This document shows, piece by piece, positions 1 to 64,000 of a stretch of DNA of 64,000 bases. The DNA comes from Phocaeicola barnesiae DSM 18169 = JCM 13652 (GTDB lineage Bacteria > Bacteroidota > Bacteroidia > Bacteroidales > Bacteroidaceae), in contig NZ_KB894655.1 of NCBI RefSeq assembly GCF_000374585.1, positions 1 through 64,000 of the forward strand, written 5' to 3'. The notes beneath the pieces were generated by a model, which saw nothing but the letters and a program-made list of their open reading frames with translations, did no database searches and was not told where the DNA came from. Every line of letters starts with the position of its first letter. Position 1 is the first letter of the stretch. The translations under genes were made by a program, and so were the position numbers.

Positions 1-106
1 CCATACCATATATTATTGATATGGACTACTTCTTGTACTACATCTCTGTTTGTTTATCTAAAGCTTTTCAAAGAACTTGCCTTCAAATCTTGTGTTGAAA
101 ACGGTT

Positions 107-139
107 GCAAAGGTAAGTCATATTTTCGAAACCACCAAA
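107..139 (-). promoter_or_regulatory. Strong leftward promoter, proximal of a tandem pair
   Basis: Read on the minus strand, a TTTG box (136-139) lies 20 bp from TACCTTTGC (107-115), a full match to the Bacteroides -33/-7 pattern. A run of A/T-rich sequence lies upstream at about 140-172. Transcription should begin near position 100 and leave the window. Confidence 0.7.
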
Positions 140-332
140 TTTTTCAGAAAAGTTTTTCAGAAAAATTTTTCAGCGGCGGTCCGAAGCGCGTCCCCCTCCG
201 AGCTCACCCTTTCTCGCTCCCTTGCAGCATGCAAGGTAAGATACTCAGTGAAGCGCCTCCGGAAAGACATCCGGCTTACACTCTGTCATCAGAATTTCAT
301 TTCTTCAGTGCGTTTCCCTCTCGAAAGCGGTT

Positions 333-363
333 GCAAAGGTACAGACTTTTCCGAAACCTGCAA
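333..363 (-). promoter_or_regulatory. Strong leftward promoter, distal of a tandem pair
   Basis: Minus strand: TTG at 361-363, a 19-bp spacer and TACCTTTGC at 333-341. The -7 box and its flanking TTGCAACCG match the proximal promoter at 107. A/T-rich sequence (366-412) lies upstream, as in strong promoters with an UP-like element. Confidence 0.7.
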
Positions 364-506
364 GTGTTTTACAACACTTTTTTATAACATTTTTATCAAT
401 TTTTTTTCAACAGACTGATAGTCTGACGAATAAGAATAACTATTTTCCCTACTTCCCGTTTTCAAGGGACAGACCGTACACCTATATTTAATGGATTCCC
501 TTCAAA

Positions 507-591
507 AAAACGTCCGCACGTTCCAACCGAAACGTGCGGACGTTTTCATCCGAACGAACGTTCGTTTGAATGAAAACAAACGTTCGTTTTT
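507..591. repeat. Palindromic interspersed element, copy 1
   Basis: Perfect 16-bp inverted arms (507-522 and 531-546, beginning AAAACGTCCGCACGTT) enclose an 8-base loop. Then comes a 14-bp palindrome AACGAACGTTCGTT (553-566), then GAATGAAAAC and a further ACGTTCGTTTTT. The 33-base tail from 559 differs at about five positions from the tail of the element at 44499. It lies just past the 3' end of the carbonic anhydrase gene, with A/T runs on both sides, so it could act as a terminator for that gene. Confidence 0.75.
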
Positions 592-630
592 CGAGCCCTA
601 CCAACAAGCTGGTTACCAGGCAGATGGGAA

Positions 631-1182
631 TCAGTCGATATTCGTCAGTTCCGTCAGTTGCCCGGTCACCGAATCCATGATGAAACCGCGGACAATCAAA
701 TCCTGCGGAACCAGCGGATGATGTTTCACCAGGTGTACACTCTTACGTACCGCTTCTTCGGTATCGTTGAAGCCGCTCAACCAGGAACGGAGGTTGATGT
801 CGCAATACTCCATCATGTCCAGGTGGTCCTGCGACACGCCCCGCTCACGCATGTGCTTCAGCATCAGTTCGCTGTCCATGTGCTGTACCCCGCAGTCGGT
901 ATGGCCGATAATCATGATTTCCTGCACGCCCAGCTCGTAGATGGCCACCAGCAGGCTGCGCACCACACTTCCAAACGGATGCATGACGGTACCGCCGGCG
1001 TTCTTGATGAGCTTCACATCGCCGTTCTTCAGGCCCAGTGCCGCGGGGAGCAGCTCTACCAGGCGGGTATCCATACAGGTTACGATTGCTATTTTCTTGT
1101 CCGGGTATTTGGTGGTGATGTATTTCTCATACCCTTTCTCTGCCACAAAGGCTTCATTGAATTTCAGTAGTTCGTCTATCAT
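631..1182 (-). CDS. Beta-class carbonic anhydrase
   Basis: Interconverts CO2 and bicarbonate; cytoplasmic zinc enzyme, 183 residues, the usual size of the short bacterial beta class. Zinc-site residues are visible: Cys36-x-Asp38-x-Arg40 in CMDTR and His94-x-x-Cys97 in HTDCG. Glycines of the NAGG motif follow at about residues 61-64. No signal peptide. The gene is transcribed alone from a promoter at 1240-1248, divergent from purH, and ends just before a palindromic element. Bicarbonate supply for carboxylations is the likely role; this is inferred from the family. Confidence 0.95.
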   Translation of the reverse strand: MIDELLKFNEAFVAEKGYEKYITTKYPDKKIAIVTCMDTRLVELLPAALGLKNGDVKLIKNAGGTVMHPFGSVVRSLLVAIYELGVQEIMIIGHTDCGVQHMDSELMLKHMRERGVSQDHLDMMEYCDINLRSWLSGFNDTEEAVRKSVHLVKHHPLVPQDLIVRGFIMDSVTGQLTELTNID

Positions 1183-1239
1183 CTCAATCAGTTTTAATTA
1201 ATGCCATCTGTCTTGCACGAAAGATGTTGTTCTCTGCCA

Positions 1240-1248
1240 ACAAATTTA
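1240..1248 (-). promoter_or_regulatory. Promoter -7 box of the carbonic anhydrase gene
   Basis: Minus-strand TAAATTTGT, about 58 bp upstream of the start codon and back to back with the purH promoter. Confidence 0.55.
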
Positions 1249-1284
1249 CAACGGATTCTGTTTCTGCAAGCAAAAAATTATCTG

Positions 1285-1292
1285 TATTTTTG
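1285..1292 (+). promoter_or_regulatory. Promoter -7 box of purH
   Basis: TATTTTTG. It overlaps an in-frame GTG at 1292 and places transcription start near 1299, so that GTG cannot be the start codon. This supports ATG 1319. Confidence 0.6.
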
Positions 1293-1318
1293 TGCAAATG
1301 ACTCAAACGAATCAAACT

Positions 1319-2497
1319 ATGGCAAAAGAACTCGAACTGAAGTACGGTTGTAACCCCAACCAGAAACCTGCCCGTATCTACATGCAGGAGGGAGAACTGC
1401 CCATCACCGTATTGAACGGACGCCCGGGATACATCAATTTCCTGGATGCCCTGAACGGATGGCAGTTGGTCAAGGAACTGAAAGAAGCCACCGGAATGCC
1501 GGCTGCCACTTCCTTCAAACACGTCAGCCCGGCAGGCGCCGCCATCGGCCTGGAACTGGACGAAACAATGAAACAGATTTATTTTGTGGGTGATTTGCCG
1601 CTTTCACCGCTGGCCAACGCCTACGTACGCGCCCGTGGAGCCGACCGCATGTCATCCTACGGCGATTTCATTGCCCTGAGCGACGTGTGCGACGAAGCCA
1701 CGGCCCGTTTCATCAACCGCGAAGTTTCCGACGGGGTCATCGCGCCGGGATATACCGACGCAGCGCTGGAAATCCTGAAAGCCAAGCGGAAAGGTACCTA
1801 CAACGTGATACAGATTGACCCGGACTACCGCCCGGCCCCCATCGAGCACAAGGACGTATTCGGCATCACCTTCGAGCAGGGACGCAACGAAATCAAACTG
1901 AACGGAGCGGAACTCTTCGAAAACATCCCGACCCAGAACAAGGACTTCCCCGAAGCGGCCCGCCGCGACCTGATGATTGCCCTGATTACCCTGAAATACA
2001 CCCAGTCGAATTCCGTATGCTACGTAAAGGATGGACAGGCCATCGGCATCGGAGCCGGCCAGCAGAGCCGCATCCACTGTACCCGTCTGGCAGGAAACAA
2101 GGCCGACATCTGGTACCTGCGCCAGCACCCGAAGGTACTGAACCTGCCCTGGGTAGAGAAAATCCGCCGCGCCGACCGTGACAACACCATCGACGTATAC
2201 ATCAGTGACGACCACGACGACGTACTGGCCGACGGCGTATGGCAACAGTTCTTCACCGAGAAGCCGGAAGTGCTGACCCGCGAAGAGAAACGTGCCTGGC
2301 TGGACACACTGACCGGCGTATCGCTGGGCTCGGACGCCTTCTTCCCCTTCGGCGACAACATCGAACGCGCCCACAAGAGCGGTGTAACCTATATCGCACA
2401 GGCCGGCGGCTCGGTACGTGACGACCATGTCATCGCCACCTGCGACAAGTACGGTATCGCCATGGCGTTTACCGGCATCCGCCTGTTCCACCATTAA
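1319..2497 (+). CDS. purH: Stand-alone AICAR formyltransferase (PurH-type, no IMP cyclohydrolase domain)
   Basis: Transfers a formyl group from 10-formyl-THF to AICAR, the penultimate step of purine synthesis. The 392 residues cover only the transformylase domain: ELELKYGCNPNQKPARI at the N-terminus, the Lys-His pair in SFKHVSPAGAA near residue 65, and SDAFFPFGDNIERA near the C-terminus. The roughly 200-residue cyclohydrolase domain of the usual bifunctional PurH (about 520 residues) is absent, so IMP closure must be done by another protein. ATG 1319 is chosen because the promoter overlaps the longer reading frame. Monocistronic, with a strong hairpin after the stop. Confidence 0.92.
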   Translation: MAKELELKYGCNPNQKPARIYMQEGELPITVLNGRPGYINFLDALNGWQLVKELKEATGMPAATSFKHVSPAGAAIGLELDETMKQIYFVGDLPLSPLANAYVRARGADRMSSYGDFIALSDVCDEATARFINREVSDGVIAPGYTDAALEILKAKRKGTYNVIQIDPDYRPAPIEHKDVFGITFEQGRNEIKLNGAELFENIPTQNKDFPEAARRDLMIALITLKYTQSNSVCYVKDGQAIGIGAGQQSRIHCTRLAGNKADIWYLRQHPKVLNLPWVEKIRRADRDNTIDVYISDDHDDVLADGVWQQFFTEKPEVLTREEKRAWLDTLTGVSLGSDAFFPFGDNIERAHKSGVTYIAQAGGSVRDDHVIATCDKYGIAMAFTGIRLFHH

Positions 2498-2512
2498 CAG
2501 GCCCTATACAAA

Positions 2513-2560
2513 CGAGACTCCCCCGGGAAAGGAAGCGGTTCCTTACCCGGGGGAGTCTTC
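2513..2560. terminator. Hairpin between convergent purH and an outer-membrane protein gene
   Basis: Arms 2516-2532 and 2541-2557 (GACTCCCCCGGG) with one mismatch and an 8-base loop. It is very GC-rich and lacks a clear T run. The convergent position suggests a shared terminator. Confidence 0.6.
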
Positions 2561-2587
2561 GTACATGGCCTTCGGCCGCTACGCGAT

Positions 2588-3205
2588 TCAGAACTTATAT
2601 GCGCATGTCAGATAAAAGGCCAGGTTATACGGATGATGACCGGAAGCAATCTTGATGAAGCTGAAGTCACCGTCAAGACCTACCGTCCAACGGGGAAAGT
2701 CCATCGCTACCCCCGCCTGTACACCGGCATCCAGCCGGTCCAGTCCGTCGGTCTTGACACCGTTCAGGTTCGAGCTTCCGAAGGTATTCCACGAAGTCGT
2801 CATATCGTCCACCTCGTATTCCGTCTTTCCGTTCACGCCGTATGCCAGGTAAGGACCTGCCGTAAACACCATGTCAAACGAAGAGACAGTCCCTACATGG
2901 AACGCAGCCAGCAGCGGCATCTGGAAATAGTTCTGGTTGACCTGCACGTCCTGATTCAGGCGTTCGGCCTTGGCACCTTTCGATACCCACGACAGTCCGG
3001 TCTGGAAAGAGACCAGTCCACTCAAGGGGACATCGATGCCGATTCCTACTTTCGGGCTGAATATCGGATTGGTATGGTCGGAGCCTTTTCCCATCCAGGT
3101 ACTCATACCCAAACCGAGTTCCATACTCCAGGTTACTTTTGTCTGTGCGGCGACAGTCAGCGTACACAGTACGCCCACCATCAGGAGAAGTAATTTTTTC
3201 ATCAT
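2588..3205 (-). CDS. Secreted outer-membrane beta-barrel protein (PorT-like)
   Basis: 205 residues starting with a signal peptide (MMKKLLLLMVGVLCTLTVAAQ). The rest alternates polar and hydrophobic residues, with Gly/aromatic-rich segments (GLGMSTWMGKG, GVGIDVPLSGLVSFQTGLSW, AGPYLAYGVNG) and ends in ...YKF, a C-terminal aromatic typical of outer-membrane barrels. This fits an eight-stranded barrel of the PorT/OMP_b-brl group. Substrate and role unknown. A -7 box TATTTTTGT at 3230-3238 gives it its own promoter. The gene downstream at 2497 is convergent. Confidence 0.75.
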   Translation of the reverse strand: MMKKLLLLMVGVLCTLTVAAQTKVTWSMELGLGMSTWMGKGSDHTNPIFSPKVGIGIDVPLSGLVSFQTGLSWVSKGAKAERLNQDVQVNQNYFQMPLLAAFHVGTVSSFDMVFTAGPYLAYGVNGKTEYEVDDMTTSWNTFGSSNLNGVKTDGLDRLDAGVQAGVAMDFPRWTVGLDGDFSFIKIASGHHPYNLAFYLTCAYKF

Positions 3206-3229
3206 GTCTTTCTTTTTTCGTCATTTCAG

Positions 3230-3238
3230 ACAAAAATA
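3230..3238 (-). promoter_or_regulatory. Promoter -7 box of the 205-residue barrel protein
   Basis: Minus-strand TATTTTTGT 25 bp upstream of the start codon. Confidence 0.45.
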
Positions 3239-3296
3239 AGAAAAATCCGGCACATGCCTCTCTTTCTACCTGTTTTTTCGCAATGAAAAGAATAAA

Positions 3297-3812
3297 TCAG
3301 AATTCATAATCGATTCCGATGGAAATGTTTTCTCCATCGAGGTCTACACCCAGTCCATTTTCACCCCGGAAATAATCGTCGCGGAATCCAGCAAAACCAA
3401 TCTTGGAAATCAGACTGAAATGATTGTTCAACTTAATGGAAATACCCGGTTTCACACCAATCTCAAAACCATTATAGTTATCCATATCCTTTACCGCTGT
3501 AGTAGAAAAACCGAATCCCATATCAAGGAACAAACGGACAATCTTATTCTCGTAGAACGAAAAACGGGCATAAGGTGCCAAAGCAAACGAATTAAGGCTG
3601 GTGCCGTCTTCATATGAATGAGAAAAGACCAGCTCTCCTCCCACAGCCCATCTGCTGTTCAGATTATAACCGAACTCCGGAGCGATAGAAAACTTAGTAC
3701 GGTCTGCGTCATCATTTCTCCAAAGGCTGATACCACCGCCCAGATACATCTCCTGTGCCTGTGCTGCCAATGCAGACACCAACATCACTAATACAAACAA
3801 AAACTTTCTCAT
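3297..3812 (-). CDS. Small outer-membrane beta-barrel protein
   Basis: 171 residues: signal peptide (MRKFLFVLVMLVSALAAQAQ), then a barrel-like pattern with YLGGGISLWRN, FGYNLNSRWAVGGELVFSHSYE and a final IGIDYEF ending in an aromatic residue. Similar in plan to the neighbouring 205-residue protein, but not an evident duplicate. Unknown function; probably porin- or adhesin-like scaffolding of the OmpX/opacity type. It reads in the same direction as the barrel gene at 2588, 91 bp away, with a possible separate promoter for the latter. Confidence 0.75.
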   Translation of the reverse strand: MRKFLFVLVMLVSALAAQAQEMYLGGGISLWRNDDADRTKFSIAPEFGYNLNSRWAVGGELVFSHSYEDGTSLNSFALAPYARFSFYENKIVRLFLDMGFGFSTTAVKDMDNYNGFEIGVKPGISIKLNNHFSLISKIGFAGFRDDYFRGENGLGVDLDGENISIGIDYEF

Positions 3813-3857
3813 AAAAACTAATTTAAAGATTAATATTAAAAATAAAATACACTTCTG

Positions 3858-4052
3858 TCATTTTCCCTTATGGCGATTCGCCCGCTGACGGCGGTATTCC
3901 GCTTTCATCTTGGCAGAACCCGAACCGTGAAGCCCCGTAATGTAGGTCTTCTTCTTGGCCTTGGTCTTTACTTTCTCTTCTTTCTTTCCGGCCGGCGAGG
4001 ATTTGCTTCCCTTGAAGACAATCCCCTCGGTCATAATCTTTTCTATATCCAT
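3858..4052 (-). CDS. Small basic protein of unknown function
   Basis: 64 residues, extremely rich in Lys/Arg (tracts such as GKKEEKVKTKAKKK and EYRRQRANRHKGK), with no membrane segment or signal. It lies 27 bp after the B3/4-domain gene and in the same direction, as the last gene of a leftward cluster. The composition resembles RNA-binding tails of ribosome-associated proteins, but no family was recognised. The frame is uninterrupted and the position is operon-like, so it is probably real. Confidence 0.55.
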   Translation of the reverse strand: MDIEKIMTEGIVFKGSKSSPAGKKEEKVKTKAKKKTYITGLHGSGSAKMKAEYRRQRANRHKGK

Positions 4053-4079
4053 AAATCTATATCGGCTAATTGTTCGGAA

Positions 4080-4751
4080 TCAATTGAAATACACGACTTC
4101 CACCTGACGGGCGGCGGCAAACTCCTTCAAGAGGTCGACCATGTACCGCACATCGGCTTCCAGCCCTTCCTTTCCACGGTAACTGTTCATGATGGCCAGC
4201 AGGTGAGTGGTGTCACCGGTCAGCTTGGTACGTTCGTTATCGCTGGTAGGAGTCCCTACCCCACCCACCGCATCGCGGTAGACAGGCATCCCTTCGATGT
4301 TCAGCTCCCCGCGTCCGATGCCTTCATACGGCTCGCCGGCCTTTCCGATGCCCAGCACCAGGCGGTCGCCCACAATCTTGTCGAGGTCAAACCCGCCGAT
4401 GGAGTGTCCGCTGTAGATGGAGGCCAGATTAATCAGGTCCACCAGCGTATCGATCTGATACAGGGGAAGTCCGCGCAGGATGCGCCGGCACAGTGCCTCG
4501 GACGAGGGACGGTAGCGGCTGGGGTCCTTGCCACATTTCTTATAGGCCTGGCGGGTAGCCTGGATGGCAGGCATATCCTTGATGGAATCGACAGTATACC
4601 GCTGGCGGTAGAGTTCCGTAAACTCCTGGATGCGTTTCCACAACGGCTCGCTGTAGGCCGAATTCGTCACTTCGGCCAGTACGGCGGCTCCCTGGAACGA
4701 AGGCCAGGCGGCTTTCAGCTCCGGAGAGACTTCTAATGTAATCTTCTTCAT
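4080..4751 (-). CDS. B3/B4 tRNA-binding domain protein
   Basis: 223 residues forming the B3/4 fold found in the beta subunit of phenylalanyl-tRNA synthetase, here as a free-standing protein. Recognisable stretches are YRPSSEALCRRILRG, VDLINLASIYSGHSIGGFD and GELNIEGMPVYRDAVGGVGTP. In PheT this domain edits misacylated tRNA; the free-standing proteins may do similar work, but that is inferred. It lies 13 bp after pgeF in the leftward cluster with obg, so they are probably co-transcribed. Confidence 0.8.
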   Translation of the reverse strand: MKKITLEVSPELKAAWPSFQGAAVLAEVTNSAYSEPLWKRIQEFTELYRQRYTVDSIKDMPAIQATRQAYKKCGKDPSRYRPSSEALCRRILRGLPLYQIDTLVDLINLASIYSGHSIGGFDLDKIVGDRLVLGIGKAGEPYEGIGRGELNIEGMPVYRDAVGGVGTPTSDNERTKLTGDTTHLLAIMNSYRGKEGLEADVRYMVDLLKEFAAARQVEVVYFN

Positions 4752-4764
4752 ACTTCGTTGGCGT

Positions 4765-5574
4765 TTAGAAAGGATGCATCAGCAGAATTCCCGACAGGAT
4801 ACGTCCGGAGCGGATACCTTGCCGGCGTGCGGAAAAGAACCTGTCGTTCTGCCGATAGGTACAGATACCGGCTACCGAGACCTGCGCCTCGGGAACCCCC
4901 TGTTCCAACAGCTGCAGGCGGTTGGCCTCCCACAAATCCAGGTGCCACTTCGAGTCCCGGCGTGCAATGCGCTCCATGGGGAAGCCGGCCTCGCAGAATG
5001 CCTGATAGACTTCATCGCCTACCTCGAAGGCGTCCAGCGAAATGCCGGGACCGATGCAGGCCACCACATCTTCGGGACGGGTGCCGTACACCTCTCCCAT
5101 CTGCCGCAGGGTCTTACCGACAATCCGTGCCACGGTACCCCGCCATCCCGCATGAACGGCGGCCACCGCCCGCAGGCGCCGGTCGTAACAAAGCACCGGG
5201 ATACAGTCGGCCGTAGAGATACACAGGCACTGCCCGGGAATACGGGTCATCAGGGCATCCACCCCTTCCAGCGCCTCCGTGCGGGCCGCATCGGGCAACT
5301 GCAGGAAAGCCTCATCCACGGTACGTACCTCTGTACCGTGTGTCTGGTGAGGGATGAGCAACGTTTCCGGCCGTTGCGGCAGCAGGCCGCACAAGAGTTC
5401 CCGGTTCCGGGCCACCGCCTCGTGACGGTCGCCGCAATAGCCGTTGCAGTTGAACGAGGCATACGCCCCTTCGCTGAACCCTCCATGCCGGGTGGTCGAG
5501 AAACAGAAGATGTCGGTGTAAGGTTGCATCGCCCCATACACCAACATCCGGTTATCTGCTGAAAAATGATTCAT
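4765..5574 (-). CDS. pgeF: Peptidoglycan editing factor / polyphenol oxidase-like (PgeF, YfiH)
   Basis: 269 residues of the laccase-domain YfiH family, which removes wrongly incorporated amino acids from peptidoglycan precursors in Escherichia coli. Metal-binding positions are visible in HQTHGTEV, CISTADCIPV and HAGWRGTVARI. The ATG at 5574 (MNHFSADNRM) is chosen over an upstream ATG inside obg because it starts two bases after the obg stop, which implies translational coupling. No signal peptide, consistent with cytoplasmic action on UDP-linked precursors. Confidence 0.9.
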   Translation of the reverse strand: MNHFSADNRMLVYGAMQPYTDIFCFSTTRHGGFSEGAYASFNCNGYCGDRHEAVARNRELLCGLLPQRPETLLIPHQTHGTEVRTVDEAFLQLPDAARTEALEGVDALMTRIPGQCLCISTADCIPVLCYDRRLRAVAAVHAGWRGTVARIVGKTLRQMGEVYGTRPEDVVACIGPGISLDAFEVGDEVYQAFCEAGFPMERIARRDSKWHLDLWEANRLQLLEQGVPEAQVSVAGICTYRQNDRFFSARRQGIRSGRILSGILLMHPF

Positions 5575-5576
5575 GA

Positions 5577-6761
5577 TTATTTCTGGGGTTCGTCCTCCCA
5601 ATCTTCTTCTTCGTATTCGTATTCGAAATCCTCGTCGTCCGCTTCGTCCTCGTATTCAAACTCGAAGTCCTCGTCTTCGCCCATATCCTGCAGTTCCTGC
5701 TGGAGCTCGGTCAGGTTCTTGGCACGATGGACAATCGCCTCCCGACGGACCGCTTCCAGTTGGTTGCTGTCCTTGTTGAGTTCCGTCCACAGGATGTCCT
5801 TCAGTTCGGATATGCCCAGTCCGGTAATGGAAGAGATGAATACATGCGGTATATCTTGAGGCAATGTAGGTTCCAGCATCGCAATCAGCTCCTCGTCCAG
5901 CATATCGCTCTTGGTGATAGCCAGCACCCGCTGCTTGTCGAGCATCTCCGGGTTGAAACGTGCCAGCTCGTTGAGCAGCACCTCGTATTCCTTGCGGATA
6001 TCGTCCGTATCGCCCGGCACCATGAACAGCAGCAGCGAGTTACGTTCGATGTGGCGCAGGAAGCGCAGGCCCAGCCCCTTCCCTTCGCTGGCCCCTTCGA
6101 TGATACCCGGGATGTCGGCCATCACGAAGGACTTCCCTTCGCGGTAAGAGACGATACCCAGATTCGGTTCCAGCGTAGTGAACGGATAGTTGGCAATCTT
6201 CGGACGGGCCGCCGACACCGTAGAAAGCAGCGTAGACTTTCCGGCATTGGGGAATCCCACCAGACCTACATCGGCCAATAGTTTCAGTTCCAAGATAACG
6301 GTCATCTCCTGCATGGGTTCGCCCGGCTGCGCAAAGCGGGGAGCCTGGCGGGTAGCCGTCCGGAAGTGCCAGTTGCCCAGTCCTCCGCGTCCCCCTTTCA
6401 AGAGGATGACCTCCTGTCCGTGTTCGGTAATGTCGCATACATACTCGCCGGTTTCGGCGTTGTAGGCCACCGTTCCGCACGGCACTTCAATGATTTTATC
6501 TGCACCGTCTTTTCCGAAGCTCTTGTTCTTCGAGCCGTTTCCTCCGTGTTCGGCGAACACGTGGCGTTCATACTTCAGGTGCAGCAATGTCCAGTAATTG
6601 CGGTTACCCCGCAAGATAACATGACCTCCTCTACCACCGTCGCCACCGTCAGGGCCTCCATTGGGCATGTATTTCTCACGACGCATGTGTACCGAGCCTC
6701 GGCCTCCTTTACCGGAGCGGCAGTAGATCTTTACATAATCAACAAAATTCGATTCAGCCAT
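5577..6761 (-). CDS. obg: Obg-family GTPase
   Basis: GTPase that binds the 50S subunit and helps its assembly. The 394 residues show the order expected: a glycine-rich Obg fold (residues 1-160, [14 protein letters not shown]), the P-loop GFPNAGKST (169-177), [10 protein letters not shown] as the G3 region and the TKSD G4 motif. A very acidic C-terminal tail of about 40 residues, rich in Glu/Asp and Tyr/Phe, replaces the usual C-terminal domain. Adenylate kinase precedes it and pgeF follows, in one leftward unit. Confidence 0.97.
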
Positions 6762-6903
6762 AATGCTAGTTCAATAATTACGTTCGTATCCCTACGAAAC
6801 AAGTAAACGGTCGGTTTATATTTACGATAAAAGATAAAGAAGAATAAAGAACCTTATATCCGGACAGACAGAAGGCTCTCCATTCTTCGTATATATGATT
6901 CAA

Positions 6904-7473
6904 TCAGAGTTTATCGATTGCAGTACAGATATCGGCAAAGATACCTTCCATGGTACCCAGACCATTGATGTGGCAATACTTGCCATCATTCTTGTACCAG
7001 TCAATCAACGGAGCTGTCTGTGAATGGTAAACGACCAGACGTTTCTTGATGGTTTCTTCATTATCGTCAGCACGTCCACATTCCTGACCACGCTTGATAA
7101 GACGGGTCATCAGTTCATCTTCCGGAACTTCCAGGTCAAGCATGACAGACACTTCCTGTCCGCGTTCCTTCAACATCGCCTTCAGCGCATCTGCCTGAGC
7201 GATGGTACGTGGGAAACCGTCGAAGATGACACCTTTACTGTCCTTAAAGCTATCGAATACACTAGCCAGAATGTCAATCATCAGGGCATCCGGAATCAGC
7301 TGTCCGTTATCGATGTAGCCTTTAGCTGTCTTACCCAGTTCGGTACCGTTCTTGATTTCGGCACGCAGCACGTCGCCTGTAGAGATGTGGTTCAATCCGT
7401 ATTTCTCCACGATACGGGCACTCTGAGTTCCTTTTCCGGAGCCCGGTGCACCAAAAATTACAATATTCAACAT
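6904..7473 (-). CDS. adk: Adenylate kinase
   Basis: Converts ATP + AMP to 2 ADP. 189 residues with the P-loop GAPGSGKGTQ (8-17), the FDGFPRT motif and a short LID (RGQECGRADDN) lacking the zinc-binding cysteine set seen in longer forms. It lies 28 bp after hpt and is followed after 142 bp by obg. Cytoplasmic; nucleotide homeostasis together with the adjacent purine-salvage enzyme. Confidence 0.97.
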   Translation of the reverse strand: MLNIVIFGAPGSGKGTQSARIVEKYGLNHISTGDVLRAEIKNGTELGKTAKGYIDNGQLIPDALMIDILASVFDSFKDSKGVIFDGFPRTIAQADALKAMLKERGQEVSVMLDLEVPEDELMTRLIKRGQECGRADDNEETIKKRLVVYHSQTAPLIDWYKNDGKYCHINGLGTMEGIFADICTAIDKL

Positions 7474-7501
7474 TTTTACCTTAATTATTATATAGTGAGT
7501 A

Positions 7502-8038
7502 TTAGTCTTCTACGATGTAGATATCCCGGAAATTACGTCCGTAACCGTCGTAATCGAGTCCGTAGCCAACGATGAAATCGTTCGGGATATTCATGGCCAC
7601 ATAATCAATCTTCAGGTCTACCTGCAGCTTGTCGGGTTTCACCAGCAGCGTAGCGATACGGATGTCCTTGGGATTCTTCGCGCGCAAGGTTTCAAGCAGC
7701 CGCTGCATGGTCAGGCCGGTATCGACAATGTCTTCTACAATGACGACGGTACGTCCGCTGATGTCGTCGTTCAGTCCTACCAGTTCCTTTACCCGGCCGG
7801 TAGTGGAAGTCCCTTCATACGAAGCCAGCTTCACGAAAGAGATTTCGCAGGGAATGGTCAGCCGTTTCATCAGATCGGCGGTAAACATGAATGACCCATT
7901 CAGGACGCTCACGAACAAGGGGTCGCTTCCGGAAAGGTCACGATTGATTTCATCGGCCACACGGGCAACCTCTGTCAGAATCTTCTCTTCCGGAATGAAC
8001 GTGGTAAACCGTTTATCTTTAATCTGAATAGTATCCAT
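7502..8038 (-). CDS. hpt: Hypoxanthine phosphoribosyltransferase
   Basis: Salvages hypoxanthine (and probably guanine) with PRPP to give IMP/GMP. 178 residues; the PRPP-binding loop is VVIVEDIVDTGLTMQ, and VGYGLDYDGYGRN near the C-terminus fits the purine site. First gene of the leftward cluster hpt-adk-obg-pgeF; its promoter lies at 8064-8072. Confidence 0.95.
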   Translation of the reverse strand: MDTIQIKDKRFTTFIPEEKILTEVARVADEINRDLSGSDPLFVSVLNGSFMFTADLMKRLTIPCEISFVKLASYEGTSTTGRVKELVGLNDDISGRTVVIVEDIVDTGLTMQRLLETLRAKNPKDIRIATLLVKPDKLQVDLKIDYVAMNIPNDFIVGYGLDYDGYGRNFRDIYIVED

Positions 8039-8063
8039 AGATCTATGTTGTTAATAAATTGGT

Positions 8064-8072
8064 GCAAATTTA
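8064..8072 (-). promoter_or_regulatory. Promoter -7 box of the hpt-adk-obg cluster
   Basis: Minus-strand TAAATTTGC, 26 bp upstream of the hpt start codon. Confidence 0.55.
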
Positions 8073-8194
8073 CGAATAATCTGCCAAACCTCCACACGCT
8101 CACGACGGTTTTAAATATATTTTCTAAGGAAACATAAAGACAGTTCAATCCTTTTTTCGTACTTTTACCGTCAAATTAGCTAGTTGAGAGAACA

Positions 8195-9712
8195 ATGAAA
8201 ATATTAAGCTGCAAACAACAACGCGAAGCTGATGCCTATACCATCAGCCATGAATCCATACTATCCATCAACCTGATGGAAAAAGCGGCCAGCCTGATTA
8301 CTGACGCCATCTGCCGGCGTTGGGACAAAGCCCGCCGCATGATTGTCTTTGCCGGTGCCGGAAACAACGGCGGCGACGCCCTGGCTGTGGCCCGCATGCT
8401 GTTCCTGAAACATTATCCGGTGGAAGTGGTCTTCTTCAACGTGACCGGAAAAATCTCCGAAGAATGTCTTACCAACATCCGCCGGCTGAAAGAATGCGGT
8501 TTCGCCAACTTTACGGAAGTGAGCTCCCAGTTCGACCCGCCGAAACTGACGCGCAACGACATCGTGATAGACGGCCTCTTCGGAGCCGGACTGAACAAGC
8601 CTCTGAGCGGCGGCTTCGCAGCAGTCGTACAATATATCAACGCGTCGCAGTCGACCGTGGTCTCCATCGACACCCCCTCGGGACTGATGGGCGAAGACAA
8701 TACCTACAACGTACGCCAGAACATCATCCAGGCCGACCTGACCCTGACCATCCAGCTTCCGAAGCTGTCCTTCCTCTTCGCCGAGAACGAAGAATACGTG
8801 GGCGAATGGGAAGTGCTGGACATCGGCACCAGCCAGGAATTCATGAAGAACGTCACGACTCCCTACTACATCACCGAAGAGGCGGAAGTACGGAGCCTTA
8901 TCCGTCCCTATAAGAAATTCGCCCACAAGGGCATGCGCGGACACGGACTCCTCATCGCCGGTTCATACGGCATGGGTGGAGCCGCAGTCATGGCAGCCCA
9001 GGCCTGCATGCGCTCCGGTATCGGACGCCTGACCGTCCACACACCTATCTGCAACCACAACCTGGTTCAGACCCTGGTTCCGCAGGCCACGGTGGAAGAC
9101 GACCTGCACGAACGGTTCTTTGCCGAACCGACCGACCTGGACAACTACCAGGCCATAGCCATCGGTCCGGGACTGGGACAGGAGGAAATCACCGCCAAGA
9201 CCACCATCGAACAGCTGGACAGCTGCTATGTACCGACGGTACTGGACGCCGACGCCCTGAACAACCTCAGCGTATACCGGAACTTCCTGAACCGCGTCCC
9301 GAAACAAGCCATCCTGACCCCACACGTCAAGGAGCTGGAACGCCTGGTAGGCCGGTGCAGCAACAGCTACGAACGCCTGAGCAAGGCCAAGGAACTGTCT
9401 TCCTACCTGCAGTGCTACATCGTACTGAAAGGAGCATGGACTACCATCATTACACCGGAAGGAAACTGTTACTTCAATCCGACCGGCAATCCGGGCATGG
9501 CCACCGGAGGAAGCGGAGATGTGCTGACCGGTATCCTGCTGGCCCTGCTGGCCCAAGGCTATCCGCAGGAAGCAGCCTGCCGCCTGGGAGTCTATGTACA
9601 CGGACTGGCAGGCGACATCGCCCGCGAACGGCAGGGAGTCATCAGCATGAACGCCGCCGACATCATCGAGGCTCTGCCGGAAGCCTGGAAAAAACTAACC
9701 GAAACGAAATAA
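8195..9712 (+). CDS. nnr: Bifunctional NAD(P)H-hydrate epimerase / ADP-dependent dehydratase
   Basis: Repairs hydrated NADH and NADPH. 505 residues with two domains: an N-terminal YjeF epimerase (about 1-215, AGAGNNGGDALAVARML and DGLFGAGLNKPLSG) and a C-terminal ribokinase-like dehydratase (about 230-505, GSYGMGGAAVMAAQA, LTPHVKELERL and GGSGDVLTGILLALLAQGY). Length matches the fused bacterial form. It is divergent from hpt and followed after 10 bp by the DUF4831 gene, so both are probably on one transcript. Confidence 0.96.
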   Translation: MKILSCKQQREADAYTISHESILSINLMEKAASLITDAICRRWDKARRMIVFAGAGNNGGDALAVARMLFLKHYPVEVVFFNVTGKISEECLTNIRRLKECGFANFTEVSSQFDPPKLTRNDIVIDGLFGAGLNKPLSGGFAAVVQYINASQSTVVSIDTPSGLMGEDNTYNVRQNIIQADLTLTIQLPKLSFLFAENEEYVGEWEVLDIGTSQEFMKNVTTPYYITEEAEVRSLIRPYKKFAHKGMRGHGLLIAGSYGMGGAAVMAAQACMRSGIGRLTVHTPICNHNLVQTLVPQATVEDDLHERFFAEPTDLDNYQAIAIGPGLGQEEITAKTTIEQLDSCYVPTVLDADALNNLSVYRNFLNRVPKQAILTPHVKELERLVGRCSNSYERLSKAKELSSYLQCYIVLKGAWTTIITPEGNCYFNPTGNPGMATGGSGDVLTGILLALLAQGYPQEAACRLGVYVHGLAGDIARERQGVISMNAADIIEALPEAWKKLTETK

Positions 9713-9722
9713 ACCTCCGACC

Positions 9723-10757
9723 ATGAAGAAAGGAATCATCGCGCTAAGCCTGCTGGCAGCTACGGCCGCCACTTATGCCCAAGACCCCTACATACCGGGG
9801 AAAGGAGAAGGAATCGCTTATTTCCTTCCGAAAACGGCATTGGAAGTACGTGTCATCGCCACCAAAGTAACGTATCAGCCGGGAGAGTTCTGCCAATACG
9901 CCAACCGTTTCCTGCGCCTGAACAACGTAACCGCCCAACCGGAAACCTATTGGAAAATCAAACAGATAGAAGTATGTTCAGTGGGAGTACCCGATTCGAC
10001 CAAGGCCTATATCATGAAACTGAAGGACAAGGACCTGGCCTCGAACATGGAACTGACAGACGACGGCATCATCAAGGCCATCAACACCTCGGCCCCCGCC
10101 ACGGAAGAGACTCCCTACAAGCTGGAAAAACCCCAGCGGCATCCCAACGCCCGGAAATACCTGACGGAAGAAATCCTGATGGCCGGCTCCACCGCCAAGA
10201 TGGCTGAACTGACCGCCAGGGAAATCTTCAACATCCGCGAAAGCAAGAACCTGATTCTACGCGGGCAGGCCGAAAACATGCCGAAAGACGGCGCTTCCCT
10301 GCAACTGGTCATCGACAACCTGAACCAGCAGGAACAGGCCATGACGGAAATGTTTACCGGCATCAACGACCGTGAGGACCAGGTGTTCACCGTACGCCTG
10401 TCGCCGGAGGAAGGGCTGAAGGACCGGATTGCCTTCCGCTTCTCGGAAAAGCTGGGTATCCTGACCCCGGACGACCTGGCCGGAGAACCGATTTATGTGA
10501 ACCTGACCAGCAAAACCGCCCTGGGCACCCAGGAAGAAGGAAAAGGGAAACAGCCGAAAGGAGTCCTCTACAACATTCCAGGGAAAGCCAACGTCAGCGT
10601 CAGCTTCGAAGGAAAGACGGTTTTCGAAGAGGAACTGCCTGTCACCCAACTGGGGTACACAGAAGTCCTGACCGACGGGCTCTTCGACAAGAAGGTCAAC
10701 ACCCGCGTCGTCTTCAATCCGAATACCGGCGCCATCGTGAAGATAGACAAGGACTGA
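9723..10757 (+). CDS. DUF4831 family secreted protein
   Basis: 344 residues with a signal peptide ending at about ATYAQ (residues 1-19), then a soluble domain matching the Bacteroidales DUF4831 pattern: YFLPKTALEVRVIATKVTY, a middle region with ARKYLTEEILMAGS, and a C-terminal LPVTQLGYTEVL followed by TRVVFNPNTGAIVKID. Periplasmic or surface exposed; function unknown. It begins 10 bp after nnr, and a hairpin follows the stop. Family naming is from memory of the motif pattern. Confidence 0.75.
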   Translation: MKKGIIALSLLAATAATYAQDPYIPGKGEGIAYFLPKTALEVRVIATKVTYQPGEFCQYANRFLRLNNVTAQPETYWKIKQIEVCSVGVPDSTKAYIMKLKDKDLASNMELTDDGIIKAINTSAPATEETPYKLEKPQRHPNARKYLTEEILMAGSTAKMAELTAREIFNIRESKNLILRGQAENMPKDGASLQLVIDNLNQQEQAMTEMFTGINDREDQVFTVRLSPEEGLKDRIAFRFSEKLGILTPDDLAGEPIYVNLTSKTALGTQEEGKGKQPKGVLYNIPGKANVSVSFEGKTVFEEELPVTQLGYTEVLTDGLFDKKVNTRVVFNPNTGAIVKIDKD

Positions 10758-10775
10758 CAACAGTCCACCAGACAT

Positions 10776-10834
10776 AAAAAAGGCAGCCGCGCCACAGTCC
10801 GGGTAAAACCTGCTGTAGCACGGTTGCCTTTCTG
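10776..10834. terminator. Terminator between convergent DUF4831 and MFS genes
   Basis: Outer arms AAGGCAGCCG (10780-10789) and CGGTTGCCTT (10821-10830) flank an inner ACAG...CTGT pairing, with an A run on the left and T's on the right. A second GC-rich hairpin follows at about 10842-10872. Confidence 0.6.
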
Positions 10835-10884
10835 ATATACAGCCACCGGCCGGTTCCGCCGGCCGCCGGCTGTGTACCGTCGGT

Positions 10885-12459
10885 TTATTTCTTCATGTTC
10901 GCCTCTTCCAGGCCGTAGTGCTTCTTGGCATCTTCCTGACGAAGCATCAGGGAAATGAGGATGGCACAAGCGCCGAACAGGGCAAAGATGGTCATCGGTA
11001 CGGTGTAATTATAGCCTGTCACCACACCGGCTTCATTGTATTGGGTAGCAAAATCGTTGATAACCCATCCTATCAGCAGCGGAACCATGGCCAGACCGAT
11101 GTTCTGGATGTAGAAGATGATGGCATAGGCCGAACCCAGCTGCTTCATCGGGATAATCTTCGGAACGGAAGGCCACATGGCGCTCGGTACAAGTGAAAAG
11201 GCAATACCCAGGATTACCATCACTACCACCGCAAACCACCAATAGTTCATCACCGGCAAGGCGAAGAGCACGTGTACCACCGTCAGCATGACCGAACCGA
11301 TAATCATCAGGGTAGCTCCCCGACCGATACGGTCGTACAGGGTTCCGAAGACAGGGGTCAACAGGATGGTACCGAAAGGCAAGAGGGCCGGAATAAGCCC
11401 GGCAAAAGATTCCGGTACGTTATATTTGAAAATCATCAGCTTGGTAGCGAATTTCAGGAAAGGGAACACCCCGGCATAGAACATCAGGCACAACAGGGTA
11501 ATCAGCCAGAAACCTTTGCTGCAGAAAATCAGCTTCAGGTCCGACATCTTGAAACCTTCTTCCTCGGCAGTTTCGCCGGCCTCCTGACGGGCAGCCTGTA
11601 CGGAAGCGTCTTCCTTCTTGTCCATCACACAATATACCAGATAGCACAAGAAACCGATACACAAGGTAATGGCACCGAAAAGTACCGGATAGGAAACCTC
11701 GCCCATCATCCGGGCCACCGGCAGACTGACGCCCAGCGCTACAGCCGTTCCGATACGGGCCATCGCCACCTGAAGTCCCATGGCCAAAGCCAGTTCCTTA
11801 CCGGCAAACCATTTGACAATGACCTTCGATACGGTAATACCACTGATTTCGCAGCCGACACCGAAAATGGAGAAGCCCAACGAAGCCACGACAACCTGCA
11901 GGTTCATACCCAGGAAAGTGGCATCGCCGAAGTCGCTGGCCAGCGCATACCATTTGATCAGCGCACCGGCAAACATCAGTCCGGAAGACAGGATACCGGT
12001 AAAACGGATACCCATCTTATCCAGAATCAGACCGCCGAAGAACAGCATCAGCAGAAAAACATTGATGTAACCATAGGAGCCGGAGAAGAATCCGTATTCC
12101 GTACTGGACCATCCTTCGCCCGAAGCAATGGTAGCCACCGTCTTCTCTACCACCTGCTGATTACCATCCACACAATCCAGGTATTGTACCTGGAGCCCTT
12201 TCTCCAGACTTTCTACCGTCAGCGAAGGCGAAGCCTCATCGGCAGCCAGCAGTTCCATCTTGGCCAACAACGAATCGGTAGGCATGGATGTATCGTCAGT
12301 AAAATGGGCCACACTTCCCCGGGTAGTCAGCAAATTTTCCAGCGGAGACATGACGTCCGTCAGGAAATAACCGCACATCATTGTAAAGGAAACAATGATG
12401 AGCGCCGTCCAGCGAGCGGCCTTCGAGTCACTCAATTTTTTCTGAATCTGTTCTTTCAT
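10885..12459 (-). CDS. Major facilitator superfamily transporter
   Basis: 524 residues with about 12 hydrophobic segments; the inner-membrane location is clear. The first membrane segment (about 17-36) is followed by an unusually long extracytoplasmic loop of roughly 90 polar residues before the second. The central loop (DKKEDASVQAARQEAGETAEEEG) is charged, as in MFS proteins. LYDRIGRGATLMIIG matches the second-half MFS motif between segments. Substrate cannot be read from sequence; nitrate/hexose-phosphate-type relatives are possible. Monocistronic, with a -7 box at 12495. Confidence 0.85.
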   Translation of the reverse strand: MKEQIQKKLSDSKAARWTALIIVSFTMMCGYFLTDVMSPLENLLTTRGSVAHFTDDTSMPTDSLLAKMELLAADEASPSLTVESLEKGLQVQYLDCVDGNQQVVEKTVATIASGEGWSSTEYGFFSGSYGYINVFLLMLFFGGLILDKMGIRFTGILSSGLMFAGALIKWYALASDFGDATFLGMNLQVVVASLGFSIFGVGCEISGITVSKVIVKWFAGKELALAMGLQVAMARIGTAVALGVSLPVARMMGEVSYPVLFGAITLCIGFLCYLVYCVMDKKEDASVQAARQEAGETAEEEGFKMSDLKLIFCSKGFWLITLLCLMFYAGVFPFLKFATKLMIFKYNVPESFAGLIPALLPFGTILLTPVFGTLYDRIGRGATLMIIGSVMLTVVHVLFALPVMNYWWFAVVVMVILGIAFSLVPSAMWPSVPKIIPMKQLGSAYAIIFYIQNIGLAMVPLLIGWVINDFATQYNEAGVVTGYNYTVPMTIFALFGACAILISLMLRQEDAKKHYGLEEANMKK

Positions 12460-12494
12460 TTTATACTAATTTAGATTAAATATTCAAAACCGCG

Positions 12495-12503
12495 TCAAAG
12501 ATA
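12495..12503 (-). promoter_or_regulatory. Promoter -7 box of the MFS transporter
   Basis: Minus-strand TATCTTTGA 36 bp before the start codon. Confidence 0.5.
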
Positions 12504-12547
12504 CGTTTTTTTATTGGCTTTTTATTTTCATAGCTCAAAATATATAC

Positions 12548-12556
12548 TAATTTTGT
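12548..12556 (+). promoter_or_regulatory. Promoter -7 box of the DUF3332 lipoprotein gene
   Basis: TAATTTTGT 57 bp before the start codon, divergent from the MFS promoter. Confidence 0.5.
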
Positions 12557-12612
12557 GACAAAATGAAAAATAAGACAAGACCTAATCAATTCAGACAAAA
12601 AAACACCAGACC

Positions 12613-13161
12613 ATGAAAAAGACAAAATTAAGAATCGTTACCGCACTGGTGGGAGGAAGCCTGCTGTTCTCCTCGTGCATCGGCTCATTCGGACTCTGGT
12701 CGAACCTGAAAGACTGGAACCAGGGCATCGGGAATAAGTTCGTCAATGAAGTAGTTTTTCTGGCATTTCACATCGTACCGGTATATGAAGTTGCTTACCT
12801 GGCAGACATCCTGGTACTGAACTCCATCGAATTCTGGTCGGGCTCGAACCCTGTAGCCGAACTGGGGTCCATCCGTACGATACACGGTGAAAAGGGCACC
12901 TACGCCATCCGCACCAATGAAGACGGTTACACCATCACGAAAGAAGGCGATGAAGGAAAAGAACTGAACCTGGTGTACAACGCAGAAAAGCGGACCTGGA
13001 ATGCCGAAGCGGAAGGACAAAGCTTCGAACTCATCCGCATGAACGAAGACGGGACCATCAGCTACCAGCAACCGGACGGTTCCCTGAAAACCATCGTGCC
13101 GAACGCACAGGAAGTAGCCATTGCCCGCACACAGAGCGGAGAATCTCCTTTCCTCCGGTAA
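12613..13161 (+). CDS. DUF3332 family lipoprotein
   Basis: 182 residues. The N-terminus is a lipoprotein signal (hydrophobic 8-19, lipobox LLFSSC with Cys22), followed by SFGLWSNLKDWNQGIGNKFVNE, characteristic of DUF3332, a membrane-apposed hydrophobic stretch, and a C-terminal soluble part. Function unknown; envelope associated. Own promoter and a clear terminator at 13191-13229. Confidence 0.8.
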   Translation: MKKTKLRIVTALVGGSLLFSSCIGSFGLWSNLKDWNQGIGNKFVNEVVFLAFHIVPVYEVAYLADILVLNSIEFWSGSNPVAELGSIRTIHGEKGTYAIRTNEDGYTITKEGDEGKELNLVYNAEKRTWNAEAEGQSFELIRMNEDGTISYQQPDGSLKTIVPNAQEVAIARTQSGESPFLR

Positions 13162-13190
13162 GGACTTCCTACAGACATCAACCATATTCC

Positions 13191-13229
13191 AAACCGTTCC
13201 AGCCTGAAACCTGGGACGGTTTTTCTTTT
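13191..13229 (+). terminator. Rho-independent terminator of the DUF3332 gene
   Basis: Arms 13191-13202 and 13211-13222 (AAACCGTTCCAG / CTGGGACGGTTT, one wobble) followed by TTTTCTTTT. Confidence 0.85.
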
Positions 13230-13418
13230 GCCGCCCCGGGAAGGGCTTTCCCGGAAGCCCCCTGCCTTCACCGTGAAACATCAGCCTTCACCGCAACTCT
13301 TTGTTCCACAGCGCGCCGGAGGCGATGTGAAAGCGTGAAGCCTTTATCCGGAAAACTTTCTGTAACAGCTATTCCCCACGTTTCACCAGACCGGGACGGG
13401 ACTCCCGGCCACAGGGCA
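13230..13418. repeat. Non-coding stretch with paired 10-bp direct repeats
   Basis: Between two terminators. Holds GCCTTCACCG twice, at 13264-13273 and 13284-13293, exactly 20 bp apart, with a TTCACCGTGAA palindrome inside, and a partly inverted relative GTGAAAGCGTGAAGCC at about 13328-13343. A GC-rich hairpin CCGGGAA...TTTCCCGG is at about 13238-13256. No reading frame with a recognisable product. Confidence 0.4.
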
Positions 13419-13451
13419 TAAAAAAGAGGCTGCCCCGAACGAGGCAGCCTC
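13419..13451 (-). terminator. Rho-independent terminator of fba
   Basis: Minus strand: GAGGCTGCC (13443-13451 complement) and GGCAGCCTC arms, 8-base loop, then TTTTTTATG. A classic terminator 30 bp after the fba stop. Confidence 0.9.
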
Positions 13452-13480
13452 CGCTTATCTTTCAGAATCTGTACGGCAGA

Positions 13481-14488
13481 TTAGCACTGAGCCAATTTGT
13501 TTTCAGAGCCCAAAACGTTGATGATTTTGTGCTTGTACAGTTTTTCCATGTTGTCACGAGCCGGGCCCAGATACTTACGTGGGTCGAATTCAGCCGGTTT
13601 TTCAGCGAATACCTTACGGATAGCTGCAGTCATAGCCAGACGAGAGTCTGAGTCGATGTTGATCTTGCAAACAGCAGATTTAGCAGCCTTACGCAACTGT
13701 TCTTCCGGAATACCGATAGCAGCTTCCAGCTTACCACCGAACTTGTTGATAGTATCAACTTCTTCCTGAGGAACTGAAGAAGATCCGTGCAATACGATAG
13801 GGAATCCCGGCAATTTTTCCATTACAGCGTCCAATACAGCGAATTCCAATGGAGGAGGAACCAGACGACCTGTAGCCGGATCAACGTGGCACTGTTCCGG
13901 TTTGAACTTGTATGCACCGTGAGAAGTACCGATTGAGATAGCCAAAGAGTCGCAACCTGTACGAGTAGCGAAGTCGATTACTTCTTCCGGATTAGTATAA
14001 GTGTGGTGTTCTGCACTAACTTCATCTTCTACACCAGCCAATACGCCCAATTCACCTTCTACAGTTACATCGAACTGATGAGCGTAGTCAACTACCTTCT
14101 TAGTCAAAGCTACGTTTTCTTCGTAAGGCAGGTGAGAACCGTCGATCATTACTGAAGAGAAGCCCATGTCGATACAAGACTTACACAATTCGAATGAATC
14201 TCCGTGATCAAGGTGCAGAACGATTTCCGGATGAGCGCAGCCCAATTCCTTGGCATATTCTACAGCACCTTCGGCCATGTAACGCAACAGAGTCTGGTTT
14301 GCATAGTTACGGGCACCTTTAGAAACCTGCAGGATAACCGGCGATTTAGTTTCTACAGCAGCCTTAATGATAGCCTGCAACTGTTCCATGTTATTGAAGT
14401 TGAAAGCCGGAATAGCATAACCACCTTTGATAGCTCTAGCAAACATATCTCTTGTGTTCACCAAGCCTAATTCTTTGTAATTAACCAT
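13481..14488 (-). CDS. fba: Class II fructose-1,6-bisphosphate aldolase
   Basis: Cleaves fructose 1,6-bisphosphate to DHAP and glyceraldehyde 3-phosphate in glycolysis. 335 residues; the zinc-site region LHLDHGDS is followed by MIDGSHLPYEENV, ISIGTSHGAYKF and VLHGSSSVPQEE, all class II aldolase motifs. Low-degeneracy codon use (frequent GGT, CGT, AAC) fits high expression. Monocistronic, with promoter at 14528-14536 and a strong terminator. Confidence 0.97.
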   Translation of the reverse strand: MVNYKELGLVNTRDMFARAIKGGYAIPAFNFNNMEQLQAIIKAAVETKSPVILQVSKGARNYANQTLLRYMAEGAVEYAKELGCAHPEIVLHLDHGDSFELCKSCIDMGFSSVMIDGSHLPYEENVALTKKVVDYAHQFDVTVEGELGVLAGVEDEVSAEHHTYTNPEEVIDFATRTGCDSLAISIGTSHGAYKFKPEQCHVDPATGRLVPPPLEFAVLDAVMEKLPGFPIVLHGSSSVPQEEVDTINKFGGKLEAAIGIPEEQLRKAAKSAVCKINIDSDSRLAMTAAIRKVFAEKPAEFDPRKYLGPARDNMEKLYKHKIINVLGSENKLAQC

Positions 14489-14527
14489 TGTTGTAAAATT
14501 TATTATAGTTAGTAATTAAATTCTTAT

Positions 14528-14536
14528 GCAAAAGTA
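14528..14536 (-). promoter_or_regulatory. Promoter -7 box of fba
   Basis: Minus-strand TACTTTTGC, 40 bp upstream of the start codon. Confidence 0.6.
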
Positions 14537-14768
14537 GCAATAATTGTGAGAACTTCCTATCTGCTTCCGAAAAAAAATAATACCGGAAAGGGTACAGCCG
14601 ACAAATAGCGGAGTACAGCCGCCCCCGACCAGGCAGATGCAATGTGGATATTACAAAAGGGCATCCGTTTTTCATGGTCTCCCCTTACCTTTATCTAATA
14701 TAAAAAGCCACGAACCGTCTGTATCATAAAAAATTATTGTTTTTCTTTTCAGTTTCAAATAAAAGGCG

Positions 14769-14777
14769 TATCTTTGC
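14769..14777 (+). promoter_or_regulatory. Promoter -7 box of rpmE2
   Basis: TATCTTTGC, implying a leader of about 70 nt before the ATG at 14854. The leader has a weak ATTGG...CCAAT pairing but no leader structure that I can name. Confidence 0.6.
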
Positions 14778-14853
14778 AACCCGAAACAGACCATTACACA
14801 CGATTGGTGTTACCAGATATTGCCAATAATAACAATAAAAGTATATACTAAAC

Positions 14854-15108
14854 ATGAAAAAAGGTATTCATCCTGAAAACTACCGTCCGGTAGTATTTAA
14901 AGACATGTCAAACGGTGACATGTTCCTGTCTCGTTCAACTTGTGCTACTAAAGACACAATCGAATTCGAAGGCGAAACTTATCCGTTGGTAAAGCTGGAA
15001 ATCTCTAGCAGCTCTCACCCGTTCTACACTGGTAAATCTAAGCTGGTCGATACAGCTGGACGTGTAGATAAGTTCATGAGCCGTTACGGTAACCGTCTGA
15101 AAAAGTAA
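14854..15108 (+). CDS. rpmE2: 50S ribosomal protein L31, type B
   Basis: 84 residues: [20 protein letters not shown] start, [20 protein letters not shown] and [12 protein letters not shown]. The length and the absence of the CxxC zinc ribbon of type A L31 mark the zinc-independent type B form. Only one Cys is present (near residue 31). Strong codon bias; single-gene unit with its own promoter and terminator. Confidence 0.97.
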
Positions 15109-15130
15109 TTTTACCCGCAAAGTAAAAATA

Positions 15131-15170
15131 AAAGCGAGCGTTTTCTGCAGGAGACGCTCGCTTTTGTTTT
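15131..15170. terminator. Bidirectional terminator between rpmE2 and recG
   Basis: Perfect 10-bp arms AAAGCGAGCG (15131-15140) and CGCTCGCTTT (15155-15164), T-rich on the right and A-rich on the left, so it can serve both convergent genes. Confidence 0.9.
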
Positions 15171-15213
15171 GTCTGCAGGCCTGGTGCCCGATTGGCCAGA
15201 AACGGCCGGCCAT

Positions 15214-17313
15214 CTAGGAAATGACCGCCCAGTTGACATGCTTTTTCCGGAGCTCCTTCAGCTGTTGCCATACCACGGCATTCTCCGGCTTGACGCCATC
15301 CGGGTCGTCATCCAGTAGCCGCTCGGCTATTTTACGCACGTATTGAAGCAACTGACCATCGCGGGCAATATCGGCAATCTTCAGGTCAAAGGCCACTCCG
15401 CTCTGCTGGGTTCCTTCCAGATCGCCGGGCCCCCGCAGCTTCAGATCGGCCTCCGCTATCTCGAAACCGTCATTGGTCTGTACCATGATTTCAATGCGCT
15501 TCCGGGTATCCTCGGTCAACTTATACCCAGTCACCAGCATGCAATAGGACTGGTCGGCTCCCCGACCGACACGTCCCCGCAACTGATGCAACTGCGACAA
15601 TCCGAAGCGTTCGGCATTCTCGATGACCATGACCGAGGCATTAGGGACATTCACTCCCACCTCGATAACCGTCGTCGCCACCATAATCTGGGTTTCATTG
15701 CGCAAGAAACGTTGCATTTCCGCGTCTTTCTCGGCCGGCTTCATCTTGCCATGCACCTTGCTGACCTTGTATTCCGGGAACGCCTCGCAAATATGCAGGT
15801 AACCTTCTTCCAGGTTCTTGATGTCCATCTTCTCGCTTTCCTGAATAAGGGGATAGACAATATACACCTGACGTCCCTCCTGTATCTGCTTCCGGATAAA
15901 GGCATAAAGGGAGGCACGGCGGTTATCGAACTGATGAACGGTCTGAATCGGTTTGCGTCCGGGAGGAAGCTCGTCGATGACCGAGACATCCAAATCGCCA
16001 TACAGGGTCATGGCTAACGTACGGGGAATCGGCGTAGCCGTCATGACCAGCACATGGGGCGGGCAAGTATTCTTTGCCCATAACTTGGCACGCTGGGCCA
16101 CCCCGAAGCGGTGCTGCTCGTCAATGACCACGAGTCCCAGCGAAGCAAAGTTCACCGTATCTTCTATCACCGCGTGTGTACCGATCAGGATGTGTACCTC
16201 GCCGGTCAACAGGCCTTTCAGGACGGCTTCCCGGCGTTTCCCCTTCACGGTTCCCGTAAGCAGCTCCACCCGGACATCCATCCCTTCCAGGAAATGACGG
16301 ACAGTTTCATAATGCTGGGTAGCCAGAATCTCGGTCGGGGCCATCATGCATGCCTGGTAACCGTTGTCCAAGGCTATCAGCATGGTCATCAGCGCGACCA
16401 AGGTCTTGCCACTCCCCACATCGCCTTGCAACAGGCGGTTCATCTGACGTCCGCTTCCCATATCCCGGCGCATCTCTTTGACGACGCGTTTCTGGGCTCC
16501 TGTCAGCTGGAAAGGAAGATGCTTGGAATAAAAGGTATTGAATATCTCGCCTACCCGGCTGAACACCAGCCCCTTGAATTTATTCCGCCGCTCTTTGGTG
16601 TAACGCAGGATATTCAACTGAACATAAAACAGTTCTTCGAACTTCAGCCGGTACTGCGCCTGCCGAAGCTGTTCCGGATTCTGCGGAAAATGGATGTAAT
16701 AGAGCGCCTGGGTAAGCGGCATCAACCGGTACTTCTCCACCAGCGAAGGGCTAAGGGTCTCTTCCAGCACTTCATGCTGCAGCGCCCCGAACAGGTTCTT
16801 CATCAGCTTCGTCAAGGCATTAGAGTGCAGGTTGCTCCGCTTCATCCGTTCCGTCGTATTGTAATACGGCTGCAGGCCCATGGCAGAAAGCGTCAGTTCC
16901 GCCGCCGGGTCAATATCCGGATGGGCGATGTTGATGCGTCCGTTGAATACAGTCGGCTTTCCGAAAACGATGTATTCCTCGTTGGCCTTATACTTTCCGG
17001 TTATGAACTTCAAGCCTTGGAACCAGACCAGGTCCACGACACCGGTACCGTCGGAGAAATGACCGACCAGCCTCCGCTGCCGCCCCTCTCCCAACGTCTC
17101 GAAGCTCAGGACCTTTCCCCGCAACTGGATGTATGGCATGTTCCCGTCGATTTCACGGATGAGATACACCCGGCTTCTGTCTACGTACTTGTAAGGGAAA
17201 TAATACAACAAGTCCTTGAAGGAATAGATTTCCAACTCCTTGTTCAGGATAGCCGCACGTTGCGGTCCTACCCCCTGCAGATACTTGATGTCTCGTGTAG
17301 TCAAATCGAACAT
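15214..17313 (-). CDS. recG: ATP-dependent DNA helicase RecG
   Basis: Branch-migrating helicase for stalled forks and Holliday junctions. 699 residues: N-terminal wedge/OB domain (about 1-230), helicase motif I GDVGSGKT, DEQH box (VIDEQHRFG), TATPIPRTLA, motif VI QLRGRVGRG, and a C-terminal TRCF-like part (RGPGDLEGTQQSG). Length is normal. It faces rpmE2; upstream (98 bp) is ispD in the same direction. Confidence 0.97.
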   Translation of the reverse strand: MFDLTTRDIKYLQGVGPQRAAILNKELEIYSFKDLLYYFPYKYVDRSRVYLIREIDGNMPYIQLRGKVLSFETLGEGRQRRLVGHFSDGTGVVDLVWFQGLKFITGKYKANEEYIVFGKPTVFNGRINIAHPDIDPAAELTLSAMGLQPYYNTTERMKRSNLHSNALTKLMKNLFGALQHEVLEETLSPSLVEKYRLMPLTQALYYIHFPQNPEQLRQAQYRLKFEELFYVQLNILRYTKERRNKFKGLVFSRVGEIFNTFYSKHLPFQLTGAQKRVVKEMRRDMGSGRQMNRLLQGDVGSGKTLVALMTMLIALDNGYQACMMAPTEILATQHYETVRHFLEGMDVRVELLTGTVKGKRREAVLKGLLTGEVHILIGTHAVIEDTVNFASLGLVVIDEQHRFGVAQRAKLWAKNTCPPHVLVMTATPIPRTLAMTLYGDLDVSVIDELPPGRKPIQTVHQFDNRRASLYAFIRKQIQEGRQVYIVYPLIQESEKMDIKNLEEGYLHICEAFPEYKVSKVHGKMKPAEKDAEMQRFLRNETQIMVATTVIEVGVNVPNASVMVIENAERFGLSQLHQLRGRVGRGADQSYCMLVTGYKLTEDTRKRIEIMVQTNDGFEIAEADLKLRGPGDLEGTQQSGVAFDLKIADIARDGQLLQYVRKIAERLLDDDPDGVKPENAVVWQQLKELRKKHVNWAVIS

Positions 17314-17410
17314 ATCCCTTCCATGAATTTTCCAATAGGTTTATAACAGATGCAGAAAACGTGTCGTCCGACGGGAGTTCCGCCTCGACGACACGTTCTG
17401 TATAGCTTGA

Positions 17411-18070
17411 TCAAGCCAGCACTTCCGCCACCTTCAAGTCAAAAGGTGTAGTCAGTTTGATGTTTTCCCGATTTCCCGGAATGAGATGTACCGCATGTCC
17501 GGCAGCCTCCACCACCGAAGCATCGTCCGTAAACATCGGCGAATAGGGCTGAGCGTACGCCTGCTTCAACAGCGATACCGTAAAGACCTGCGGAGTCTGT
17601 ACCAGGCGGTAACTGCTACGGGGTACTGTTTCACTCCCCGATTCCTCCAGCCTGCGCAGGGTTTCCACCACTTCCACCACCGGTATCACCGCCTCTTTCT
17701 GAGCAGCCTCCCGGTAGCAGTTACGGATAACTTCCTGTGAGACGAAGGGGCGGACACCGTCATGCACCCCTACCAGTCCTTCTTCATCCACCAGTGCCAG
17801 TCCGTTCCTTACGGAATGGAAACGGGTCTCCCCTCCATCGGCTATGCGATGAGGTAACGTAAAATGACAGGTGGAGCAGAGCTCTTTCCAGTAGGCCTGC
17901 TGATCGGCCGGAAGTACCAGAATCAGTTCCAACTGTGCATCGCAGGCATGGAAAGCCTCCAGCGTACGCATCAGCACCGGCTTCCCCTTTACAGGCAGGA
18001 ACTGCTTCGGGATATCCCCTCCCATGCGGAGTCCTTTACCGCCAGCCACAACGATGACGTAATTCTTCAT
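17411..18070 (-). CDS. ispD: 2-C-methyl-D-erythritol 4-phosphate cytidylyltransferase
   Basis: Third step of the MEP isoprenoid pathway, joining CTP to MEP. 219 residues; the nucleotide-binding [16 protein letters not shown] is at the N-terminus, VHDGVRPF in the middle and [17 protein letters not shown] near the end. The start overlaps the last base of the DJ-1 gene, so the two are coupled. Confidence 0.95.
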
Positions 18071-18618
18071 CAGGCAATCAGCATTCCTTTTTTCACTTCG
18101 GCCACCTTGTCAGCGCCGGCAAATTTCTCCAGAATGGCAAAGCCGAACATCCAGGCAGCTCCCGGACCTTTACCCAAGATGAAGTTATCGACAACTTCCA
18201 CCAGGTTACCGGTATATTCAGCCCCCTCCAGGTATGTGTCGAAACCCGGATAGCAGGTAGCCTTCTTGCCTTTCAGCAGACCACGTTTGCCATATACCAT
18301 CGGAGCGGCACAGATAGCGGCCAACGGTTTACCTGCTGCGGCAAAGCTCATAATCAGTTTGTCCAAGCCGGCATGTGCGTCCAGATTGGTTGCTCCAGGC
18401 AGTCCACCCGGCAGTACAATCATTTCCACCTCTGCTTCGTTCAGGTCCTCGAACAGCATGTCAGCCACGACAGGAACCTGATGTGAACTCGTTACCGTTT
18501 TGTTTCCGGTTACAGATACAGTCTTGACATTCAGACCTCCCCGACGCAAAATATCCAACGGGAACATGGTTTCCATTTCTTCGAAACCTTCGGCCAAAAA
18601 GATACAAATTGATTTCAT
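18070..18618 (-). CDS. DJ-1/PfpI family protein
   Basis: 182 residues of the DJ-1/ThiJ family, small cytoplasmic proteins with a nucleophilic cysteine, linked to glyoxal and oxidative damage. [21 protein letters not shown] at the N-terminus carries the conserved Glu, and [14 protein letters not shown] the elbow Cys (about residue 104). It lies 3 bp after tonB and overlaps ispD by one base. The precise activity cannot be told from sequence. Confidence 0.9.
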
Positions 18619-18621
18619 AAG

Positions 18622-19473
18622 CTATTTCAGTTTAAAATAATACGTAATCGTTCCACTCTGATTGTTCACACCGTCCACTTCATTGAACCGGGCCCGGCGG
18701 GCAGCTTCTTCCGCCGCACGGCGCAACGCCGGATTCACGGTATTGGTGCGTTTGTTGATGCTTGTGCTGATTACCCGTCCGGAAGGGTCTACCACGATGG
18801 TTACCACGACACGCCCTTCATCCTGTACATTGTACACCGGTACGGGCAGTCCACCCGGTCCCAGCGAACGGCCGTTCAGGTCGAACGTACCATAGCCTCC
18901 GGTTCCGGAAGTCTTTCCGATAGCACTGTTTCCGGTCGGGCTTCCCTGGAAACCGCTACCAGAGGCAGCGTTTCCCTTACTACCCATCTTAGAACCCTTT
19001 CCGAAAGCACCGGCTATCTTGTTGGCCGCAGCCTCGGCAGCAGCCCGTTCGGCTTCGGCCCGTTTCTCGGCCTCCGTCTTTTCGGCCGGTTTCTCCACCG
19101 GTGTCTGAGGCTTCTGCGTCACCGTTTCCTTCTTCGGCTGTTCCTTTTTAGGCTTTTCCTGTTTCTTCGGCTGTTCTTTCTTCACTTGGATAGAAGGCTC
19201 ATCCTCCTGTGTTATCATCGGTTGTTCAGGCGCAGGTTCGGTCATTTCCGGTTCGGAAGGTACCGCCGATTCCGGTTGGGGAAGTACATCCACCTCCGTC
19301 AATGTATAAGGGTCGGCATCACCCGCAGCCATCTCCGTATTTCCCAGCATAACAGGCACCCCACCCTCTTCCTGCGCGGCAGGACGCGAAAGGGTCAGCC
19401 AGAAAAGCAGCAGAAGTATAATAAGGTGTACTGCTACCGTTCCTACAATTCCTGTTATCTTACTCTTCTTCAT
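18622..19473 (-). CDS. tonB: TonB-family energy transducer
   Basis: 283 residues. One membrane segment near residues 9-27; then a long Pro/Glu/Lys-rich periplasmic region (about 60-150, repeated KKEQPKKQEKPKKEQPKK-type stretches), a Gly/Ser-rich linker, and a C-terminal TonB-like domain (about 205-283, with VVTIVVDPSGRVIST). Works with the ExbB and ExbD encoded directly upstream to energise outer-membrane transport. It is 9 bp after exbD. Bacteroidetes hold several TonB copies; which receptors this one serves is unknown. Confidence 0.9.
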   Translation of the reverse strand: MKKSKITGIVGTVAVHLIILLLLFWLTLSRPAAQEEGGVPVMLGNTEMAAGDADPYTLTEVDVLPQPESAVPSEPEMTEPAPEQPMITQEDEPSIQVKKEQPKKQEKPKKEQPKKETVTQKPQTPVEKPAEKTEAEKRAEAERAAAEAAANKIAGAFGKGSKMGSKGNAASGSGFQGSPTGNSAIGKTSGTGGYGTFDLNGRSLGPGGLPVPVYNVQDEGRVVVTIVVDPSGRVISTSINKRTNTVNPALRRAAEEAARRARFNEVDGVNNQSGTITYYFKLK

Positions 19474-19482
19474 GTCTTACCA

Positions 19483-19899
19483 TCAGTTCTTGTCGGGACG
19501 GCGGGTAGCCAGCACCATTTTGAAATGATTCTCGTTGGCGATGTTCAGCACCCTGACAATCTCCCGGTAGGGAATCGACTCGTCCGCATACAGTGCCACA
19601 TACATTTCCGGTTCCTTCTGCGCGCATTCCTGCAGAAAAGGTGTCAGTTCATCCATGGTCAACGGCATTTCGTCTTCATTGCCGAACGCCCCGTAGTAGT
19701 TCAAATCCTTGTCAATAATCACACGTGCCATCGGTTTGGCCGAAGTCTGTTCCGAGCCTTGCGGCAACAACACCTTGATGGCATTCGGTGAAACCATGGT
19801 AGAGGTTATCATAAAAAATATCAGCAGCAGAAATATGAGGTCGGTCATAGACGACATACTGAAGCTGGGCGATATTTTCTGTCTTCTCTTCAATGCCAT
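19483..19899 (-). CDS. exbD: ExbD/TolR biopolymer transport protein
   Basis: 138 residues with one N-terminal membrane segment (about 17-35, SMSSMTDLIFLLLIFFMITST) carrying the conserved Asp thought to carry protons, then a periplasmic domain. Lies between exbB and tonB with gaps of 8-9 bp, so stoichiometric co-expression is likely. Confidence 0.92.
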   Translation of the reverse strand: MALKRRQKISPSFSMSSMTDLIFLLLIFFMITSTMVSPNAIKVLLPQGSEQTSAKPMARVIIDKDLNYYGAFGNEDEMPLTMDELTPFLQECAQKEPEMYVALYADESIPYREIVRVLNIANENHFKMVLATRRPDKN

Positions 19900-19907
19900 A
19901 CGCTCTC

Positions 19908-20624
19908 TTATTTATCTTTCGATTCGTTCAGCAGGTCCATGAAAGCCATGGTACGGGCTTCCATCTGGCTGACAACTTTATCCACACGATATACCAGGTG
20001 ATTATAGGCAAACATGGCGGCAATACCGACCACCAATCCACCTACGGTAGTAATCATGGCCTCGTAAATACCGCTCGACAACAGTGTGATATCGATGTTA
20101 TTTCCCGCATTGGCCATATTCCAGAAGGCACGGACCATACCGGTCACTGTCCCCAGGAAGCCTAACATCGGGGCACCGCTGGATACGGTCGCGATAATGG
20201 AAAGTCCGTTCTCCAGTTTGGCCACTTCAATGTTTCCCGTATTTTCAATGGCTGCCTGTACATCGGCTACTGGACGGTCCATACGCGAAATACCTTTTTC
20301 AATCATCCGGGCAGCCGGTGTATTGGTCATCCGGCAATAATTGATGGCCGATTTCACCTCACCGGTATTGATGTAATCGCGGATACGCTCCATGAACAAA
20401 GGGTCATCTTTGCCTGCCTTGCGGATGGTTATCGCCCGTTCAAAGAAGATATAACAGGCTATCACCGACATCAAGGCCAGCACAATCATAATCCATCCAC
20501 CCTTACAGGCCATATCCCAGAGATTCATCTGAGGTTCACCCGAAATTTCGGTCAGTACCGGGTTCATGCCCGATACGGTATCGGCTACGCCCTGGGCAGC
20601 AGCCACTAACATAGTTGTCATCAT
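19908..20624 (-). CDS. exbB: MotA/TolQ/ExbB proton-channel protein
   Basis: 238 residues; three membrane segments (about 37-57, 130-150 and 175-195) in the ExbB arrangement, including APMLGFLGTVTGMVRAFW and GLVVGIAAMFAYNHL. Inner-membrane proton channel that powers TonB. Its start overlaps the pdxJ stop by one base. Confidence 0.93.
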   Translation of the reverse strand: MMTTMLVAAAQGVADTVSGMNPVLTEISGEPQMNLWDMACKGGWIMIVLALMSVIACYIFFERAITIRKAGKDDPLFMERIRDYINTGEVKSAINYCRMTNTPAARMIEKGISRMDRPVADVQAAIENTGNIEVAKLENGLSIIATVSSGAPMLGFLGTVTGMVRAFWNMANAGNNIDITLLSSGIYEAMITTVGGLVVGIAAMFAYNHLVYRVDKVVSQMEARTMAFMDLLNESKDK

Positions 20625-21337
20625 CAGCAGAGGCAGTTTTTATATTCTTCAATGGTTTTCTTCAATCCCAGATACAGGGCATCACAAATCAAGGCATGAC
20701 CGATAGACACTTCGTCTACCCATGGAATATTCTCGTGGAAATATCTCAGATTCTCCAGGCTCAGGTCATGACCGGCATTCAGTCCCATGCCAAGTTTGCG
20801 TGTAGCCTGTGCGGCTTCTATAAAAGGAGCGATGGCAGCTTCCGGATTTTTCGGATAAGCCGAAGCATACGGTTCCGTATACAGTTCCACCCGGTCGGCG
20901 CCGGCCTTTGCCGCATATTCAATCATCTCCACATCTGTACCCACGAAAATAGAAGTACGGATGCCGGCATTGCCGAACGTATCCATCAGTTCGGTCAGGA
21001 AACCCAGGTTGTCTTTCGTGTTCCATCCGGCATTCGACGTAATCTGGTCGGGAGCATCGGGGACGAGTGTCACCTGGTGAGGTTTCACCTTCAATACCAA
21101 ATCGATGAATTCCTTCGACGGATATCCCTCGATGTTGAACTCTGTTTTCAACAAGGGACGGAGCGCGTAGACATCGGCATAGCGGATATGACGTTCATCC
21201 GGGCGCGGATGTACCGTAATCCCCTCAGCACCATAAGCCTCGCAGTCCAATGCCACTTTTTCCACGTCGGGATTATTCCCTCCGCGCGCATTGCGTAAGG
21301 TAGCTACCTTGTTTATATTCACACTTAATTTAGTCAT
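20624..21337 (-). CDS. pdxJ: Pyridoxine 5'-phosphate synthase
   Basis: Condenses 1-deoxyxylulose 5-phosphate with 3-amino-2-oxopropyl phosphate to make vitamin B6. 237 residues: [33 protein letters not shown], and [10 protein letters not shown]-type [10 protein letters not shown] near the C-terminus. First gene of the leftward run pdxJ-exbB-exbD-tonB-DJ-1-ispD; it shares DXP-pathway intermediates with ispD at the other end. Confidence 0.96.
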
Positions 21338-21353
21338 ATTGCATTAAAATTTA

Positions 21354-21382
21354 TATCTTTGCGTCAACAACGTGCAAAGTTA
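21354..21382. promoter_or_regulatory. Overlapping, oppositely directed promoters of nadK and pdxJ
   Basis: Plus strand TATCTTTGC (21354-21362) for nadK; minus strand TAACTTTGC (21374-21382) for pdxJ. The two -7 boxes face each other, so both start points fall at about 21367-21369. Confidence 0.55.
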
Positions 21383-21446
21383 GCAGGTTTTGTGAGAAAC
21401 TTGTCACGTTATTGACAGAATTTATCGATAAAAAAAGCTATCAGAC

Positions 21447-22346
21447 ATGCAAAATACCTTACGTTTCGCACTTTTCGGGAATGCCTTTCAGGCTCATAAA
21501 TCGGCCCACATTGCTCATCTGCTGGAGATTCTCCGCCGCAAGGAGGCACAAATCAGCATCAGCAGTGAATTCCATGATTTTCTGCGGCATCACACCCGGA
21601 CAGACCTTGGCGGACTGGAGGTTTTCGAAGGGAATAATTTCTCGGCAGACATGGTCCTGAGCATCGGCGGCGACGGTACCTTCCTGAAAGCCGCCAGCCG
21701 GGTAGGCAACAAGGAGATTCCGATTCTGGGCATCAACACAGGGCGCCTGGGATTTCTGGCGGATATATCTCCCGACCAGATGGAAGAGACGTTCGAAGAA
21801 ATCTACCGGGGAGAATACAAGGCGGAATCCCGACGGGTACTGAAACTGACGTGTAACGGACAGGTACTGAAAGGCTATCCGTACGGACTGAATGAAATAG
21901 CGATTCTGAAAAGAGACAGTTCCTCCATGATTACCATCCACGCCTACATCAACGGCGAACTGCTGAACGTCTATCAGGCGGACGGACTGGTCATCAGTAC
22001 CCCGACAGGGTCTACGGCCTATTCACTGAGTGTCGGCGGCCCCATCCTGGTTCCCCAAAGCGGCACCATCAGCCTGACTGCCGTAGCCCCGCATTCGCTG
22101 AACGTACGTCCCATCGTCATCCGCGATGACTGGGAAATCACCCTCGATGTAGAGAGCCGGAGCCACAATTTCCTGATAGCGGTAGACGGACGCAGTGAGA
22201 CCTGCCGCGAAGGGACCCGCCTGACTATCCGCCGGGGAGAATACTTCATCCGTATCGTAAAGCGTTGCCACCATTCTTTCTTCAACACCCTCCGCGACAA
22301 GATGATGTGGGGTGCGGATGCACGTTCAGCTTCCTCTGAATTTTAA
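21447..22346 (+). CDS. nadK: NAD kinase
   Basis: Phosphorylates NAD to NADP. 299 residues; [10 protein letters not shown] (motif 1), [12 protein letters not shown], the NEIAILKRD segment and [21 protein letters not shown] (motif 2) are all present. Convergent with the DUF418 gene with two bases between the stops and no terminator. Confidence 0.96.
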
Positions 22347-22348
22347 CT

Positions 22349-23518
22349 TCATTTCAGCCAGGTAGCCCGCTTCCACAGATACTCCATCGGGCCATGTGTA
22401 TGACGTTCCAACCACCAGCGACAGAAAAAATACTGCAAAAAGAAGAGAAAGATACCCACCAGAAAACTGGCAGTTATCCCCAAATAACAGTGTAACCCAA
22501 ATCCCCAGTTATAGAACAACATCGAACCGATGATGCTTTGTGTGATATAATTCGTCAGACTCATCTTGCCATAAGGAATAATCTGTAATAACAGACGATT
22601 CAGATTGGTCCGGTAAAAAGCCGAAATAACAGCCGAAACCAGCAACAACATGAAAGAGAATTTGGAGAGTGAAGTAATAATCAGCAGTAAAGGAGTACGC
22701 AAAGAAGGATTATCCACAAAAGCCGGAAGCATGTTCCCCAAGCCATATAACGGGAAGAAAGCTACAAGGGAGCCGCACAACACCTTATTCCATATCTTCA
22801 GATTCTCTTTCAGGAACAAACCTTTCCGACCAGCCAGATAGCCAAACAGGAAAAGAGCAGCGGTCTGGAATACCCGACCATTATCCCAGGCCCATGCCAG
22901 ACTGAACAACTGTCCCTCCCACAGATTCACTTTAAGAGTCTGTAAGAATGTTCCATGCGCCTGAGCTTCGGAAGTAGCGCTCCAGAAACTTCCTGTAGGC
23001 AAAGTCGGAACCACAAACGAAGAATCGACACAGGCCCGAATGGTATAATAAAGAGGCAAAGGCTGAATCAACAACAGACAAGCCAGCCAGAAAATCACCT
23101 TATCCTTCAACCGACAAGTCAACGGCAAAATAAAACCTACCAACGAATATAACACCAACACCTCTCCCGTAAAAAAAGAAGCGTTCAGATTTCCAATCAG
23201 GAACAACAGGACAAGCCGCCAACAAAAACGAAGCCGGAAATCACGTCCACGCAAACGCTGGTTATCATATTGGATAAAAAAGCTGAATCCGAATAATAAG
23301 GCAAAAACAGCGTATGCCTTACCTCCCAGCAAGAAAAAAAGCCCATCCCAAATAGCCTTGTCTGAAAAAGCAAGCCAGACGCTACGTCCTGCCGTATCAG
23401 GATACGAATAAAAATTGAAATGTTCGATAGAATGCAGAAGAATAATCCCCATAACTGCCAGCCCACGCAATACGTCTACCACATCTACGCGTCCGTGTTT
23501 CTCCAGTGTTTTTTCCAT
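22349..23518 (-). CDS. DUF418 family membrane protein (YeiB-like)
   Basis: 389 residues with about 10 hydrophobic segments. The start VDVLRGLAVMGIILLHSIEHF is the family's N-terminal signature, and GKMSLTNYITQSIIGSMLFY lies at the start of the C-terminal DUF418 region. Inner membrane; substrate unknown, with acyltransferase-like or transport roles both proposed for relatives. Codons are more A/T-rich than in neighbours. Confidence 0.87.
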   Translation of the reverse strand: MEKTLEKHGRVDVVDVLRGLAVMGIILLHSIEHFNFYSYPDTAGRSVWLAFSDKAIWDGLFFLLGGKAYAVFALLFGFSFFIQYDNQRLRGRDFRLRFCWRLVLLFLIGNLNASFFTGEVLVLYSLVGFILPLTCRLKDKVIFWLACLLLIQPLPLYYTIRACVDSSFVVPTLPTGSFWSATSEAQAHGTFLQTLKVNLWEGQLFSLAWAWDNGRVFQTAALFLFGYLAGRKGLFLKENLKIWNKVLCGSLVAFFPLYGLGNMLPAFVDNPSLRTPLLLIITSLSKFSFMLLLVSAVISAFYRTNLNRLLLQIIPYGKMSLTNYITQSIIGSMLFYNWGFGLHCYLGITASFLVGIFLFFLQYFFCRWWLERHTHGPMEYLWKRATWLK

Positions 23519-23940
23519 AGTAAAAATAGATTCATATATAATTCATAATATTCATTCTCAGCCGTTTTCACCTCCCCTTCCGGCACATTGACTGAAATGT
23601 CTGTCAGAAAGCCATGAACAATCAAGAATGAAAAGACGGATGTGAACAAAATCTGAGACAAAGATAATAAATCAGCCAGAATATTCCGTACGCTTCGAGA
23701 CTGTATCCTCTATAGTATGAAAAATGTTTCCACTCTGACCAAACAATCAGATTGTAATATTTTTTTATCGTACCAACAAACGGGCGGACAGGAAACAGAA
23801 AACATCTTCACATTTCGTCTCGAACATGAGAATGTATCATACAAAACGAACTCACGTTTTGACTAAAACGTGAAGACATTTTCCGAACAATTATAGTATA
23901 CTGATAACCAGGCTATTCCTTCTAAAGGAATCTAGGAAAT
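23519..23940. other. 422-bp intergenic region between murF and the DUF418 gene
   Basis: Contains a minus-strand -7 box TATCTTTGT (23658-23666) that would give the DUF418 gene a leader of about 140 nt, and the palindromic candidate at 23815-23885. Otherwise A/T-rich with no recognisable gene. Confidence 0.5.
23815..23885 (-). repeat. Diverged palindromic interspersed element, candidate copy 3
   Basis: Minus strand: perfect hairpin TCACGTTTT-AGTC-AAAACGTGA (23852-23873), then GTTCGTTTTGTATGA and a second GTTCG about 15 bases on. The order hairpin, GTTCGTTTGTATGA, GTTC matches the element at 44499. Lies just past the murF stop. Confidence 0.4.
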
Positions 23941-25230
23941 TTAAAGATATTCCGGGAGTCGGCTCAATTTCATACTGTTAGAACCTTTTACCAAAATAAA
24001 ATACTTTTCCGGACGATGGGATTCCAAGTCAGCAATCACAGCATCCACATCGGCAAAATGCTCATAATGAGAAGTCGCAGCCGCGAACTCACTTCCTACC
24101 AGTAAAACACGTTCGAATCCACATCCATCCACAAAGTCTATTATTTTCCGGTGTTCTTCCAGGCTTCCCGTTCCCAACTCCTTCATATCACCCAAAATTA
24201 CCATTTTATGAGCAGCCTCCAATTGGCAGAAATTCTTCAATGCAGCCATCATGCTGGTGGGGTTGGCATTGTAGGCATCTACAATCAGCCTGTTCCGACC
24301 AGTATCTACCAACTGAGAGCGGTTATTCTGAGGTACATAATCTGCCAAAGCCTGACAAACCTGTGTCGCACTAACTCCGAAATAAGTTCCGATAGCAGCT
24401 GCTGCCAGCGCATTATCCAAATTATACGAACCGATAAGGTGAGTCTGTACAGAATGAGTCTCACCGGCAGCCGTCCAGTCAAATGCCAAAAATGGAGAAC
24501 AACCTGTTAACTGTCCGCTCACAAACAACCCTGGAGTCTGGCCATAACGTATGCACGCCAATCCTTGAGCAATGCCATTCAGGTACGGATTCTCATGATG
24601 CAGGAAAACGACAGAATCGTCTTTACCGCGTAAATAATCGTACAATTCTCCTTTGGTACGGATTACTCCCTCGAATGAGCCGAAACCTTCCAGGTGCGCT
24701 TTCCCTACATTAGTAATAATACCATAATCCGGTTCGGCTATGTGTACCAGTGCCTTGATCTCCCCCGGATGATTGGCCCCCATCTCTACCACAGCCAGTT
24801 CATGTTCCGATGTCAGACGGAGCAACGTCAGCGGTACACCGATGTGGTTATTGAGATTTCCCTGCGTATACAGCAGGTTATATTTCTGCTTCAGAACGGC
24901 AGATACCAGTTCCTTCGTCGTAGTCTTTCCGTTGGTTCCTGTGATACCGATGATACGGGTACCCAGTTTCCGGCGGTGATAGTTGGCCAATTGCTGCAAG
25001 GTCTTCAGGCAATCGTCCACCAACAGGATACGGCTGTCTGTTCCGGCATATTCCGGATTATCCACTACCGCATAGCGGCAACCCTGCGCCAACGCCTGTG
25101 CCGCAAACCGGTTTCCATCAAACGAAGCCCCCTTCAAGGCAATAAACAGGGAACCGGCCGGACAATTCCGGCTATCGGTCGTCACCCCCTGACATTCCAG
25201 AAAACATGCATACAAAGCTGAGATTTCCAT
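23941..25230 (-). CDS. murF: UDP-N-acetylmuramoyl-tripeptide--D-alanyl-D-alanine ligase
   Basis: Adds D-Ala-D-Ala to the UDP-MurNAc-tripeptide, the last cytoplasmic step of peptidoglycan precursor synthesis. 429 residues with the Mur ligase ATP loop GITGTNGKTTTKELV (about 95-109), VEMGANHPGEI and DAYNANPTSM. Monocistronic and leftward, promoter at 25329. Its substrate dipeptide is made by the Ddl encoded at 41097. Confidence 0.96.
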   Translation of the reverse strand: MEISALYACFLECQGVTTDSRNCPAGSLFIALKGASFDGNRFAAQALAQGCRYAVVDNPEYAGTDSRILLVDDCLKTLQQLANYHRRKLGTRIIGITGTNGKTTTKELVSAVLKQKYNLLYTQGNLNNHIGVPLTLLRLTSEHELAVVEMGANHPGEIKALVHIAEPDYGIITNVGKAHLEGFGSFEGVIRTKGELYDYLRGKDDSVVFLHHENPYLNGIAQGLACIRYGQTPGLFVSGQLTGCSPFLAFDWTAAGETHSVQTHLIGSYNLDNALAAAAIGTYFGVSATQVCQALADYVPQNNRSQLVDTGRNRLIVDAYNANPTSMMAALKNFCQLEAAHKMVILGDMKELGTGSLEEHRKIIDFVDGCGFERVLLVGSEFAAATSHYEHFADVDAVIADLESHRPEKYFILVKGSNSMKLSRLPEYL

Positions 25231-25328
25231 TGTCTGTTCTTAACTGATTAGTTCTTTTGATTCATTTCCACTCCGACAACGGGCCGTCTCTATCCCCATC
25301 TTCAAAAGGCAGACAGTCCAAAGAGCAG

Positions 25329-25337
25329 ACAAAGATA
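25329..25337 (-). promoter_or_regulatory. Promoter -7 box of murF
   Basis: Minus-strand TATCTTTGT, leader of about 95 nt. Confidence 0.5.
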
Positions 25338-25382
25338 ACTGAAAAATCATTCATGAAAGCGTAAAAAACAAATTATTGTATG

Positions 25383-25391
25383 TACATTTGC
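25383..25391 (+). promoter_or_regulatory. Promoter -7 box of folP-cdaA
   Basis: TACATTTGC. It puts transcription start near 25398 and so rules out the longer folP frame beginning at 25376. Confidence 0.55.
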
Positions 25392-25411
25392 AGCGCCAAG
25401 AGGACCGTATC

Positions 25412-26275
25412 ATGAAAAAGACATTCACCAAATACATCAATGTAAACGGACGACTGATGGACTTGTCGTACCCGCAAGTCATGGGGATTCTGAATCTCAC
25501 TCCCGACTCTTTCTATGCAGACAGCCGGAAACAGAGCGAAGCGGAAATAATCGCCCGTGCCCGCCAGATTTGCGAAGAGGGAGGAAGCATCATCGACGTA
25601 GGCGCCTACTCTTCCCGCCCGAACGCGGAGCATATTGCTGCCGGAGAAGAGATGGAACGGCTACGGAAGGGATTGCAGATTATCCTGCGCGAGCAACCGG
25701 ATGCGGTCATTTCGGTCGACACGTTCCGTGCCGATGTAGCGCGCATGTGTGTAGAAGAATATGGAGTAGCCCTTATCAACGACATTTCTGCCGGCGAAAT
25801 GGATGCAGACATGTTCCCGACCGTTGCCCGGCTGGGGGTACCCTACATCCTGATGCACATGCAAGGCACTCCACAGACGATGCAGCAAGCCCCTCATTAC
25901 GACAATCTGCTGAAAGAAATCCTTTTGTATTTCGCCCGGAAGGTACAACAGCTACGTGATTTGGGTGCCAAGGACCTGATTATCGACCCAGGGTTCGGAT
26001 TCGGGAAAAACCTGGAACATAATTATGAACTGCTGGACAAGCTGGACGAATTCCAGATTTTCGAACTGCCCCTGCTGGTAGGAGTTTCACGGAAATCAAT
26101 GATATATAAGTTATTAGGTGGAGGGCCGGAAGATGCGTTGAACGGTACGACCGTCATCAATACCCTGGCACTGGACAGGGGAGCGGATATTCTGCGCGTC
26201 CACGATGTGAAAGCAGCCACAGAAGCCGTACAGATTTATGCTGCCATGAAAGGACTGAAACCTACAGAAGACTAA
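25412..26275 (+). CDS. folP: Dihydropteroate synthase
   Basis: Joins 4-aminobenzoate to the pterin diphosphate in folate synthesis; the sulfonamide target. 287 residues from ATG 25412, with MGILNLTPDSFYAD, GGSIIDVGAYSSRP, DPGFGFGKN and GVSRKSMIYK. The start after the promoter is preferred. cdaA follows after 21 bp, so the two form an operon. Confidence 0.95.
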   Translation: MKKTFTKYINVNGRLMDLSYPQVMGILNLTPDSFYADSRKQSEAEIIARARQICEEGGSIIDVGAYSSRPNAEHIAAGEEMERLRKGLQIILREQPDAVISVDTFRADVARMCVEEYGVALINDISAGEMDADMFPTVARLGVPYILMHMQGTPQTMQQAPHYDNLLKEILLYFARKVQQLRDLGAKDLIIDPGFGFGKNLEHNYELLDKLDEFQIFELPLLVGVSRKSMIYKLLGGGPEDALNGTTVINTLALDRGADILRVHDVKAATEAVQIYAAMKGLKPTED

Positions 26276-26296
26276 CCTGTTTACAAACTATAGACC

Positions 26297-27082
26297 ATGA
26301 CTTTTGACATCAACATTCTCAGTCTGAAAGACATACTCGACATCCTGCTGGTAGCGTTCCTACTCTACAAGACCTACAAGCTGATGAAATCATCAGGTTC
26401 CATCAATATCTTTATCGGCATCCTGGTATTTATCGTCATTTGGGTCATCGTCTCGCAGGTGCTGCAAATGCGTCTGTTAGGTTCTATTTTCGACAAACTG
26501 GTGAGTGTGGGAGTCATCGCCCTGATTGTACTGTTCCAGGATGAAATCCGCCATTTCCTGTTGACACTAGGTTCCCGCCATCGCAGCAGCAGCTTCTTCC
26601 GTTTTCTGAAAGGCAACAAGAAAGATACGACCGACAAGGAAGACATCATGCCGATTGTCATGGCCTGCCTGAACATGAGCAAAGGAAAGGTAGGTGCCTT
26701 GATTGTCATCGAACGGAGCTTACCGCTGGACGAGGTGGTCCGTACCGGAGACATCATCGACGCAAACATCAACCAGCGCCTCATCGAAAACATCTTCTTC
26801 AAGAACAGTCCGCTGCATGACGGTGCCATGGTCATCAGCAACAAACGCATAAAAGCCGCGGGATGTATCCTGCCGGTATCGCACAACCTGAATATCCCCA
26901 AAGAACTGGGGCTCCGCCACCGGGCTGCCCTGGGAATCTCACAAGAAACCGACGCCATGACCATCATCGTTTCCGAAGAGACAGGAGGTATCTCTATCGC
27001 TTACAAAGGAGAGTTTTACCTGAAACTGACCGCCGAAGAACTGGAGCGCATGCTGACCAACGACAGTGATTCGCAGAATTAA
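26297..27082 (+). CDS. cdaA: Membrane-bound diadenylate cyclase (c-di-AMP synthase)
   Basis: Makes cyclic di-AMP from two ATP. 261 residues: about three N-terminal membrane segments (14-80), then the DAC domain with both catalytic motifs, DGAMVIS (Asp-Gly-Ala) and RHRAALGIS. Inner membrane with the catalytic part in the cytoplasm. Co-transcribed with folP. The stop overlaps that of the convergent acetyltransferase gene by four bases. Confidence 0.95.
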   Translation: MTFDINILSLKDILDILLVAFLLYKTYKLMKSSGSINIFIGILVFIVIWVIVSQVLQMRLLGSIFDKLVSVGVIALIVLFQDEIRHFLLTLGSRHRSSSFFRFLKGNKKDTTDKEDIMPIVMACLNMSKGKVGALIVIERSLPLDEVVRTGDIIDANINQRLIENIFFKNSPLHDGAMVISNKRIKAAGCILPVSHNLNIPKELGLRHRAALGISQETDAMTIIVSEETGGISIAYKGEFYLKLTAEELERMLTNDSDSQN

Positions 27083-28116
27083 TTCAGCATCAGATTCATG
27101 AATGGCCGTTCGTCTCTGAACAGGCTTTCCGTCAGTCCCGCAAGGGTATAAGGTTCGTAATCGATATGCTCATCGCGCCCTTTCCGGCAGGCTCCCTGTT
27201 CCAACAGATAAAAACCGTTGTTCTCCGGAATAGCCTCATCACCGGTCACTTCCAACGCCCAATACCGGTCGGGATAACGGACTGCATACAGCCGGAGGAT
27301 TTCCTCCACACGAATCAGACGAGCCATTCCCAACGCATATCCTTCATCGGGACCGGCCGGCAATATCCGGCGCAAGGCACCCGCTTCGTAATACCGGAAC
27401 AAAGCTTTCAGCATCCGACGTTCATCCGCTTCCGTATCGGCCAACAATTCCTTTACGGTAAGTTCGCCCTCCTGATACTTGCAGAAAACCAAGGCATGGA
27501 TGTTTCCGCCCTCCTCGCCGACAAGCACCTCTCCCCCATCCAACCGATGGTCGGCCGCTATCACCTGCCAGTCTTCGGACGAATGCTGGATGCTGCAAGG
27601 CTGTTTATAACCTTGTTCACACGCAAAGTGAACAAGGTTTTCCGGCAAAGATTTTAACAAGTCTATTCTTCTGATTTCCAATGTAGATAAAGAGTTATCA
27701 ACAGGTAGCGAACAGGCTGTTAATAACTTTTCCTGCTGCCTGAAACAAACCGCATAACCCGAACGGGCATAATACTGCTTCAGCCCCTCCTCGGCAGGTA
27801 TCAACGTACTCAGACAGATTCCCTGCCGGTACATTTCACGGTGTGCTTCCGCCAATAACCGACGCATCAGACCGTGCTTCCGGTAAGACGGATGAGTACA
27901 GGCTCCCGATATATAAGCTACCGGAATCACTGTACCGAAACAAGTCAGGGAATAAGGCACCCGCTGAAGTGCGGCAACTACCCGTCCATCCATTTCTATC
28001 GCACTGTTTATCTCGTCCGTATAACGCATCCGGAAATACAGGTCGACAAAATCGTCCGTATCCTGGAAGCACAACTTCCATAACTGTTTGACCTGTTCAC
28101 GCATACTCATAGCCAT
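27079..28116 (-). CDS. GNAT-family N-acetyltransferase
   Basis: 345 residues. The N-terminal half carries the GNAT fold: YISGACTHPSYRKHGLMRRLLAEAH is the acetyl-CoA loop (R/Q-x-x-G-x-G/A type, about 68-88). The C-terminal half has a second acyltransferase-like or sterol-carrier-like part, as in two-domain Eis-type proteins. Substrate unknown. It starts 10 bp inside the DUF2156 gene, so they are translationally coupled. Confidence 0.8.
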   Translation of the reverse strand: MAMSMREQVKQLWKLCFQDTDDFVDLYFRMRYTDEINSAIEMDGRVVAALQRVPYSLTCFGTVIPVAYISGACTHPSYRKHGLMRRLLAEAHREMYRQGICLSTLIPAEEGLKQYYARSGYAVCFRQQEKLLTACSLPVDNSLSTLEIRRIDLLKSLPENLVHFACEQGYKQPCSIQHSSEDWQVIAADHRLDGGEVLVGEEGGNIHALVFCKYQEGELTVKELLADTEADERRMLKALFRYYEAGALRRILPAGPDEGYALGMARLIRVEEILRLYAVRYPDRYWALEVTGDEAIPENNGFYLLEQGACRKGRDEHIDYEPYTLAGLTESLFRDERPFMNLMLN

Positions 28117-28997
28117 GTAACGATGTATTTCTCCAACAGAATTTCGGGCTGGTAAGAAAGTTTGGCTTTCCGTAACCCTTCCAAGCCCAAATCCTCCTCC
28201 CGGTTGATGTAAACATACTGTTCCGGCAGATGATTGGCAAATTCGTAATTAATCATGGCATAAGCCCCTTCGATGTCAGTATCGGCTTTCTCTACACAGG
28301 TATCAAAAGTCTCCTGATTGATAGCCCCTCCGAAAGTGAAGGCCACGATATCACCATTGACGTGCAGCACACCGCCTACCACATCCAGTTCCGACAAATG
28401 TGGCAGTACCTGTCCCATGAAACGGCGTTCGTCCTGCAAAGCCTCGTTCTCGGCACAATCATTTGCCTTACACCAGACGCTTTCCAGACGAAGACATTCG
28501 GGAACCAGTTCCGGAGTCAACGGTTTGTATTCATAGTCGGGATACATCGCCCGGAACCGGTTGATATGATTACGTTTAGGCTGGAACTTCTTTCCCCGCA
28601 ACGTAGACAAATCGGTATGCAGGTATACATAATCGAAGAAATCACGGTCGGCCTCGAAAGAAAGCTGGTCCGGGTAAGCGGCTTTCAGCTCATCACACAT
28701 ATCCAGACAGACCCCCAACATACGGAAAGGTGCCTGCAACGCACGGGCATCTTCTCTAAGCGCTTCGATGACCGGGAGAATATCCCCTTCTCCCACAGGC
28801 ATCATATAAACCGGTTCATCGTCCAGATAAAATCGGAACAGCAGGAAACCGTTCATCTCGGCAATCTGTGTACGGTAAAGGAAACGCCACCCGTACAGGT
28901 TCACAAACGACAAGTCACAGTTCCGACGTAGGCTAGTTAATGTATAACGCTGGACCCTTTCCTTATCTTCCAGTTCAATCGGTCTGAATGCAATCAT
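28107..28997 (-). CDS. DUF2156 protein, soluble lysyltransferase-type acyltransferase domain
   Basis: 296 residues related to the cytoplasmic C-terminal domain of phosphatidylglycerol lysyltransferases (MprF), a tandem GNAT-like fold that uses aminoacyl-tRNA, but without the membrane flippase. Typical stretches are KRNHINRFRAMYPDYEYKPL and YINREEDLGLEGLRKAKLSYQPE. The Lys in LRKAKLSY is usual. Pairs with the overlapping acetyltransferase gene. Substrate not known. Confidence 0.8.
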   Translation of the reverse strand: MIAFRPIELEDKERVQRYTLTSLRRNCDLSFVNLYGWRFLYRTQIAEMNGFLLFRFYLDDEPVYMMPVGEGDILPVIEALREDARALQAPFRMLGVCLDMCDELKAAYPDQLSFEADRDFFDYVYLHTDLSTLRGKKFQPKRNHINRFRAMYPDYEYKPLTPELVPECLRLESVWCKANDCAENEALQDERRFMGQVLPHLSELDVVGGVLHVNGDIVAFTFGGAINQETFDTCVEKADTDIEGAYAMINYEFANHLPEQYVYINREEDLGLEGLRKAKLSYQPEILLEKYIVTWL

Positions 28998-29029
28998 ATT
29001 AGTTTCTCGAATATATCATTAGTCAAATA

Positions 29030-29725
29030 TCAATATAAGCCCAGCAAATGCAGGATGGTAGGAGTCAGCAAAGCTGTCAGAATGCCGTTCAAGGTCAGTC
29101 CCAAACTGGCATAAGCTCCGTATTTACCGCTCACTTCCATGGCCCGGCTGGTACCTACCGCATGCGAAGCGGTTCCCATAGACAGTCCCTGTGCAATAGG
29201 GCTTCCCACATGGCCTACCTGCAGTACCTTGAAGCCGCAAATGGCTCCGAACAGTCCCACGACAATCACTACGGCTGCCGTCAGCGAAGGAATTCCTCCT
29301 ACCGCATTCGATACTTCCATGGCAATCGGTGTAGTTACCGACTTCGGTGCCAACGACATGATAACCTGCGGCGAGGCTCCCATCAGTTTGGCGATGACCG
29401 TAACGGCTACCAGTCCGACAATACAGCCAGCCAACTGAGAAACAATGATAGGCATCAATTGTTTCTTGATCATCCGTAATTGCAGGTATAAGGGGACTCC
29501 CAAAGCCACAACAGCCGGTTTCAACCAAAACTCGACCAGAGAACCGGCCTCGGAATATTTCTCATAAGACACGCCTGTGAATTTCAGGAAACAAATCAAC
29601 AGGGCAATCGCTACCAGGATAGGATTCAACAGCACCCATCCGGTTTTCTTCTGAAATACCTTCGACAGAAAAAAGAAGCCAAACGTAATGGCCAGCAAAA
29701 AAAACTTATTTTCTAAAAAATCCAT
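29030..29725 (-). CDS. lrgB: LrgB/CidB-family membrane protein
   Basis: 231 residues, about six hydrophobic segments, with family stretches SLAPKSVTTPIAMEVS and GTASHAVGTSRAMEV. Inner-membrane partner of LrgA. The family is tied to control of murein hydrolase export or to pyruvate/glycolate transport. The start lies 20 bp inside lrgA. Confidence 0.92.
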   Translation of the reverse strand: MDFLENKFFLLAITFGFFFLSKVFQKKTGWVLLNPILVAIALLICFLKFTGVSYEKYSEAGSLVEFWLKPAVVALGVPLYLQLRMIKKQLMPIIVSQLAGCIVGLVAVTVIAKLMGASPQVIMSLAPKSVTTPIAMEVSNAVGGIPSLTAAVVIVVGLFGAICGFKVLQVGHVGSPIAQGLSMGTASHAVGTSRAMEVSGKYGAYASLGLTLNGILTALLTPTILHLLGLY

Positions 29726-30056
29726 ACTTACGAACCAATTGATGTACCCAACCTGTAACGACCAACACCAGTACGGTACTTACCAGTGTGGCAATGACTA
29801 TCGGCCAAAACTCGGCGGTGATGATATCAAAATACAGCATCAGCGCCACTCCCGAAGGAACAAAAAAGAAACCCAGATTAGCAACCAGGAAATCGGACAA
29901 GCCTTGTACCCACTCCAGCTTAATCCAACCCAGTTTCAAGAAAAGGGTAAGCAGCAGCATGCCGATGATGCTGGAAGGCAAATGAATGCCCGTCAGATAA
30001 ACAATCAGCTCACCCAAAGCCAAACATCCGAAAAGGATGGAACATTGACGAATCAT
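29706..30056 (-). CDS. lrgA: LrgA/CidA-family holin-like protein
   Basis: 116 residues, four hydrophobic segments. LPSSIIGMLLLTLFLKLGWI and FFVPSGVALMLY fit the family. Proposed pore-forming partner of LrgB. Promoter at 30086. Confidence 0.9.
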   Translation of the reverse strand: MIRQCSILFGCLALGELIVYLTGIHLPSSIIGMLLLTLFLKLGWIKLEWVQGLSDFLVANLGFFFVPSGVALMLYFDIITAEFWPIVIATLVSTVLVLVVTGWVHQLVRKYGFFRK

Positions 30057-30085
30057 ACCTTAAAAAATTAATATTGAAAACGGGT

Positions 30086-30094
30086 GCAAAGTTA
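30086..30094 (-). promoter_or_regulatory. Promoter -7 box of lrgAB
   Basis: Minus-strand TAACTTTGC, 30 bp before lrgA, back to back with the pta promoter. Confidence 0.55.
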
Positions 30095-30219
30095 CACTTT
30101 TGGAGATAACTCCGGATGAAAATCCTGTCAATTTATTTCACCCCTATTCAAACAGTTGTTTTTTGCATCTTTTAAAGCAAAAAAATCCGTTTTTGTAAAC
30201 TTCATATTGCAAAAATGAG

Positions 30220-30228
30220 TACATTTGT
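30220..30228 (+). promoter_or_regulatory. Promoter -7 box of pta
   Basis: TACATTTGT, implying a leader of about 75 nt that holds a small GGAGGTGC...GCCCCCTC hairpin at about 30240-30258. Confidence 0.5.
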
Positions 30229-30310
30229 AGCACAGAAAAAGGAGGTGCCCAGCCCCCTCTACATATTTTTACGATTCTATCGACAATTTTTAACAACAAG
30301 ATAAACCAAC

Positions 30311-31324
30311 ATGGATTTAATTAGTCAAATCGTCGAACGCGCTAAAGCGAACAAACAGCGCATCGTTCTTCCGGAAGGAACAGAAGAACGTACCTTGAAA
30401 GCTGCCAATCAGATATTGACAGACGGTGTTGCAGACCTGATTCTCTTGGGTAATCCCGATGAAATCATGAACCTGGCCAAGGAATGGGGCTTGGGTAATA
30501 TCCACAAAGCTACTATCATTGACCCGGAAAATCATCCGAAAAAAGAAGAATATGCACAGTTATTGTGCGAACTCCGTAAGAAGAAAGGCATGACAATCGA
30601 AGAAGCCCGCAAACTGGTTCTCGACCCGTTGTATCTGGGCTGTCTGATTATCAAGGCCGGCGACGCTGACGGACAGTTGGCCGGTGCACGGAACACAACA
30701 GGTAATGTATTGCGTCCTGCCCTGCAGATTATCAAGACTTCTCCGGGTATCACTTGTGTATCAGGTGCCATGCTGATGCTGACACACGCTCCTGAATGTG
30801 GTGATAACGGTGTTATCGTTATGGGTGACGTAGCTGTAACTCCGGTTCCCGATGCTTCACAGTTGGCACAGATTGCCGTATGTACAGCCCGCACAGCTCA
30901 GGCCGTAGCCGGAATCGACCCGCGTGTAGCCATGTTGAGTTTCTCTACCAAAGGCTCAGCCAAACACGAAGTGGTAGACAAAGTCGTAGAAGCATTGCGT
31001 ATCGCCAAGGAAATGGATCCGGCCCTGAAGATAGACGGCGAAATGCAGGCCGATGCCGCTTTGGTTCCGAGAATCGGATCAAGCAAGGCTCCGGGTTCAG
31101 AAATCGCAGGTAAAGCCAACGTATTGGTAGTGCCTTGTCTGGAAGTAGGTAACATCTCTTACAAACTGGTAGAACGTCTGGGTCATGCTACTGCCATCGG
31201 TCCGATCCTGCAGGGTATCGCCCGTCCGGTGAACGACCTTTCACGCGGTTGCTGCATCGACGATGTATATAAGATGATTGCCATTACAGCCAACCAGGCC
31301 ATCGCTGCTAAAGCACAAGAATAA
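30311..31324 (+). CDS. pta: Phosphate acetyltransferase
   Basis: Converts acetyl-CoA and phosphate to acetyl phosphate. 337 residues, the short form without the N-terminal DRTGG regulatory part of enteric Pta. RIVLPEGTEERTLKAANQIL at the N-terminus and PVNDLSRGC near the end are diagnostic. With ackA it forms the acetate-producing, ATP-yielding route of fermentation. Highly biased codons (GGT, CGT) suggest strong expression. Confidence 0.96.
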   Translation: MDLISQIVERAKANKQRIVLPEGTEERTLKAANQILTDGVADLILLGNPDEIMNLAKEWGLGNIHKATIIDPENHPKKEEYAQLLCELRKKKGMTIEEARKLVLDPLYLGCLIIKAGDADGQLAGARNTTGNVLRPALQIIKTSPGITCVSGAMLMLTHAPECGDNGVIVMGDVAVTPVPDASQLAQIAVCTARTAQAVAGIDPRVAMLSFSTKGSAKHEVVDKVVEALRIAKEMDPALKIDGEMQADAALVPRIGSSKAPGSEIAGKANVLVVPCLEVGNISYKLVERLGHATAIGPILQGIARPVNDLSRGCCIDDVYKMIAITANQAIAAKAQE

Positions 31325-31360
31325 TCCATCTTGATGATTATTTTCAACCATAACAAAAGA

Positions 31361-31415
31361 CACAAAGGATAAGCACCTGCAAGAGACGGGAGCATATCCT
31401 TTGTGCCTTTCCATT
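31361..31415 (+). terminator. Hairpin between pta and ackA
   Basis: Perfect 11-bp arms CACAAAGGATA (31361-31371) and TATCCTTTGTG (31395-31405) with a 23-base loop, followed by CCTTTCCATTTTTATT. The T run is displaced, so it may be a partial terminator or an RNA-stability element. Confidence 0.55.
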
Positions 31416-31443
31416 TTTATTATAAAAACACACATCAACCCAT

Positions 31444-32646
31444 ATGAAAATATTAGTACTCAACTGCGGTAGTTCATCCATCAAGTACAAAGTATTCGAG
31501 ATGACTACAAAACAAGTCCTGGCTCAAGGAGGTATCGAAAAAATCGGTCTGCCTGGCTCATTCCTGAAACTTACTTTGCCAAACGGCGAAAAGAAAATCA
31601 TCGAACGTGACATCCAGGAACACGATGCCGGTGTACAGTTCATCTTCGAAATCCTGACCAGCCCGGAATACGGTATCGTAAAGAGCCTGCATGAAATCAA
31701 TGCGGTAGGACACCGTGTACTGCACGGAGGTAGCAAATTCAGCGCTTCTGTACTGATTGACCAGGACGTTATCAACGCTATCGAAGAATGCTGTGACCTG
31801 GGCCCGTTGCACAACCCGGCCAACCTGAAAGGTATCTATGCCGTTCAGAAGCTGTTGCCTGAACTGCCACAGATTGCCGTATTCGATACTGCTTTCCATC
31901 AGACTATGCCTGACTATGCTTACCTGTATGCACTTCCATACAGCTATTACGAGAAATATGGCATCCGTCGTTACGGTTTCCACGGAACTTCTCACCGTTA
32001 CGTTTCCAAACGTGTATGTGAATACCTGAATATTCCGCAGGAAGGTACACGTATCATTACCTGCCACATCGGTAACGGTGCCTCTGTAGCCGCTATCAAA
32101 GACGGAAAATGTATCGATACCTCCATGGGATTGACCCCGTTGGAAGGTCTGATGATGGGTACCCGTTCAGGTGACATCGATGCAGGTGCACTGACTTACA
32201 TCATGAAAAAAGAAGGCTTGAGCGCAGACGAACTTTCTACCCTGCTCAACAAGAAGAGCGGTGTGCTGGGTATCTTCGAGAAATCAAGCGACATGCGTGA
32301 ACTGGAAGACGCTGTAGCCCGCAAAGAAGAACGTGCCATCCTGTGTGAAAACATGTACTTCTACCGCATCACCAAATACATCGGTGCCTATACAGCTGCC
32401 ATGAACGGTGTAGACCTCATCGTATTTACCGGTGGTGTAGGTGAAAACCAGACAACTGCCCGCTCTGGCGTATGCAAGACCTTGGGTTATCTGGGTGTCA
32501 AGATAGACATGGAAAAGAATAAGGTACGTGGAAAAGAAGCAATCGTTTCTACAGATGACTCTAAAGTCAAAGTCCTGGTTATCCCGACCGACGAGGAACT
32601 GATGATTGCAATGGATACTGCCGATATCTTGAAGAACCGTCAATAA
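31444..32646 (+). CDS. ackA: Acetate kinase
   Basis: Makes acetate and ATP from acetyl phosphate. 400 residues: VLNCGSSSIKYKV at the start, RRYGFHGTSHRYVS, CHIGNGASVAAIKDG and FTGGVGENQ are ASKHA-fold acetate kinase motifs. 119 bp after pta with a hairpin between; followed by a bidirectional terminator. Strong codon bias. Confidence 0.97.
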   Translation: MKILVLNCGSSSIKYKVFEMTTKQVLAQGGIEKIGLPGSFLKLTLPNGEKKIIERDIQEHDAGVQFIFEILTSPEYGIVKSLHEINAVGHRVLHGGSKFSASVLIDQDVINAIEECCDLGPLHNPANLKGIYAVQKLLPELPQIAVFDTAFHQTMPDYAYLYALPYSYYEKYGIRRYGFHGTSHRYVSKRVCEYLNIPQEGTRIITCHIGNGASVAAIKDGKCIDTSMGLTPLEGLMMGTRSGDIDAGALTYIMKKEGLSADELSTLLNKKSGVLGIFEKSSDMRELEDAVARKEERAILCENMYFYRITKYIGAYTAAMNGVDLIVFTGGVGENQTTARSGVCKTLGYLGVKIDMEKNKVRGKEAIVSTDDSKVKVLVIPTDEELMIAMDTADILKNRQ

Positions 32647-32672
32647 GACCAGACTTCCAAAGTTTCTATACT

Positions 32673-32716
32673 AAAAAATATGCCGCTCTCCCTCCAAGGA
32701 AAGCGGCATATTTTTT
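32673..32716. terminator. Bidirectional terminator between ackA and lpxH
   Basis: Perfect 15-bp arms, including six A's on the left and six T's on the right around ATATGCCGCT / AGCGGCATAT, with a 14-base loop. Confidence 0.92.
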
Positions 32717-32731
32717 AATATAACGGAAACA

Positions 32732-33499
32732 TCATTCTACGGAAGTCTCTCCCTCGATATATTGCTCCATAAACAGGTTTTCACCATCGAAAACAGCATA
32801 AGAAAATTCCGTAATCCAGTCGCCCAATATCATCATACGGGTAGAACGGCTCAGCATCAAATCGAGCATAATGTGCCGATGACCGAAAATAAAATAGTTG
32901 ATGGTAGGGTGCTCCTTCAAGTATTCTTTCGTAAAGCAGACTAAAGGCTCCTTGTCTTCCCCCATATATTCCGGTTCACGCCCGTCTTTCCGTTTCAGTC
33001 TGCTGTGTTTGGCCCACTCCAGGCCCAATTCGACACTCCACCGCGGATGAAGGGCAGAAAACAGACACTGTAGGGTCCGGCTATGGAACATGGCCCGGAG
33101 GAACTTGAACTTACGGTCATCATCACCCAATCCGTCACCGTGAGCCAGGAAAAATTCTTTTCCATAAATCTCACAAGTAAGCGGTTCCCGATGAATAATG
33201 ACCCCACACTCCTTTTCCAGGTAATCTCCGCACCAGATATCATGGTTGCCGATAAAGAAATGTATTTCCACCCCCAAATCGGTCAACTCCGAAAGCTTAC
33301 CCAAGAAACGGGTATATCCTTTAGGCACCACCAACTTGAACTCATACCAGAAGTCGAACATATCGCCCAACAGATACACTGCCGAGGCATGGTGCTTGAT
33401 ACTGTCCAGGAAATTCACTAACCTGCGTTCCTGTGTACGTCTGTGCGGAATGGCCCGGGAACCCAAATGAGCATCCGACAGGAAATAGACATTCTTCAT
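32732..33499 (-). CDS. lpxH: UDP-2,3-diacylglucosamine hydrolase-type metallophosphoesterase
   Basis: 255 residues with the calcineurin-like metal motifs in order: SDAHLGS, GDMFDFW, GNHDIW, AHGDG and FGHRH. In lipid A synthesis LpxH splits UDP-diacylglucosamine to lipid X. The size and the DMFDFW motif fit LpxH rather than other phosphoesterases. ATG 33499 (MKNVYFLSDAH) puts the metal motif at the normal position. Last gene of the leftward run GT2-radC-sufT-like-lpxH. Confidence 0.85.
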   Translation of the reverse strand: MKNVYFLSDAHLGSRAIPHRRTQERRLVNFLDSIKHHASAVYLLGDMFDFWYEFKLVVPKGYTRFLGKLSELTDLGVEIHFFIGNHDIWCGDYLEKECGVIIHREPLTCEIYGKEFFLAHGDGLGDDDRKFKFLRAMFHSRTLQCLFSALHPRWSVELGLEWAKHSRLKRKDGREPEYMGEDKEPLVCFTKEYLKEHPTINYFIFGHRHIMLDLMLSRSTRMMILGDWITEFSYAVFDGENLFMEQYIEGETSVE

Positions 33500-33523
33500 C
33501 GTTCCTTCCATAAGCCTTACTCT

Positions 33524-33844
33524 TTATAGGAAACCCAACTCCAGTTTGGCCTCCTCAGTCATCATATCCTTATCCCACTCCGGCTCAAACACCAGATTCA
33601 CCTGTGCCGAAGTAACCCCCTCTACGGATTCCACCTTCTGACGGACATCCTCCATGATGAAATCAGCAGCAGGACAGTTGGGAGCTGTCAGAGTCATATC
33701 AATTACCAGTTCACCATCGTCCGCCAGATCAATCTTATAAATCAATCCCAAATCGTATACATTCACTGGAATCTCCGGGTCGTATACCGTTTTAAGCATA
33801 TCGATGATGCCTTCTTCTATCTTCAGTTTCACATCGTTGTCCAT
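33524..33844 (-). CDS. MIP18/SufT-like metal-sulfur cluster assembly factor (DUF59)
   Basis: 106 residues. VYDPEIPVNVYDLGLIYKI and DMTLTAPNCPAADFIMEDVR are the DUF59 hallmarks, the latter with the conserved Cys (TAPNCP). Helps insert Fe-S clusters in related proteins. A promoter at 33872-33880 lies inside the longer reading frame, which fixes the start at ATG 33844. Confidence 0.9.
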   Translation of the reverse strand: MDNDVKLKIEEGIIDMLKTVYDPEIPVNVYDLGLIYKIDLADDGELVIDMTLTAPNCPAADFIMEDVRQKVESVEGVTSAQVNLVFEPEWDKDMMTEEAKLELGFL

Positions 33845-33871
33845 AAATCGAACTATTTTTTGAATTACTTT

Positions 33872-33880
33872 GCAAATGTA
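33872..33880 (-). promoter_or_regulatory. Promoter -7 box of the DUF59 gene
   Basis: Minus-strand TACATTTGC, 28 bp before the start codon; gives a secondary transcription start within the run. Confidence 0.55.
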
Positions 33881-33910
33881 ATAAAAAAAGGCAGATAACA
33901 AAAGAAGGGG

Positions 33911-34600
33911 TCAGAGTCTTCCCTCATCGGCATAACTGTAATACGTACCGTCAGAGACTACGACATGATCCAGCAAACGGATATTCATCACTTTGGCAGA
34001 CTGGAACAGGGCTTGAGTGAGCCTGTCATCATCCGCACTCGGCCGGACATTCCCGGAAGGATGATTATGGGTAAGTACCAGCGAAGTGGCTCGTTTCAAC
34101 AAAGCCTCCCGCAAAATACAACGGATATCCACTTGGGTAGAAGCCCATCCTCCCTGACTGATTTTCACAGGCTCAATAACTTTCGAGGCCTGGTTGAGCA
34201 GCAAAACCCAGCATTCCTCGACCGCCAGGTCGCACATCAACGGATGAAAAAAAGCATAAATATCTTTCGAACAGCGTATCTGCTTCCGCTCGGAGGGTTC
34301 TTCGTCCTTGCGTCTTCTTCCCAATTCGGAAGCAGCCAGAATAGTAATAGCCTTGGCAGGACCAATGCCTTTGTACCGGCACAGTTCATCAACAGTCCGT
34401 TTCCCCAGTTCACCCAACCGGTTGTTACAATCCTCCAACACCTTCCGCATCAGTTCCACAGCCGAAGATTCCGCACTTCCTGAACCTATCAAGATAGCCA
34501 GAAGTTCAGCATTACTCAATACGGATGCCCCATGAAGCAACATTTTCTCACGCGGACGGTCCTCTTCCGCCCATTGGTTGATTGCCAGTTTCTTTGTCAT
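33911..34600 (-). CDS. radC: RadC family JAB-domain protein
   Basis: 229 residues. An N-terminal helix-hairpin-helix (LCRYKGIGPAKAITILAASELGRR, about 70-93) is followed by a JAMM/MPN domain with THNHPSGNVRPSADD, giving the His-x-His, Ser and Asp metal ligands. Despite the name, a role in DNA repair is unproven. ATG 34600 (MTKKLAINQW) matches the usual family start. Confidence 0.92.
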   Translation of the reverse strand: MTKKLAINQWAEEDRPREKMLLHGASVLSNAELLAILIGSGSAESSAVELMRKVLEDCNNRLGELGKRTVDELCRYKGIGPAKAITILAASELGRRRKDEEPSERKQIRCSKDIYAFFHPLMCDLAVEECWVLLLNQASKVIEPVKISQGGWASTQVDIRCILREALLKRATSLVLTHNHPSGNVRPSADDDRLTQALFQSAKVMNIRLLDHVVVSDGTYYSYADEGRL

Positions 34601-34651
34601 GTCTACATACAGCAAGCCGGAATCCGGTTCGCCTGCAGACCGGACTCCTAC

Positions 34652-35641
34652 TTATTTATAGAAATTCTTCTCAAAAGCAGAAAATTCATCTTTTCCCAGC
34701 ACACAGCGTTTCCACCAGGCACGCAGAAAGCCTGTACCGTATCCTGTCAATTGAATAAACGCTGCCGCAACCGAAATTATCCCGATTTTCAGACTCTTAT
34801 TCTGAACCGTAGCAGCCAATAAGATGATTAACGCAAAGGCAGCCAACAATAACAGGCTCCAGGGACAGGCCAACGAAGCCAACAGGACCAGCATTACACC
34901 GACAGTAAACACAGCCGGAAGCATGTGTACCAACTTCAACGACTCGGGATATTTCTTGTAAAGATTGATACGGGCAATTCCCGAATTATGTACTTGCTTA
35001 AAGAATTTCTTCAGATCCGTCCGGCGTTTATGCCAAACCCAAGCTCCCGGGAACAGCCGGCACCGGTATCCCCCTTTAAAGATACGGATACTGAAATCGA
35101 TATCTTCGCCGAAACGCATTTTTGAGAAGCCACCCAAAGCCCGGTACACATCAGCCTTGATACCCATGTTGAAACTCCGTGGGTAAAACTTGTCCATCTT
35201 CTTTTTCCCTCCCCGGATACCGCCGGTAGTAAAAAACGAAGTCATGGCATAATTAATGGCCTTCTGGACATCGGAGAAAGATTCATGAGCCCGGTCAGGA
35301 CCACCGAAAGCATCGGCCGGTTCCCGGTTCAGTTCTTCTTCTACAGCCTCCAGATAACCCGGCGGCAAGATACAATCCGAATCCAGGACTATCAGATATT
35401 CCCCGTTACTCCGTTCCGCTCCGTAATTACGGGTCTGCCCCGGTCCGGAGTTCGGTTTCGTGAAATAACGGACAGGCAGAAGCCGGGCATATTTCTCAAT
35501 GACCGCTGTACACGGTACGGATGAACCGTCTTCTACAACAATCACCTCAAAATCTTTGAAACGCTGGTCGAGCAAACTCTGCAACAGTTCGTCCACCTCA
35601 TTCGGACGGTTATAGACAGGAATAATCAAAGAATATTTCAT
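34652..35641 (-). CDS. Family 2 glycosyltransferase with C-terminal membrane segments
   Basis: 329 residues: a GT-A domain (SLIIPVYNRPNEVDELLQSL, VVEDGSS, the DxD-like VLDSDCILPPGY, AFGGPDRAHESFSD, GEDIDFSIR) followed by two to three hydrophobic segments from about residue 245. Probably adds sugars to a surface polysaccharide or glycolipid; donor and acceptor unknown. A -7 box at 35667-35675 overlaps the longer reading frame, so ATG 35641 is used. Confidence 0.88.
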   Translation of the reverse strand: MKYSLIIPVYNRPNEVDELLQSLLDQRFKDFEVIVVEDGSSVPCTAVIEKYARLLPVRYFTKPNSGPGQTRNYGAERSNGEYLIVLDSDCILPPGYLEAVEEELNREPADAFGGPDRAHESFSDVQKAINYAMTSFFTTGGIRGGKKKMDKFYPRSFNMGIKADVYRALGGFSKMRFGEDIDFSIRIFKGGYRCRLFPGAWVWHKRRTDLKKFFKQVHNSGIARINLYKKYPESLKLVHMLPAVFTVGVMLVLLASLACPWSLLLLAAFALIILLAATVQNKSLKIGIISVAAAFIQLTGYGTGFLRAWWKRCVLGKDEFSAFEKNFYK

Positions 35642-35666
35642 AAGCGGATGTTTCTGTTTTATAAAC

Positions 35667-35675
35667 ACAAAGATA
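35667..35675 (-). promoter_or_regulatory. Promoter -7 box of the glycosyltransferase run
   Basis: Minus-strand TATCTTTGT, 25 bp before the glycosyltransferase start codon. Confidence 0.55.
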
Positions 35676-35845
35676 CACCTTTCTTTTTTACCTACCGACT
35701 GACGGGAAGATTAATTACCGGAAATATCCGGGATAAGACTCCGGCCAACTGCCTAAAAAAACATTTTTTTCTTATTTTTCTGTTACAAATGATATAGCTT
35801 TACGTTTACCTTTCTGAAAACAAACAGTACCATCCACAACAAAAC

Positions 35846-36352
35846 ATGAGCAAAGAGACACTGACATCCACTTTTACCGAACTGAGAAAAAGCTTCTTCA
35901 GGCTGGCCATGCGGTTTCTTTCCAACCAGGAGGATGCGGATGATACCCTACAGGAAGCCTTCTTCCGGCTATGGAAACATGCCGACCGGATAGACACCCC
36001 GGAAGAAGCAGAGGCTCTGACCATTGTAACTGTAAAGAACCTGTGCATCGATACATTGAGGAAAAAGAGCCACCTGCATACCGTTGAACTGGACGAAGGC
36101 AGAGACGATGCCGTCGCCGAATCGGCAACAGACACCCTGGAAAGGGAAGAACGCTTCAAGGCTGTAGAACGTATCATCGAACAAAGACTGACACCCCTTC
36201 AACGACAGATTCTGCACATGAAGGAGTACGAAGGAAAGGAATATGACGAAATAGCCGCCAAACTAGGCATGCAACCTCCGGCGGTTCGCATGCAACTATC
36301 AAGGGCCAGAAAAGAAATCAGAGAATGTTACTTAAAACAAATGGAACGATGA
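35846..36352 (+). CDS. ECF-type RNA polymerase sigma-70 factor
   Basis: 168 residues with region 2 (RFLSNQEDADDTLQEAFFRLW, about 29-49) and region 4 (TPLQRQILHMKEYEGKEYDEIAAKLG, helix-turn-helix near 135-160), and no regions 1.1 or 3, as in ECF sigma factors. Its stop overlaps the next start (ATGA), so it is coupled to a putative anti-sigma factor. Promoters used by it cannot be predicted here. Confidence 0.92.
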   Translation: MSKETLTSTFTELRKSFFRLAMRFLSNQEDADDTLQEAFFRLWKHADRIDTPEEAEALTIVTVKNLCIDTLRKKSHLHTVELDEGRDDAVAESATDTLEREERFKAVERIIEQRLTPLQRQILHMKEYEGKEYDEIAAKLGMQPPAVRMQLSRARKEIRECYLKQMER

Positions 36353-36825
36353 AACAAGACGAACGAACACTGCAACAATGGAAAGATTTGGCTGCACGCT
36401 ATTTCGAAGCGGAGACGAGTCCTGCTGAGGAACAAGAGTTGGCTTACTTCCTGACTACTCCTGCCTCACAGGACAGAGAGTTCGATGAAATCCGGGCAGT
36501 CATGGGTTACCTGGCTACCGGACGGATGTACCATCGGAAACGGAAATCTTCCGCCTTCCGGTATGCTGCGGCTGCCGCTGTCATCGGTCTATTACTGACA
36601 ACCACCGTCTGGCAACTGGCCCAAAACAGAAATGTCTGTGTAGCCTACATCTACGGAGAGCGCTGTACCGATACGGAAACCGTACTGACAGAAGCCCTGA
36701 AATCCATCGAAAAAGTACGGCAAGAGCCGCAGGAGGAAACGATTCTTCAAGAGCAGCTTTCAGACATTTTCCAGACACTGGAAGAAAACGATACTTTAAC
36801 CATAACCGATACCCCACACTTATGA
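36349..36825 (+). CDS. Putative anti-sigma factor, single-pass membrane protein
   Basis: 158 residues from the ATGA start. A cytoplasmic N-terminus of about 65 residues (RYFEAETSPAEEQELAYFL, resembling short zinc-less anti-sigma domains), one membrane segment (71-90), and a short periplasmic tail of about 65 residues with two cysteines (VCVAYIYGERC). Position directly after an ECF sigma gene and topology suggest an anti-sigma factor; no FecR domain is present. The function is inferred. Confidence 0.65.
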   Translation: MKQDERTLQQWKDLAARYFEAETSPAEEQELAYFLTTPASQDREFDEIRAVMGYLATGRMYHRKRKSSAFRYAAAAAVIGLLLTTTVWQLAQNRNVCVAYIYGERCTDTETVLTEALKSIEKVRQEPQEETILQEQLSDIFQTLEENDTLTITDTPHL

Positions 36826-37271
36826 TACGACAAACAATCCTATCAGGAATACTTCTTCTTCTCGCACTTCCGCTAGCAGCCCAACAGGGAATGCATGTGG
36901 AAGAACTCTTCGATGGCCGGTTCAAAAAAGACCATCGGGCCGTAGAAGTCCTCATTAAAGGGAAGGAACTGAAAAAATATCATCTGACACTGTTCCGGAG
37001 CCTTACAATCAGCAATGCCCCCGAGGTCTTCGAAAAGATGGAGGCCTTGGTCAGAAAAGATGCCGTCCATGCAGTAGACAAGGAAGTAGGAACCATCAGC
37101 AACCGTCTATACTACGGCTTCTACTGTTTCCCGGCTCAGAACGATACTTTCCGTTACTTGTTTTACCGGAATACGGCCGCAAAACCTGGTTCCGAAAAAC
37201 AGCCGGAAGCTACCCTGGTATATATGGAGGGTAAAGTAACCTTGGAAGAGCTCAAACAAATGTTTCAATGA
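36822..37271 (+). CDS. Small secreted protein, DUF6108-like
   Basis: 149 residues: signal peptide (IRQTILSGILLLLALPLAAQ), then a soluble domain with HVEELFDGRFKKDHRAVEVLIKG and KVTLEELKQMF. I believe this resembles the Bacteroidales DUF6108 family, but this is from memory. Starts by ATGA overlap with the anti-sigma gene and overlaps the next frame, so it belongs to the same four-gene unit. Periplasmic; role unknown. Confidence 0.65.
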   Translation: MIRQTILSGILLLLALPLAAQQGMHVEELFDGRFKKDHRAVEVLIKGKELKKYHLTLFRSLTISNAPEVFEKMEALVRKDAVHAVDKEVGTISNRLYYGFYCFPAQNDTFRYLFYRNTAAKPGSEKQPEATLVYMEGKVTLEELKQMFQ

Positions 37272-37297
37272 ATGACAAACAATCAAAACTTCACGAT

Positions 37298-38182
37298 ATG
37301 AAAAGAATGATTTTACTGGCAACAGCCTTTTTGGCTACAACCGGGATGTATGCCGCACAAACAGATTCACTGACAGTCACAAACACAGTACAAATTGAAG
37401 CACCCAACCGGGTAACACTCACACAGTCGGACAATCAGCTGACTATCGACATTGAAGGAGAAAAAGGGAATCCGGAATTCCGTTATACCCGCCAGGTAAA
37501 CATCTCCTCTTCAGAGCCTGTAGTCACCAAAGAAAGAAACAGCAATTGGGATTTCAACATACCTTTCCGCAAGCAAAAAAAATCCAGCCGATACAAACAG
37601 AACGAATTCGTAATAAAAGACTTCAAACTCGGACTGTCAAAAGTCATGAACGCCCCTGCCCAGCTTGATGCCAATATGGCCTCATCCTGGGAAATCACCA
37701 CACCGTCACTGGGATGGGCCTATTATCCCTGGCATTCAAACACTTCGTTCTCCATCGGACTAGCCTGCAGCTGGCGGAACTACCGGATGACCGGGAAGAA
37801 CCGTTTCATCAAAGAAGGGAGCGAAATTGTCCTGGGCAGCTATCCGGAAGGAGCAGACATCGAGTTCTCGCGCATCAAAGTATTCAGCTGGTCGGTTCCA
37901 CTGATGTTTAGCCATGAATTCGAAAATAAACTCGGCTTCAGCCTGGGAGCCATCGTCAACTTCAACACCCATGCCAGTCTAAAGACCCGTTATAACCTAG
38001 GGGATGAGAAGGTCAAGTTGACCGACAACAACATCCACCAGACTCCCGTAACAGTCGATTTCCAGGCGTCAATAAGCTGTAAGGCTGTAGGTATCTACGT
38101 AAAATACAGCCCCTGCAATATCCTCGACACCTCATACGGTCCTAAATTCTCGGCTCTTTCTGCCGGAATCATCCTGTTCTAA
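37298..38182 (+). CDS. Secreted outer-membrane beta-barrel-like protein
   Basis: 294 residues from ATG 37298, which gives a clean signal peptide (MKRMILLATAFLATTGMYAA). An upstream in-frame ATG at 37268 also exists. A polar domain is followed by beta-strand-like segments (TSFSIGLACSWRNYRMTG, NKLGFSLGAIVNFNTHASL, FQASISCKAVGIYVKYSP) to a final aromatic (GIILF). Fourth gene of the sigma unit and perhaps its signal source or output. A strong terminator follows. Confidence 0.7.
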   Translation: MKRMILLATAFLATTGMYAAQTDSLTVTNTVQIEAPNRVTLTQSDNQLTIDIEGEKGNPEFRYTRQVNISSSEPVVTKERNSNWDFNIPFRKQKKSSRYKQNEFVIKDFKLGLSKVMNAPAQLDANMASSWEITTPSLGWAYYPWHSNTSFSIGLACSWRNYRMTGKNRFIKEGSEIVLGSYPEGADIEFSRIKVFSWSVPLMFSHEFENKLGFSLGAIVNFNTHASLKTRYNLGDEKVKLTDNNIHQTPVTVDFQASISCKAVGIYVKYSPCNILDTSYGPKFSALSAGIILF

Positions 38183-38190
38183 GAGATATT

Positions 38191-38237
38191 AAAAAGACAG
38201 CCATCCTTACTTTGGGGCAAGGATGGCTGTCTTTTTT
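38191..38237. terminator. Bidirectional terminator between the sigma unit and efp
   Basis: Perfect 17-bp arms (38192-38208 and 38219-38235; AAAAGACAGCCATCCTT) with a 10-base loop and a TTTTTT end. Confidence 0.95.
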
Positions 38238-38254
38238 ATTGGATGTATCTAGGA

Positions 38255-38821
38255 TTATGCTTTCACACGACCTACGTAAGAACCGTCACGAGTATCTACT
38301 TCGATGATTTCATCCTGGTTGATGAACAACGGAACACGTACAGTAGCACCTGTTTCTACAGTAGCAGGTTTCGTAGCGTTGGTAGCTGTATCACCCTTCA
38401 GACCCGGTTCTGTGTAAGTAACTTTCAACTGAACCTTTACCGGCAATTCAGCGAACAGGATAGTTTCTGTAGAAGCGTCAGAAACTACATCGATAACCAT
38501 TTCTTCTTTCAGGAAGTCAACACCTTCAATCAAGTCATGAGCGATAGGTACCTGTTCGTAAGTTTCCTGGTTCATGAAGATATAGTCATCACCTTCCTTA
38601 TATAAATACTGGTAAGGACGACGTTCTACACGTACATCTTCCAATTTCTCACCGATATTAAAACGACGTTCCAACACGTAACCGTCTACAACATCTTTCA
38701 GTTTTGTACGCATGAATGTGTTACCTTTACCCGGTTTTACATGCAGAAAGTCGATACAGAAATACAGCTTACCGTCCATACGGATAGCAGTTCCGATTTT
38801 AATGTCTTGAGCGTTAATCAT
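38255..38821 (-). CDS. efp: Translation elongation factor P
   Basis: Relieves ribosome stalling at polyproline. 188 residues: KOW-like N-terminal domain with HVKPGKGNTF, placing the usually modified Lys at position 32, then two OB domains ending in GDTATNATKPATVETGA and VDTRDGSYVGRV. Promoter at 38878, terminator shared with the convergent unit. Confidence 0.96.
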   Translation of the reverse strand: MINAQDIKIGTAIRMDGKLYFCIDFLHVKPGKGNTFMRTKLKDVVDGYVLERRFNIGEKLEDVRVERRPYQYLYKEGDDYIFMNQETYEQVPIAHDLIEGVDFLKEEMVIDVVSDASTETILFAELPVKVQLKVTYTEPGLKGDTATNATKPATVETGATVRVPLFINQDEIIEVDTRDGSYVGRVKA

Positions 38822-38877
38822 AAGTTGAATACTTTTATTTATGTTATTTTATGGATTTGTTCCCTTGAAAACCGGAT

Positions 38878-38886
38878 GCAAAATTA
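38878..38886 (-). promoter_or_regulatory. Promoter -7 box of efp
   Basis: Minus-strand TAATTTTGC, leader of about 50 nt. Confidence 0.55.
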
Positions 38887-38937
38887 ATCTAAATCGGGAA
38901 AAAACGCAAAAAGATTTGTCTAAAAATGATTTAGCGC

Positions 38938-38969
38938 TTGGTTTATTTAAAAAAAGTCACTAATTTTGC
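38938..38969 (+). promoter_or_regulatory. Promoter of rpmH
   Basis: TTG at 38938-38940, a 20-bp spacer and TAATTTTGC at 38961-38969; both boxes fit. Confidence 0.65.
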
Positions 38970-39012
38970 AGCCCGAACGCATGGAATAATAACATAAATA
39001 GTATATACGAAA

Positions 39013-39174
39013 ATGAAAAGAACATTCCAACCCTCTAACAGAAAGAGAAGAAACAAACACGGTTTCCGTGAAAGAATGGCTACCGCTAACGGTCGCCGAG
39101 TATTGGCTGCACGTCGTGCCAAAGGTCGTAAAAAACTGACAATCTCTGACGAGTACAACGGAGTGAAAGCTTAA
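39013..39174 (+). CDS. rpmH: 50S ribosomal protein L34
   Basis: 53 residues ([20 protein letters not shown] start, [16 protein letters not shown]), the universal L34 pattern with a short acidic tail SDEYNGVKA seen in Bacteroidetes. Flanked by its own promoter and terminator. Unlike many bacteria, no rnpA or dnaA is next to it. Confidence 0.97.
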
Positions 39175-39201
39175 AACCGTGCTTGAAGGAAAAGATTCAA
39201 G

Positions 39202-39244
39202 AAAAGCCGTAGAATGCTGAGAGAGCATTTTACGGCTTTTTCTT
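39202..39244 (+). terminator. Terminator of rpmH
   Basis: 17-bp arms (39202-39218 and 39224-39240) with a single G-T wobble, 5-base loop GAGAG and TTTTTCTTC tail. Confidence 0.92.
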
Positions 39245-39311
39245 CTTTATCGGCCGGCCGGCTACGCAAAAACTCTAAGGCACGATATAGCTGTGTTCGG
39301 ATTAAAAATTG

Positions 39312-39320
39312 TATCTTTGC
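39312..39320 (+). promoter_or_regulatory. Promoter -7 box of the PASTA-rluD-ddl unit
   Basis: TATCTTTGC. Lies inside the longer reading frame and so supports ATG 39356. Confidence 0.55.
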
Positions 39321-39355
39321 CCCGAATATTATACCGATACATCATAATATATAAT

Positions 39356-40003
39356 ATGGTTACACTGAAAGACTTTTTTTCATTCAAGAACAACCGCTTC
39401 TTCTGGCTGAACCTCATCGCCATGGTGGTAGTGATTACTGCAATCATCGTCGGAACTCTCTTCTGGCTGGACAATTATACGCATCACAACCAGTCATACC
39501 TGGTTCCTAACGTGAAGAACCAGACACTGCCCGAAGCAGAACAGGCACTGACGACCCAGAAACTGAAAGGAATCGTCATCGATTCTTCTTATGTAAAAGG
39601 AATGCCTTCAGGTATCATTCTGGAACAGACACCAGCCGCAGGTTCACGCGTCAAGGAAGGGCGTACTGTCTACCTGACCATCACTACAAACGACGTACCG
39701 CTGGTAAAGATACCAGACCTGATAGACAACAGTTCACTCCGACAGGCTGAAGCCAAACTGAAAGCCATCGGTTTCAAACTGACCGAACCGGAATACGTAT
39801 CAGGCGAACAGGACTGGGTATATGGTATCAAGTACCGTGGAAGAAGTCTGAGAGCCGGTGACAAAGTGCCTTACGAGGCCTTGCTGACCCTTTCTGTAGG
39901 AAATACGGCCATCAGAGATTCACTGAGTACGGATTCACTCAACCTGGATATAGACTTGGGCACCTCGGATGATGAACCTCAGGTAGACGATTCATGGTTT
40001 TAA
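39356..40003 (+). CDS. PASTA-domain membrane protein
   Basis: 215 residues. One membrane segment (about 16-38), then two to three periplasmic PASTA domains (YLVPNVKNQTLPEAEQALTT; VKIPDLIDNSSLRQAEAKLK), each with the typical V/I-P-N/D-L/V start, and an acidic tail. PASTA domains bind muropeptides or beta-lactam-like ligands. No kinase domain is attached. Upstream of rluD and ddl in one transcript, suggesting a cell-wall link. Confidence 0.9.
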   Translation: MVTLKDFFSFKNNRFFWLNLIAMVVVITAIIVGTLFWLDNYTHHNQSYLVPNVKNQTLPEAEQALTTQKLKGIVIDSSYVKGMPSGIILEQTPAAGSRVKEGRTVYLTITTNDVPLVKIPDLIDNSSLRQAEAKLKAIGFKLTEPEYVSGEQDWVYGIKYRGRSLRAGDKVPYEALLTLSVGNTAIRDSLSTDSLNLDIDLGTSDDEPQVDDSWF

Positions 40004-40026
40004 CTTCACCCACTGAGCGCAGTAAT

Positions 40027-41100
40027 ATGGCAGAAGAATACATCGAAGAACTGGAGAACGACATCCTGGAAGACATCGAACCTTTGAACGACCCTGCTAC
40101 CCTGTACGAACATTTCCGGGTAGTGGTAGACAAAGGACAGTCACCGGTACGCATCGACAAATACCTGTTTGAAAGACTTGTCAATTCCTCACGCAACCGC
40201 ATCCAACAGGCAGCGGATGCAGGATTTGTCATGGCCAACGGGAAACCGGTAAAGAGCAGCTACAAAGTCAAGCCGCAGGATGTACTGACCGTCATGATGG
40301 ACCGTCCGCGTTACGAGAATGACATCATTCCGGAAGATATTCCACTGAATATAGTATACGAAGACGAGGATTTGATGGTCATCAACAAGCCTGCCGGACT
40401 GGTCGTACACCCGGGATGCGGCAATTACCACGGAACCTTGGTGAACGCCATCGCCTGGCACCTGCGCGACGTACCGACCTACAACCCCAACGACCCGCAG
40501 GTAGGACTGGTGCACCGTATCGACAAGGATACTTCCGGACTACTGGTGGTAGCCAAAACCCCCGACGCCAAAACCAGCCTGGGCCTGCAGTTCTATAACA
40601 AGACTACCAAACGGGAATACAACGCCCTGGTATGGGGCATCATCGACGAGGATGAAGGCACCGTCACCGGAAACATCGGACGAAACCCGAAAGACCGGAT
40701 GCAGATGGCAGTCATGTCCGACCCTACCCAAGGGAAACACGCCGTAACACATTATCAGGTGCTGGAACGTCTGGGCTATGTTACCTTGGTAAAATGTGTA
40801 CTCGAAACCGGACGTACCCACCAGATACGCGTACACATGAAATACATCGGCCACACCCTGTTCAACGACGAACGGTACGGCGGCCATGAAATATTGAAAG
40901 GAACGCATTTTAGTAAATACAAACAATTTGTAAACAACTGTTTCGACATTTGTCCCCGACAAGCGCTTCACGCCAAGACGTTGGGCTTCGTGCATCCACG
41001 CACCGGAGAAGAGATGTTCTTCACTTCCGAACTGCCCGAAGACATGACCTGCCTGCTGGAGAAATGGAGAACATATATCAGTAACAGAGAAGAATTATGA
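40027..41100 (+). CDS. rluD: RluD-family 23S rRNA pseudouridine synthase
   Basis: 357 residues from ATG 40027. An S4 domain (RIDKYLFERLVNSSRNRIQQA) precedes the catalytic domain with GLVHRIDKDTSGLLVVAKT, which holds the catalytic Asp. An acidic N-terminal extension is present. An alternative GTG start at 39994 would overlap the PASTA gene. Its stop overlaps the ddl start by ATGA. Confidence 0.93.
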   Translation: MAEEYIEELENDILEDIEPLNDPATLYEHFRVVVDKGQSPVRIDKYLFERLVNSSRNRIQQAADAGFVMANGKPVKSSYKVKPQDVLTVMMDRPRYENDIIPEDIPLNIVYEDEDLMVINKPAGLVVHPGCGNYHGTLVNAIAWHLRDVPTYNPNDPQVGLVHRIDKDTSGLLVVAKTPDAKTSLGLQFYNKTTKREYNALVWGIIDEDEGTVTGNIGRNPKDRMQMAVMSDPTQGKHAVTHYQVLERLGYVTLVKCVLETGRTHQIRVHMKYIGHTLFNDERYGGHEILKGTHFSKYKQFVNNCFDICPRQALHAKTLGFVHPRTGEEMFFTSELPEDMTCLLEKWRTYISNREEL

Positions 41101-42071
41101 AACGTACCATTGCTATCATAGCAGGAGGAGACTCTTCGGAACACGAAGTCTCCATGAAAAGTGCAGAGGGTATCTACTCGTTCATCGACAAGGAAAAATA
41201 CAACCTCTACATCGTAGAACTGACCAAGAAATATTGGGAGGCTCTTTTGCCGGACGGAACACGTACACCGGTAGACAAGAACGATTTCAGTTTCCAGGAC
41301 AACGGGAACAAGATTATCCCCGATTTCGCATACATCACCATCCATGGGACTCCGGGTGAAAACGGTATCCTGCAAGGGTATTTCGAACTGCTGGGTATCC
41401 CCTATTCTACCTGCGATGTACTGGTATCGGCCATGACCTTCAGCAAGTTCACCCTGAACCAGTACCTGAAAGGATTCGGCATCCGTGTAGCGGAATCCAT
41501 GCTGGTCAACAAACGTCACGGCATCAGCGACGAAGATGTGGTAGAGAAAATAGGTCTGCCCTGCTTCATCAAGCCCAACGCCAGCGGTTCCAGCTTCGGA
41601 GTGACCAAGGTAAAGACCCGCGAACAGATACAGCCGGCACTCGAAGCCGCTTTCCAGGAATCGGACGACGTCATGATTGAAGCTTTCATGGACGGTATCG
41701 AACTGGCAAACGGCTGTTACAAGACTGCAGAGAAATCAGTGGTCTTCCCGATAACCGAAGTGGTCAGCCAGAACGAGTTCTTCGATTACAATGCGAAGTA
41801 TAAAGGCGAAGTAACCGAAATCACTCCGGCCCGCCTCAGCCCGGAACTGACCGACCGGGTACAGAAACTCACTTCGGCCATCTATGACATCCTGGGCTGC
41901 CGGGGTATCATCCGGGTAGATTACATCATCACCGAAGGCGAGAAAATCAACATGCTGGAAATCAATACGACTCCGGGAATGACAGCTACCAGCTTCATTC
42001 CGCAACAGGTAAAAGCTGCCGGTCTGGACATCAAAGACGTCATGACCGACATCATCGAGAGTCACTTCTGA
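41097..42071 (+). CDS. ddl: D-alanine--D-alanine ligase
   Basis: Makes the D-Ala-D-Ala for MurF. 324 residues, ATP-grasp fold: IAGGDSSEHEVSMKSAEG, HGTPGENGILQGYFELL, KPNASGSSFGV and LEINTTPGMT. Final gene of the PASTA-rluD-ddl unit, followed by a terminator. Confidence 0.96.
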   Translation: MKRTIAIIAGGDSSEHEVSMKSAEGIYSFIDKEKYNLYIVELTKKYWEALLPDGTRTPVDKNDFSFQDNGNKIIPDFAYITIHGTPGENGILQGYFELLGIPYSTCDVLVSAMTFSKFTLNQYLKGFGIRVAESMLVNKRHGISDEDVVEKIGLPCFIKPNASGSSFGVTKVKTREQIQPALEAAFQESDDVMIEAFMDGIELANGCYKTAEKSVVFPITEVVSQNEFFDYNAKYKGEVTEITPARLSPELTDRVQKLTSAIYDILGCRGIIRVDYIITEGEKINMLEINTTPGMTATSFIPQQVKAAGLDIKDVMTDIIESHF

Positions 42072-42100
42072 TAAACAGATTACCGCGTCAACGGTAACAG

Positions 42101-42145
42101 GCGCAGAGCCTTGGAAATCCTTTCCTACGGCTCTGCGTTTTTTTT
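42101..42145 (+). terminator. Terminator of ddl
   Basis: CGCAGAGCC (42102-42110) and GGCTCTGCG (42129-42137) with eight T's after. Confidence 0.9.
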
Positions 42146-42250
42146 ATCCGATAAGGAGTATCCGGATAAGGAAGCACTTTTACGGGCACTCCTTGCAACA
42201 TCAGAAAAAAGTTTCTATATTTGGACAAACTAAGCAAAAATAAGATTCCT

Positions 42251-43405
42251 ATGAATATACCTGCTGAATTTGATGAAATCCGTCCATACGAACCCGAAGA
42301 ACTTCCACAGATTTTCGAGGAACTGATAGCAGATCCCGCCTTCCAGGCCGTAGTCTCTTCCGTTCTGCCGAATATCCCTTTGGAAAAGATATTCGCCACA
42401 CTCCGTCAGTGTAAGACCAACCTGGATGTCCAGAAAAATATCTTCTATTCCTTACTGCACGGAATCATAGACAAGCACAGCGACGGATTCGACCTGGACG
42501 CTTCCGCCATACCGGACAAACAGGCTTCCCATACATTCATTTCAAACCATCGCGATATTGTACTCGACCCGGGCTTCCTTTCCGTAGGCCTGCTGGACAA
42601 CAGTTTTCCCACGACAGTAGAAATTGCCATCGGCGATAACCTGCTCATTTATCCCTGGATCAAGAAACTGGTACGGATCAACAAATCCTTCATCGTACAG
42701 CGTACCCTCAGCATGCGTCAGATGCTGGAATCGTCTGCCCGCATGTCACGCTACATCCATTTCGCCATCACAGAAAAGAAAGAGAACGTTTGGATTGCAC
42801 AGCGCGAAGGACGTGCAAAGGATTCGGACGACCGCACCCAGGAAAGTGTCCTGAAAATGCTCGCCATGGGAGGCGGCGGACACATCATCGACCGGTTGAA
42901 AGAACTGAACATCGCCCCGGTATCAATCTCTTATGAATACGACCCGTGCGATTTCCTGAAAGCACAGGAAATGCAGCAGAAGCGGGACATTCCGGAATTC
43001 AAGAAGAGCCAGGAAGACGACCTTCGGAACATGCAGACGGGTATCTTCGGTTACAAAGGACACGTTCATTTCCACGTGACCGCCTGCATCAACGAAGAAC
43101 TGGAACAGCTGCGGAACCTGCCGAAAACCGAAATATTCACTCGCATCGCCCAACTGATAGACCGGAGAATCCATGCCAACTACCGGTTATACCCAGGAAA
43201 CTATATCGCCTGCGATGAACTGGAAGGAAACAACCGCTATGCCGACAAGTATACAGCTGCCGACAAGGAGCGTTTCGAGACTTACCTGCAGCAGAAACTG
43301 GCCTTGATTCAGCTACCGGACAAGGACGAAGCGTTCTTGCGCAACCGGATACTGACCATGTATGCCAACCCAGTCATCAACCACCGGAAAGCGACGGAAG
43401 AATGA
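42251..43405 (+). CDS. Glycerol-3-phosphate/1-acylglycerol-3-phosphate acyltransferase-like protein
   Basis: 384 residues. HTFISNHRDIVLDPGFLSV carries the His-x4-Asp (NHRDIVLD) catalytic box of PlsB/PlsC-type acyltransferases, followed at a distance by WIAQREGRAKDSDD (block III-like EGR). Likely acts in membrane phospholipid or lipid A-like acyl transfer; the exact acceptor is unknown. It is larger than usual PlsC. ATG 42251 is preferred (MNIPAEFDEIRP); a TTG in frame lies upstream at 42221. Overlaps the next gene by ATGA. Confidence 0.8.
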   Translation: MNIPAEFDEIRPYEPEELPQIFEELIADPAFQAVVSSVLPNIPLEKIFATLRQCKTNLDVQKNIFYSLLHGIIDKHSDGFDLDASAIPDKQASHTFISNHRDIVLDPGFLSVGLLDNSFPTTVEIAIGDNLLIYPWIKKLVRINKSFIVQRTLSMRQMLESSARMSRYIHFAITEKKENVWIAQREGRAKDSDDRTQESVLKMLAMGGGGHIIDRLKELNIAPVSISYEYDPCDFLKAQEMQQKRDIPEFKKSQEDDLRNMQTGIFGYKGHVHFHVTACINEELEQLRNLPKTEIFTRIAQLIDRRIHANYRLYPGNYIACDELEGNNRYADKYTAADKERFETYLQQKLALIQLPDKDEAFLRNRILTMYANPVINHRKATEE

Positions 43406-44058
43406 ACCGGTTACTTGCCTATACTTTCTTGACAATTCTCCTGCTTTTATGCGGAAGCTGCCAAGAAGACGATTATGTCTATCCGGATGTACTGACTGAA
43501 CTGGCAGAAGCGCAGACGAATGATAAAGGTACATTGACCTACCTGCTCACAGATAAAGGAGACAAATACCGGGTATTGGAACGGGAAGGACTGGAAGGGC
43601 TGACTCCTGATTCCATTTACCGTGCCTTGTGTGTTTACCAGGTGACCGATACACAGGGGAAAACGGTGCAGCTCTATTCCGCCCAAAAGGTTCTGTCCAT
43701 GCTTCCGAAACCGGCTTCCGCCTTTACGGACGGAGTACGGACAGACCCGTTGGACATCCAGAGCATCTGGTTGTCAGGGAGGTACCTGAACATGGTACTG
43801 CTTCCGATGGCCAAAGACAAGAGCCACATCTATCACTTTGTGGAAAACGGTCTGACCCAGCGTACTGAAGGAGGCAACCAGCTGGAACTGACCCTCTATC
43901 ATGACCAGAACGGCGACTACGAGGCATTTACCCGAAAGACCTATCTTTCGATACCGCTTTGGGAATACGGTGACAAGTTAGGTACCGGCGACCGGATAAT
44001 CCTGCACATACGGACTTATCAAGAAGGAGAAACCACCCGAGAATTTATGATACCCTAA
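43402..44058 (+). CDS. NigD-like lipoprotein
   Basis: 218 residues with a lipoprotein signal (hydrophobic 5-18, LLLLCGSC, Cys20), then QEDDYVYPDV as seen in NigD-like proteins, and SIWLSGRYLNMVLLPMA in the C-terminal beta domain. Envelope anchored; function unknown, though some relatives sit in bacteriocin or capsule loci. Coupled to the acyltransferase gene by ATGA. Assignment from the motif pattern. Confidence 0.65.
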   Translation: MNRLLAYTFLTILLLLCGSCQEDDYVYPDVLTELAEAQTNDKGTLTYLLTDKGDKYRVLEREGLEGLTPDSIYRALCVYQVTDTQGKTVQLYSAQKVLSMLPKPASAFTDGVRTDPLDIQSIWLSGRYLNMVLLPMAKDKSHIYHFVENGLTQRTEGGNQLELTLYHDQNGDYEAFTRKTYLSIPLWEYGDKLGTGDRIILHIRTYQEGETTREFMIP

Positions 44059-44081
44059 TCCATAACCCATTGAAACAACTT

Positions 44082-44480
44082 ATGATTAAAACCTTATATT
44101 TCATGTTTTTCGTGTGTATCGCTCTCATCGGACTGATGGCCTGCACACCCAAGCAACAAGACAAGTTCAAGAATCTGTCTGCCGACGAATTTGAAGATTA
44201 CCTTCAGAAAGACTCTATCCAGCTGGTCGATGTGCGGACCGTTGCCGAATATACGGAAGGACACATCCCAGGCAGCCTCAACATCAATGTACTGGACGAA
44301 CAGTTTGCTGCCAACGTAGACGAACTGCTGGACAAGAACCATTCTGTAGCCGTATATTGCAAAAGCGGCCGACGCAGCCGGAATGCCGCCCGTATCCTGA
44401 CCAAAAAAGGGTTTCACGTAGTCAATCTGGACAAAGGATTCGAGAACTGGAAAGAGTTGGACAAACCCATTGAGAAATAA
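44082..44480 (+). CDS. Rhodanese-like lipoprotein
   Basis: 132 residues from ATG 44082 (a TTG at 44070 is the alternative). A lipoprotein signal with Cys near residue 21 (LIGLMACTP) is followed by a rhodanese domain: LVDVRTVAEYTEGHIPGSLN and the active-site loop YCKSGRRSRNAA with catalytic Cys. Periplasmic sulfur transfer or redox sensing is likely; substrate unknown. 23 bp after the NigD-like gene. Confidence 0.88.
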   Translation: MIKTLYFMFFVCIALIGLMACTPKQQDKFKNLSADEFEDYLQKDSIQLVDVRTVAEYTEGHIPGSLNINVLDEQFAANVDELLDKNHSVAVYCKSGRRSRNAARILTKKGFHVVNLDKGFENWKELDKPIEK

Positions 44481-44498
44481 GACATTAACAACGCCCAA

Positions 44499-44581
44499 AA
44501 ACGAACGGACATTTCAAGTGAAACATGCGCACGTTTTACTTGAAATGTCCGTTCGTTTGTATGAAAACGTCCGTTCATTTT
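44499..44581. repeat. Palindromic interspersed element, copy 2
   Basis: 26-bp inverted arms (44499-44524 and 44533-44558; begins AAACGAACGGACATTTCAAG) with one G-T mismatch and an 8-base loop ATGCGCAC, then TTTGTATGAAAACGTCCGTT and a T run. The tail matches the copy at 507 closely. Lies between the 3' ends of the convergent rhodanese and LysR genes. Confidence 0.8.
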
Positions 44582-44585
44582 TTCC

Positions 44586-45467
44586 TCACTTCCGGCCTGC
44601 CTCCAGAAGAAAAGCGGCAAATGCAACAGCAGCCTTCTTCCGGTATGTACCCTGCGGCCAGAAAAGATATCCCTGCGAAGTCAGCCTATCGGCACACAGT
44701 ATCGGTATCTGTACCAGACCGGCTTCATTCGAAACAGCCGCCTGTGTCAGGACTGTAGCCCAATAACCTCCCTTTAAGATATGCAGAATAGTATGCACAT
44801 CATTAATCTCCATCCCCACCGTAAATGTCAACTGATGCTTCAGGCATAATTCCTCTATTTTTTTCCGAGTGGCGAACCCACGTTCCGGCAGAATAAGCGG
44901 AGTCTCCGATAACCGTTTCAATGTGATGGAAGAAAGAGTAGAAAGCGGATGAGACTCGTGTACAATAAAATAAAGCCTCGACTGAAAAAGAGGTACGCGC
45001 TCAAATCCGTCGCAGATTCCTTCAGGCTGGAAAGAAAGCAGGATATCCAATCCGTTATTTTCCAGCAGATGCAACAGCTCCTCGGATGTACCGAACGTAA
45101 TCCGCAAGCGTATATTGGGATAAACCTTCGTAAAAGGCTCCAGCGCAGAAACCAACACCGGCCCCATGCTATAAGTCACCCCCACATGAAGGTTACCTAT
45201 CTTTATCCCCTTCAAGTCCCGCAGAATCTGCTTGCCGTCTTCTGCGTCCTGCAAAGCCTTATTGGCATACGGCAAAAAGGCAAGCCCAGCCTCCGTAGGA
45301 ACAATACGTTTACCGATACGGTCGAAAAGCAGCACCTCCAGTTCATCCTCCAACTGTTTGATCTGCTGAGACAAGGTACTCTGCGAAATATACAATGCCC
45401 GCGCAGCCTCCGAAAAGTTCTGCAGCTCACAGGCAGCCTTAAAATACTTCAATTGCCGTAATTCCAT
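44586..45467 (-). CDS. LysR-family transcriptional regulator
   Basis: 293 residues; N-terminal winged helix (MELRQLKYFKAACELQNFSEAARALYISQSTLSQQIKQLE reads as classic LysR) and a C-terminal periplasmic-binding-type effector domain. Divergent from flavodoxin and catalase, so it is a candidate regulator of these. It has no close pair of cysteines like the redox-active pair of OxyR; one Cys in EELCLKHQL is at the approximate place. The inducer is unknown. Confidence 0.9.
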   Translation of the reverse strand: MELRQLKYFKAACELQNFSEAARALYISQSTLSQQIKQLEDELEVLLFDRIGKRIVPTEAGLAFLPYANKALQDAEDGKQILRDLKGIKIGNLHVGVTYSMGPVLVSALEPFTKVYPNIRLRITFGTSEELLHLLENNGLDILLSFQPEGICDGFERVPLFQSRLYFIVHESHPLSTLSSITLKRLSETPLILPERGFATRKKIEELCLKHQLTFTVGMEINDVHTILHILKGGYWATVLTQAAVSNEAGLVQIPILCADRLTSQGYLFWPQGTYRKKAAVAFAAFLLEAGRK

Positions 45468-45514
45468 ATCCGTTATCGGTTTTACCTATATTCCTTATCG
45501 AAAAAATGATTTTT

Positions 45515-45553
45515 ACAAATATAGAGAAATATTCTTTACGGGATTACATTTGT
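45515..45553. promoter_or_regulatory. Divergent promoters of the LysR gene and the flavodoxin-catalase unit
   Basis: Minus-strand TATATTTGT (45515-45523) for the regulator and plus-strand TACATTTGT (45545-45553) for the flavodoxin gene, in the region where a LysR protein would bind. Confidence 0.5.
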
Positions 45554-45620
45554 TACAAAATAACATAACAAACAAAATGTCCGGTCAGATACCGCTACCG
45601 GCAGAAGAAAGGGAAACGAC

Positions 45621-46049
45621 ATGAAAGCAACGGTTTTGTATTACAGTCACAAAGGAAAGACAGCATTTCTTGCCCGGGAAATAGCCATGTACTTATGGAG
45701 CAAAGGACTGGATGTCAGTCTCAGTTCCATCTCTGACTTCAACGCGGAGAAATTGTCCGGTTCAGATTTTCTGATTTCCGGCTGCTGGACATGCGGCTGG
45801 TTCATCATCGGCCAGCATCCTCATAAACAATGGAGAAAATCCAGTAAGGAGCTTTCCGAAAAAATTCCGCATCATCGTACCCTGTTCTTCACCACTTACC
45901 GGTTCCGGACCGGAAGCATGCTGTATTTCATGAAGAAAGTGATGCGGATTCCGACCGCTGCATCCGTACCTTTCCTGAAATCGAAAAACGGCCTGCTCAC
46001 TCCGGAAGATAAAAGGACATTAGACCGGCTGATAGCCGTTCCGGCCTGA
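45621..46049 (+). CDS. Flavodoxin-like protein
   Basis: 142 residues; the start [21 protein letters not shown] is a flavodoxin-type FMN-phosphate loop (S-x-x-G-x-T), and [18 protein letters not shown] lies near the second flavin loop. Likely FMN-binding redox protein; close neighbours are unknown. 26 bp before catalase and in line with it, so likely part of the same oxidative-stress unit. Confidence 0.72.
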
Positions 46050-46075
46050 TAATATTCACTCTAAACATACAGCTT

Positions 46076-47548
46076 ATGATGGAAAACAAGAAACTTACCA
46101 GCGCTTCAGGCGCACCCGTCGCCGACAATCACAATGTTGCGACAGCAGGGAAAAGAGGTCCGATGCTCTTGCAGGATGTATGGTTTCTAGAGAAACTGGC
46201 ACATTTCGACCGCGAAGTAATCCCCGAACGACGCATGCACGCCAAAGGTTCGGGAGCCTTCGGCAAATTTACGGTAACACACGATATCACTCCCTACACC
46301 AAAGCTTCTATCTTCTCGCAAATAGGGAAAGAAACGGAAGTGTTTGTCCGCTTCTCGACGGTGGCAGGTGAACGTGGTGCTGCCGATGCGGAACGCGATA
46401 TCCGCGGATTCGCCATCAAATTCTATACCGATGAAGGGAACTGGGACCTGGTGGGCAACAATACACCGGTCTTCTTCCTCCGCGACCCGCTTAAATTCCC
46501 GGATTTGAACCATGCCGTGAAACGCGACCCAAGAACGAACATGCGCAGTGCCCGCAACAACTGGGATTTCTGGACACTGCTGCCGGAAGCCTTGCATCAG
46601 GTTACCATTACGATGAGTGACCGGGGAATTCCGGCCTCCTACCGCCACATGCACGGCTACGGAAGCCACACCTTCTCGTTCATCAACGCCGAAGGGAAAC
46701 GTACCTGGGTAAAATTCCACCTGCATACCCAGCAGGGAATCAAGAACCTGACCGACCAGGAAGCGGAAGCCATCATTGCCAAAGACCGTGAAAGCCACCA
46801 GCGCGACCTGTACGAAAGCATCGAACGCGGTGATTTCCCACGATGGACCATGTATATACAGCTCATGACGGAAGAAGAAGCCAAGAACTGTCCGTTCAAC
46901 CCGTTCGACCTGACCAAAGTCTGGTCGCAGAAACAGTATCCGCTGATGGAAGTCGGTGTGCTGGAACTGAACCGGAATCCGGAAAACTACTTCGCAGATG
47001 TAGAGCAGGCTGCCTTCAATCCGGCGAATGTAGTTCCGGGAATCGGCTTCTCGCCAGACCGTATGCTACAAGGCCGACTCTTCTCTTACGGTGATGCACA
47101 ACGCTACCGTCTGGGAGTCAACCATTATCAGATTCCTGTAAACCGAAGCCGTTGTCCGTTCCTGAACATGTATCATCGTGACGGACAGATGCGGGTAGAC
47201 GGAAACCACGGCTCTACACTGGCATACGAGCCGAACAGCTACGGAGAATGGCAACACCAGACCGAATACAAAGAACCGCCTCTGGAGCTGGACGGCGCAG
47301 CCTATCAGTGGGATTTCCGCGAAGACGATGCCGACTATTACTCACAGGCAGGCGACCTGTTCCGACTGATGTCACCGGAACAGCAGCAGGTTCTCTTTGA
47401 AAATACGGCCCGCTCCATGGGAGATATTCCGGAAGAAATCAAGCTCCGGCACATCCGGAACTGTATGAAGGCCGACGAGAACTATGGAAAAGGAGTAGCC
47501 CGGGCTCTCCACATTGACTGGAACAAAGTAATCCATTCGAACGAATGA
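46076..47548 (+). CDS. katA: Monofunctional haem catalase
   Basis: Breaks down hydrogen peroxide. 490 residues, the small-subunit type. [20 protein letters not shown] surrounds the distal site region, [19 protein letters not shown] carries the conserved Asn, and [16 protein letters not shown] contains the haem-ligand Tyr near residue 338. No signal peptide. Behind the flavodoxin gene; a small hairpin follows the stop. Confidence 0.95.
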
Positions 47549-47560
47549 TTTATAACCGGT

Positions 47561-47588
47561 GCCGGATGAGGACATCCGGCATCTTTTA
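47561..47588 (+). terminator. Hairpin after catalase
   Basis: GCCGGATG (47561-47568) and CATCCGGC (47573-47580) with a 4-base loop, then ATCTTTTACC. Short T run, so termination may be partial. Confidence 0.5.
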
Positions 47589-47604
47589 CCCAATTACACT
47601 CAAC

Positions 47605-48501
47605 ATGAAGAAAATTATTTGCATCTATGCAGCCCTTATCGGGCTATCGTCTACATCATTGGCACAAGCCCAAAAACCGACAGGCCAACAAGTACAGATT
47701 ATCGAAAACGGACTCCGCTTCTGCGAAAGTACATATCCTTACGAAGGCGGTATTCTGATTGCAAACTTCGGAACACAAGAACTGAACCCATTAAATACAG
47801 AAGGGAAAGGATATATCCTTCATTACAATAAAGAAGGTAAACTCCAACCCTTCATCACCGCCGACGGCAATCTGTCAGCGCCTAAAGGCATGTTCATCCG
47901 TGAAAGCCACCTGTTTGTCTGCGACGTGAACAAGATTGTGGTTTATGATTTGAACCGCCTGGAAGCTGCTCCTCAGATTCTGTCTTTCCCGGAAGGACAT
48001 CTGTTTGTCAATGACCTGGCTGCTATAGGGAATACCCTATATGCCTCCGTAACCAACACTGACAAGATTTTCAGCATCGACATCAGCGATGTACGGAAAG
48101 CAGGACAGCCTGTAGAATGGTTGACTATCCCGGGACCCAACGGATTGCTGGCCGACAACAACCAACTGTATGTAGCATCCTATCCGGCCGATGGAAATAC
48201 TCAAGACAAACATACCATCTATCGGGTGACAAATCTGGCACAACCCCAATCGGAGAAAGTGATTGAAATTCCGGGGCAATACGACGGCATTGCATTCTCT
48301 ACCGACAAGGCCTCGCTCTACATCACCAACTGGTCGCCTGCCGGATTGAGCAAGATCGACCTGAAAACCGGAAAGACGGTTCCTGTGTCTATCCAACTGG
48401 ACAAAGCCCTGATGGGTCCTGCCGACATAACGGTTGCCAATCATCGGATTTATATACCAGACCTTCCCAATAGCCGGGTAGTGATGGTCAAGGAACAATA
48501 A
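47605..48501 (+). CDS. Secreted SMP-30/gluconolactonase-like beta-propeller protein
   Basis: 298 residues from ATG 47605, which opens a signal peptide (MKKIICIYAALIGLSSTSLAQA). Repeats of the propeller type follow: GKGYILHYNKEGKLQPFIT, GNLSAPKGMFI, IPGPNGLLADNNQLYVASY, DGIAFSTDKASLYITNW and a final IYIPDLPNSRVVMVK. Periplasmic; lactonase or binding role unknown. Trails catalase by 57 bp across a weak hairpin. Confidence 0.8.
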   Translation: MKKIICIYAALIGLSSTSLAQAQKPTGQQVQIIENGLRFCESTYPYEGGILIANFGTQELNPLNTEGKGYILHYNKEGKLQPFITADGNLSAPKGMFIRESHLFVCDVNKIVVYDLNRLEAAPQILSFPEGHLFVNDLAAIGNTLYASVTNTDKIFSIDISDVRKAGQPVEWLTIPGPNGLLADNNQLYVASYPADGNTQDKHTIYRVTNLAQPQSEKVIEIPGQYDGIAFSTDKASLYITNWSPAGLSKIDLKTGKTVPVSIQLDKALMGPADITVANHRIYIPDLPNSRVVMVKEQ

Positions 48502-48540
48502 ACGGACAGAACCGAACATCCTTTTTTGTGTTAAACAAGA

Positions 48541-48590
48541 AAAGGCAGAATCACCAAGGAAATTATCCAAGGAGATTCTGCCTTGCCTGT
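48541..48590. terminator. Terminator between the propeller gene and argF'
   Basis: AAGGCAGAATC (48542-48552) and GATTCTGCCTT (48574-48584), A-rich on the left for the minus strand. Confidence 0.75.
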
Positions 48591-48612
48591 TCTATTCTCT
48601 TAAAACGATAAC

Positions 48613-49575
48613 TTACAGACTTTGCAACATACGTTTCAATACGACTGTAGCCGAGATTTCACGGTTAGCGGCTTCCGGAATTACCAACGAAGTCGGCGCT
48701 TCAATCACATCGTCCGTAACAATCATATTCCGTCGAACCGGCAGACAGTGCATAAAGAATGCGTTGTTCGTAACAGCCATGTGTGCCGCATCAACTGTCC
48801 AGCTCATATCTTTATTCAGAATCTTTCCGTAATCGGCCGGATTTGTCACACCCGGACAAGCCCAGTTCTTGGCATAGATGAAATCGGCTCCTTCGAAGGC
48901 TTTCATCTGATTATATTCCACTTTAGCTCCACGCACGAATTTCGGGTCCAGCTCATAACCTTCCGGATGAGTGATGACAAAGTCCACATCGGCTTCATTC
49001 ATAAAGTCGGCAAAGGAGTTCGGAACAGCCTGAGGCAGTGCACGCGGATGAGGAGCCCATGTCAGAACAACTTTCGGACGTTCTTTCTTCTTATATTCTT
49101 CGATTGTAATCAAATCGGCGAATGCCTGCAGCGGATGGCAGGTAGCCGCTTCCATTGAGAATACCGGTTTACCGGAGTACTGGATGAACTGATTCAGAAT
49201 CTTCTCGGTATAATCGTCTTCACGGCTCTCGAAACGGGCAAACGAACGGACACCGATAATGTCACAATATGACGCCATTACCGGAATAGCCTCCAGCAAA
49301 TGTTCACTCTTATCACCGTCCATGATTACGCCACGTTCGGTCTCCAGCTTCCAGGCACCCTGGTTCACATCCAATACAATGACATCCATACCCAGGTTAC
49401 GGGCTGCTTTCTGTGTACTCAGACGGGTACGCAAACTATTGTTGAAGAAAATCAGCAAACAAGTCTTGTGCTTACCGAGATTCTCGTATTTATAACGGTC
49501 TTTTTTAATCTCAAAGGCTTCGGCCAAAGCTGTTTTCAAGTCGCCCAGGTCGAATACATTGGTATAAGTTTTCAT
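48613..49575 (-). CDS. argF': N-acyl-ornithine carbamoyltransferase (ArgF' type)
   Basis: 320 residues of the carbamoyltransferase family. The carbamoyl-phosphate loop is FFNNSLRTRLST (about 43-54) in place of the SxRT of ordinary ornithine enzymes, and HCLPVRRNM contains the HCLP-R motif. In Bacteroides fragilis the homologue carbamoylates N-succinylornithine rather than ornithine; whether succinyl or acetyl is used here cannot be settled by eye. Arginine synthesis. Upstream is proA. Confidence 0.9.
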   Translation of the reverse strand: MKTYTNVFDLGDLKTALAEAFEIKKDRYKYENLGKHKTCLLIFFNNSLRTRLSTQKAARNLGMDVIVLDVNQGAWKLETERGVIMDGDKSEHLLEAIPVMASYCDIIGVRSFARFESREDDYTEKILNQFIQYSGKPVFSMEAATCHPLQAFADLITIEEYKKKERPKVVLTWAPHPRALPQAVPNSFADFMNEADVDFVITHPEGYELDPKFVRGAKVEYNQMKAFEGADFIYAKNWACPGVTNPADYGKILNKDMSWTVDAAHMAVTNNAFFMHCLPVRRNMIVTDDVIEAPTSLVIPEAANREISATVVLKRMLQSL

Positions 49576-49606
49576 AGGTTATATGTATATTAATTTGTTT
49601 CGACGC

Positions 49607-49615
49607 GCAAATATA
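49607..49615 (-). promoter_or_regulatory. Promoter -7 box of argF'
   Basis: Minus-strand TATATTTGC, 32 bp before the start codon, so argF' can be expressed apart from proA. Confidence 0.55.
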
Positions 49616-49671
49616 ACATAAAAATACAAGATTGAAGAAAAATCAAAGGGCTTCTTGCATAAACTTACCGG

Positions 49672-50919
49672 TTACGGACGGATTTGCCCATTCCCTTCTA
49701 TCAACCATTTGTAAGTAGTGATCTCCTGCAGTCCCATCGGACCACGGGCATGCAGTTTCTGGGTACTGATACCTATTTCGGCTCCCAAACCGAACTGTGC
49801 ACCGTCTGTAAACGAAGTTGGCGCATTGGTATAGACACAGGCCGCATCGACCGCACGGCAGAAATAAGTCGCAGCCGCTTCATCCTCTGTAACGATACAC
49901 TCACTGTGCTTCGAACTGTAGCGGTAAATATGTGTTATGGCCTCTTCCAGATTGGCAACTGTCTTGACAGCCATCTTATAGTCCAGAAATTCTGTTCCGA
50001 AACTTTCGGCTGTAGCTGGAGCAAGCAACTCGGACGGATAATGACCTTCCAAAGCCTGATAAGCAGCCTCATCGGCATAAAGAATGACCCGACTGGAAGC
50101 CAAGGGCGCACAAAGCGCGGCCAAGTCCGACAGGCGGGAAGCATGTATCAACAGGCAATCGAGAGCGTTGCAGACACTGACCCGACGTGTCTTGGCATTA
50201 TTCACAATGGCTTTACCCTTATCCAGGTCGCCCGAAGCATCGAAATACGTATGACAGATTCCGGCCCCCGTTTCAATCACCGGGATGGTCGCTTCTTTCC
50301 GAACATAATTAATCAGCCCACTGCTTCCCCGGGGAATGACCAAATCTACATACCCCTCAGCATGCAGAAGAGCCGTTGTAGCTTCACGGTCGGCAGGAAG
50401 CAGTTCCACTACATGCGGGTCCATACCGAAACGGTCCAGTACATCATGAATAATCCGGACTATCGCACGGTTGGAAGAATCAGCATCACTTCCTCCTTTC
50501 AAGATGCAAGCGCTGCCACTCTTCAGGCAAAGCGAAAAGACATCGAAGCTCACATTCGGACGCGCCTCATAAATGATACCGATAACTCCGAACGGGACAC
50601 TGATTTTCCGGAGATGCAGCCCGTTGGGACGTACCCTGTCATCGAGTACCCGTCCGAGCGGAGAAGGTAAAGAAGCTACGTTCCGCATATCCTGGGCGAT
50701 ACCAGCCAAACGTTCCTTCGTCAGTTTCAAGCGGTCATATTTCGGATTCGAAGGGTCCATCCGTTCCAAATCTGCCAGATTGGCCTCCAGAATCTCATCG
50801 GTACGGAGCAGAGCCTCATCGGCTACAGCCAATAAGATGTTGTTCACTGTCTGCTCATCTGTCAGAGCCAACTTACGTGAAGCAAGCCGTACAGCCTGAA
50901 AAGTTTCATTCAGATTCAT
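49672..50919 (-). CDS. proA: Glutamate-5-semialdehyde dehydrogenase
   Basis: NADPH-dependent reduction of glutamyl phosphate in proline synthesis. 415 residues: [44 protein letters not shown] and [15 protein letters not shown] with the catalytic Cys. proB, which often precedes proA, is not in this window. Own promoter at 50948. Confidence 0.95.
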
Positions 50920-50947
50920 TTTCTTGCATATTAGATTATACTTTCAT

Positions 50948-50956
50948 GCAAAAGTA
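50948..50956 (-). promoter_or_regulatory. Promoter -7 box of proA
   Basis: Minus-strand TACTTTTGC, 29 bp before the start codon. Confidence 0.55.
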
Positions 50957-51073
50957 GGAAAATCAGTGATATTCTATATAGGGATAAGCGTAAAATAATG
51001 AAATTTGTTCGTGAGAAGGGCTGAGATTGTATAAATTTCGTCATCCAACTAACAATTTATCCGAAAAAATTGT

Positions 51074-51082
51074 TATCTTTGA
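51074..51082 (+). promoter_or_regulatory. Promoter -7 box of the DUF2007 gene
   Basis: TATCTTTGA inside the longer reading frame; supports ATG 51138. Confidence 0.5.
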
Positions 51083-51137
51083 AATAACAAACCAAGAGAT
51101 AGTCAACCCGATTTATTCACCTTTAACATCACAGACT

Positions 51138-51368
51138 ATGGAAGAAAACGTATTCGAATCATTAGTAGAAGTTTTCCGAGGCAATCTTTGGGAAGCCGAA
51201 TTGATTAAAGGCCTGTTGGAATCAGCCGGAGTAGAATCCATGATTAAGGACGAAACACTGTCGGCAGTCACTTCTCCTTATGCCAACATGGGAGGCAATG
51301 TCCTTGTTCTGGTGAATAAGGAGGAGGAAGTTTATGCCAAAGAAGTAGTAGCAAGAAGAAGTGTATGA
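51138..51368 (+). CDS. DUF2007 protein
   Basis: 76 residues: VEVFRGNLWEAELIKGLLESAGVESMIKDE and VLVLVNKEEEVYAKEVV match the small DUF2007 signal-transducer-like fold (related to PII). Cytoplasmic; role unknown. Overlaps the next gene by ATGA. Confidence 0.85.
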   Translation: MEENVFESLVEVFRGNLWEAELIKGLLESAGVESMIKDETLSAVTSPYANMGGNVLVLVNKEEEVYAKEVVARRSV

Positions 51369-51835
51369 AAACCAGAATTCCCGTAGCTGTAGCAGCCTGC
51401 CTGCTTTCATTATCTACCCTTACCGCTCAGGAGTTAAAGGACACCACATGGTCGTCGTACGGAGTTTCGTTCCGGGCTCCGTCAGACATCACCGTAGAAG
51501 ACGATTCGGAAGAAGGATACATCGTCAGTAACGATACTTATTACATCACTGTCCAGCTGTTGGACGGCGAAGGTTTCAAGCGGAACGAACTGGGTGATGA
51601 ATTGAAAAACATCGCCAACGATGACCAGGTCAGCGACCAGTCTGCTGTCCAGTCGTTCGAAACCCCGCAATTCTACGGAGCCCAAATTGAAGGGAACTGT
51701 GAAGGAGAAGCCTGTCTGTACAGTTACCTCCTGTCCAAAGATAACAGCTGCGGATTCTATGTTTCCATCCTTTACAAACAAAAAGGAGACACTGTTCCGG
51801 AAACAATTCTGAAAAGCTTCAAACTGGAAGACTGA
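51365..51835 (+). CDS. Secreted protein of unknown function
   Basis: 156 residues. Signal peptide (residues 1-21, AACLLSLSTLTAQ), then a small beta-rich domain with SSYGVSFRAPSDITVED and Cys in GNCEGEACLYSY and NSCGF. No family recognised with certainty; the layout resembles small PsbP-like or DUF1795-type periplasmic domains. Coupled to the DUF2007 gene and followed by a terminator. Confidence 0.65.
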   Translation: MKTRIPVAVAACLLSLSTLTAQELKDTTWSSYGVSFRAPSDITVEDDSEEGYIVSNDTYYITVQLLDGEGFKRNELGDELKNIANDDQVSDQSAVQSFETPQFYGAQIEGNCEGEACLYSYLLSKDNSCGFYVSILYKQKGDTVPETILKSFKLED

Positions 51836-51857
51836 TTTTACCGGTCTGTCCATACCG

Positions 51858-51905
51858 ACCGTTATAACAGCCGTAATATACACGCTGTTACAACGGTTTT
51901 CTTTT
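51858..51905 (+). terminator. Terminator after the DUF2007 pair
   Basis: ACCGTTATAACAGC (51858-51871) and GCTGTTACAACGGT (51884-51897) with one mismatch, then TTTCTTTTT. Confidence 0.9.
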
Positions 51906-52041
51906 TATCGGCACAAACGACACCGCATCAATAAGCCGGAAATCCAGGACAAGAGATTTCAAAGATTCTTTAAAATACAGGCAATAATTCGCACATTCGT
52001 TTAAATATTCGTATCTTCGGACAATTTTAAACCTAATACAC

Positions 52042-56186
<4,145 letters not shown>

Positions 56187-56212
56187 GTCAAAGGAAAACC
56201 ACTATTTTCTCT

Positions 56213-56252
56213 AAAAGCTCCTTTCTGTGAAACATCAGGAAGGAGCTTTTTT
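56213..56252 (+). terminator. Terminator of the beta-galactosidase gene
   Basis: AAAAGCTCCTT (56213-56223) and AAGGAGCTTTT (56240-56250) with TTTT tail. Confidence 0.9.
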
Positions 56253-56340
56253 ACATTATACCTCACGTTGAGTCTAAATAATAAATCCCTCAGGTTTATA
56301 CGTTGATGCTAGAATATCAGCAAGTTACAAAGATAATAAA

Positions 56341-56376
56341 ACAAAAGCGACAAGCAATTTTCACTGCTTGTCGCCT
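56341..56376 (-). terminator. Terminator of tRNA-Pro
   Basis: Arms GCGACAAGCA (56347-56356) and TGCTTGTCGC (56365-56374); on the minus strand the hairpin is followed by TTTTGTTTTA. Confidence 0.85.
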
Positions 56377-56380
56377 TCTG

Positions 56381-56453
56381 TCGGAATGAGGCGACTCGAA
56401 CGCCCGACCCCTACGTCCCGAACGTAGTGCGCTACCAACTGCGCTACATTCCG
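56381..56453 (-). tRNA. tRNA-Pro (anticodon CGG)
   Basis: Minus strand: acceptor CGGAATG pairs with CATTCCG, D arm GCGC...GCGC, anticodon stem CTACG/CGTAG with loop TTCGGGA (anticodon CGG), T arm GGGCG-TTCGAGT-CGCCT, discriminator A. The 3' CCA is not encoded. Confidence 0.92.
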
Positions 56454-56484
56454 ATTGTCATATCAGTTATTTCCTGATTGCGAT

Positions 56485-56493
56485 GCAAAGGTA
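56485..56493 (-). promoter_or_regulatory. Promoter -7 box of tRNA-Pro
   Basis: Minus-strand TACCTTTGC, 32 bp upstream of the tRNA. Confidence 0.65.
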
Positions 56494-56572
56494 GGCATAA
56501 TTTCCGAACTACCAAAACTTATCAGACTTTTTTTCGAAAAAAATTATTTTTTATAGTTTTTCCCAAGAATCC

Positions 56573-56604
56573 TTTGGCTATTCAAAAACTTTATATACCT
56601 TTGC
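56573..56604 (+). promoter_or_regulatory. Promoter of tRNA-Phe
   Basis: TTTG at 56573-56576, a 19-bp spacer and TACCTTTGC at 56596-56604; full consensus, including the same TTGCAACCG flank as the promoters near position 107 and 333. Confidence 0.8.
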
Positions 56605-56645
56605 AACCGCAAACGAGAAACAACGGTTGCAGAAAACAACAAATT

Positions 56646-56718
56646 GGTGCCATAGCTCAGTTGGTAGAGCAAAGGACTGAAAATCCTTGTGTCCCCGGTT
56701 CGATTCCTGGTGGCACCA
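56646..56718 (+). tRNA. tRNA-Phe (anticodon GAA)
   Basis: Acceptor GGTGCCA pairs with TGGCACC, D arm GCTC...GAGC, anticodon loop CTGAAAA (GAA), T arm CCCGG-TTCGATT-CCTGG, discriminator A. Terminator at 56743-56779. The likely attachment site of the integrated element that follows. Confidence 0.95.
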
Positions 56719-56742
56719 CTTTGAAGAAAAGCAATTAGTAGT

Positions 56743-56779
56743 AAACTCCTGATTTCCAAACGAAATCGGGAGTTTTTGT
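56743..56779 (+). terminator. Terminator after tRNA-Phe
   Basis: AAACTCCTGATTT (56743-56755) and AAATCGGGAGTTT (56763-56775), one wobble, T run after. May belong to the host or the element's left end. Confidence 0.85.
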
Positions 56780-56931
56780 TTTCCCGCAGGACGCAAAAAA
56801 GTGCGGAATATGACCGCTTCCGGTGTTCCAAAAGGTGGAGCGGAAAAGGCGGAGCGAAATTCTCCACCGAACAGGATTCTTTTTCGCTGATTTGCAATGT
56901 TTTGCGTATCAAGAAAACGTGGATGGTTTCC

Positions 56932-56940
56932 TACTTTTGT
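56932..56940 (+). promoter_or_regulatory. Promoter -7 box of the integrase gene
   Basis: TACTTTTGT 22 bp before the chosen start. It lies inside the longer reading frame, excluding it. Confidence 0.5.
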
Positions 56941-56961
56941 CCAACTAAAAATTGTAGGAAA

Positions 56962-58194
56962 ATGAAAAGAAACTCGTTCAATGTGCTTTTCTTCATCAAG
57001 AAAGCCAAACTGCTGAAAAACGGAGAAGCTTCCGTTTGTATGCGCATTACCGTGAATGGTGCGCGAGTGGAAACCAACATCCGCAAGAGCATTGACCCAG
57101 CATCGTGGAATCAGGCGAAGGAATGTGTCCGTGGAAAAAGCCGCAAGGCATGCGACCTGAACGCCTATATCGAAAATGCGAAAATCAAGCTCCACCAAAT
57201 CTTTAATGAATTGGAGGAACAGCGACAGCCCATCACCGCCCGACTGTTGCAGGAAAAGTTCTTCGGACAAGACAAGGAGCCGGAAGAAGTCCGCACGCTC
57301 ATCGGCACCATACAGGAACATAACGACCAATGTCGTGCTCTCGTGGGGAAAGACTATGCGCTGATTACTGTTCGCCGTTATGAAAGCTGCAAACGCTATC
57401 TCGCAGAACTTATCAAAAAGAAGCATGGGAAAGAGGATTTGCCACTAACGGAAGTCAACGGGGAGTTGGTTCGTGCCTTTGAGTTCTACCTCAAAACGGA
57501 AAAGTCCTGCCAGCAGAACACCGTTATCCGTTACATGAAGTGCCTGAAAAAGATAACCAATCTCGCTTTGGCAAACGAATGGATAAGCAAAGACCCTTTC
57601 GTGGGCATCAAGTTTCATGAGAAAGAGGTTATCCGCGAGTTTCTGACAATGGATGAACTGCTCACCATCTACCACAAGGACTTTCCGTTGGAGCGCATCC
57701 GAATCGTGCGTGATGTCTTCATCTTTGCAGCAATGACGGGGTTGGCGTTCATTGATGTGCAGCAACTGGCACCCGAACATATTGTAGAAGATGCAAACGG
57801 CAACCTGTGGATTCGCAAGCCACGGCAAAAGACGAAGAATATGTGCAACATCCCTTTGCTTGACATTCCTTTGGAAATTCTCCGCAAGTATGCCGACCAT
57901 CCGATGTGCCAAAAGAAAAAGGTATTGCTGCCTGTTCCCTGCAACCAGAAGATGAACAGCTATTTGAAAGAGATAGCTGATTTATGCCTGATAAAGAAGA
58001 ATTTAACCACTCATGTTGCGCGGCACTCGTATGCAACCTCGGTCTGCCTCGCCAACGGTGTGAGTATCGAGAATGTGGCAAAGATGCTCGGTCACTCCAA
58101 TATAAAAATGACACAACACTATGCGCGTGTGCTGGATAGTTCCATTCTGCGTGATATGACCAATGTACGAAATGTACTTTCTAATGCGATGTAA
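56962..58194 (+). CDS. int: Tyrosine recombinase / integrase
   Basis: 410 residues from ATG 56962. An arm-binding N-terminal domain (about 1-100), a SAM-like core-binding domain (115-210) and the catalytic domain (225-400). Catalytic residues visible: Lys at about 290-292, His351-x-x-Arg354 (HVARHSYAT), His378 (LGHSN) and Tyr387 (QHYARV). The first arginine of the usual set is replaced by Ala262 in TGLAFIDV, a substitution also found in Bacteroidetes relatives such as the CTnDOT integrase, which has Ser there. It integrates and, with accessory factors, excises the element. Confidence 0.95.
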   Translation: MKRNSFNVLFFIKKAKLLKNGEASVCMRITVNGARVETNIRKSIDPASWNQAKECVRGKSRKACDLNAYIENAKIKLHQIFNELEEQRQPITARLLQEKFFGQDKEPEEVRTLIGTIQEHNDQCRALVGKDYALITVRRYESCKRYLAELIKKKHGKEDLPLTEVNGELVRAFEFYLKTEKSCQQNTVIRYMKCLKKITNLALANEWISKDPFVGIKFHEKEVIREFLTMDELLTIYHKDFPLERIRIVRDVFIFAAMTGLAFIDVQQLAPEHIVEDANGNLWIRKPRQKTKNMCNIPLLDIPLEILRKYADHPMCQKKKVLLPVPCNQKMNSYLKEIADLCLIKKNLTTHVARHSYATSVCLANGVSIENVAKMLGHSNIKMTQHYARVLDSSILRDMTNVRNVLSNAM

Positions 58195-58199
58195 GGACT

Positions 58200-58574
58200 A
58201 TGGAAAGAGGAATAATCACAATCACTGAAAACGGGGCGGTCACGATGCCGACCGCTCCCGTCTGGATGACGCAGCAGGAAATGTCCGATGCGTTCAATGT
58301 GTTCGACTGCGACATCCGCAAGGCTGTACACGCCATTTACAAAAACATGGAGTTGTTTGAAAGCGAAACGAAACGGTACATCAGGCAGGACAACGGGATT
58401 AATTATGATGTTTACAGCCTTGAAATGGTGGTTGCCGTTTCCTTCAAGTTGAGAAGTAGGGAAAGTATGGCTTTCCGGCGGTTCATCATGGGAAAACTCT
58501 GTTCTTTCGATAGAGGAAATTCCATCCATTTGTTCTTTTCGCTATCCGATACCCATCCACGATGCACGTGTTAG
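58200..58574 (+). CDS. Small RhuM-like DNA-binding-type protein after the integrase
   Basis: 124 residues starting 6 bp after the integrase stop, so in the same transcript. APVWMTQQEMSDAFNVFDCDIRKAVHAIYKNMEL resembles the N-terminal helix-turn-helix of RhuM-type virulence proteins (VWLTQxQMAxLF...). The last 25 residues (CSFDRGNSIHLFF...) look unlike a conserved domain and may be a shifted or eroded tail. Such small proteins accompany Bacteroides integrases; the role is unknown. Confidence 0.55.
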   Translation: MERGIITITENGAVTMPTAPVWMTQQEMSDAFNVFDCDIRKAVHAIYKNMELFESETKRYIRQDNGINYDVYSLEMVVAVSFKLRSRESMAFRRFIMGKLCSFDRGNSIHLFFSLSDTHPRCTC

Positions 58575-58602
58575 GATAAGGCGAACCGACCTTCCTGTAA
58601 AA

Positions 58603-58661
58603 AAAAATAAGCCGATGGCGGCAAGATAACTGTCCGACCATCGGCCTCATTTGTTTTTGTA
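58603..58661. terminator. Terminator between convergent integrase unit and excisionase-like gene
   Basis: GCCGATGG and CCATCGGC arms (about 58611-58645) with A-rich left and TTTGTTTTT right flanks, for both directions. Confidence 0.8.
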
Positions 58662-58670
58662 CGTTCAGAT

Positions 58671-58973
58671 TTACGTTTCCAGACGATAGGCGTTTCGATA
58701 CCCGCTCATCACCATCCGTTCGATATCCGATTCCTTATACAGAATTTTTCCACCTAATTGGTAGTAGGACACCATCCCGTTGTTGCGGTAGTCCTGCAAG
58801 GTGCGTCGGCTCACCTTGAGCCATGCCGACACTTCCTTGTCCGTCAGGAACTGTTCGTTACTTGGCGAAGCCTTATGGCTCGCGTCCATTCTTTCGATGC
58901 CTTCAAGCAGGGCATCCAGTTGTCCGATGAAGCCGACCTCCAGTTCACGGTCGGCAAGAATCAAGTCGTTCAT
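58671..58973 (-). CDS. Excisionase-like helix-turn-helix protein 1
   Basis: 100 residues. The C-terminal half (FLTDKEVSAWLKVSRRTLQDYRNNGMVSYYQLGGKILYKESDIERM) is the MerR/excisionase-type winged helix used by Bacteroides transposon accessory proteins. A coiled N-terminus (ALLEGIERMD) may dimerise. Downstream of the paralogous gene at 59015 and in the same direction. Role in excision or regulation is inferred from place and fold. Confidence 0.82.
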   Translation of the reverse strand: MNDLILADRELEVGFIGQLDALLEGIERMDASHKASPSNEQFLTDKEVSAWLKVSRRTLQDYRNNGMVSYYQLGGKILYKESDIERMVMSGYRNAYRLET

Positions 58974-59014
58974 AATTTACAGTGGATTTAGTGGTTATAC
59001 TTCTGATTGTCTGA

Positions 59015-59332
59015 TTAAATGCTACAGCCACGATAGGCTGCATCCTTACGCCTGTCCTCCACGAGCCGGACGATGCGCTGCACATCCTCCGGCTTGTAGA
59101 AAATCTTATGCCCGATTTGCGAGTAAGCCAGCGTGCCGTTGTCGCGGAACGTCTGCAAGGTGCGCGGACTGATGCGCAACTGTTGGCAAACTTCTTGGTT
59201 GTCCATCCAACGGCTGAGCCGTTTTCCTTCCCTCTTACGAAGGATTTCATTCACCCGGTCGGACAGGCGGTTGAGCTTGCCGACCATTTCATCATACTTG
59301 CTTTTTGAAATGATTACAATTTCCATACTCAT
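59015..59332 (-). CDS. Excisionase-like helix-turn-helix protein 2
   Basis: 105 residues from ATG 59332 (MSMEIVIIS). A coiled stretch (KLNRLSDRVNEILRKREGK) precedes a helix-turn-helix MDNQEVCQQLRISPRTLQTFRDNGTL and IGHKIFYKPEDVQRIVRL. Clear paralogue of the 58671 protein (R(T)LQ...RDNG and KI(F/L)YK motif in both). A promoter-like box and a phased array of TGGC boxes lie upstream. ATG 59326 is a close alternative. Confidence 0.85.
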   Translation of the reverse strand: MSMEIVIISKSKYDEMVGKLNRLSDRVNEILRKREGKRLSRWMDNQEVCQQLRISPRTLQTFRDNGTLAYSQIGHKIFYKPEDVQRIVRLVEDRRKDAAYRGCSI

Positions 59333-59362
59333 TATATTTACTGATTGTTCTTCTTTTTGCCT

Positions 59363-59399
59363 GCAAAGTAAAGCCGTTGCTTGTATAAAACAATGGCTT
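59363..59399 (-). promoter_or_regulatory. Promoter and operator-like inverted repeat of the excisionase-like genes
   Basis: Minus-strand -7-like TACTTTGC (59363-59370), one base shorter than consensus. Upstream lies AAGCCGTTG (59371-59379) and CAATGGCTT (59391-59399), 9-bp arms with one mismatch, placed where the -33 region should be. Confidence 0.45.
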
Positions 59400-59409
59400 T
59401 GCAATCTGT

Positions 59410-59443
59410 TGGCAGCTTGTGGCAGCAAGTGGCCGGGAGTGGC
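59410..59443. repeat. Phased TGGC array A
   Basis: TGGC at 59410, 59420, 59430 and 59440, exactly 10 bp apart, all in one orientation. Directly upstream of the excisionase-like promoter. Confidence 0.6.
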
Positions 59444-59533
59444 GTTATCCACCGAACCCGTAATGTCTGTTCCAAGCGTCCGTGATGCAAAGAAAAGTGA
59501 AGTCTGGCATAATCCGACCACTTCACATCTGTG

Positions 59534-59579
59534 TGGCAGCATTTGGCGTCGATGTGGTAGCCTGTGGCGTTCTTCTGGT
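59534..59579. repeat. Phased TGGC/TGGT array B
   Basis: TGGC/TGGT at 59534, 59544, 59555, 59565 and 59576: spacings 10, 11, 10, 11, which keep the boxes on one face of the helix. Same orientation as array A, about 90 bp away. Confidence 0.6.
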
Positions 59580-59870
59580 TCATATACCATCCGAAAATAT
59601 ATTCTTCAGGTTTTCTAAAAGCCATATCCTTAAATCCGCCCCGACCGCTCCAATTAAGCCCTTAAAATTTCCAATACCCGTTTCATGTACAATGGCAAAA
59701 CGGTGCAGCCTGAACCGTTCCGGCAATGCGTAAAGTGCAAAACCGTACATTGTTGCCACAGCCAATCCATTCGTTTGACTGCTTGCAATACAGACATTTC
59801 CTTTGCGACCGATAATCGGTCAAATGTGCGCACAACGACCTACATTGTTAAACATTTAATTCAAACAAGT
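59580..59870. other. Non-coding remainder of the 538-bp gap before the DUF3408 gene
   Basis: No gene with a recognisable product. The gap 59333-59870 holds the two phased arrays and the promoter described separately. The plus strand before 59871 lacks a clean -7 box. Confidence 0.4.
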
Positions 59871-60311
59871 ATGAAGAAAAATTTAAGCTGCCAAAGTATG
59901 GATGCAACATTACAGGATTTTTTAGGCAACAAGCCGAGTATGGAAACACTGAAGCCCGACACACAATCTGCCGGCACAAAGGAACAGCCGGAAAAGACAA
60001 GCGAGGTTGTACTGGAACAGGCTGGTGAAGCCGTGCCGGAACAAGTGGATGAAACTCCGCAGGTGGTACGCCGCATCAGCGGCAAGCAGCGACGGGCATC
60101 GTTGGAGGAATACAAGGAATCTTTTCTCACCGTTCCGTCCATCGAAGACCGCAAGCCCGTGTTCCTCAGCCGTAGCACGCGCGACGCCCTTGACCGCATC
60201 GTCCGCATGTTCGGCGAGCGCAGGATGAGTGTGTCGGGACTGGTGGAGAACATCACCCGGCAGCACCTTGCCACCTACGGGGAAGACATCGAGGCATGGC
60301 GTAAACTCTGA
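59871..60311 (+). CDS. DUF3408 family protein
   Basis: 146 residues. The acidic, low-complexity N-terminus (PEQVDETPQVVRR) is followed by a conserved C-terminus (KPVFLSRSTRDALDRIVRMFGERRMSVSGLVENITRQHLATYGEDIEAWRK), the DUF3408 region of Bacteroides mobile elements, which resembles a ribbon-helix-helix and lies near mob genes. Possibly a DNA-binding mobilization helper. Confidence 0.82.
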   Translation: MKKNLSCQSMDATLQDFLGNKPSMETLKPDTQSAGTKEQPEKTSEVVLEQAGEAVPEQVDETPQVVRRISGKQRRASLEEYKESFLTVPSIEDRKPVFLSRSTRDALDRIVRMFGERRMSVSGLVENITRQHLATYGEDIEAWRKL

Positions 60312-60323
60312 AAATTAAGAAGT

Positions 60324-60438
60324 GGATTGACGGGGCGCAATTCAGAGTTACTCTGAACCAATCCAACGGAGTTTTGAGGGGAGCAAGTTTGTGTTTCGGG
60401 CATACCGAAACCGCCTGCTCCCACTCATGAACTCCGTA
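60324..60438. repeat. Nested inverted repeats upstream of the mob genes, candidate oriT
   Basis: First set: TGGATTG (60324-60330) / CAATCCA (60360-60366) enclosing CAGAGT-T-ACTCTG (60344-60356). Second set: ACGGAGTT (60367-60374) / AACTCCGT (60431-60438), GAG (60377-60379) / CTC (60425-60427), GGGAGCA (60380-60386) / TGCTCCC (60417-60423) and GTTTCGG (60394-60400) / CCGAAAC (60406-60412) with a 5-base loop. Position before the mob genes fits an origin of transfer, but the nic site was not identified. A structured RNA is the alternative. Confidence 0.6.
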
Positions 60439-60493
60439 GAGAGCCGCATCCCGTTGGTCTATTATGTATGTACACTTTAATCATTAGAAATCA

Positions 60494-60859
60494 ATGGAAC
60501 AGAAACGGAAAATCAATAACAGGAACAAGGGAGGCCGCCCTAAGAAGGGCGCGGCTGACAAGCTGAAATACCGCCTAACGGTGAAGATGGCGACATCGGA
60601 CTACTACACGCTGAAAGGCAAGGCACGGAGCGCAGGCATATCCGCCGGGGAGTTCCTGCGCCGTTGCATGAGGGACGGGCGGGTGAAGGAGCGACTCACG
60701 CCGGAACACACTGGTTACGTCCGCCAACTTTGCGGCATGGCGAACAACCTGAACCAGCTTGCGCACAAGGCGAACGCCGCAGGCTTCGTTACGGTAAGGA
60801 TGGAATGCCGCATACTCGTGGCACGTATCGAAGAACTGTTGAATTTAATCCTCTTATGA
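60494..60859 (+). CDS. MobC-like mobilization accessory protein
   Basis: 121 residues. Lys/Arg-rich N-terminus (NRNKGGRPKKGAADKLKYRL), then a central VKMATSDYYTLKGKARSAGISAGEFLRRC and a C-terminus with LCGMANNLNQLAHKANAAG as in plasmid MobC proteins. Helps the relaxase melt oriT. 10 bp before the relaxase gene. Confidence 0.87.
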   Translation: MEQKRKINNRNKGGRPKKGAADKLKYRLTVKMATSDYYTLKGKARSAGISAGEFLRRCMRDGRVKERLTPEHTGYVRQLCGMANNLNQLAHKANAAGFVTVRMECRILVARIEELLNLILL

Positions 60860-60868
60860 CAGCCGGAT

Positions 60869-61807
60869 ATGATAGCTAAAATCGTAAAGGGAAGCAGTTT
60901 CAGGGGTGTGGTAAACTACATTCTTGACAAGAAAAAGGACGCTAAAATCCTTGTCTGTGACGGGCTGTTTGCCGAGGACAAGGACACGATAGCCATGAGC
61001 TTCGAGGCGCAATCAAAGATGAATCCAAAGCTTACGAAGCCTGTCGGACACATTTCGTTGGCTTTTCATAAGGAAGACGAACACCGCCTGACCGACCGCG
61101 CAATGGCAGGAATAGCGTTGGAATATCTGACGGAAATGGGAATAACCGACACGCAGATTCTCATTGTGCGCCACTTCGACAAGGAGCATCCGCACGTGCA
61201 TATAGCCTTCAACCGAATCGCCAATAACGGCAGGACAATCAGCGACCGCAACGAGCGGATACGCAGCGCACGCATCTGCAAGGAACTGACGAAGAAATAT
61301 AACCTGTACTTCGCCAGCGGCAAGGAACAGGTGAAACGCCATCGCCTGAAAGAGCCGGACAAGACCAAGTACGGGCTTTACTCCATCCTTAAATCGGAGG
61401 TTTCGAGGTGCGGAAACTGGCGGCAGTTAGCCGCTAATTTGGAGAAGCAAGGCGTGGATATGCAGTTCAAGTACAAGGGCAAGTCGGACGAGGTACAGGG
61501 TGTAGTTTTCACCATGAACGGCTATTCGTTCAGCGGTTCCAAGATTGACAGGCGGTTCAGCTATTCCAAGATAGATGCTGCATTGGAACGTAACAGACAT
61601 ACCGAGCGAATGGAAATGCAGCCGCCCTCGTGTCGTGAAGAACAGTCCACGTTCCCAACCGAACCAAGGGGCAACGATGATTTGTACAGCGGTTCGATTG
61701 GTCTTTTCATGCCGGACAACGCGGACGGACAGGCTGAGGAAAACCGTTTCGAGGAAGAATTAAAACGCAGGAACAAGAAAAAGAAACAACGTAAAATAGG
61801 ATTCTAA
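60869..61807 (+). CDS. mobA: Relaxase / mobilization nuclease (MOBP-type)
   Basis: 312 residues. Tyr17 in VVNYILDKK is the candidate nicking Tyr, and HFDKEHPHVHIAFNR (102-116) carries the metal-binding His cluster. SISLAF-like HISLAFHKEDEH lies between. The C-terminus is a basic tail (KRRNKKKKQRK). Starts transfer by nicking oriT. No helicase or primase domain attached. Confidence 0.9.
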   Translation: MIAKIVKGSSFRGVVNYILDKKKDAKILVCDGLFAEDKDTIAMSFEAQSKMNPKLTKPVGHISLAFHKEDEHRLTDRAMAGIALEYLTEMGITDTQILIVRHFDKEHPHVHIAFNRIANNGRTISDRNERIRSARICKELTKKYNLYFASGKEQVKRHRLKEPDKTKYGLYSILKSEVSRCGNWRQLAANLEKQGVDMQFKYKGKSDEVQGVVFTMNGYSFSGSKIDRRFSYSKIDAALERNRHTERMEMQPPSCREEQSTFPTEPRGNDDLYSGSIGLFMPDNADGQAEENRFEEELKRRNKKKKQRKIGF

Positions 61808-61809
61808 AA

Positions 61810-62460
61810 ATGGACAATAATGAAGTTTATGCGCTCTTTGAGGACATCAAGAATGGCCTCAAGGGTATCAACGGGAAGTTGGAGAACGCTCCAAAAGTAG
61901 CAAATGCCCAGTCAGATGGACAGCCTCCGGCGGTGGACTTGAACCCCATAAAGGAGCTGTTCGAGAATTCCGCAAAAGAGCATCAAGCACAGATCAATGC
62001 CATGCTGACCAAGTTTGGGGAGGCAGAAGTTCACGCATCGAATAGGATTCTGCACTTGTTGCGTGACTTGAAAGAATCGTTTGTCAAAAGTTCGGAAGAA
62101 CGGAAAGATGAGCCGCAGGAGCATATCCACCGTCACAGTTTTGATATCCGGTCAAGCAAGGTGTTTTCTCTTTTGGTCGGCATGGGTATCGTGTGCAGCC
62201 TTTCCGTCTGGGGTAACATCGAGCTTTGGAAATCCAAGCGTCAGTATGCGGACGATGCGTTGAAGTTCCGTGTCATCCGCTCATGGGGAGGTTGCAACGC
62301 CAATCATATCCTTTGGTTGAATGACGTGTTCGACATCCACCGCAACGAGGAAGCCATCGAATGGATACGGCAGGAGGCTGACGGCTACGACAAAGGGTTA
62401 AAGACCTTGTCGGACAGTCTGATGCAGGAGAAGTTGAAAGTGGAACAAATTAAAAAGTAA
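61810..62460 (+). CDS. Membrane protein of unknown function in the mob unit
   Basis: 216 residues, 2 bp after the relaxase. A coiled, polar N-terminus (about 1-115) precedes a membrane segment (about 120-140, VFSLLVGMGIVCSLSVWGNI), and a C-terminal part with FRVIRSWGGCNANHILWLND and EEAIEWIRQEAD. No named domain. The same layout recurs behind relaxases in Bacteroides mobilizable elements to my recollection, so a role in coupling to a transfer pore is possible but unproven. Confidence 0.75.
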   Translation: MDNNEVYALFEDIKNGLKGINGKLENAPKVANAQSDGQPPAVDLNPIKELFENSAKEHQAQINAMLTKFGEAEVHASNRILHLLRDLKESFVKSSEERKDEPQEHIHRHSFDIRSSKVFSLLVGMGIVCSLSVWGNIELWKSKRQYADDALKFRVIRSWGGCNANHILWLNDVFDIHRNEEAIEWIRQEADGYDKGLKTLSDSLMQEKLKVEQIKK

Positions 62461-62577
62461 GATATGACACATATAAAACGCCCGATACGGCCTCCATAAA
62501 AAGAGTGGGTAATACACAAATTTCAATTATAAAAGCAGTTTGTCGTCAAAGCTTGAGTACTTTTGATAAGTAATCAT

Positions 62578-62622
62578 TATCTTTGCAGATACAATCAATT
62601 ATTATTGCACGTATGCAATACG
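62578..62622 (+). promoter_or_regulatory. Promoter and palindromic operator candidate of the regulator-hsdM unit
   Basis: TATCTTTGC (about 62576-62584) sets the start near 62591. TATTGCA (62603-62609) / TGCAATA (62614-62620) with CGTA between, and an overlapping CGTAT...ATACG (62610-62622), lie between start point and start codon. Confidence 0.5.
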
Positions 62623-62629
62623 TTTTAAT

Positions 62630-62842
62630 ATGGGAACAGAAAAAATAAATCGACTAAAAATAGTATTGGTAGAACAAGGGAAAACTGGGAAATGGTTGGC
62701 TGAACAGTTAGGAAAGAACGAGGCGACCATATCGCGCTGGTGTTCCAATACGACCCAACCCTCATTGGAAATGCTGATGAAGATAGCATCCATATTGAAT
62801 GTAGATGCGAGAAGATTGATTAATAACGGGATAGAAGAATAA
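62630..62842 (+). CDS. Xre-type helix-turn-helix regulator
   Basis: 70 residues: GKWLAEQLGKNEATISRWCSNTTQPSLEMLMKIASIL is a complete Cro/C1-type helix-turn-helix. Size fits the controller proteins of restriction-modification systems. It lies 4 bp before hsdM, so the two are co-transcribed, and a palindrome in its leader suggests self-control. Confidence 0.9.
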   Translation: MGTEKINRLKIVLVEQGKTGKWLAEQLGKNEATISRWCSNTTQPSLEMLMKIASILNVDARRLINNGIEE

Positions 62843-62846
62843 GGTC

Positions 62847-64000
62847 ATGGCAAAGAAACAGCAGAAAGAAAAGAGCATAGAAGAAACCCTTTGGGATTCG
62901 GCGAATAAATTACGCGGGTCTGTTGAACCTTCGGAATACAAGCATGTGGTATTGAGTCTGATATTCCTGAAATATGCCTACGACCGCTTTGTGGAACGCC
63001 GCAACGAATTGATTGCAGACGGCAAGGAAGCGTTTATTGAACAGCCTGTATTTTATAACGCCAAGAATGTTTTCTACTTAAATGAAGTAAGCCGCTGGGA
63101 CTATTTGATAGAAAATGCCAAACAGAACGACATCGCCATCAAAATAGATGCGGCTTTGGCTCAGGTGGAGAAAGACAACCCGACACTGAAAGGGGCTTTA
63201 CCAAGTAATTATTATTCCGGATTAGGGCTTGACCGTACCAAATTGGCAAGCCTGTTGGACGTTATCGGAAAGATTGATACACAGAAAGACAAGGAACACG
63301 ACTTAATTGGACGTGTCTACGAATATTTCTTGGGCAAGTTTGCCATAGCCGAAGGAAAAGGTAAAGGGGAGTATTATACGCCCAAGACGATAGTCAACCT
63401 GATAGCGGAAATGATACAGCCTTACCGGGGCAAGATTTATGACCCTTGTTGCGGTTCCGGAGGCATGTTCGTACAGAGCATGAAATTTATTGAAGCACAC
63501 CACGGCAACAAGAAAGACATTTCCGTCTATGGACAGGAATACACCAACACGACATATAAGTTGGCGAAGATGAATCTTGCCATCCGTGGCATAGCCTGCA
63601 ACTTGGGCGAAAAGGCTGCCGATACGTTCCATGACGACCAACACAAGGACTTGAAAGCGGACTTCATCATGGCAAATCCGCCTTTCAACCAAAAGGCATG
63701 GCGGGCGGAAAACGAATTGACCAACGACCCGCGTTGGCACGGTTATGACGTGCCGCCCACGAGTAACGCCAACTATGGATGGATTCTGAATATCGTATCT
63801 AAACTATCTGCCAATGGCATGGCGGGCTTTCTGCTTGCCAACGGTGCGTTGAGCGGCGATGGTACAGAGTTGAACATACGTCGCCAACTATTGAAGAACC
63901 ATTTGGTGGAAGCCATTGTAATCCTCCCTCGTAATATGTTCTACTCTACGGATATCAGCGTTACACTTTGGATATTGGCTGGCAACCGCAAAGCCCGTAC
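62847..64000 (+). CDS. hsdM: Type I restriction-modification methylase subunit HsdM, partial
   Basis: At least 384 residues; the frame is open to the end of the window, so the C-terminus is missing. An N-terminal HsdM helical domain (residues 1-150, ANKLRGSVEPSEYKHVVLSLIFLKYAYDRF) is followed by YTPKTIVNLI (177-186), the AdoMet motif DPCCGSGGMF (199-208) and the catalytic NPPF (277-280). N6-adenine methylase that pairs with HsdS and HsdR, expected to the right. Cargo of the island. Confidence 0.95.
   Translation, partial: MAKKQQKEKSIEETLWDSANKLRGSVEPSEYKHVVLSLIFLKYAYDRFVERRNELIADGKEAFIEQPVFYNAKNVFYLNEVSRWDYLIENAKQNDIAIKIDAALAQVEKDNPTLKGALPSNYYSGLGLDRTKLASLLDVIGKIDTQKDKEHDLIGRVYEYFLGKFAIAEGKGKGEYYTPKTIVNLIAEMIQPYRGKIYDPCCGSGGMFVQSMKFIEAHHGNKKDISVYGQEYTNTTYKLAKMNLAIRGIACNLGEKAADTFHDDQHKDLKADFIMANPPFNQKAWRAENELTNDPRWHGYDVPPTSNANYGWILNIVSKLSANGMAGFLLANGALSGDGTELNIRRQLLKNHLVEAIVILPRNMFYSTDISVTLWILAGNRKAR

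Follow-up and report, generated by a model that had tools for sequence, protein, structure and literature searches.

The window, i.e., the whole 64,000-nt stretch analysed here, enters an integrative mobilizable element located in tRNA-Phe. The ends of this island are a 29-bp direct repeat found at 56701 and at contig position 73859, about 17.16 kb apart (Table 1). xis1 and xis2 are an adjacent HTH_17 pair in a single leftward operon, and their order, of the xis2c-xis2d type, is kept in relatives; NCBIfam Xis/excise matches were weak and below cut-off. Two arrays of short boxes, A and B, are placed between the xis operon and the rightward mob operon. The original prediction had the arrays upstream of two excisionase-like genes, which is accurate for 59015 (xis1) as the first gene of the xis operon; 58671 (xis2) comes second in that same operon.

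Several other segments of the island were noted. A search for a box array at the mob promoter found only single, imperfectly placed boxes there. Just 3' of the mob -7 element, GATAATCGGTCAAATGTGCGCAC shows almost no variation among all related islands, and distant islands still have its core ATAATCGGTC; this segment resembles a separate operator. Positions 60330-60440, in the gap that separates the DUF3408 and MobC-like genes, contain the inverted repeats ATTCAGAGTTACTCTGAA and GGGAGCAAGTTTGTGTTTCGGGCATACCGAAACCGCCTGCTCCC and have the look of an oriT, and in islands without mob genes (L002) a similar stretch is found beyond array B. A 124-aa ORF (MERGIITITENGAV...) at 58200-58574, convergent to xis2, is found in almost every related island and has a weak resemblance to part of the RhuM family. 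A type I restriction-modification methylase-like gene of the island (from 62847 on) adjoins a small Cro/C1-type regulator (62630-62842).

Table 1. Features of the xis-mob region, in window coordinates
Feature	Position	Strand	Description and basis
attL direct repeat	56701..56729	+	3' end of tRNA-Phe (56646-56719); second copy beyond the window
Tyrosine integrase	56776..58194	+	Pfam Arm-DNA-bind_5, SAM-like, Phage_integrase
xis2 (100 aa, HTH_17, Xis2d-position gene)	58671..58973	-	Pfam HTH_17 4.5e-9; second operon gene
xis1 (103 aa, HTH_17, Xis2c-position gene)	59015..59326	-	Pfam HTH_17 8.4e-9; ATG at 59326; proposed binder
Promoter A -7 element TTTACTTTGC	59363..59372	-	xis operon; TTTG 46 bp from proximal A box
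GCCATTG, likely promoter A -33 element	59391..59397	-	at -30 from TTTG; conserved as NCCATTG
Array A	59410..59443	-	four boxes, GCCA on xis-coding strand, 10/10/10-bp steps; sequence, register, conservation with drifting spacers
Array A box starts relative to promoter A TTTG	-46, -56, -66, -76
Promoter B -7 element TTTTCTTTGC	59487..59496	-	second upstream promoter of xis operon
Array B	59534..59568	-	four conserved boxes, steps 10/11/10; sequence
Array B box starts relative to promoter B TTTG	-46, -56, -67, -77
Fifth B box, TGGT	59576..59579	-	not conserved among relatives
Divergent mob-operon promoter	59774..59833	+	TTTG 59774, TTTCCTTTGC 59797-59806, conserved GATAATCGGTCAAATGTGCGCAC 59811-59833
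mob operon	59871..61807	+	DUF3408 59871-60311, MobC/NikA-like 60494-60859, relaxase 60869-61807; Pfam and NCBIfam

Box arrays and promoter register

Read directly from the sequence, array A has TGGC boxes at 59410, 59420, 59430 and 59440, i.e., four boxes at 10-bp steps, as predicted. Array B had been described as five boxes at 10/11/10/11-bp steps, and all five are present: TGGC at 59534, TGGC at 59544, TGGT at 59555, TGGC at 59565 and TGGT at 59576. The last of these is unconserved, with 31 distinct continuations in relatives. The fifth box is probably due to chance, and array B is accordingly read as having four meaningful boxes. The boxes, NCCA on the minus strand, form direct repeats of consensus GCCACANGCT with about 10.5 bp per step. 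In B arrays, G-CCA alternates with a variable N-CCA, and 10-bp steps alternate with 11-bp steps.

The signal of the arrays is their spacing, not the box word. The word TGTGGCAGC, searched with 1 mismatch, was found 19 times versus 12 expected, a weak enrichment that is uninformative alone. Arrays A and B are the sole chains of at least three TGGY boxes at 10/11-bp steps on the whole 78.9-kb contig. Under a first-order Markov model of the window, 0.017 chains of at least four boxes are expected per 64 kb, and 60 simulations under this model gave no 5-box chain.

Both arrays are accompanied by -7 elements of the Bacteroidota type, and in both the proximal box is exactly 46 bp from TTTG (A to 59367, B to 59491). 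Because of this identical distance, the region is, as judged from its sequence, two tandem array-plus-promoter modules directed at the xis operon. The fixed 46 bp also means that all the boxes keep one rotational setting relative to the promoter.

Information content of the CCA core, when calculated from arrays selected by their boxes, is circular and was excluded as evidence. An anchor-only test was used instead, in which upstream segments were aligned on the -7 element only, blind to the boxes. In non-redundant xis1 upstreams, NCCA starts cluster at -46/-45, -56/-55, -66 and -76 and are nearly absent elsewhere; two other peaks are at -35, an extra proximal box of one subgroup, and at -30, which is NCCATTG of the -33 region. 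For 32 upstreams with less than 50% identity, two adjacent helical phases hold 59 of the 71 CCA triplets between -80 and -40, and none of 5000 shuffles was as extreme. Among 96 distinct four-box arrays, TTTG is at 46 bp in 57, at 45 bp in 14 and at 35 bp in 13, the 35-bp arrays carrying one additional proximal box; these counts cover related elements and are not independent events.

Arrays at excision and transfer genes

Three further places in the same genome have arrays. One has both arrays before an xis gene, one has A only, and the third, flanked by a divergent mob gene and a ParA-like traA, has B alone. In the genus search, 18 of 61 genomes had a match; several of these have both arrays, and the spacing of the boxes is kept. 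The 35-bp spacing pattern had 33 matches in 19 of 399 family genomes, and the reversed control had none in the same 399. Boxes with drifting spacers were found at xis1 homologues in Bacteroides, Phocaeicola, Parabacteroides, Prevotella, Odoribacter and Muribaculaceae. The expectation that box spacing would be kept while the spacers drift was thus borne out across many Bacteroidales elements.

TTTG is 35, 45 or 46 bp away in 83 of 97 distinct arrays. Of the 83, excision genes account for 70 and transfer genes for 11 (81 together): the target is xis1 for 70 and traA for 7, 4 are inside a tra gene and 2 are unassigned. Conjugative transposons have one to three tandem modules directed at traA. The four in-gene arrays have TACCTTTG 45 bp on, and an array followed by TACCTTTG inside a tra gene is possibly an in-gene promoter. 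This arrangement, a four-box array in a tra gene and then an internal TACCTTTG, is seen at the conjugative transposon loci L031, L032, L175 and L076:8463-8497. At another locus (L066:8700-10300), three tandem array-plus-promoter modules, separated by repeated GCCTGCCTGCC tracts, occupy a single mob-tra intergenic region.

In one genome (G014), an array-bearing xis1 operon adjoins an orf3/exc (topoisomerase) operon and is about 41 kb from tra arrays on the same contig, so that the xis and tra promoters of a single conjugative transposon both appear to be served by the array. A CTnDOT-type element of Parabacteroides bouchesdurhonensis, with tetQ-rteA-rteB-rteC named from translated ORFs, has GCCA, GCAA and GCCA at -66, -56 and -46 of its traA promoter, in the mob-tra intergenic region. 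At the CTnDOT-type xis2c promoters that were examined, the boxes are only degenerate. Activation of transfer genes by the excisionases of CTnDOT is reported in PMC9956884, and the title of a study cited there reports binding of Xis2d to the mob-tra intergenic region.

In sum, comparison of sequences established the spacing of the boxes, the promoter register and the recurrence at xis and tra promoters, as well as the absence both of a coding constraint and of arrays from the att ends of the island.

The proposed operator and its alternatives

The AF2 model of Xis1 (mean pLDDT 78.9) shows a winged HTH together with a long helix at the N-terminus and another helix at the C-terminus. The HTH matched BldC chains with an rmsd of 1.6 Å over 50 residues and Pukovnik Xis with an rmsd of 1.0 Å over 47, in each case with a Foldseek probability of 1.00 and a weak E-value (>0.01 for BldC). 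Many MerR proteins tie in Z as structural matches, and PDB sequence searches found no close solved relative. RdfS was not among the structural matches listed, which carries no weight as evidence. The matches of the DNA-binding domain to BldC and Pukovnik Xis agree with the original description of the neighbouring genes as encoding small winged-helix, excisionase-like proteins.

In distant Xis1 clades the register is kept and the box is changed, e.g., to GACATCTGAT repeats. Loci L182, L176, L217 and L220, from other Xis1 clades, keep the promoter register with 10-bp repeats of GACATCTGAT or ATATTTGATG that are in phase. In the box-changed clades the recognition helix of Xis1 differs, while that of Xis2 stays SRRTLQ[DE]YRN-like. 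This covariation involves few clades, and many recognition residues are common to clades with different boxes. Because the Xis1 helix changes with the box while the Xis2 helix hardly does, Xis1 is favoured, and it is probably the binder rather than Xis2 or another regulator. In the CTnDOT Xis2d paper, the Xis2d site is reportedly a dyad, and tra is said to be activated by Xis2c plus Xis2d. If the Xis2d site is a dyad, direct repeats would be a better fit for Xis1 (Xis2c) or a mixed complex than for Xis2d by itself.

The explanation that we prefer, with a probability of roughly two in three, is that the arrays are an operator for a head-to-tail oligomer of Xis1 that controls xis and tra promoters. 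Xis1, encoded just downstream (59015), would bind head to tail with one protomer per box, as other excisionases and BldC do. The bound protein would switch on, i.e., auto-activate, the excision operon and, in conjugative elements, would switch on the tra operon as well, and excision and transfer would thereby be timed together. One part of this explanation, that the arrays are promoter-linked operators, we hold with strong confidence. For another part, the sign of regulation, activation is the better guess. RdfS, a functional analogue, represses its own promoter and activates another (PMC11963761), so the regulation at the xis promoter could be repression or autoregulation.

The same promoter-linked operators might be bound by Xis2 (58671, Xis2d-like), or by an alternating Xis1/Xis2 hetero-oligomer for which 10/11/10 would represent 21-bp two-protomer units. 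Binding by Xis2 would accord with the cited title on CTnDOT Xis2d, and alternation with the alternating boxes and steps of the B arrays. These arrangements are nevertheless unlikely, given that the recognition helix of Xis2 is nearly constant where the box differs and that array A of the window has 10/10/10 steps. Less likely again is that the arrays are operators of a different regulator, coded by an element or by the host (e.g., a helper-CTn activator), that drives the xis and tra promoters. Such a regulator would have precedent in known IMEs, where the main regulators of helpers turn on the IME excisionase gene (PMC5704250), and islands and CTn tra promoters of the same genome do both carry arrays. 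Arrays are found, however, in islands that lack another conserved regulator gene beside xis, and the box sequence varies with the Xis1 clade.

The original prediction also proposed, as one option, an arm-type recombination array. Arm-type or excisionase recombination sites would be part of the excision complex, and excisionases bind such repeats at att sites (PMC7498355). The arrays are 2.7 kb from attL and more than 14 kb from attR, however, and they have a fixed promoter distance and are present at tra promoters. A scan of the mapped island ends, to which weaker or unboxed sites are not visible, found no boxed chain at either end. As the ends lack arrays and the arrays are promoter-locked, arm-type sites were rejected for the window island, and recombination sites of either type are a very improbable explanation; the protein that binds the arrays might bind att DNA in a different manner. 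A conserved overlapping coding frame had been named beforehand as something that might explain the boxes. Long ORFs do overlap the arrays in the window, and four tra copies are inside a gene. Of the reading frames in the 24 non-redundant B modules, the best is open in 14 and none in every module, and the coding-frame explanation was rejected. Given also the low chance expectation reported above, we attach almost no weight to a coding frame or chance as the source of the spacing.

If the arrays are operators for Xis1, they may bear on cross-talk between elements. The mobilizable island of the window and a conjugative transposon tra promoter in the same genome have the same box and register. Helper regulators turn on the excisionase genes of mobilizable elements, NBU1 included (PMC5704250), and a shared excisionase operator might be another way for a helper to turn on island excision. 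As a tentative idea, the Xis of a resident conjugative transposon could read the same array when it belongs to an unrelated mobilizable island of that cell; helper transfer would then be switched on along with island excision, and clades with different boxes would represent separate, insulated regulons. Mobile elements of Bacteroidales carry much of the gut antibiotic resistance traffic, and the way in which their excision and transfer genes are coordinated in time is only partly known. The fixed-register signature makes the regulon readable from genomes and predicts which promoters are under an excisionase, and it suggests how conjugative neighbours might wake mobilizable islands.

Relation to known systems

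The original prediction knew of no such array, and for this Bacteroidales family none was found in the literature searched. Repeats one turn apart are, however, already known from 186 Apl, lambda Xis and BldC. Excisionases usually have operators made of tandem repeats spaced by one helical turn (PMC7498355), and BldC binds promoters head to tail at direct repeats about one turn apart (PMC5859096). What appears undescribed in the literature searched is the fixed promoter register, the tandem modules, and the use of one kind of array at both the excision and the transfer promoters of many Bacteroidales elements.

Apl of phage 186 is likewise a small excisionase and transcription regulator that binds cooperatively, and its operators are direct repeats spaced 10-11 bp apart, five at att and seven between promoters (pR-pL) (PMC7498355). 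Apl, however, represses face-to-face promoters and also binds att arrays, whereas each window array is 46 bp upstream of its own promoter, and such arrays are absent at the island ends and recur at tra promoters. BldC of Streptomyces is a MerR-like winged HTH protein without a coiled coil, and at promoters 2 to 4 of its protomers bind head to tail to direct repeats spaced by about one turn (PMC5859096); the HTH of the Xis1 model matches its fold closely, with a weak E-value. Unlike the proposed Xis1 operators, BldC sites are 9-bp repeats, and BldC is a host developmental regulator with no mobile element; the Xis1 model also has a long extra N-terminal helix.

CTnDOT, with its Xis2c/Xis2d/Exc control of the tra and mob operons, has a homologous gene pair, and its excisionases are reported to act on the mob-tra intergenic region (cited in PMC9956884). 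The tra promoter of the tetQ-rteABC element has the same box register. CTnDOT differs in that its excision and transfer genes are under RteC (PMC1976400) and in that xis2c promoter boxes are degenerate only; a helix-phased array was not found described for it in the literature searched. RdfS of ICEMlSymR7A is an oligomeric wHTH excisionase with an extra N-terminal helix that binds its own promoter and controls transfer (PMC11963761). RdfS has no consensus motif and attenuates its own promoter, whereas the window arrays have a clear boxed motif. With AcaCD/SetCD, a regulator of the helper element turns on the IME excisionase gene (PMC5704250), as the shared arrays might allow; those activators are different, and the shared operator of the window type is an excisionase-type array.

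Follow-up and report, generated by a model that had tools for sequence, protein, structure and literature searches.

The 182-bp gap between the stop codon of a DUF3408 gene (60311) and the start of mobC (60494) very probably serves as the oriT, or origin of transfer, for a 17.2-kb integrative and mobilizable element inserted in tRNA-Phe, with a predicted nic site on the plus strand between 60453 and 60454. This reading, drawn from sequence comparison, builds on elements that are observed directly: a motif whose conservation, strand and position are established, a covarying core hairpin, and the relaxase, mobC, integrase and att repeats that accompany them. Coordinates refer to the window, the whole stretch of 64,000 nucleotides that was analysed. 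A preliminary description had offered two interpretations of the nested inverted repeats in the gap, an oriT or a structured RNA. The first is retained here, in that a homologous mobC adjoins, the core covaries and a motif resembling a MOBP nick site occurs on one strand; the regulatory RNA is not.

Organization of the island

The element is bounded by two copies of a 29-bp repeat, which define an island of about 17.2 kb. The features that concern mobility are as follows.

56701-56729: attL, 29-bp direct repeat that extends across the 3' end of tRNA-Phe (56646-56719)
56776-58194, plus strand: tyrosine integrase (Pfam Phage_integrase, Arm-DNA-bind_5 and Phage_int_SAM_5)
58671-58973, minus strand: HTH_17 excisionase-like gene (profile search)
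59015-59590, minus strand: second HTH_17 excisionase-like gene (profile search)
59685-60311, plus strand: DUF3408 gene, 5' of the predicted oriT; tblastn homology in relatives spans about 59870-60311
60494-60859, plus strand: mobC, encoding a NikA-like/MobC relaxosome protein (Pfam NikA-like 52.9 bits, MobC 38.7 bits, both above cut-off)
60869-61807, plus strand: MOBP-type relaxase with a MobA/VirD2-like nuclease domain (Pfam Relaxase 126.9 bits)
61810-62460, plus strand: 216-aa gene of unassigned function, 3' of the relaxase in many relatives
73859-73887, same contig beyond the window: attR, second repeat copy (perfect 29-bp match)

The relaxase is related to the Bacteroid_MobB family, its NF041325 score of 126.5 bits lying under the cut-off of 400, and its translation contains a tyrosine and a PHVH motif that we take to be relaxase motifs. 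As cargo the island has type I restriction-modification genes, a RhuM-Fic gene among them, together with AIPR, AlbA_2 and DUF2971 proteins. In locus L163 (399-4192), this type I system has the RhuM-Fic and AIPR genes sitting among hsdM, hsdS and hsdR. A Pfam search of 16 island proteins, small ORFs being left out, found no type IV secretion families. With an integrase and flanking att repeats, its own relaxase, a predicted oriT and no mating-pore genes found, the island has the layout, as read from its genes and repeats, of an integrative and mobilizable element. Helper elements may be present, since three ICE-type MobB relaxases scoring over the cut-off (C2, C9 and C14) are encoded elsewhere in the same genome.

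Folding and extent of the conserved unit

The preliminary description recognized a 43-base and a 72-base hairpin in the gap, and both are borne out by folding. As DNA, the 43-nt segment at 60324-60366 folds with -8.4 kcal/mol (z -3.32; 1 of 200 dinucleotide shuffles was as good) and the 72-nt segment at 60367-60438 with -21.6 kcal/mol and 28 pairs (z -6.73; none of 200 shuffles as good). Because both hairpins beat their shuffles, structure is present above chance. The unit conserved between clades spans approximately 60376-60463. Compared with the interval first reported, 60324-60438, it starts later on the left and reaches further on the right; that interval encloses the inner hairpin and stops just short of the predicted nick motif. 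Its layout consists of the hairpin GCAAG-N5-GTTTCGG/CCGAAAC-...-TGCTCC, a variable spacer and then CATCCCG^TTGGTC. The elements of the gap, all given on the plus strand, are:

60323-60338, plus strand: upstream arm TGGATTGACGGGGCGC, complementary to the nick region at 60446-60461 if G-T wobbles are allowed
60341-60357, plus strand: short palindrome TTCAGAGTTACTCTGAA (z -3.91), at the same offset in other clades
60376-60426, plus strand: predicted oriT core hairpin, GAGGGGAGCAAG-TTTGT-GTTTCGG-GCATA-CCGAAAC-CGCC-TGCTCCC-A-CTC, defined by conservation, covariation and DNA folding
60427-60446, plus strand: variable spacer from core to nick motif, with weak short inverted repeats (6 of 41 loci at p <= 0.05)
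60447-60459, plus strand: predicted nick region CATCCCG^TTGGTC, motif found in 100 of 100 mobC-linked loci and compared with the MOBP consensus given in PMC3772185

By eye, a small hairpin seemed to be a fixed feature of the spacer from core to nick, yet the count just given for the spacer led us to drop it. Likewise, the best short hairpin 5' of the core reaches p <= 0.05 in 5 of 41 loci, and only its fixed position stood out: a palindrome with a stem of at least 3 is centred at -31 in 15 of the 41 nonredundant loci, against a mean over centres of 0.63. This fixed-offset palindrome, at 60341-60357 in the window, is possibly the site of another protein.

Conservation and covariation of the core hairpin

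A protein search with MobC returned 433 relatives; the 80 best were retained on MobC similarity, with no other criterion. The core hairpin lies 5' of mobC in all 80 of these best 80 of 433, matching 23-32 of 32 as compared with 17-20 for shuffled sequence. Searching with the gap as query added 30 loci (201 genomes of the family, 21 with a match); these carry the core by construction, because gap similarity was the basis of their selection. Together the 110 loci comprise 100 with a MobC match starting 58-186 nt past the core start and 10 with neither mobC nor relaxase in the fetched stretch. The latter were excluded from all mobC-linked counts, and for statistics the 100 linked loci were thinned to 41 sharing less than 90% ungapped identity.

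Conservation among the 41 nonredundant loci peaks at GCAAG-N5-GTTT.GG, CCRAAAC and ATCCCGNNGGTC. Invariance is greatest in the GCAAG arm, and the sequence of the left arm is more conserved than pairing needs. Over the 16 core pairs, 93.6% of cells show standard pairing. Two-sided changes occur at five pairs in 27 cells, compared with 3.1 and 8.7 in shuffles. RNAalifold retained the inner seven pairs of the core alone, which counts against the oriT reading. The preliminary description had staked its proposal on covariation and on conservation beside homologous mobC genes, and the core supplies both. The same does not extend to the outer stems that it drew: in the alignment of the window's clade (15 distinct sequences after two duplicate rows were removed), no helix of the full nested structure shows a two-sided change, which speaks neither for nor against those stems. 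This includes the outer stem CGGAGTT/AACTCCG (60367-60373 and 60430-60436), which is confined to that clade. In the 43-nt hairpin, pairing of GGATTG with CAATCC is intact in 81% of cells, no better than shuffles.

The core was also recovered by DNA alone. Among 2.9 million IMG/VR viral contigs, the exact core pattern gave 11 matches. In ten of them mobC lies 112-186 nt beyond the start of the core and a nick motif 27-37 nt beyond the hairpin; the eleventh, on a 1-kb stretch, has no mobC match. With one mismatch allowed, the pattern occurs in 4 of 295 genomes of the class, with none for the reversed control. A combined hairpin-plus-motif pattern found 4 of 395 genomes, and it misses the window itself because the distance between hairpin and motif was limited to 36 nt. 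The core pattern recurs beside related genes across Bacteroidota. When loci are compared in pairs with homology extending rightward and a left break within 120 nt, 469 of 792 pairs break -5 to +14 nt from the core start. This clustering of left breaks at the core start suggests that oriT, mobC and relaxase behave as one cassette.

A MOBP-like motif and the predicted cut site

Between the hairpin and mobC, the motif [AC]TCC[CT]GNNGGTC is found in 100 of 100 mobC-linked loci; a stricter form occurs on the mobC strand in 97 of 100, for a shuffled expectation of 0.01. The published MOBP nick consensus is (C/T)ATCCTG(C/T), immediately preceded by an inverted repeat (PMC3772185). The window sequence, CATCCCGT, has one mismatch to ATCCTG. 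Nearly all loci read ATCCCG and not the published ATCCTG, which counts against the oriT reading; the exact ATCCTG is present in 2 of 100 loci. From the resemblance of CATCCCG-TTGGTC to the consensus and from the two relatives with ATCCTG, we infer that the plus strand would be cut between 60453 and 60454. As in a MOBP-type oriT, the inverted repeat lies 5' of the predicted nick on the same strand and a MOBP relaxase gene adjoins. In two loci, L009 and L082, tandem nick-like motifs, CTCCCGNNGGTCGC followed by ATCCCGTTGGTC, lie between core and mobC, as if, judging from the sequence, the nick had been duplicated and moved.

An oriT with the opposite polarity, nicked on the minus strand by the GCAAG arm (AAACTTGC on that strand) and with the plus-strand CATCCCG serving some other purpose, is improbable. 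The GCAAG arm is the most invariant element and, on the minus strand, is directly 3' of the hairpin, an arrangement like that of the RSF1010-type oriT. This arm is, however, paired into the hairpin, CATCCCG is just as invariant, and the nick-like motif is present on the opposite strand upstream in 0 of 100 mobC-linked loci.

Pairing outside the core and the RNA interpretation

The upstream arm at 60323-60338 pairs with the nick region better than shuffles do at the window locus (p 0.005) and in 9 of 9 nonredundant loci of its clade (p <= 0.02). Over the 41 loci, p <= 0.05 is reached in 14 with Watson-Crick pairs, in 15 with G-T pairs admitted and in 11 with A-C pairs admitted. The stem has zero two-sided changes within the window's clade. 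These comparisons are suggestive of a clade-specific pairing, which may act as a switch, concealing the nick on a single strand, or else be an accident of composition.

The same pairing is part of the case for a structured RNA leader, in which plus-strand hairpins on the mobC-relaxase transcript would control expression of mobC or the relaxase. As RNA the whole gap folds very stably (z -6.71) into one large structure in which the nick region pairs to 60323-60338 with many G-U pairs, and any mobC transcript begun upstream would contain it. In the clade, the stem between nick region and upstream arm has G-T in 72 cells and A-C in 18, a wobble surplus that transitions opposite G and T would produce, given how little the right arm of the outer stem varies; the lack of two-sided changes in this stem also weighs against an RNA. 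In the core the balance is reversed, with 24 A-C mispairs against 12 G-T, so that a plus-strand RNA is not suggested. A leader would leave unexplained why the left arm is conserved beyond its pairing and why 10 of 110 loci have cores without mobC. The gap has no Rfam match at the gathering score (the matches in the window are two tRNAs only), and a search for Bacteroides-type promoters gave no signal, with a mean best score of 7.4 as compared with 7.3 in shuffles. The regulatory RNA 5' of mobC put forward in the preliminary description is therefore regarded as very improbable, on the grounds of the Rfam result, of G-T mispairs that do not exceed A-C in the core stems, and of the orphan cores.

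Least probable of all is a core that acts mainly as a repressor site autoregulating the mobC-relaxase operon, with the nick elsewhere or independent of the core: the window protein has NikA-like/MobC domains, and MobC of RA3 (IncU), according to PMC4175270, represses its own mobC-nic operon via a palindrome near oriT that is dispensable for transfer, but such an operator leaves unexplained both the MOBP-like motif in 100 of 100 mobC-linked loci and the like layout beside ICE-type MobB relaxases. The operator and oriT roles can be compatible.

Cores without mobC and mobC without the core

Two sets of loci count against the oriT reading. The first comprises the 10 of 110 loci with a core and without mobC, nine of which also have no nick motif. 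The second is represented by plasmid pBUN2 (L183), whose MobC, aligned from residue 20 onward at 58% identity, and relaxase (64.5%) are related to those of the island; the core is absent upstream of its mobC and from the whole record. A further 22 plasmid records from Bacteroidales (H3-H24) with a related MobC-relaxase pair match the query at the coordinates of pBUN2. Plasmids of the pBUN2 type may carry a cassette that has been truncated on the left.

Loci in which the core has other neighbors show two arrangements. At L015, L017, L019, L020, L124 (8813 onward) and L125, a distance of 13-20 bp separates the core from the end of a preceding MOBV (Mob_Pre) relaxase gene or of what remains of one, and several of these loci cease to be homologous to one another 39-54 nt beyond the start of the core, close to a nick-like CCCG. 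At L022, L023, L025 and L123 (core near 8915, minus strand), the core lies between HTH_17 genes and TetR-ABC cargo, the TetR start being 145 nt past the core start, with mobC and the nick motif absent. Integrases lie beyond the HTH genes at L123; L025 and L123 are one place, in the window's own genome. In three genomes the core divides an HTH/integrase-side module from TetR-ABC cargo. That the oriT core is a portable module, captured by other elements without mobC or its relaxase, is unlikely, if less so than the alternatives above. If true, it would fit cargo exchange or trans-mobilization via relaxase-mediated recombination at the nick.

Proposed transfer pathway and significance

On the model of MOBP plasmids, transfer would begin with excision of the island as a circle by its integrase and excisionase-like proteins. 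The NikA-like MobC and the relaxase would then assemble on 60376-60426, where the near-invariant arm GCAAG-N5-GTTTYGG is the likely recognition sequence. The relaxase is predicted to cut the plus strand at CATCCCG^TTGGTC (60453/60454) and to remain on the new 5' end, and the strand could be exported by the coupling protein and type IV secretion channel of a resident conjugative element, a presumed helper. Once in the recipient, the 3' end would be marked for rejoining by the hairpin that lies 5' of the nick.

The analysis yields a concrete and testable prediction of where a relaxase family, found repeatedly on islands and plasmids of Bacteroidota, would cut. PLSDB types related plasmid records as non-mobilizable in 24 of 24 cases in one search and 35 of 40 in another, suggesting that the pair of motifs could help to find mobilizable islands missed by present tools.

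Comparison with known oriT systems

Among titles and the beginnings of abstracts, with most subscription literature (including the nick mapping of Tn4399 and CTn341) outside this scope, we recognized no prior description of this oriT family. The predicted oriT is thus a sequence type for which we found no description, with a layout related to that of ICE-type MobB elements. The layout is retained in 13 plasmid records with a distant MobC (30-39% identity), which were taken with short flanks; the mobC start was placed from annotation in nine and by hand in L196, L198, L205 and L208. By eye, a GC[AG]AG arm is present in 12 of 13, and CTCCCGNNGGTC is present in 7 of 13. Three of the 13 are typed MOBP by PLSDB.

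A looser form, GCAAG...CTTGC...CTCCRAAGTCG, occurs in 20 of 23 ICE-type Bacteroid_MobB loci (of 24 over the cut-off, one had no locus) and in 1 of 114 controls; the three MobB loci outside the pattern count against the oriT reading. From the family name, we take these loci to be of the CTnDOT/CTn341 type. Like the window, they have a GCAAG arm and one or more hairpins, together with a CTTGC arm and a CTCC-RAAGTCG motif. The hairpin and putative nick sequences differ (CTCCGAAGTCG compared with CATCCCGTTGGTC). For CTn341, a figure legend of PMC5729914 names a conserved oriT, an inverted repeat and a nick site.

The MOBP oriT sequences of RP4 and Helicobacter pylori tfs4, as presented in PMC3772185, likewise have an inverted repeat 5' of the nick core and lie 5' of the relaxase gene. 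Their ATCCTG is one base removed from the window motif, and the distance from hairpin to nick is longer in the window (36 nt); the relatives with the shortest such distances are L167 (7 nt) and L107 (11 nt). An informal look found no likeness between the RP4/tfs4 recognition sequences and the window. The mobC-nic region of IncU plasmid RA3, going by its description in PMC4175270, shares with the window the order oriT, mobC, relaxase and several inverted repeats around the nick; RA3 is conjugative, whereas the island is without detected secretion genes. Comparable in kind, by description, are the Bacteroides elements NBU1, NBU2, Tn4399 and Tn4555, which are listed in PMC5704250 as integrative and mobilizable elements with a MobP relaxase, helped by CTnDOT, CTnERL or CTn341, and of which NBU2 resides, like the island, at a tRNA site.
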